The translations under genes were made by a program, and so were the position numbers. From a virus, in IMG/VR virus record IMGVR_UViG_3300001472_000254, positions 1-20,417 of that record: 20,417 bases of DNA. One strand, 5' to 3'. Positions 1 through 20,417 of the stretch are shown in pieces. The stretch's first letter is position 1, and the number at the start of each line of letters is the position of its first letter. The notes under the pieces were generated by a model that was not told the DNA's origin, did not search any database, and saw only the letters and a program-made list of their open reading frames with translations.

Positions 1-365
1 AAAACAACCCTATCTGATTTAACATCAACCAAGTCTTGTAAGCTCTGTGGCATTTCTTTTATCCAACGTGATAGCTCTGCAAAGAGAGCATCAAAAAGTT
101 GTGAGCTGGTTGGAGCAGTAACAATAACCTTACAGTCATAATTGGTTAGCAAAGTGTGTAACATTATCCATGAAGCTACGGAAGATTTACCGACTCCATG
201 AGCTGAACGTACTGATATTTTTCTTTCACCATCAGCGATAGCTTGCATCAATTCTTTTTGCCATTCGTCAGGCTCAACACCTAAGACGTTCTGGCAAAAC
301 AAAACAGGATTACCTTTGTATTTCTTTAAAAACTCTACAAACGGATTAGAGGCTGGTTGACTCAT
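1..365 (-). CDS. terL: Terminase large subunit, N-terminal part (cut by window edge)
   Basis: This is the motor and nuclease subunit that drives DNA into the procapsid; only the first 121 residues are in the window and the nuclease domain lies beyond position 1. Visible are an adenine-binding motif EPDEWQ at residues 31-36, a Walker A loop SAHGVGKS at 54-61 and an IVTAPTSSQ strand at 81-89, all in the order expected of the terminase ATPase domain. The ATG at 365-363 overlaps the TGA of the preceding 29-codon gene (ATGA junction) and has no clear Shine-Dalgarno sequence, so translation is probably coupled to that upstream gene. The motif set makes the family call secure; the missing part prevents assignment to a packaging type (pac, cos or terminal repeat). 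Confidence 0.93.
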   Translation of the reverse strand, partial: MSQPASNPFVEFLKKYKGNPVLFCQNVLGVEPDEWQKELMQAIADGERKISVRSAHGVGKSSVASWIMLHTLLTNYDCKVIVTAPTSSQLFDALFAELSRWIKEMPQSLQDLVDVKSDRVV

Positions 366-451
366 TTCTTTTTCTTTTTCTTATCTTTTTTCTTTTTTGT
401 TTTTTTCTTAGTATTAGTAGTTTTCATTTTACCATAATTATAATTAGGCAT
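362..451 (-). CDS. Tiny lysine-rich protein upstream of terL (29 aa)
   Basis: This is a 29-residue protein starting MPNYNYGKMK, followed by an almost pure lysine tail: 15 of 29 residues are Lys and the last six are all Lys. The start is preceded by AAGGAG with a 6-nt spacer, an excellent ribosome binding site. The ATG shares its A with the TAA of the gene upstream, and the TGA overlaps the ATG of terL, so it is an integral link in a translationally coupled chain. Function is unknown. Such a basic peptide could bind nucleic acid, or its translation may simply deliver ribosomes to the terL start, which lacks its own strong site. The coding strand is a long purine run (365-413), so assembly or sequencing slippage should be kept in mind. 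Confidence 0.7.
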   Translation of the reverse strand: MPNYNYGKMKTTNTKKKTKKKKDKKKKKK

Positions 452-630
452 TATTTACTCCTTTTCTTTTTTGTTTTTTTAGCTGTCTTTTTAGCTTTCT
501 TAAAGGCTTTATCAGTTGGTGAGCCTTTAGCACCTTTCTTTCTCATTTTCTCTCCAGAACCCTCGGCTATTCTTTTTCTTTTAGCTGCAATATTTGCATA
601 TAAACCTTTGCTACCTTTTTTCTTTGCCAT
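451..630 (-). CDS. Small basic conserved phage protein (59 aa, YANI-AKRKRI type)
   Basis: This is a 59-residue Lys/Arg-rich protein. Residues 9-24 read GLYANIAAKRKRIAEG and are followed by SGEKMRKKGAKGSPT and a Lys-rich tail. This core resembles a small uncharacterised family that I recognise from many marine phages, usually near terminase genes; no function is established. The start ATG has AAGGAG with an 8-nt spacer, lying in the tail of the upstream gene. The stop codon shares one base with the next ATG (TAATG). The composition suggests nucleic-acid binding, but that is only inference. Confidence in coding status is high because of the recognisable core, the ribosome site and the tight junctions. 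Confidence 0.85.
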   Translation of the reverse strand: MAKKKGSKGLYANIAAKRKRIAEGSGEKMRKKGAKGSPTDKAFKKAKKTAKKTKKKRSK

Positions 631-632
631 AA

Positions 633-806
633 CTAACTCCTTTTTCTTGATTTCTTTTTGGCTTTATCTGATAGTTCTGAATAATGAAATAATCTTTTGC
701 TTGTCTTGCCATGAGTCTTGCCACTATGTAACTGACCATTAGGCATTTTGTGCATACCTTTATTCCATTTAGTTCCGTCTTTTAAATAATGATTAACGCC
801 TTTCAT
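633..806 (-). CDS. Small basic conserved phage protein (57 aa)
   Basis: This is a 57-residue protein starting MKGVNHYLKDGTKW, with a His/Gly/Lys-rich middle (MHKMPNGQLHSGKTHGKTS, about residues 18-36) and a very basic end. The middle resembles another small marine-phage family found next to terminase. It has the strongest ribosome binding site in the window: TAGGAGGA six bases before the ATG, starting right after the stop of the 86-residue gene. Its own last codons contain the ribosome site of the next gene. Function is unknown. The repeated His and Lys residues could contact DNA or metal, but no defined motif is present. Confidence 0.82.
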   Translation of the reverse strand: MKGVNHYLKDGTKWNKGMHKMPNGQLHSGKTHGKTSKRLFHYSELSDKAKKKSRKRS

Positions 807-815
807 AATTTCCTC

Positions 816-1076
816 CTACCATTTTTCACGATTAGACCAATAAGCCGCAGACATCTTACCCTTCTTAATATTCTTGGCGTGTCTTGCTTTAAAGGATTTA
901 GCTCTTTTTGTCATAGTTTTATCACCAGTCTTACCTTGTTGACCGAAACGAATCGTCTTTATTTTATCACCTTCTTTAGCTACGACAATATGGGATTTAG
1001 TTTTATGATTGGGAGTCCGTTTAGGTTTATTAAAACCACTAACTCCAGCTCTTGCTAGTCTTGAATCTTTTGCCAT
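816..1076 (-). CDS. Conserved basic phage protein, AKDSRLARAGVSG type (86 aa)
   Basis: This is an 86-residue basic protein. It has an N-terminal AKDSRLARAGVSGFNKPKRT block, a central strand-like KSHIVVAKEGDKIKTIRFGQQG, and a C-terminal SFKARHAKNIKKGKMSAAYW segment. I recognise this pattern as a widespread uncharacterised protein of marine phages, commonly close to terL. The start ATG overlaps the upstream stop (TAATG) and has only a weak purine stretch before it. Given its place just before terL and its basic character, a role in packaging or DNA binding (for example, as an unrecognised small-terminase partner) can be imagined. Nothing in the sequence proves this, and its length is short for a typical TerS. 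Confidence 0.88.
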   Translation of the reverse strand: MAKDSRLARAGVSGFNKPKRTPNHKTKSHIVVAKEGDKIKTIRFGQQGKTGDKTMTKRAKSFKARHAKNIKKGKMSAAYWSNREKW

Positions 1077-1318
1077 TAGTTTATCTCTGATTTATCTATA
1101 TAAGTAGCTTCAAATACGTTTATTGAGAAGGCTGATACTGCACCTATACATCCTTTAGCTGATTTTATGAAGTCATTATGACCATGACAATCTGAGGGAG
1201 CAGTACAGTTGCATAAATCATTGTTGTATTCAAAGCATATTATCCTTGAGCAAGTCTCAACAACTAGGTCTAAATACTCACCATCATTCACATCAATAGC
1301 TTTTATTTCATCAGTCAT
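1076..1318 (-). CDS. Cysteine-rich small protein of unknown function (80 aa)
   Basis: I do not recognise this protein. With the start at 1318 it has 80 residues and six cysteines: C23, C28, C36, C38, C44 and C57. A tight cluster C36-x-C38-x5-C44-H45-x-H47 could hold a metal or a small disulfide core. An in-frame ATG at 1363 would add 15 residues and overlap the upstream gene by 35 nt. Neither start has a clear ribosome site, and I prefer 1318 because the upstream gene ends at 1329, leaving a 10-nt gap. A 15-bp palindrome with TATAAT in it lies immediately before that ATG. The stop overlaps the next gene's start (TAATG), which supports translation of this frame. Confidence 0.7.
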   Translation of the reverse strand: MTDEIKAIDVNDGEYLDLVVETCSRIICFEYNNDLCNCTAPSDCHGHNDFIKSAKGCIGAVSAFSINVFEATYIDKSEIN

Positions 1319-1321
1319 GGT

Positions 1322-1336
1322 GTGTATATTATACAC
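1322..1336 (-). promoter_or_regulatory. 15-bp perfect palindrome containing a TATAAT box
   Basis: The sequence GTGTATAATATACAC consists of two 7-base arms around a single central base. On the minus strand it contains a perfect TATAAT at 1333-1328, ending ten bases before the preferred ATG at 1318. No good -35 hexamer lies 16-18 bases upstream (TTATGG is the nearest), so the promoter reading is weak. A palindrome of this size is expected about once per 20 kb by chance, and more often in AT-rich DNA. It overlaps the stop codon region of the 53-residue gene. Confidence 0.3.
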
Positions 1337-1490
1337 TATTATTTCTTCTTTCCCATAATACATTAGCTATTTCTCTATTTAAACGTATTAATTGGCTTGT
1401 ACTTAGCTCTACCTTCTCACCTTTTCCGTTTTTAGTTATAAGCATATATTCGTTGTTGATAGTAATTATAGGGTATTCATTAATTTTCAT
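1329..1490 (-). CDS. Small hypothetical protein (53 aa)
   Basis: This is a 53-residue protein starting MKINEYPIITINNEYMLITK. The first half looks like beta strands, and the second half (LSTSQLIRLNREIANVLWERRN) looks like an amphipathic helix, so a small folded alpha/beta protein is plausible. Two adjacent in-frame ATG codons (1493 and 1490) both overlap the end of the 77-residue gene by 11-14 nt. The overlap region contains no separate strong ribosome site, so coupling is likely. It fills what would otherwise be a 160-nt gap in a densely packed operon. I do not recognise the family. Confidence 0.6.
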   Translation of the reverse strand: MKINEYPIITINNEYMLITKNGKGEKVELSTSQLIRLNREIANVLWERRNNSV

Positions 1491-1713
1491 CATCTGGCTC
1501 ACCAAATAAACTATTAACTAAAGAATCAGCCATCTTCTTTATATCTTCATCCGTTAAGTCTACACCCATTTTTTCTTTTATTTCATCATCTAATTCTAAA
1601 CTAATATAGCCTTCGTTTTCTAGGCTATCAATAGCTTCTATATTTTGATAGTCTGATAGCTCAATAACATTATCGTTATCAGAGCCATCTTCCTTTTTCT
1701 TGTTGTCTTTCAT
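1480..1713 (-). CDS. Acidic small hypothetical protein (77 aa)
   Basis: This is a 77-residue strongly acidic protein of unknown family, with a Lys/Asp-rich N-terminus, an ELSDYQNIEAIDSLENEG segment and a helical C-terminal part (VDLTDEDIKKMADSLVNSLFG) ending in GEPDDEN. The start at 1713 has AAGGAG with an 8-nt spacer. The gene overlaps its upstream neighbour by 35 nt and its downstream neighbour by 11-14 nt. The acidic character contrasts with the basic proteins around it. Host-takeover or inhibitor proteins of phages are often this size and charge, but no specific function can be assigned. Confidence 0.7.
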   Translation of the reverse strand: MKDNKKKEDGSDNDNVIELSDYQNIEAIDSLENEGYISLELDDEIKEKMGVDLTDEDIKKMADSLVNSLFGEPDDEN

Positions 1714-1927
1714 CTTTAAATCTCCTTGCTCGTAATATAATTCTATCTAATCGAATCCGACTAGATAATCTTCCTATATGTCCAATAGGTCTTTCGGTCT
1801 CTGCTAATGAAAATATAAATTCTTCATAGGCATTTAGCTTTCTCTTTAAAAACTTATTTTCTTCCAGAGCTTCATTCTTTAAAACTTTCTCTTTTCTGGC
1901 TCTATTTGTTAAAAATAACTTAATCAT
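1679..1927 (-). CDS. Basic hypothetical protein with a possible coiled coil (82 aa)
   Basis: This is an 82-residue Arg/Lys/Glu-rich protein, probably mostly helical. Residues 10-45 ([28 protein letters not shown] and onward) have a heptad-like hydrophobic pattern compatible with a coiled coil. The C-terminal half is arginine-rich ([16 protein letters not shown]), compatible with nucleic-acid binding. The ATG at 1927 overlaps the end of the zinc-ribbon gene by 8 nt, with a G-rich stretch (TAGGGG) eight to nine bases before it. The 3' end overlaps the start of the 77-residue gene by 35 nt. The family is not recognised, and coding status rests on the overlaps and the placement. Confidence 0.6.
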
Positions 1928-2207
1928 ACTTTATACCCCTATTTCTAAGGTAACCATCAATGTAATCCTCTGTATCGTCTTCTTCTAGCACTACAAACGA
2001 ATCTGTTTTCTCGTATACTTTACCCTTTGAACGCCTCTGAATCTTTATCATAGGCTCTCTATGGGCTTTTTTTTCTTCCAAAACAGTCTCAAAAGTTGTG
2101 AATCGCTCATTACAGTCTAAACATTCCCTTCTTCTGCGGATAGCATCAGAAGTCCTTCTAGACTCAACAACTTTACTTCTTTTTGACTGGCACTTTATGC
2201 ACAACAT
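1920..2207 (-). CDS. NrdR-like zinc-ribbon protein lacking the ATP-cone
   Basis: The N-terminus matches the zinc ribbon of NrdR, the bacterial repressor of ribonucleotide reductase genes: C3-x2-C6, then an Arg-rich helix [11 protein letters not shown]29-x2-C32 and the signature ERFTTFE at 34-40. In NrdR this domain binds DNA and is followed by an ATP-cone that senses ATP/dATP. Here only about 55 unrelated residues follow, ending in an acidic stretch ([13 protein letters not shown]), so the nucleotide sensor is absent. I chose the ATG at 2207 because NrdR proteins begin immediately before the first CxxC; a TTG further upstream would add nine residues. The gene overlaps the preceding 49-codon gene by 35 nt. 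It may be a DNA-binding regulator or a decoy of host NrdR, which is inference. Confidence 0.82.
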
Positions 2208-2322
2208 TTTTTCTAAACGAACTTCTCTTGCCAAGTTTCTTTCTCATATTAAGAGGTCGCTTTTTTCTCCTTCGTTTTACTTTTGTTTTTACACTATGTT
2301 TAAAATTAATTTGTCTAGCCAT
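2173..2322 (-). CDS. Very basic small protein (49 aa)
   Basis: This is a 49-residue protein with about half Lys plus Arg, starting [20 protein letters not shown] and ending KVPVKKK. The ATG lies two bases after the stop of the 180-residue gene, and the 3' part overlaps the NrdR-like gene by 35 nt in another frame. There is no strong ribosome site, so coupling with the upstream gene is likely. The charge pattern suggests nucleic-acid binding, but the family is not recognised. The overlap with a well-supported gene makes it possible that part of this frame is fortuitous. Confidence 0.55.
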
Positions 2323-2324
2323 GA

Positions 2325-2867
2325 TTAAAAAGGAATTTTATCATCAAAGGGTATCTGCTGCTCAAACTTAGTAACATGAGCTTCCTTAAATACTTTCTTA
2401 ACTTCATTAATGCCAAACAATGTATCAAGGATTTCTCCAAGCTCATCTAGCGTGTAAATAGGTTGTTCTTTAACTTCTTCTTCATTTAGAATCATTCTTT
2501 TATTTGCCTTGTCTTTTACTATAATAAATCTTGATTTACTTTCAGACTTAGCAACCCAATATTCACCTTTAGGTGGTTGATGACCAGAGTCTCTAGCTTC
2601 TTTATCAAGGGCTAACCAACCCTTCTCAATATTCTTACACCATTTAGCAATTTCTTCTGGCTCTTTATGTGTAACAATAGCTATGTTTAGTTTCTTCTCA
2701 GCACTTCTAAATTTCTTTTGTAACTCTAGGCTAACTAAATCTAACAAGGCTTCTTTTGAGAACCATATTTCTTCCATAGCAATAACTATCTTATCTAATT
2801 TATTTATATAAACTTGAGATAACTTTGCTCTTTTATCATCCTCTTTATCTGTCATTTTATTAACCAT
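2325..2867 (-). CDS. Unknown replication-module protein with SSB-like IPF C-terminal tip (180 aa)
   Basis: This is a 180-residue, mostly helical, charged protein of no recognised family, lying directly after the primase-helicase. It has a Lys/Glu-rich helical first half with LVSLELQKKFRSAEKKLNIAIV and ends in FDDKIPF. That ending is very like the acidic C-terminal tip of bacterial single-strand DNA-binding proteins (DDDIPF), which docks replication and repair partners. Two starts are possible: the ATG at 2867, or an in-frame ATG at 2855 whose ATGA overlaps the primase stop; the second gives 176 residues. Neither has a strong ribosome site. Position and tail suggest a replication accessory or ssDNA-associated role, which is inference. 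Confidence 0.85.
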   Translation of the reverse strand: MVNKMTDKEDDKRAKLSQVYINKLDKIVIAMEEIWFSKEALLDLVSLELQKKFRSAEKKLNIAIVTHKEPEEIAKWCKNIEKGWLALDKEARDSGHQPPKGEYWVAKSESKSRFIIVKDKANKRMILNEEEVKEQPIYTLDELGEILDTLFGINEVKKVFKEAHVTKFEQQIPFDDKIPF

Positions 2868-4684
2868 ATTTTTTCATCCCATATACCGACTAACTCTTTG
2901 TTTTGTAAGGACAGTATTGTCCTAGATAATTTTTGCTGCTTTCTTCTAAGTTCTTTATCTGGGAACTGAGCAAAACTTTTAAATTCTAAATGACTCATTG
3001 TTATAAAGTTTTGCTCACCAACATCAGAGTTTATCCATTTATTTTGACCATTCTCCTCTAAAGAGTTTTTTATAATATCATAAACTAATTTCTGATTCGC
3101 TCCTAGAGCTGGCTCATATATAGGTTTATCTCCAGTTTCAAAGATTAGCTTCTGTAAAGTAACTGAGGTATCAGCAAACAACTGTCTCTTTTCTATCTCT
3201 AAACTAATCATCTCTAATTGCTCTGTATCTTTTTGTTTCTGTACTGATAGATTTACAGTTCCAGAGTGAGAGCAATTAATTGAAGTATCAACACCACCTA
3301 ACAAAGCTGAACTACCTCTCAATCCAGACGCTTCATTTTTACCGCTATGGTGAATAGCTAGTATAGCTGATTTAGTTTGTTCTCTTACAGTATCACAGGC
3401 TGATAAAAACATTCCCATATCGCTTGCAGAATTTTCATCAGAGCCAGAGTTCGATAATGTTCTGGCAATAGTATCAATTACTATAAGTTTAAAATCTTTA
3501 CCAATATTGTGAATTGTATTTATTAATTTATCCAACTGCTCTGGGTCTAAAAAATCTACAGTTGTAGCCAGAACATGAAAGTCAGGGGTCTTTGTTATAT
3601 CATTATGTTTTGCAAGCCATGCTTGTATTCTTTTCTTTAAACCACCAACGCCCTCTGCTGCTATAAATAAAGTTTTACCAGCTCCAGTATCATACCCTTG
3701 CCAGTCAATACTAGAGGAAATAGATAGGCACATATCTATCGCAACAAAAGATTTATAGCTTGCTGGTTGACCATAAATTACTGAGAGTCCGCCTTCTGGT
3801 ATAAGATTTTCAATTAAATAAGTCTGGCTTTTTAATCCCATCAGGTCATTAATTCCCATAGTAGGAAAAACATTTTGAGTAACTTTTTCTGCTGGTTTGG
3901 CTGTTAATATTAATTCTTCTATATCTCCACCAGTATCAATAAAGTCTGATATATCACCCTTATCTGCAACTTTTCCCTCCAATGAGATAAAATGAAGGCT
4001 CTCAGCCTCGCTTAGAAGATGATTTGAGATAGTTTGGGTATGTAAGTACCCAGCAGAATCGTTGTCTGAGATTAAAATTACCCTTCTATCTTTGAAGTAT
4101 TTATTAAGAGAAGGCTTCCAATTCTTGCTACCACCAGAGTTAGTTGTAGCTAAAAAACCAAGAGAGTTTAATTTGTCAGCATCCTTCTCGCCCTCTACTA
4201 TAAATATAGTCTTGTCTTTATCCTCTAATATCTTAGGTAAGTTATAAGGCAATGGCTCTATATCTTTTAAACCCCATACAGTCTTGCCATCCTTAAAATG
4301 ACGCTGTTTAAATGTCTTAGGCTCAAATCTTAAAACTTGGTATGTAACCTCTCCATGTTCGTTTATATAGTTATACTCATTAACTATTTTTGAGCCTAGA
4401 GGTGGTGGAGATACAGGCTTATTATCTATGTTTCTTTCACCGATACCGAACTCATTATAAAGATAGTCCGATAGTTCCCTTCCAGATAAGTTTTTATGTT
4501 TTTGTATTAGGTCTATTAAACCACCACCCTCATTAGCTTCAAAGTCAAACCAAGTAGCATTTCCAAGATTAACTGCCTTAGAATATTTACTACCAAATCT
4601 TAACTCTGAATCTGTAGTGATTTTTGGCTCACCAAATACCTCAGCTGCAACAACCTTTATTGCTTCAATATATCGTTTATCCAT
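2852..4684 (-). CDS. TOPRIM primase / RecA-like (RepA-type) helicase
   Basis: This is a 610-residue replication enzyme. The first ~100 residues resemble the DNA-binding front of phage primases. A TOPRIM domain follows with VEGEKD at 163-168 and the metal-binding ISDNDSAG at 205-212. A RecA-fold ATPase of the RepA/AAA_25 group comes next: Walker A GQPASYKS at 305-312, Walker B LIVID at 400-404 and an LAIHHSGKN motif near 442-450. The C-terminal ~100 residues may be a winged helix. It would unwind the fork and perhaps prime synthesis in the host cytoplasm. A zinc-binding primase domain with paired cysteines is not visible. The start at 4684 has GGGAAAG about 8 nt upstream and overlaps the preceding 35-codon gene by 8 nt. 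Whether primase activity is retained cannot be judged. Confidence 0.92.
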   Translation of the reverse strand: MDKRYIEAIKVVAAEVFGEPKITTDSELRFGSKYSKAVNLGNATWFDFEANEGGGLIDLIQKHKNLSGRELSDYLYNEFGIGERNIDNKPVSPPPLGSKIVNEYNYINEHGEVTYQVLRFEPKTFKQRHFKDGKTVWGLKDIEPLPYNLPKILEDKDKTIFIVEGEKDADKLNSLGFLATTNSGGSKNWKPSLNKYFKDRRVILISDNDSAGYLHTQTISNHLLSEAESLHFISLEGKVADKGDISDFIDTGGDIEELILTAKPAEKVTQNVFPTMGINDLMGLKSQTYLIENLIPEGGLSVIYGQPASYKSFVAIDMCLSISSSIDWQGYDTGAGKTLFIAAEGVGGLKKRIQAWLAKHNDITKTPDFHVLATTVDFLDPEQLDKLINTIHNIGKDFKLIVIDTIARTLSNSGSDENSASDMGMFLSACDTVREQTKSAILAIHHSGKNEASGLRGSSALLGGVDTSINCSHSGTVNLSVQKQKDTEQLEMISLEIEKRQLFADTSVTLQKLIFETGDKPIYEPALGANQKLVYDIIKNSLEENGQNKWINSDVGEQNFITMSHLEFKSFAQFPDKELRRKQQKLSRTILSLQNKELVGIWDEKIWLIK

Positions 4685-4784
4685 TAATATCTTTCCCAGT
4701 TAGTATTAATATTGCTAGTCTTACAAATAAAGCATAGCCAAAAAAGCCAAGCATAAATAAAATTAAATAGTGTTCTAGTTTCAT
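4677..4784 (-). CDS. Tiny single-pass membrane protein (35 aa)
   Basis: This is a 35-residue protein, MKLEHYLILF then a hydrophobic stretch to about residue 28, then TGKDING. One transmembrane helix (about residues 6-28) fills almost the whole sequence. The ATG shares its A with the TAA of the methyltransferase gene, a GGAG motif lies about eight bases upstream, and the stop overlaps the primase-helicase start by 8 nt. This coupling is strong evidence of translation. The role is unknown. A single-span peptide in a replication operon might anchor replication proteins to the membrane or act on host membrane processes such as superinfection. Confidence 0.65.
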   Translation of the reverse strand: MKLEHYLILFMLGFFGYALFVRLAILILTGKDING

Positions 4785-5347
4785 TATATCCACTCCAACT
4801 CAGTTCTATCTTTACGATTTTTTCCGCTCCAAACAAACCAAGCATAAGGAGTAGTTCCGCTTCTACCTTTAGGAATATCCTCGCCATTCTTCCATAAGGT
4901 TTGTCTTTCCGAAAAGACATAAACTCTTGATGGTTTGTTTTCTAAAAAGAAAGGTCTACGTTTTTTGCTTTCCAAGAAAGCCAACCTAAGAAACATAGCA
5001 ACTTTACCCTCTGATAATAAAGACATCTCAAAGGCATGCTTAACAAACTCAAAAGCTAAATTAAAAGGTGGGTTAGTTATTATATTATGTGGCATATCAG
5101 GTGTGTAACTTGTCTTTAAAAAATCAACTCCACCTATAATATTATCATAACCTCTATCAATTAAATCAGTAGATAAAACTTCATGTCCTTTATCTAAGAA
5201 CACATCAGAAATATCACCTCTACCAGCTGCACATTCCCAGACTGAACCAGAGAAAAATTCTCTGTCATAAAGAGCTTCAACACAACTCTTAGGTGTAGGG
5301 TAATAGTCATGTTCAGCCCTACTATTATTCGATACAAATTTCTGCAT
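4784..5347 (-). CDS. DNA adenine methyltransferase-like protein (187 aa)
   Basis: This is a small class I SAM-dependent DNA methyltransferase. The sequence shows DYYPTP at residues 14-19, a SAM-binding loop ECAAGRGD at 38-45, an acidic STDLIDRGY strand end at 59-67 and the catalytic NPPF at 92-95. The NPPF motif indicates modification of an exocyclic amino group, most often N6-adenine. The protein is short, with no obvious target-recognition domain, like other orphan phage methyltransferases. No cognate restriction enzyme lies beside it. The start has AAGGA nine bases upstream within the preceding 48-codon gene. Likely roles are protection from host restriction or marking of phage DNA; the recognition site cannot be read from the sequence. 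Confidence 0.88.
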   Translation of the reverse strand: MQKFVSNNSRAEHDYYPTPKSCVEALYDREFFSGSVWECAAGRGDISDVFLDKGHEVLSTDLIDRGYDNIIGGVDFLKTSYTPDMPHNIITNPPFNLAFEFVKHAFEMSLLSEGKVAMFLRLAFLESKKRRPFFLENKPSRVYVFSERQTLWKNGEDIPKGRSGTTPYAWFVWSGKNRKDRTELEWI

Positions 5348-5471
5348 TTAAGTTTTTCCTTACAAGTACATATTCATAGTCAATATCAAAGACATAGTTA
5401 CCAAAAGCAACATAGCCCAAAATAAATAAATTAACGCAAATCTCTTTCCAATAACTCTTTCTTTTTCTCAT
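5325..5471 (-). CDS. Possible small membrane protein (48 aa)
   Basis: This is a 48-codon frame starting MRKRKSYWKE, with a hydrophobic segment at about residues 12-28 (CVNLFILGYVAFGNYVF) after a positively charged N-terminus, the usual pattern of an inner-membrane single-span protein. It overlaps the methyltransferase start by 23 nt. There is no clear ribosome binding site; the preceding bases are C-rich and belong to the structured element at 5475-5534. It fills an otherwise unexplained gap and mirrors the 35-residue membrane protein downstream of the methyltransferase, but coding status is uncertain. Confidence 0.45.
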   Translation of the reverse strand: MRKRKSYWKEICVNLFILGYVAFGNYVFDIDYEYVLVRKNLNAEICIE

Positions 5472-5474
5472 ACA

Positions 5475-5534
5475 GGGTTGGGGGTGAGTAAGGTGTAGGG
5501 GAGAGTTAGATTCTTCGCTAACAACACCTTACTC
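5475..5534. repeat. Nested hairpin with adjoining G-rich tract
   Basis: Two perfect 11-base arms, GAGTAAGGTGT at 5486-5496 and its reverse complement at 5524-5534, enclose a 27-base loop. Inside the loop a second 5-base stem (GTTAG at 5505-5509, CTAAC at 5518-5522) can form. G-runs GGGTTGGGGG (5475-5484) and GGGG (5498-5501) stand out in this AT-rich genome. The element lies in the largest gap of the replication block, after the ssDNA-binding protein gene. On the minus strand no T-run follows, so it is not a classical intrinsic terminator. An RNA regulatory structure, replication origin or protein-binding site are options. Confidence 0.6.
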
Positions 5535-5565
5535 TAACTAAAACCAACCAGTATGGCTTTAGCTA

Positions 5566-6174
5566 TTAGAAGTCGAGGTCATCATCAAAGTCAGGCTCTG
5601 CTGCTTTTACAGGCTCTGGCTTTTTCTCCTCAACTGTTTCTACCTCACCTAACATTGTTGCTGGTCTTTCTCTCCAATCAACAATAGATACGTTAGGTAC
5701 TTTAATTTTATTTGCCTTGCCGAACTTAATTTCTTTCATTCCGTCAAAATGGACAACTGGTATCAAATCTCCTTTTTCTTTTTCTAAAGAAAGGTAAGAG
5801 TCATGCAATGCACCTAACTCAATTAATACTGCTTTTGAGCTAGAGCCGAAATTTACCATGCCTAAATCCTTATTAAATAGATTGAATTTAACGAATTGTT
5901 TATGGTCATCATTAGGCTTATTTGGTGCATTTGATTCGCCATATAAGGTAGTTACAACAGAAGGTGGGCTTACTGAAAAATCAGCCCAGCCTACATGAAG
6001 GGTTTTAAAATCGACATAGGCTTTAAAGTCAGCAACTCTATCCTCAGTCTCCCTCTCCTCTGTTTCTTTGTTATATATTACTGAGGTATATCTACCTTCT
6101 TTTGCATTAAAGTTCAGTCTATCCCAAACTTCTCCATTATTACTTTGTTGTTCTTCTGGTAATCCAAACGACAT
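5566..6174 (-). CDS. Probable phage single-stranded DNA-binding protein (202 aa)
   Basis: This is a 202-residue protein. The central part is rich in beta-type segments (WDRLNFNAKEGRYTSVIY, FKAYVDFKTLHVGWADF, FVKFNLFNKDLGMVNFG) and could form an OB-like fold. A Pro/Glu-rich linker (about 177-192) then leads to an acidic tip DFDDDLDF at 195-202. The layout of core, flexible linker and acidic aromatic-ended tail is that of SSB proteins, although the tip differs from the classical DDDIPF. The gene follows a RecE-like exonuclease and precedes the methyltransferase and primase-helicase. The start has AAGGAG with a 6-nt spacer. I do not recognise a named family, so ssDNA binding is inferred from tail and context. 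A recombination annealing role is an alternative. Confidence 0.85.
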   Translation of the reverse strand: MSFGLPEEQQSNNGEVWDRLNFNAKEGRYTSVIYNKETEERETEDRVADFKAYVDFKTLHVGWADFSVSPPSVVTTLYGESNAPNKPNDDHKQFVKFNLFNKDLGMVNFGSSSKAVLIELGALHDSYLSLEKEKGDLIPVVHFDGMKEIKFGKANKIKVPNVSIVDWRERPATMLGEVETVEEKKPEPVKAAEPDFDDDLDF

Positions 6175-6229
6175 TTTATTCTCCTTTAAGAAAAGATTAG
6201 CCTATATCACTAACCTTGTTTAATTTAAC

Positions 6230-7078
6230 CTAGAATATAGTAGGCTCAGTCAATTTTATAAAATATGGTGGTATATCAATTTGCTGTATCTCTGTATCAT
6301 AGCTAGGGAAACTGCCAGTCTTTTGACATTCGCTGTAAGTTTGCAATGCTTTTTCAACAACAGCATCCCCCTCTATGATAGATTTATCGCCTAACTCAAA
6401 TATACTAAAAGCATAAGGTGGCTCTTTTTCTACAGCTAAGAAATAGAACTTAGCAACCTTTCTTCCTGTTGCCTGTTCCCAACATCTTCTATAAAAACTT
6501 TCTTGTATATGATAACCAAAGTTTCCACAGGCTCTTTCAAAACCTTCTTTGGAAGCATCAACAGTTGTTTTTAAGTCAATGATAATATCCATACTTGGGT
6601 CTTTCTTTGATGGTCTAACTTTATCTGGTCTGCATTTTAATTTAATGCCTGTTTCTTCGTCTATGCAAAATGCAGATACTTCTGATTTAGCGTCTTGATG
6701 ATACAATAATTTATTAACTTGAGTGCTGTTAGATACGGCATCTTTGATTCGCAATACATCCTCATAATCACCATCAGGTAAAACAACTTGCTCAGACGTT
6801 TTATTGGCAATAGCTTCTTTATACTCTTTTTGCCTTCTATCCTTACCACCTCTTATAACTAACTTCTTAAATTTCTCAGGCTCAAGTATAGCTATGTGAG
6901 AAGCTGTTCCTTTATCAAAGTATGGTTTGCTTTCTTGTGGTGGTCTGTTTTTAAAATGGTTAGGGGTTTTAGTTGCTAGTGTTTTTAGGCTAGATGAACC
7001 TATAGCTTCATCACCTACACCAGTATGATAATCTTCATTTGTCATATCGTCTATTACGCTTGGGTATTTTATCTTCAT
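6230..7078 (-). CDS. RecE/exonuclease VIII-like PD-(D/E)XK exonuclease
   Basis: This is a 282-residue nuclease. The N-terminus YHTGVGDEAIGSSSLKTLA resembles the start of RecE-like phage exonucleases (Y-H...S-x-S-x-L). The catalytic core is visible as RPD at about 150-152, IIDLKTT at about 166-172 (the D-x-K pair) and the Q-x3-Y helix in HIQESFY. These proteins resect double-stranded ends to give 3' single strands for annealing recombination, usually with a RecT-type partner. Here the next gene encodes the probable ssDNA-binding protein. I chose the ATG at 7078 because AAGGAG lies six bases upstream; a TTG one codon earlier would be too close to it. It is the first gene of the replication block, facing the plus-strand gene at 7300. 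Confidence 0.88.
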   Translation of the reverse strand: MKIKYPSVIDDMTNEDYHTGVGDEAIGSSSLKTLATKTPNHFKNRPPQESKPYFDKGTASHIAILEPEKFKKLVIRGGKDRRQKEYKEAIANKTSEQVVLPDGDYEDVLRIKDAVSNSTQVNKLLYHQDAKSEVSAFCIDEETGIKLKCRPDKVRPSKKDPSMDIIIDLKTTVDASKEGFERACGNFGYHIQESFYRRCWEQATGRKVAKFYFLAVEKEPPYAFSIFELGDKSIIEGDAVVEKALQTYSECQKTGSFPSYDTEIQQIDIPPYFIKLTEPTIF

Positions 7079-7299
7079 CAATATCTCCTTAATTAGACAG
7101 GGGAAATTGGCAGTTTAAATATTTGTGATTGCCTTCTTTCCGACTCAGATAAAAACATGATTCGAAAATTGTGCAAAATTATTTTTGAATCAGAAATATT
7201 TTTTGGAGTTATAAACAGCTTATCAACAACTAATGTAAAAAGGGCTATAGACTATTTTTAGAATCAAAGTAGGCTAGTGTTTCATTTGGAGGAAAGAAG
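7079..7299. promoter_or_regulatory. Divergent intergenic region, probable control region
   Basis: About 220 bp of AT-rich DNA separate the minus-strand exonuclease gene from the plus-strand gene at 7300, so promoters for both directions are expected here. Weak candidates: on the minus strand TTGATA (7226-7221), 17 bases, then AAAAAT (7203-7198); on the plus strand TTGAAT (7185-7190), 19 bases, then TATAAA (7210-7215). A near-perfect inverted repeat with 11-base arms (one mismatch) spans 7158-7192, overlapping the plus -35, and a further GAATCA occurs at 7261-7266, as expected of an operator. No convincing coding frame was seen. Confidence 0.5.
7158..7192. repeat. Imperfect inverted repeat TGATTC...GAATCA, possible operator
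   Basis: Arms TGATTCGAAAA (7158-7168) and TTTTTGAATCA (7182-7192) pair at ten of eleven positions across a 13-base AT-rich spacer. It sits in the divergent control region between early-type genes and the lone plus-strand gene, overlapping a possible plus-strand -35. Such dyads are typical binding sites of dimeric regulators. Chance occurrence in AT-rich DNA remains possible. Confidence 0.35.
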
Positions 7300-7524
7300 A
7301 TGAAATTAGAACCACTAGCTTACGCCCTTATTAAGTATGCCCTTAATCACCTTATCAGTCAGAGACAAGAACGCATCATGGATTTACAAGCCAACAAAGA
7401 AAGAACGGCTGGACAAGACATGGAGTTAAATGATTGCTTAAAGGCAGTTGAGATTTACACTACAGATATAAACCACTATGATTATTTATTAAATACGGAT
7501 GATGGAAGAAAACTTAATGCTTAA
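7300..7524 (+). CDS. Lone plus-strand small protein of unknown function (74 aa)
   Basis: This is the only supported gene on the plus strand. It encodes 74 residues, probably mostly helical: a hydrophobic N-terminal helix (LEPLAYALIKYALNHLI), a charged helix (RQERIMDLQANKER) and a C-terminal part with several Tyr and Asp residues. GGAGG lies seven to eight bases before the ATG, a strong ribosome site that supports this start. It is divergent from the replication block and convergent with the late block, with no terminator hairpin visible in the 42-nt gap after it. The place is one where phages often keep regulators, but no helix-turn-helix is evident and I do not recognise the family. Confidence 0.8.
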   Translation: MKLEPLAYALIKYALNHLISQRQERIMDLQANKERTAGQDMELNDCLKAVEIYTTDINHYDYLLNTDDGRKLNA

Positions 7525-7566
7525 ATATTTATTTGAATTATTTGTTCTATTTATCTTTGACTAGCT

Positions 7567-8085
7567 TTAATATAAATTTTTAAAAATTTCATTAAAATCT
7601 ATATCATCATAGATACCTTTATTTTCTTTTTTGAAATAACCTTGATTATCTCTATCTCTACCTAATGAATTTTTAATTTGATTTTGTGTATTTGCTTTAT
7701 TTTCTAGACTAGCTCTGTAAGCATTATTCATATTTGCAAAGTTACTTGGTTTATCTTCTGCAAAAGAAGGTTTAATGTTTCTCATAACTAACGGATATAA
7801 GTTTTCTCCTAATTTTCTTTGGTTTGGATTAGTTATAATATTTTTCATATCCTCTATGTTTGCCATAGGAAGTGCCATTTTTTGCTCAAGTATTCCTTGA
7901 CCAGTTCCTATTGGGTCTCGCAAGGTATTTAAAAAACTTTGAGGTGCATTTAAAATATTTTGAACAGGATTTCCAGTACCAACCTTACTTTCAATTTTTT
8001 TCTTTAAAGCATCTTCTACGCTATTACCAAACTTTTTTTGCACAACATTGCTAAGTATTTTTCCTAAAGGATTATTTCCAAACAT
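7567..8085 (-). CDS. Hypothetical protein at end of virion module (172 aa)
   Basis: This is a 172-residue protein of unknown family, and the last gene of the late block. The N-terminus MFGNNPLGKILSNVVQKKFG could be an amphipathic helix. The middle has Asn/Gly/Pro-rich linkers (GTGNPVQNILNAPQSF) and the C-terminus is charged (DRDNQGYFKKENKGIYDDIDF). The start has AAGGA about eight bases upstream, inside the lipoprotein gene's end, and a TAA-TT-ATG junction joins the two. It follows the ejection-protein genes, so a minor virion or ejection component is the most economical guess. A bias toward Asn and low-complexity linkers fits that. No enzymatic motif was found. Confidence 0.8.
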   Translation of the reverse strand: MFGNNPLGKILSNVVQKKFGNSVEDALKKKIESKVGTGNPVQNILNAPQSFLNTLRDPIGTGQGILEQKMALPMANIEDMKNIITNPNQRKLGENLYPLVMRNIKPSFAEDKPSNFANMNNAYRASLENKANTQNQIKNSLGRDRDNQGYFKKENKGIYDDIDFNEIFKNLY

Positions 8086-8087
8086 AA

Positions 8088-8225
8088 TTAGTCCTTGTTT
8101 TGTTTTGATTCTATTGTAATGGTTAAGTCAGTATTACTAGGTGTTTGTGTTGATACATTTACATGACCAGACGCACAACCTACTACGAATAATACTGGAA
8201 TAACACTTAAAATAATTTTAATCAT
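8088..8225 (-). CDS. Small predicted lipoprotein (45 aa)
   Basis: This is a 45-residue protein: MIKIILSVIPVLFVVGC followed by a polar tail ASGHVNVSTQTPSNTD and a Lys-rich end. The short basic start, hydrophobic core and VVGC lipobox with Cys17 are a textbook lipoprotein signal, giving a mature lipid-anchored peptide of 29 residues. The ATG overlaps the stop of the 1164-residue gene (ATGA) and the stop is 2 nt before the next start. Phage lipoproteins of this size include outer-membrane spanins and superinfection-exclusion proteins. The expected proline richness of Rz1 spanins is missing and no inner spanin is adjacent, so the choice is open. Confidence 0.7.
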   Translation of the reverse strand: MIKIILSVIPVLFVVGCASGHVNVSTQTPSNTDLTITIESKQNKD

Positions 8226-11200
8226 TGTATAGCTCCTTCAAATTCTTTTATCATTTCGTTAAAATCCTCAACAGATAGTTCAAATCTGTCTTGGGCTTCC
8301 ATTTCTTCCCATGCAGTTTTATAATCTTTAAAAGTTAATTCAGCTCCGTATAGTCCTAATATAGTTTTGAATTTAACATAAGAGTTAGCAAGACCTTTTT
8401 TTGTAAGTTCTGGGCTATTAATATCTTTTTGTATTCTTAAAAGTTTTTCCATTTTTCTACTATCAAGTAGAGCATCTTGTATTAACTCTCTTGCTTTATC
8501 TGATTTAAGATTTTTTAACATAGATTGAGCAAGCCTTGTAAACCTTCCAGCTATAACTAACCCAGCTCCAGCTCCTGTTGAAAAGTTTGTTGAGAAGTTA
8601 GCTGCTGCTACTCTAGCAAAAGTATCAATCATTCCGCTGGTAGGGTCAACATCTTGTATTAACCTAAACATTTCTGGATTTGTAAATGATTGTAAATCTT
8701 TGTCATAAATTTTTAATGTCTTTTTTAGATTTTTTAATTCAGAGCTACTATATAATCCAGTATCACCTAGTAACTCGTATAAAGTTCTATTACCTATTGT
8801 TTCATCCAAAACATTTGATAGGTTGCTTCTTATTTGAACCCTTCCAGTAACTGCCTTCAAAGTATCTTCCTTAACCTCTTGAACAGAACTTCTAATTATA
8901 GCTTCTATTATGGAAGTTTTTAAACCTTCTTGAGCTACTACTCTTTGACCTTTTGGTAAACCATTAACTCCTTTAACAAGATTCATTAAATTTGTTGAAC
9001 CATTCTCTCTATTTAAAATCATAGTTTCAATAGCTGGAACTGGGTTATCAACATCTAAAATTTGTCCAAGTAGAGCTTTTTCTGTTTTAGTTGTTAAAGT
9101 AAATTTTCCTGTTCCTAGATTTTTAATGGCTTGAAATTGACCAAAAACATCATTGTTTAAATCTTTTTCTAATTCAGTTATGTCATTTCTATATCGTTTT
9201 AATACAGTCTTTAATGAAGGAAATTCATTTACTAAATTTTTATTATCTTTCATCCATGTGTAAAATCTATTAGGTTGAAATAAACCATTTTCATCAATAA
9301 CATCTCTGGACATTTGTGCTAAAATTGTTTGCATAGCAAGTTCGCTTTCTTGAACAACAGCCCTTATTTCATTAGCAGATTTACCAGATAATTTTGAACC
9401 TTCTGAAAAGGCTTGCCTAAACTCTGGTAAAGCATAAGGAACTCCATCTAATTGATTTCTTTCAAATATAGAATCAGCACTTTGGGATGAGTTTTTTTGC
9501 AATACACCCCTATTGTTTTTACTAACCATATCGTAAACATTATTATTTCTAGTAAATATATCGTGTTTTGTTCTTGTAGTTGCTGCTGCGTTTCTTGCAA
9601 AAGGAAATATGTTTCCTACATCTTCATTAAAAGAACTTCTAAGTCCCTTTAAATTACTTAATAAATTTCCATCAATTTCACCATTGCTATTTTCAAGAGT
9701 TCTTATAGCTCCATTAATATTCATTCTTAACTTATCAACTTCTCCAAAATTAACTACACCTCCATCTTCATTTAATTTTTGGATTTGTAGTATTCTTTTT
9801 TTAATATCACTAGGTAGATTTAGATTTTCTAAATCACCCTCTACCATTCTTAGTATTGAGTTTCTAGTTTGAGTAAAAGGGTCTGTTGTTTCTTCTTTGT
9901 AATTAGATTTTAAACCTTCCCATAATCTTTTTTCTGTAGCTTTTACATCCGTATAAACTGTTCTTAAAATATCACCAGCTCTCTTAGACGCTTCTTCATC
10001 ATCTAAATTAAAATTTTTCATTAGTCTTGTTTTTTGTTCAGAAACTTTTATTTGTAATTCTTTTACTATTCTGTCGGTAGTTTCTGCTCTTGCTTCTTGG
10101 ACAACAACCGCTAACTGTTGAGGAGTAGCGTTACCGCCTAAAGCATTAACTCTGTTTTGTACGTTTTCTCTATAAGACTCAACCATAGTTTTTGTTCTTC
10201 TTAAAAATGCTTCATTTGTTTTCATTTCGTAATTTGTTAAAGCCATTAAGATTGGGTCATCATCAGCAGCAACAGCGGCTATAGAAGGGTTTGATAATTC
10301 TATACCTAAGTCTTTATCTAAAGCATCTTTGTCAGCATTGTATTTAGTAATATTTTTAAGAGTTTTATCTAGGTCTCCACCGCCAGCTTTTATTGCTTTT
10401 TCTAAATTAGAAGCTGCAACTTTTATGGCTGCTTGTTCTTGATTTAGAGCTACTTCTTCATCAATATCTTGACGAATAATAAGTTTTATTTCTTCCTCAC
10501 TTTTCCCTTCTTTTTTAAGTGTTTGTCTTTTTTCGTTGTATTTATTGTTTTTACTTAACTCTAAAAATTTTTTATTTTTATACGCTTGGTTTGTTTTTAA
10601 ATAATTAACAGTATCATCATAAAACCCCATCATTGGTTTTATAAGAGTATTTTCAATGGTGGTTGAAATACCGCCAGTAACTTTATCAGTTTCATAATTA
10701 AAATTACCTTTTATTCCCTCAAAAAATAATTTATCGAACCTTGGAACTTCTCCTGTTTCTGGGTCAATATTTTGCCTACCATAAAAAACATTTCTAGTAC
10801 CATCTATTACTCTGCCTATTGTATTATCACCAGCTTTTTTTGTAAGATTATAAGCACCTTTTACAAGTCCTCTGCCACCCTCTGTAGCTAAAGGTGCGGC
10901 AACTCCAGCTACTACAGGTAATCCACTAGCGGCTAATTTTTTAACTGTACCAAAACTAAAAAGGGGAGCATCTTTTTCTTTTTCTAATACATCTAAAGAA
11001 GAAGGAACAGCTGCGGAATAACCTCCTAATGCAGCAGCCTCTCCAGTTATTGCTCTAGCTGGGTTTCTGCCTACAAAAGCAGCCATATCATCAACTGTTC
11101 TGCCAGCAATACTTCTTCCTGTTTGATAAATTGTGTTTCCGCCAAAAGCCGAAGGTAATGTCGTTAATGGTCTTGCTAAAGCGTTTATTGTTCCAGCACC

Positions 11201-11716
11201 ACCAAACGTATAAGGTATGGTTTCACCAGCAACTGTACCAGCTCTATTTGCCAGAGTTGTAGGTAATGACCTTTCATCAACATCACCATAAACTAATGCT
11301 GGAGCTATTTTTTTTGTAGCATCTAGTAAACCACTTCTAACACTTTTATAATTAGGGTCTAAAACGTCTTGAAAATTAACAGTTCGGAAAGCGTCTACAA
11401 GTGTGCCAGCACCTCCTAATAATGTCTGATTAAGACTTTTAAAAAGTCTGTTTCCAGCATTATCATTTTGGTTTTGTGATAATACATTCCTTCTTTCATT
11501 TAGTTTACCTAAAGTTCCAGTTACCGCTTCTTGAATTTCTACTGGAACATTTGGATTTCCAGTAAAACCTTTCAATGCGTTTATAGTTGCAGTAGTACCT
11601 CTAAGGTCTTTATTAAAAAAACTAGAAGTTCCCTTATTTGCATATATTAAATCAATAAACTCTTTTCTTATTTTATCAGACTCAAAGCCACCATCTATAT
11701 CTGGTAATTCAGCCAT
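8222..11716 (-). CDS. Large internal virion / DNA ejection-like protein (1164 aa)
   Basis: This is the largest gene in the window. The N-terminal third is rich in Gly, Ala and Thr, with hydrophobic or amphipathic stretches (for example about residues 161-200 and 261-285, LAASGLPVVAGVAAPLATEG). The middle is long, charged and helical with many Lys, Glu and Asn. Near the C-terminus another Gly/Ala segment (AGAGLVIAGRF) precedes a charged end. This layout resembles the big internal virion proteins of podoviruses that leave the capsid and form a conduit through the cell envelope. No lytic transglycosylase motif was recognised. The start at 11716 has GAGG nine bases upstream, two bases after the previous stop. 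The family assignment is inferred from size, composition and place. Confidence 0.85.
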   Translation of the reverse strand: MAELPDIDGGFESDKIRKEFIDLIYANKGTSSFFNKDLRGTTATINALKGFTGNPNVPVEIQEAVTGTLGKLNERRNVLSQNQNDNAGNRLFKSLNQTLLGGAGTLVDAFRTVNFQDVLDPNYKSVRSGLLDATKKIAPALVYGDVDERSLPTTLANRAGTVAGETIPYTFGGAGTINALARPLTTLPSAFGGNTIYQTGRSIAGRTVDDMAAFVGRNPARAITGEAAALGGYSAAVPSSLDVLEKEKDAPLFSFGTVKKLAASGLPVVAGVAAPLATEGGRGLVKGAYNLTKKAGDNTIGRVIDGTRNVFYGRQNIDPETGEVPRFDKLFFEGIKGNFNYETDKVTGGISTTIENTLIKPMMGFYDDTVNYLKTNQAYKNKKFLELSKNNKYNEKRQTLKKEGKSEEEIKLIIRQDIDEEVALNQEQAAIKVAASNLEKAIKAGGGDLDKTLKNITKYNADKDALDKDLGIELSNPSIAAVAADDDPILMALTNYEMKTNEAFLRRTKTMVESYRENVQNRVNALGGNATPQQLAVVVQEARAETTDRIVKELQIKVSEQKTRLMKNFNLDDEEASKRAGDILRTVYTDVKATEKRLWEGLKSNYKEETTDPFTQTRNSILRMVEGDLENLNLPSDIKKRILQIQKLNEDGGVVNFGEVDKLRMNINGAIRTLENSNGEIDGNLLSNLKGLRSSFNEDVGNIFPFARNAAATTRTKHDIFTRNNNVYDMVSKNNRGVLQKNSSQSADSIFERNQLDGVPYALPEFRQAFSEGSKLSGKSANEIRAVVQESELAMQTILAQMSRDVIDENGLFQPNRFYTWMKDNKNLVNEFPSLKTVLKRYRNDITELEKDLNNDVFGQFQAIKNLGTGKFTLTTKTEKALLGQILDVDNPVPAIETMILNRENGSTNLMNLVKGVNGLPKGQRVVAQEGLKTSIIEAIIRSSVQEVKEDTLKAVTGRVQIRSNLSNVLDETIGNRTLYELLGDTGLYSSSELKNLKKTLKIYDKDLQSFTNPEMFRLIQDVDPTSGMIDTFARVAAANFSTNFSTGAGAGLVIAGRFTRLAQSMLKNLKSDKARELIQDALLDSRKMEKLLRIQKDINSPELTKKGLANSYVKFKTILGLYGAELTFKDYKTAWEEMEAQDRFELSVEDFNEMIKEFEGAIQ

Positions 11717-11718
11717 TA

Positions 11719-13080
11719 CTAATAACCTCTACCAGTAATTCTTTTAATAGCGTCTCCCGCAAAATCTGGCGCAAGAATAGATTCTTGGTCTGCACTAAAT
11801 TGAGCTTGCGGACCAGCTCTAACACCTTCTGCTTCTGCTTTTGCTATCAAAGCTCTTACTTTTAAAATAAAAGTAGGAAGATTTTTTATAGTATCTTCGG
11901 CATCTCTTAAAACTTGTTTATCGCCACCCTCTGTAGTTCCTGTTTGTGATAAATTAGTTTTCATTGAAATAGAGTCATTAAGTAAAAATAATAAAGTGCT
12001 ATCTAGCTCTTTTAATTTTCTTAATGCAGCTTCATTTGTATCGCCTACTAGCGGTACTTGTTTTTCTATTTTTGTTATTAAAGGTGTTGTTGTTTTTTGA
12101 GCTTGCGTTCCAACAATATCTTTTTTTATAAATTGTAATAAAGGAGCAAAGGTGCTTTCAAATACTTGCGCATAATCTCCTGTTTTTGTAAATGGTGAAA
12201 GATTAGACTTTCCTATCTTATATTCTTCAAGAGTTTTATTAGCTGTTTCAAAACTAGGCACAAATGGAAATGGGAATACTTTATCTCCAGCCGCAGCTGC
12301 CCTAAAAGATAAATCTTTTGGTAGACCTAATTTAAAACCATTATTATATGATTCATAGGTATCGAGAATTGCCCTTCCTTGTTCATCTCTTTCACCACCA
12401 ATAACAGCTAGTGCTTTTTTTAAAGTTTCATCATTAAGATTTGTTCCGTAATACTTATTGGGATTTAATGCTTGTTGTAGTGATTGGTTAATTATTGATT
12501 CTTGATTTCTGGCAAAAGGGCTATTCTCTACTAATTTTTTTTGATTTTCATTTGCTGCTGTTAAATCTTTTAAATTAGTTTGATACCTACTAACAACTTC
12601 TGGAGAAGTATCTCCAGCTACTCCTTGTATCACTCTAAAATTTTCTCTTTTTTCACCTAGTTTTTCTAAAAAAGTATTTAAGTTGCTTCTTCTGTCAGTA
12701 ATATAAGCTATACTACCATCTCTAGTGTCAATAACATAAGCCTGATTATCTCCAAAGGTATCTGATTTATCAGATTCAAAATTTTTATTAGCCAGATTCT
12801 GAGCTTGAGCGTTTAGATTGGCTACCCTAGCATCCTCAGCAGCAACAGCGTCATCATATATATCACCAGAAGTAACACCTACATTTATTTTTTGATTTGC
12901 AATGTCAAGAAACGTACCTAAAGGATTCTTTAAAAAATTAGGTCTTGCAATTTTCTTTCCTTTAACTGTATCTGGTGGAGTATATACAGGCGCACCTTGA
13001 ATATCATATTGAGTAGGCTGGGCAAAATCAATCATCTCTAAGTCTTTTCTGTATTTTTTAAATCTGTCATCTATTAACAT
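11719..13080 (-). CDS. Virion-associated protein of unknown family (453 aa)
   Basis: This is a 453-residue protein between two likely ejection proteins. It starts MLIDDRFKKYRKDLEMIDFA, has a Pro/Gly-containing N-terminal part (QYDIQGAPVYTPPDTVKGKK), a helical Gln/Asn/Ala-rich section, a GDKVFPFPFVPSFETANK segment and a helical C-terminus ending FAGDAIKRITGRGY. No signal peptide or clear membrane helix is seen. AAGGA lies nine bases before the start. Placement in a run of three adjacent genes with short gaps suggests one functional group, comparable to the gp14-gp15-gp16 ejection set of T7-like phages, although no direct sequence similarity is visible to me. Confidence 0.83.
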   Translation of the reverse strand: MLIDDRFKKYRKDLEMIDFAQPTQYDIQGAPVYTPPDTVKGKKIARPNFLKNPLGTFLDIANQKINVGVTSGDIYDDAVAAEDARVANLNAQAQNLANKNFESDKSDTFGDNQAYVIDTRDGSIAYITDRRSNLNTFLEKLGEKRENFRVIQGVAGDTSPEVVSRYQTNLKDLTAANENQKKLVENSPFARNQESIINQSLQQALNPNKYYGTNLNDETLKKALAVIGGERDEQGRAILDTYESYNNGFKLGLPKDLSFRAAAAGDKVFPFPFVPSFETANKTLEEYKIGKSNLSPFTKTGDYAQVFESTFAPLLQFIKKDIVGTQAQKTTTPLITKIEKQVPLVGDTNEAALRKLKELDSTLLFLLNDSISMKTNLSQTGTTEGGDKQVLRDAEDTIKNLPTFILKVRALIAKAEAEGVRAGPQAQFSADQESILAPDFAGDAIKRITGRGY

Positions 13081-13092
13081 TATCTTTTATCC

Positions 13093-14601
13093 TTACCATA
13101 AATTCATGCTGCTTTGTTTGTTTGATGATTTCATAGGTGTTGGGAATCCTTGTAGTAATCCACCTAAGTATTGAGCTAATCGCATTTGATAATCTTCACC
13201 TTCTAAGAACTGCTGATAATCAAAATCTAATTGCTGTTGGTCTCTCGCTGTTCTTCTATCACCTATATCCATCATAGCTCCAGAACGAGCCATCTCTGAA
13301 TCTGTAACACCACCAGCTAAATTAGCAGCATTTAACAAACCTTGTTGATTCTGAGCGTTAGCATCAAGTCCAAACTGTGCATTGGCTTGACTAGATGTTA
13401 AGTCTGCTCCTTGATTAGCTAGGTCTGCTTGCAGACTTGAGCCTTGATTAGCTAGGTCTGCTTGAAGTGTATTAGCAATATTAGTTGATTGTTGTCTAAA
13501 TGTATTATCAACATTAGATTGAGCTACTCTATAAGCATCATCTGCCGACATTCCTTGCATTTGTAAATTTCTAGCTGCGTTATCAAGTTGTATAGCTCTT
13601 TCATTTGATTGGTTAGCCATAGCTGCGTCTTGCATCATTTGTGTATTAAATTGTCCTAATGATAAATCTCTAGCTTGATTTAATCTTTGAGCTTCCATTG
13701 CTGCATTTAAGTTAGCTTGACCAGCAGTTAAATCAGCTGCTTGGTTTAGCTGTCCAGCGGTCATTCTATTTTGTATGTTTGTTAAACCTCCTTGATTTAA
13801 TAAACCTATGTCTTGCATAGCTAATTTATTAGCTGTGTCAAAACCTTCTTTATTAAGTGATGCTGCTTGTTTAGCATATTGACTCATAGCATTATTGTTT
13901 ATTAAACCAGCCTCAACAGCTTGTCTTGTTCCACCAAAAGCACCAGCTTGAGCTGCTCTTGATTGAAGGTCTGATAGTTGCTTATCTCTTTGAGTTATTA
14001 TGTCGTTTAAAGTTATGTCTTTAACTTGTTGGTTATACTGATTTGTATAAGGAGATAAATCTGTTCCAGCAAGTGTATTTGGATTATATGTTTCAGCATT
14101 AACTCTTTCAAAACCTATACTTCTATCTAGTATTTCTCTTGCTGATATATCGTTAGGGTCGGCTACTCTTTCACCAGCAACATCTCTAGAAGAAAAATCA
14201 TAAGCGTTAATGTTTGCAGCTGGGTCAATTAATCCAGCAGTTACATCTCTTGAAGCAACATCTCTGGCAGAAACATCTAGCGGAGAGTAACTCGAACTAG
14301 CATACATATCATCATAAATATTATTAAGCCTGTCTGTTTCTTGAAAATTATTTCCACCTAAAAATTTTAAGGCTTCTCTTTCACCTATAGTTGTATAAGT
14401 ATCAGGTGCAGCAAATCTAGGGTCTCCATATTCTTGATACTCTTTGAGTCTTTGACCCATAATAGGCTGTCCATATTGACCTACTCGACCAGTATCGTAT
14501 TCTTCCATGATAGTACCCTTACCAACATCAAAGGTTTCTTGCATCATTTGTCGGATTGCTGGGTCTAACTCTGAACTCCCACTAGCTTTTGATTTTCCCA
14601 T
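13093..14601 (-). CDS. Gln/Asn/Ala-rich virion protein, ejection-like, with internal repeats (502 aa)
   Basis: This is a 502-residue protein. Residues ~108-158 carry repeated S-x-R-D/E-V/I units (SARDV, ASRDV, FSSRDV, SAREI). The middle contains QLSDLQSRAAQAGAFGGTRQ at ~208-227, a pattern I associate with a phage virion/ejection protein family. Residues ~230-470 are a long Gln/Asn/Ala-rich helical region with an 11-residue repeat (LQADLANQG...) at ~378-400. Low aromatic content and predicted helical rods fit an internal virion protein that must unfold through the tail. The start has AAGGAG eight bases upstream, and the end is 13 nt before the 453-residue gene. Exact role in ejection or core assembly is inferred. 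Confidence 0.87.
   Translation of the reverse strand: MGKSKASGSSELDPAIRQMMQETFDVGKGTIMEEYDTGRVGQYGQPIMGQRLKEYQEYGDPRFAAPDTYTTIGEREALKFLGGNNFQETDRLNNIYDDMYASSSYSPLDVSARDVASRDVTAGLIDPAANINAYDFSSRDVAGERVADPNDISAREILDRSIGFERVNAETYNPNTLAGTDLSPYTNQYNQQVKDITLNDIITQRDKQLSDLQSRAAQAGAFGGTRQAVEAGLINNNAMSQYAKQAASLNKEGFDTANKLAMQDIGLLNQGGLTNIQNRMTAGQLNQAADLTAGQANLNAAMEAQRLNQARDLSLGQFNTQMMQDAAMANQSNERAIQLDNAARNLQMQGMSADDAYRVAQSNVDNTFRQQSTNIANTLQADLANQGSSLQADLANQGADLTSSQANAQFGLDANAQNQQGLLNAANLAGGVTDSEMARSGAMMDIGDRRTARDQQQLDFDYQQFLEGEDYQMRLAQYLGGLLQGFPTPMKSSNKQSSMNLW
13409..13464. repeat. 33-bp period tandem repeat inside the 502-aa gene
   Basis: An identical 23-base block occurs at 13409-13431 and again at 13442-13464, with a period of 33 bases, exactly 11 codons. 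It encodes two copies of an LQADLANQG unit, and the following residues (DLTSSQANAQ) look like a decayed third copy. Eleven-residue periods suit a long coiled-coil or beta-helical rod. The near identity at DNA level suggests recent duplication. Confidence 0.85.
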
Positions 14602-14603
14602 TT

Positions 14604-14966
14604 CTATAACTCCTTATCTAAAGTAAAGAAAGTTGGTGTGTAACCAACATCCTTAAATTCTCTTTGCCATCCTTTACGACCAGTTAAAGTTGTGTATTTA
14701 CAACCAACTGATTTTGCCTTGCGTTCTAGGATTGGCATTATTTGTTTTATTTCTTCTGTTTTACCACCAGCTAAAAAGCCATGTAAATTATAATATTGTG
14801 GAAAAACATGAACCTCTGTTACAATAAAGGAGTTTCCAAAGTTATGAAAAAACATATCACCTTTGGCTATACTTTCTCTTACATTCTCAACAGTATGGCT
14901 ATTCTTTCCATAGTCTAATGCTTTTTGAACTGCCTGTCTATATTTATCAAAAGTTTCTATTGTCAT
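14604..14966 (-). CDS. GNAT-fold-like phage protein (120 aa)
   Basis: This is a 120-residue protein resembling small GNAT (N-acetyltransferase-fold) proteins encoded in podovirus structural modules. The key signature is TGRKGWQREFKDVGY at 95-109, with preceding strand and helix segments (NSFIVTEVHVFPQYYNLHGFLAGG; EIKQIMPILERKAKSVGC). In T7 the comparable slot is taken by gp13, also GNAT-like and needed for virion assembly. A canonical acetyl-CoA binding R/Q-x-x-G-x-G/A loop is not obvious, so catalytic activity is doubtful. The start overlaps the upstream stop (ATGA), with AGGAA about 11 bases before it. The gene is two bases upstream of the 502-residue virion gene, whose ribosome site lies in its last codons. 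Confidence 0.75.
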   Translation of the reverse strand: MTIETFDKYRQAVQKALDYGKNSHTVENVRESIAKGDMFFHNFGNSFIVTEVHVFPQYYNLHGFLAGGKTEEIKQIMPILERKAKSVGCKYTTLTGRKGWQREFKDVGYTPTFFTLDKEL

Positions 14967-15169
14967 ATTGCTGTTGTTCCTAAGTTTCCAGAGTTATCTA
15001 CAGTTAGCTTGTAACGAGTTCCGTTAGGTGCTTTCAGTATTAATCTTCCATCATTAATATTTATATCCGTATCTTTCTTAAAGTTTCTTCTATCTTCTTG
15101 TTCTACAATAAAATTAGTCTGTTGTTGCAGACTTGAACTATACTCCTGTGGTGCGGTTGGTAACTTCAA
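14963..15169 (-). CDS. Small conserved virion-module protein with TTG start (68 aa)
   Basis: This is a 68-residue protein starting at TTG and reading MKLPTAPQEYSSSL, with a C-terminal GRLILKAPNGTRYKLTVDNS and GNLGTTAI end. That C-terminal pattern (GRLIL-x-PNGTRY-x-VDNSGNL) is familiar from small proteins next to the tail stabilisation gene in marine podoviruses; the role is not known but is presumably in virion assembly. The TTG overlaps the TGA of the upstream gene (TTGA), an analogue of ATGA coupling, with AAGAGG just before it. No ATG exists elsewhere in the frame, and the family usually starts with MKLP, so this TTG start is well supported. Confidence 0.82.
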   Translation of the reverse strand: MKLPTAPQEYSSSLQQQTNFIVEQEDRRNFKKDTDININDGRLILKAPNGTRYKLTVDNSGNLGTTAI

Positions 15170-16653
15170 CCTCTTGCTCCGCCAGCTTTAACATACATCT
15201 TCATTATACCAACACGCCAATCAGTATTTCTAGCAGTATCAACTCTAAACTTAACTTCTCTAGCTTTAAACCGAACATCTGTTGGATTAGTTAAGGCAAA
15301 AGCTCCATAGCTAGTTTCTGTACCAGTAGGATAGTTTTTAACTTTAAATGTAGCTGTTACATCCCCTAATGTATTTTCATCTGGTATAACACTAAGAACA
15401 TTCATTAAACGACCTTCTTGTTGGTCTATTTGATAAGGAGCTGATTCGGCAAACACACCAGTTGATTCCCCTGTGTAGCTATATCCTGTTTCATGTTCAT
15501 ATAATTTATAATCAGCACCAACCATTAATGGGTTATCAAAAGTACCTTTATCAGCAGCACACGTTCTGGCTAATTCCCCAACAATCCAATGATTCTCCTT
15601 ATAGTTCCAAGCAACATACTTATCAACCTCAGTAGAACTCGCAGAAGGATAAAACCACCATATCTCAGAATTTGACGAATTATTAAAACCATAAACTTTT
15701 GACCTTTGTGAGCTGTTCAAATCAGAAAATACATAATCACTTACATCTGATAATAAAGGTTTAACCACCCCATCATATATAAAAAATCCACCTCTGCCAA
15801 ACCAAGCACAAAATGTTTCGGTAGCTACAGAAGCATTAGTTGAAGCAGCTCCACAATTTGAACCAACCCTATCAAAAGAATAAACAAAAGGAAGTCCAAC
15901 ATAAGTTGCTGCATAAGCATCAACAGTAGATAATATAAGAATCTGTCCTCGTACTCTTATACCATTTAACAACTCACCAGAACCAGTAATATTAAAAGAA
16001 CCAGTTTGATTTGTAGCAGAAGGTGTCCAATCTGTGTTGTCCTCTAGGTCAGACCATTGTACTTTTTTTCTATCACCTCCAGCACCTATAACCATTAATG
16101 CTCTTTCTTCGGTAACAACCAAGGCTTGATTAGATGTAGGACAGTTAGCTATAGGAGCTGCAACAGTTCCTGTGCTTCCAGTCCATTCATAGGCTCTGCC
16201 ATCTCTATTAGAACAACCAACAAGATATTCACCCCAATTATCTAAAGACCATGTTGTAGCTGGTATTAAAGTTCCGCTATCTGGTCTTTGTGTTCCCCAG
16301 TTACCTCGCCCATATAAATAGTTCCCATATCCAGTTGCTGTTGTACTATCATCAAACCCAGCAGTAAATCCTACTGGAGTTATATCGTATTGAGTACCAT
16401 CTTCTGTGTATATGTATAACCTAGACGAAGTTCCTACTGCTGTTCTTCTATTGTTAGAGTTGTCAGTCCAGATTTTTATTTTTCTAGCTTTACCAGTTGT
16501 AACGGCAGTACCTCTTTGTGTCCAACCACGAATAGGTTGCATAGCACCTTCGTTCCAACGAACTAAATTACAATCATGCCAACGACCTTTAGCTTGTAAC
16601 TCTGTTCCGTTTTTATAAACACCACTAGGTAAATTTATAGGTACATAAGGCAT
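15166..16653 (-). CDS. P22 gp10-like DNA stabilisation / tail protein (495 aa)
   Basis: This is a 495-residue, beta-rich protein. The N-terminus (residues ~7-44: NLPSGVYKNGTELQAKGRW then NLVRWNEGAMQPIRGW) matches the start of P22 gp10-like packaged-DNA stabilisation proteins. Those proteins form the tail hub/nozzle below the portal in short-tailed phages and keep DNA inside the capsid. Repeated Gly/Trp/Asp turns through the chain fit a beta-propeller core. This is the best evidence that the phage is a podovirus. The start shares a base with the holin stop (TAATG) and has GGAG ten bases upstream; the 3' end overlaps the TTG-start gene. It is of typical length for the family, with no sign of truncation. 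Confidence 0.88.
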   Translation of the reverse strand: MPYVPINLPSGVYKNGTELQAKGRWHDCNLVRWNEGAMQPIRGWTQRGTAVTTGKARKIKIWTDNSNNRRTAVGTSSRLYIYTEDGTQYDITPVGFTAGFDDSTTATGYGNYLYGRGNWGTQRPDSGTLIPATTWSLDNWGEYLVGCSNRDGRAYEWTGSTGTVAAPIANCPTSNQALVVTEERALMVIGAGGDRKKVQWSDLEDNTDWTPSATNQTGSFNITGSGELLNGIRVRGQILILSTVDAYAATYVGLPFVYSFDRVGSNCGAASTNASVATETFCAWFGRGGFFIYDGVVKPLLSDVSDYVFSDLNSSQRSKVYGFNNSSNSEIWWFYPSASSTEVDKYVAWNYKENHWIVGELARTCAADKGTFDNPLMVGADYKLYEHETGYSYTGESTGVFAESAPYQIDQQEGRLMNVLSVIPDENTLGDVTATFKVKNYPTGTETSYGAFALTNPTDVRFKAREVKFRVDTARNTDWRVGIMKMYVKAGGARG

Positions 16654-17024
16654 TATTTTTTAACTCCAGTTTTAAGCTCATAAGTCCTAAGTGTTCCTAA
16701 TCCTAAAACTCCAAACAGTACAGGCATCATGACGGACATATCAGCTTGCGGTATATCAATATCAAATATAGCAAGAATCGGAGAGAAAAAATACTGCAAA
16801 CTAAAAGATAATACTAAAATCCAACAAAGAGTAGGTCTCCACATTGATTGAAATAAATTAGAACTCTTAGCATCTTGTAAGTTAATTTGTGCTTGAGCTT
16901 TATCTATATCATTAATAGAAGCTACTAACTCAGATTCAACTTTAACTTTTAAATCTTTGTCTGGAATAAATTTATCTAATATTTTAGATACATTTCCTAT
17001 TAAAGACGTTGCTAGTAAACTCAT
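16653..17024 (-). CDS. Holin, 3TM (gene-transfer-release) type
   Basis: This is a 123-residue protein with the hallmark stretch AQAQINLQDAKSSNLFQSMW-RP at ~43-64, followed by a hydrophobic helix (~65-88), a second helix (~97-111) and a TLRTYEL end. This pattern is that of the Holin_3TM family found in marine phages and gene transfer agents. It would form holes in the inner membrane at the end of infection. The N-terminal 40 residues are amphipathic. The start overlaps the nuclease stop (ATGA) with GAGAG-type purines upstream, and the stop overlaps the gp10-like gene. No endolysin was recognised next to it. Confidence 0.87.
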   Translation of the reverse strand: MSLLATSLIGNVSKILDKFIPDKDLKVKVESELVASINDIDKAQAQINLQDAKSSNLFQSMWRPTLCWILVLSFSLQYFFSPILAIFDIDIPQADMSVMMPVLFGVLGLGTLRTYELKTGVKK

Positions 17025-17500
17025 AAGTAACTCTCTTTATCTAATAATTTTATATTTTTTAAACACCTTTCAAAAGATTCTTTAGTAGATTCTTTGTTTT
17101 CAAAATGAGCTTCTGATATTTTTGTCGTACATCCTGTTATTTCTTCAACTGGCTTAAATATAACAACATTTTCTCTAAGAGCTGCCAAAGCTACAATGTC
17201 AGTATCTTCTTTAGTTAATTTTCTTTTAACCTTTCCAACGGAAGTTGAAAAATTATAACGAGGTCTGCCACCTTTAGCAGAATGTTTATCAGTAGTTCCA
17301 GAAGATTTGACTTGTAGTCTTATAGGTTTATTTAAAATATTAACTATAATATCATATCCCTCTGCTTCCACTAAAGAAGTATGATAGCCTAGTTTTTCTA
17401 ATTCAAAACAAACCATTAATTCACCAACTCTGCCTAACTGCTTGTTGTTATTACCCAAACCATTTCCCAAGACTGGTAGCAACAGCTGCGGATATTCCAC
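17021..17500 (-). CDS. PD-(D/E)XK endonuclease-like protein in lysis cluster (159 aa)
   Basis: This is a nuclease-fold protein. Visible are LGRVGE at ~22-27 (E27), GYDIIV at ~48-53 (D50) and RLQVKSS at ~61-67 (Q63, K65), followed by RPRYNFS. This E...D...Q-x-K arrangement is typical of the PDDEXK_5-like group, which includes intron-encoded endonucleases and resolvase-like proteins. The frame begins with GTG at 17500, overlapping the upstream membrane-protein gene by 50 nt; an in-frame TTG at 17458 (8-nt overlap) would also keep the whole domain and may be the true start. The gene sits between two lysis-type membrane proteins, an odd place for a nuclease. A homing or anti-competitor function is conceivable. 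The fold is fairly sure, the role is not. Confidence 0.78.
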   Translation of the reverse strand: MEYPQLLLPVLGNGLGNNNKQLGRVGELMVCFELEKLGYHTSLVEAEGYDIIVNILNKPIRLQVKSSGTTDKHSAKGGRPRYNFSTSVGKVKRKLTKEDTDIVALAALRENVVIFKPVEEITGCTTKISEAHFENKESTKESFERCLKNIKLLDKESYL

Positions 17501-17654
17501 TTGCCGTTAGGAATACTCCTATTATTATTCCTCTCCCAGACTTGAATTGCCCTTCAAGGCTATCAATTCTTCCATTTAATCTATTCACTTGTTTTTCCAA
17601 AGACTCGACAGCAACTAATAATTTGCCTTGTTCTAGTTCGGATAAACCAGCCAT
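17451..17654 (-). CDS. Small coiled-coil membrane protein, lysis-type (67 aa)
   Basis: This is a 67-residue protein with an N-terminal amphipathic coiled coil (ELEQGKLLVAVESLEKQVNR and on, residues ~6-36) and a C-terminal transmembrane helix (IIIGVFLTASGISAAVATSL, ~43-62) ending GKWFG. Small coil-plus-membrane proteins like this are common in phage lysis cassettes as holin partners, antiholins or inner-membrane spanin-like parts. AAGGA lies about nine bases before the ATG, at the end of the upstream 54-codon gene. The 3' end overlaps the nuclease frame. The exact role among lysis functions is not determined. Confidence 0.8.
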   Translation of the reverse strand: MAGLSELEQGKLLVAVESLEKQVNRLNGRIDSLEGQFKSGRGIIIGVFLTASGISAAVATSLGKWFG

Positions 17655-17659
17655 AGCGA

Positions 17660-17824
17660 TTATCCTTCTTTGTGCTTACAGTTGTAATGCACATTGTTAA
17701 AATTTAAAGCAAGAATCTTTACTACCTTTTTAGCGTTATCAGGTAAAAGATTTGTAGGAACAAAGCTACATACTAAAGATGATATTGTAACTATGCTTGT
17801 TATAATTGTTATTAGTGTAATCAT
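17660..17824 (-). CDS. Small membrane protein, possible lysis accessory (54 aa)
   Basis: This is a 54-residue protein, MITLITIITSIVTISSLVCS then FVPTNLLPDNAKKVVKILAL and a polar Cys/His/Lys end. One N-terminal membrane helix (~3-24) is clear. AAGGAG six to seven bases before the ATG is a strong ribosome site, so this start is secure. LVCS resembles a lipobox, but the residue before Cys (Val) is not small, making a lipoprotein less likely. It is followed within 6 nt by the coiled-coil membrane gene, so both probably belong to one lysis or envelope-active unit. Confidence 0.75.
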   Translation of the reverse strand: MITLITIITSIVTISSLVCSFVPTNLLPDNAKKVVKILALNFNNVHYNCKHKEG

Positions 17825-17847
17825 AATTTCTCCTTTTAATTCTTTAT

Positions 17848-18354
17848 TTACAAATAGTCGGATTCTTTAACCATAGGATTTGTTAAAAAGTTTTCTTGAC
17901 TAAGTGATGCTTTTAAAGCATCTATATAATCTATTTCGTTTTGAGCGTTTGTATAATCTCTAGTTTGGTTTTCAATTTCTTCTTCTGTTGGGTTTTCTAA
18001 ATCAACAGCTAAAAACTCTATTTCTTTTTCCCAATACTCAATTTCACCTTCAATAAAAACTTTCTTTTCTTCTTCAAGTTGTTTTTTTTCTTCTTCTGTT
18101 ATATCGACAATAGAAACTTTTAATCTCCACTTTTCATCTTCTTTGTAAATTTCTTCAAAAATTTCTTTTTTCAAAATGTTAGTATTAGGCTCATCTGGAG
18201 ATTCTATCTCTATAAGAGATAAATTAAAATCTTCTGGTTTAAAATCACTACTAGAAAAAGATATTTGAGTTTTTTTATAATCCTTAAAATGTTCTTCACT
18301 TTCAAAAATTATATCATTTTCTTGGTCGTAATAATAATCGAGTTTTATTGTCAT
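17848..18354 (-). CDS. Acidic protein after tail-fibre gene, possible fibre chaperone (168 aa)
   Basis: This is a 168-residue, very acidic protein (many Glu and Asp, few basic residues after the N-terminus). An N-terminal beta-type part (IKLDYYYDQENDIIFESEEH) is followed by a long charged helical section (DITEEEKKQLEEEKKVFIEG; EIEYWEKEIEFL) and a C-terminal helix (YTNAQNEIDYIDALKASL). I do not recognise the family. Small acidic helical proteins encoded directly downstream of fibre genes often act as fibre-assembly chaperones, and the place fits, but this is inference from context alone. The ATG is 13 nt after the previous stop, with AGGAT eight to nine bases upstream. Confidence 0.8.
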   Translation of the reverse strand: MTIKLDYYYDQENDIIFESEEHFKDYKKTQISFSSSDFKPEDFNLSLIEIESPDEPNTNILKKEIFEEIYKEDEKWRLKVSIVDITEEEKKQLEEEKKVFIEGEIEYWEKEIEFLAVDLENPTEEEIENQTRDYTNAQNEIDYIDALKASLSQENFLTNPMVKESDYL

Positions 18355-18367
18355 TTTATTTATCCTA

Positions 18368-20107
18368 TTATAGTTCTACTGCGGCAACATGAACTTTTCC
18401 GCTTGTAAAGTTAGATTGAGCATATTGATTCCCTTCGTTAGAAGCACCAGCTGTAACAGTAACTGAGTCTGAATATGTAGTATTAACAGTAAGTGTGTCA
18501 TATTGTAATGTATTAAGAGTTTCTAAACCTCTTGCTTCCATAGCTGTTGATTTATAGTAAGATGAAGTAGCTATATTGCCGCCAGATAAAGTAAAAGTGT
18601 AGGGAGCGTTATATGCTACAGTTCCAGAACCATCACTAGGAAGGTTTGCAAAGGCAATAGTATTTTTATTAGAATTAGTAGTAGCAGAAGCTAACCAAAG
18701 AACACCATCTCCCTCTCCTTGTTGTGATATGTTTATCTGCTGATGCCAACCACCTTTTCTTTGGTTAGCTGGTGATAAACCACCACTTCCAAGTTCTTCA
18801 CTTCTGAATGGGTCATTTTTAAAAACATTCGCCCATTGCATAACACCAGAAGAATTAACTTTAATCATCATGTGGTCGTCATTGGTACAATTAGCGTCTA
18901 ATTTATAATCTTGATTTGAGTAAACAGTCATATAAGCGTTTCCGTCATTATCTACTGCTAAACCTAACTCTCCAGAACTCCAATCTCCATTAGCTATACC
19001 TCTAAGTCCTCTGTGCCATAATACAGTTCCATTAGAAGGATTAATTTTTGTGAGAATTGTTTTTCGAGAACTATTAGATATGCTATCCCAAGTTGTATAT
19101 TGCATAGCATATACAGATTGAAGGGCGTATAAGTGAGTTCCGTCTTTACTGCACTTAATATTACTTAGATTGGTATTAGACCCATAACCATAAGGTTGAC
19201 CATTTCCAAACCTAGCATATTTAGCCCATTGAAAAGTTCCATCAGTATTTACTTTCATAAGCATAGGTTGATTTGGGTTAGAATACCATCCTCCACCAAC
19301 ATACAGATTACCACTTGTATCAGAAGAACCAGAATTTACGAAACTCCATTGATAACTTCCTCCACCTGAATCAAGTTTATAACTTTTTGACCATGTTACA
19401 GCTGGTGTTCCTGTTGGGTTATTCATGTCCCATTTAGTAATAGAAGTACCTTTTCCTAAACTATTAGCGTCTGTTGAACCAAAAACGTAAAAATTGTCAC
19501 CTGACTGATAGTTTCTACAACCAGCATAATTAGTTCTACCAATTCCAGTTGTAGTATTAAAACCAGACCAAGCAGCTTTAACAGAAGCATCACCAGAGCC
19601 ATCAAAATTAGCTATTCCAGTAGGAAATTTAGTAATCGCACAAGAATGTTCGCCATTACTAGCTTCAAAATTGTGAATCATATTATCTTCTATATCAACT
19701 CCTAAAGGCATAACTTGTTGTGGATTGCTTGGCTGAGAAAGAGTACCATTTGGTCGAAAAGGATTTATAAATTGAACATTGTTATTATCAACTGTTAATG
19801 GGTCTATACTAGAAACATTATTTACTTTAGCTTGACCAAAGCAAAAATCTCCAGCTGAATCGCCGCCTTGATACATTTTACTTGCTGTAGAAAACATAAC
19901 ATTTCCGTTAGAATCATCAAAAATTCCACCACCTTTTTGAGTTTGCCAATCTCTAGTAAATCTACCAAATCTAGTAGAACTATTATAAATCATAGGATAA
20001 ATATTATTAGTTGATACACCTTGACCACCTCTTAAAACTCCAAAGAAATGATTTTCTCCACCAGCTCCGCCAGCTGCTGCCATTAATGAATATGCTAAAG
20101 TTGACAT
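18368..20107 (-). CDS. Tail protein with beta-propeller-like repeats (579 aa)
   Basis: This is a 579-residue protein. The N-terminus is Ala/Gly-rich with GGAGGENHFFGVLRGGQG (~13-30). Then come repeated units of the form [I/L/M]-x-K-[V/I/W]-[N/D]-x-x-[D/S/N]-G-x-x-x-W at ~223, 283, 352 and 414, each with a partner strand containing D-x-x-G-N (DTSGNLYV, DNDGNAYM). This is the pattern of propeller repeats seen in adhesin-like and SBBP-type proteins. Its place next to another fibre protein suggests receptor binding or a fibre attachment role at the virion surface. AGGAG lies nine bases before the ATG. Fold assignment is from repeat pattern only; no peptidase or lyase motif is seen. Confidence 0.85.
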   Translation of the reverse strand: MSTLAYSLMAAAGGAGGENHFFGVLRGGQGVSTNNIYPMIYNSSTRFGRFTRDWQTQKGGGIFDDSNGNVMFSTASKMYQGGDSAGDFCFGQAKVNNVSSIDPLTVDNNNVQFINPFRPNGTLSQPSNPQQVMPLGVDIEDNMIHNFEASNGEHSCAITKFPTGIANFDGSGDASVKAAWSGFNTTTGIGRTNYAGCRNYQSGDNFYVFGSTDANSLGKGTSITKWDMNNPTGTPAVTWSKSYKLDSGGGSYQWSFVNSGSSDTSGNLYVGGGWYSNPNQPMLMKVNTDGTFQWAKYARFGNGQPYGYGSNTNLSNIKCSKDGTHLYALQSVYAMQYTTWDSISNSSRKTILTKINPSNGTVLWHRGLRGIANGDWSSGELGLAVDNDGNAYMTVYSNQDYKLDANCTNDDHMMIKVNSSGVMQWANVFKNDPFRSEELGSGGLSPANQRKGGWHQQINISQQGEGDGVLWLASATTNSNKNTIAFANLPSDGSGTVAYNAPYTFTLSGGNIATSSYYKSTAMEARGLETLNTLQYDTLTVNTTYSDSVTVTAGASNEGNQYAQSNFTSGKVHVAAVEL

Positions 20108-20129
20108 ACTATATAACTCCTATTTTAAA

Positions 20130-20417
20130 TTACGCTAAAGCCTGTCCGCAAACAAAACCATAAAAAGTTGTTCCGCCATCTACTGTTAATAAGACTATAA
20201 CATCTACACCAGCAGCTGACAATGTAGGTGCGGTTGCAGCAGCCCATTTTACAGCAGAACCCCATGTAATAGCATAAGAAGAACCCGTAATTTTTAGTAC
20301 AGCTGCATAAGCGTTACCAGAAGCTGGAACATTATTAATTGTTAATGTTGTAATATTTTGAGAAGGAGTAAATTCAAAAACATTAGCAGCTGAACAATCA
20401 AGAGTTAGTGTTCCTGT
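20130..20417 (-). CDS. C-terminal end of a tail-fibre-like protein (cut by window edge)
   Basis: The last 95 residues of a protein whose start lies beyond the right edge. It reads TGTLTLDCSAANVFEFTPSQ at the window edge, then alternating small and hydrophobic residues with SSYAITWGSAVKWAAATAPT, SAAGVDVIVLLTVDGG and FYGFVCGQALA. This resembles the C-terminal beta-domain of phage tail fibres (TWP-x-VKW...APTL...DV-x-V-x-x-TxDGG), a region that often forms the receptor-binding tip. The TAA at 20132-20130 is 22 nt before the next ATG. The family call is fairly good, but the full size and the N-terminal attachment domain cannot be seen. Confidence 0.78.
   Translation of the reverse strand, partial: TGTLTLDCSAANVFEFTPSQNITTLTINNVPASGNAYAAVLKITGSSYAITWGSAVKWAAATAPTLSAAGVDVIVLLTVDGGTTFYGFVCGQALA

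Follow-up and report, generated by a model that had tools for sequence, protein, structure and literature searches.

The stretch of phage DNA studied here (the window, 20,417 nucleotides) encodes two replication-module proteins of 202 and 180 residues with distinctive C-terminal ends. In this study, we propose that the 202-residue protein is the phage single-stranded DNA-binding protein (SSB), and that the 180-residue protein acts in replication as an adaptor, hooking host SSB-binding proteins with its copy of the bacterial SSB tip, a reading whose chances we put at about even. Both ORFs are present at the coordinates given in the first-pass annotation, on the minus strand, and end as it described, and the plus-strand frames over both genes are full of stops. 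The features of the locus are as follows.

2325..2867, minus strand: 180-residue tip-bearing protein, proposed replisome adaptor (ORF, family of 121 unique members, AlphaFold model), C-terminus ...KFEQQIPFDDKIPF
2328..2345, minus strand: SSB-type C-terminal tip DDKIPF, on tail residues 173-180 (pLDDT <50)
2852..4684, minus strand: Toprim + AAA_25 (RepA-like) primase/helicase (profile matches)
4784..5347, minus strand: DNA methyltransferase (phrog_799)
5566..6174, minus strand: 202-residue probable phage ssDNA-binding protein (ORF, weak model matches; the slot holds a phrog_112 gp2.5-like SSB in other phages), C-terminus ...AAEPDFDDDLDF
5569..5649, minus strand: disordered acidic C-terminal tail, residues 176-202, ending DFDDDLDF (pLDDT <50)
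6230..7081, minus strand: PD-(D/E)XK exonuclease, exonuclease VIII-like (phrog_412, E 1.4e-77; PF12684)

The 180- and 202-residue genes are closely associated with the exonuclease and the replicative helicase. The primase/helicase gene overlaps the start of the 180-residue gene by 16 bases, and the tip codons lie outside and upstream of the next minus-strand gene (1920-2234). The match of the exonuclease gene to the exodeoxyribonuclease VIII model falls below that model's cut-off. Among the window ORFs of at least 60 residues, only these two proteins have an acidic end with F or an end in P[FW].

The tip of the 180-residue protein was conserved in its family. Members with a C-terminus cut by a contig end, such as L123, were dropped before the count, and duplicates were merged on the last 150 residues. 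A first pattern, requiring an acidic residue or Asn two places before I/L, was found in 104 of the 121 unique members; five of its 17 misses plainly end in EIPF, ELPF or DIPF, and the pattern was therefore loosened to [ILVM]P[FWY], followed by no more than one residue. This end was present in 109/121 unique members, exactly terminal in 105, versus 7 of 2848 other unique ORFs of at least 100 residues from the same loci, a background of mechanical ORFs with shadow ORFs included. Five of the seven are gp2.5-like phage SSBs, and the remaining two are helicases. In the 105 exactly terminal tips, columns -3, -2 and -1 are selected by definition and columns -4, -5 and -6 are not; Asp occupies -5 in 100 of them. 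The rest of the protein diverges to below 30% identity while the tip stays, and tail length and linker vary freely across the tip-bearing members (the L013 protein has about 20 additional residues ahead of the tip). At 60% identity, 35 of 41 clusters carry the tip throughout and one is mixed. Pro is written with all four of its codons and Phe with both, which indicates conservation at the level of the protein sequence. In four unique members the tip is followed by one extra residue (IPWN, IPWG), and the terminal carboxylate, the group recognised by SSB pockets, would thereby be shifted. The 180-residue protein carries a conserved terminal [acidic]-x-[ILV]-P-[FW] motif on a flexible tail, and family conservation together with the background counts rules out chance tails.

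The body of the 180-residue protein does not resemble an SSB. Its AlphaFold model (pLDDT 81) has helices at residues 7-35, 47-65 and 70-93 and a small alpha/beta part at residues 103-159, an arrangement that is not OB-like, and an OB-fold SSB was rejected. By this model, the protein is not an SSB and mimics one at the tip only. A Foldseek search of the PDB at E 0.001 returned no match, and the VIA rows cover mainly residues 2-97, which are helical and match common bundles (Z <=8.4). Pfam, including PF00436, gave no family in 21/21 members, NCBIfam gave no match to the protein, and PHROGs gave one marginal match in 1/21 members. No PADLOC match was obtained, and a defence or anti-defence family was set aside. 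Only 6 of 50,697 phage records yielded a member of the family, and a scan of bacterial genomes for prophage copies found none, so that hosts come from phage records only. The gene lies beside the helicase gene, at a constant position in the replication module.

The 202-residue protein is most likely the phage's own ssDNA-binding protein. Its model is beta-rich (pLDDT 69.6) with weak OB-fold/SSB matches; the VIA rows include the RB69 gp32 core (Z 5.6) and several SSB/RPA OB-folds (Z 3.5-4.9), and Foldseek returned no match at E 0.001. A search for an OB-fold in both predicted folds had been suggested; the model of the 202-residue protein is OB/SSB-like at weak scores only, and that of the 180-residue protein is not an OB-fold. 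Pfam, including PF00436, gave no family for the 202-residue protein or any of 25 aligned relatives. No profile match to phrog_112 was found, hhalign of the family against the phrog_112 members here gave a probability of 0.1%, and a weak phrog_9528 match occurred in 10/25 members. At least three acidic residues in the last eight with F in the last three were present in 74 of 84 unique family members, versus 29 of 2824 background ORFs. The last residues are thus conserved in homologues of both proteins, and the lack of conserved acidic C-termini, which had been named as grounds for refuting the idea, was not encountered. The two ends had been described as variants of one SSB tip. The 180-residue protein does bear the true bacterial-SSB-type DDxIPF; window-type SSBs instead end mostly in ..DEF, ..DDF or ..LDF, and none of the 72 (67 + 5) paired with the small protein has an I/L-P-F tip. 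The acidic ...DEF tip on the phage SSB is T7 gp2.5-like.

The tip is found on different proteins in related phages. In 85 unique cases with both genes, 74 have it on the small protein only, five on the SSB only, one on both and five on neither (Fisher test, p 4e-5, kinship ignored). In the Roseobacter phages CRP-811, -821, -823 and -831 and in L137, the gp2.5-like SSB ends in DDALPF or DDDIPW and the small protein has no tip. L176/L177, a near relative of the CRP clade, has the tip on both proteins, and in the next branch (L169/L170) the SSB ends in DDMEF and the small protein in DDPIPF. The tip-on-SSB state is known from one clade and corresponds to one change on the tree, in which the grouping of CRP with L176 is not secure (support 96/60). 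Four lineages have no tip on either protein, namely L131, L150 (ending DDELDF), L155/L159 and L202, which appears frameshifted. L167, from the same cluster as L155/L159, and L187 (EIPL) are also tip-less, and no SSB was found in them. A strict rule of one tip per phage is ruled out by the two tips of L176/L177 and by the five unique cases with neither. We tentatively suggest, somewhat short of even confidence, that SSB function is split, a phage SSB with its private tip coating ssDNA and a separate adaptor with a copied bacterial tip recruiting from the host. The hook may be a movable module that phage evolution has placed now on the adaptor, now on the SSB (CRP roseophages) or the helicase (L048, L097).

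The tip is retained with two kinds of SSB that show no detectable similarity to each other (window type and phrog_112 gp2.5-like), with two helicase types (AAA_25 in 25/26 records, another family in L111/L126) and with two or more exonuclease types (PF12684 in 20/26, phrog_10230-like in some others). The tip might recruit a phage protein, such as the helicase, the exonuclease or a groove of the phage SSB, and form a self-contained two-part ssDNA-handling system. In passages of PMC5928155, the HK620 SSB tip NDYPPF is required for loading of phage Sak4, and exonuclease-like and helicase genes adjoin the pair in most neighbourhoods read. However, a tip that stays constant while SSB, helicase and exonuclease each change family argues that the constant partner is more likely a host than a phage protein, and we consider a phage partner rather unlikely.

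The option of the first-pass annotation that fits best is a phage SSB plus a second SSB mimic that hijacks host SSB partners: conserved tips, the weakly OB/SSB-like 202-residue model and the association with replication genes agree with it, and its mimic is one only at the tip. We believe that the 202-residue protein would coat phage ssDNA and that its acidic, Phe-ended tail would probably serve its own DNA groove and phage partners. T7 gp2.5 has such an acidic C-terminal tail with terminal F, serving the DNA groove and phage partners. The adaptor may ride near the phage helicase or SSB, and its flexible tail would offer the bacterial SSB tip as a hook. Through it, host proteins that bind SSB would be drawn to phage DNA, the likeliest candidates being Pol III chi, DnaG primase and PriA. 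The tip chemistry agrees with what the DnaG, chi, PriA and ExoI pockets bind, as given in passages of PMC5872125. The adaptor would supply the hook because the phages seemingly have no DNA polymerase of their own and the phage SSB has no bacterial tip. None of 26 related records yielded a DNA polymerase of family A, B or C, and none the bacterial-type SSB PF00436; these records may be fragments, and divergent polymerases could be missed in them.

The 180-residue protein could also act as a decoy that fills the SSB-Ct pockets of harmful host proteins (ExoI, RecQ/RecJ, RecO), inhibiting instead of recruiting them. Carried by a body that is not an SSB, a tip near-identical to the DDDIPF of host SSB would be a competitor for these pockets. 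This is improbable given the constant position next to the helicase gene, the empty PADLOC result, and the CRP clade, where the tip is on a DNA-coating protein and recruiting, not blocking, would be expected.

It is very improbable that the 202-residue protein is a recombination directionality factor (RDF) and not an SSB. Its best VIA match is chain 9teh_I from the phiC31 integrase-RDF synapse (Z 7.5, 146 aligned, rmsd 4.8), although Z <8 may reflect a shared common arrangement only, and the family profile reached a probability of 0.2% against phiC31 gp3 (hhalign). Small serine resolvases are present in near relatives of the window; yet a serine resolvase domain occurs in 5/26 records and the large serine integrase PF07508 in 1/26, while the 202-residue gene is widespread and its slot is elsewhere occupied by gp2.5-like SSBs. 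Least probable of all is that the 180-residue protein serves in packaging, as a terminase small subunit or otherwise, and bears the tip incidentally. One BFVD structural match bears the name Terminase small subunit (A0A6J5NZ37, E 3e-6), and some genomes have the gene placed between those for helicase and terminase. However, none of the 12 further close BFVD matches is named for a function, the small gene of CRP-831 and CRP-821 is followed by one for PAPS reductase, L091 encodes a separate terminase small subunit by a weaker match, and a separate adjoining one (phrog_1482, E about 1e-32) argues against this role in L111 and L126.

SSB-tip recruitment has so far been known as a property of SSBs. 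If the adaptor reading is true, a non-SSB phage protein with the tip in trans, together with a clade with the tip on the SSB, would mean that the hook can be uncoupled from DNA coating. It would also account for how phages without a common-family polymerase borrow host enzymes despite a foreign SSB. The isolates CRP-811 to -831 and their tip-on-adaptor relatives form a small testable system. Searches of open-access papers for SSB tips, mimics and phage proteins listed none that describes a non-SSB phage protein with an SSB tip; DDDIPF in the passages of PMC11981726 relates to host DinG.

The bacterial SSB-Ct motif is given as DDDIPF in passages of PMC5872125. The end of the 180-residue protein is like it in its acidic residues, I/L, invariant P and terminal F and in a tail that is disordered in the model; unlike bacterial SSB, the body is not an OB-fold by its model and has no PF00436 match. 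The 202-residue protein resembles T7 gp2.5 and the phrog_112 SSBs in operon slot, which phrog_112 members occupy in the CRP and L126-type phages, and in its acidic tail with terminal F; it differs in that its family has neither a phrog_112 match nor profile similarity to the members here. As far as the passages of PMC5928155 go, HK620 SSB/Sak4 is likewise a phage replication/recombination module in which an SSB-type tip brings in a partner; in HK620 the SSB itself ends in the tip and phage Sak4 is the partner, whereas here a separate protein bears the tip. The CRP-822-type roseophage module (PMC12629253, in whose passages only the SSB of the pair is named) shares the gene order and the small-protein family with the window, and differs from it in carrying the tip on the SSB and none on the small protein.

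The first-pass annotation had described two replication-module proteins with SSB-like acidic tails. Both proved to be genuine open reading frames, located on the minus strand of the window. The genes of this module are transcribed in the following order:
6230-7081, minus strand, exonuclease VIII-like nuclease, first in transcription order
5566-6174, minus strand, 202-aa protein
4784-5347, minus strand, DNA methyltransferase, third in order
2852-4684, minus strand, Toprim and AAA_25 helicase, directly before the 180-aa gene
2325-2867, minus strand, 180-aa protein, its start overlapping the helicase end by 16 bases
The window is a virus record of 20,417 bases with a G+C content of 32-35%. A 104-aa protein (1920-2234, minus) contains an NrdR-type zinc ribbon (PF22811, E 6e-15), with no match to the remainder of NrdR reported; in the nearest relatives, an ORF of the same kind comes after the 180-aa gene. 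A PD-(D/E)XK endonuclease-like protein (17021-17500, minus; PDDEXK_5, slightly below the Pfam cut-off) adjoins a holin gene.

A relative of the 180-aa protein was encoded in most SSB-like loci extending far enough downstream. Further scans and a 30-member profile gave 210 loci and, once those with an incomplete C-terminus were set aside, 121 unique members. The results showed that 109 of the 121 ended in the bacterial SSB-type tip ([ILVM]P[FWY] followed by no more than one further residue), exactly terminal in 105. Among these 105, entropy lay at 3.4-3.7 bits across positions -14 to -8 and dropped to 0.35 at -5, where Asp was found in 100. At the tip, Pro is encoded by all four of its codons and Phe by both. 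At 60% identity, 35 of 41 clusters were all-tip, 5 tipless and 1 mixed. The same ending occurred in 7 of 2848 other unique ORFs of at least 100 aa: four SSBs of CRP-type Roseobacter phages, the SSB of contig L177, and two helicases ending SDDMPF (L048) and NDVPF (L097). By PHROGs, these two (L048:8690-10966(+) and L097:2-1153(+)) are AAA_25/RepA-type; in L097 the small protein (the 180-aa relative) carries the tip as well, and contig L048 stops 373 bases past the helicase. Four unique small proteins have one residue beyond the tip; the endings DDDIPWN or DDDIPWG are found at L026:11234-11779, L023:11328-11879, L018:11174-11764 and L083:1131-1676 (+). The small protein at L150:5989-6552(+) ends DDELDF in place of DDEIPF, which is close to the end of the 202-aa protein in the window.

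The 180-aa model (pLDDT 81) consists of three long helices followed by a small alpha/beta part, with a tail (173-180) of pLDDT <50, and had no match in the PDB at E 0.001. Thirteen viral predicted structures matched at E 0.001 or better. Twelve had no functional name and one was named Terminase small subunit; a separate TerS is encoded beside the 180-aa relative in L111 and L126. Pfam matched none of 21 family members, PHROGs one of 21 marginally, and NCBIfam and PADLOC neither of the two scanned. With tblastn against 50,697 phage records, four different members each found the identical 6 records, and neither the window protein nor an L126-type member gave a hit.

For the 202-aa protein, scanning with the initial alignment gave 50 loci, and identity in a 25-member alignment was as low as 25%. 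The acidic, Phe-ended tail is preserved across the family, and the linker varies from charged to Ala/Pro-rich. At least three acidic residues in the last eight with F in the last three were found in 74 of 84 unique members vs 29 of 2824 other ORFs, so this C-terminus is also conserved in homologues. The model (pLDDT 69.6) is rich in beta structure, has a single long helix and leaves the tail (176-202) disordered. Foldseek gave no PDB match at E 0.001. VIA, in which Z <8 is weak, placed first the phiC31 integrase-RDF synapse chain 9teh_I (Z 7.5, rmsd 4.8, 146 aligned), then the RB69 gp32 core (Z 5.6) and numerous SSB and RPA OB-folds (Z 3.5-4.9). Fold prediction looking for an OB-fold had been proposed as a check on both proteins; the 202-aa model has weak SSB and OB-fold matches (Z 3.5-5.6), and the 180-aa model shows no such fold. 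With 9teh_I as best neighbour of the model, a phage recombination directionality factor and the 202-aa family may have a fold in common; at the sequence level, comparison with phiC31 gp3 found nothing. A small serine recombinase (~255 aa) occurs in the window's near relatives (L004:10496-11260(-), L006:8865-9632(-)), and a resolvase domain in 5 of 26 related virus records, four of them in the window's own clade. In some phages with the same gene order, phrog_112 gp2.5-like SSBs occupy the 202-aa slot; profile comparison found no similarity between the two families. Because of its operon slot, tail and weak fold evidence, we read the 202-aa protein as the phage SSB.

The tip is not always on the small protein. 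Across 85 unique pairs of the two genes, the small protein alone carried it in 74, the SSB alone in 5, both in 1 and neither in 5 (including L202, which looks frameshifted). In CRP-811, -821, -823 and -831 and contig L137, gene order is unchanged, the gp2.5-like SSB ends DDALPF or DDDIPW, and the small protein is tipless (GLFEHD, GLFEQS or similar). In an unrooted small-protein tree (67 sequences, last 12 residues left out), CRP-831 grouped with L176/L177, which have the tip on both proteins (96/60, not firm), and these formed a firm clade (100/98) with L169/L170, where a window-type SSB ends DDMEF and the small protein has the tip. The natural reading, from an unrooted tree and a single clade, is that the tip passed from the small protein to both and then to the SSB only. 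The SSB tip changed once on the tree and the small-protein tip state four times. We regard this move as a proposal resting on one clade. L111/L126-type phages have a different gp2.5-like SSB, which ends EDDVF, EDDMF or DEDVF(A/K), and their small protein retains GDEIPF or similar.

SSB tips on SSBs, including those of phages, are already known; the open-access papers searched included none on a conserved phage protein other than an SSB that bears this tip. In the text consulted, the CRP-822 paper (PMC12629253) names the SSB and mentions neither tip nor small protein. The tip is retained beside either of two SSB families, and whether the helicase is AAA_25 (25 of 26 records) or belongs to another family, as in L111/L126. 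It also stays with exonucleases of the PF12684 type (20 of 26 records) and of a phrog_10230-like type, the latter present in some other records. Because it stays while these types differ, a host protein is the more likely constant partner. Neither a family A, B or C DNA polymerase nor a bacterial-type SSB was detected in the 26 records, which are possibly fragments; the same models match control genomes. This very motif is what host DnaG, chi, PriA and ExoI bind; in DnaG, the carboxylate of the terminal Phe is held by a salt bridge and the acidic residues meet a basic rim (PMC5872125). On these grounds, we believe that the 180-aa protein may be an adaptor, which would provide in trans the recruiting tip missing from the phage's own SSB. 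Against this, some lineages lack the tip and the four unique members add a residue after it. The partner might instead be a phage protein, as in HK620, where a similar tip serves the phage protein Sak4 (PMC5928155). In HK620, that tip is carried by the phage SSB itself, whereas in the window it is on the 180-aa non-SSB protein.
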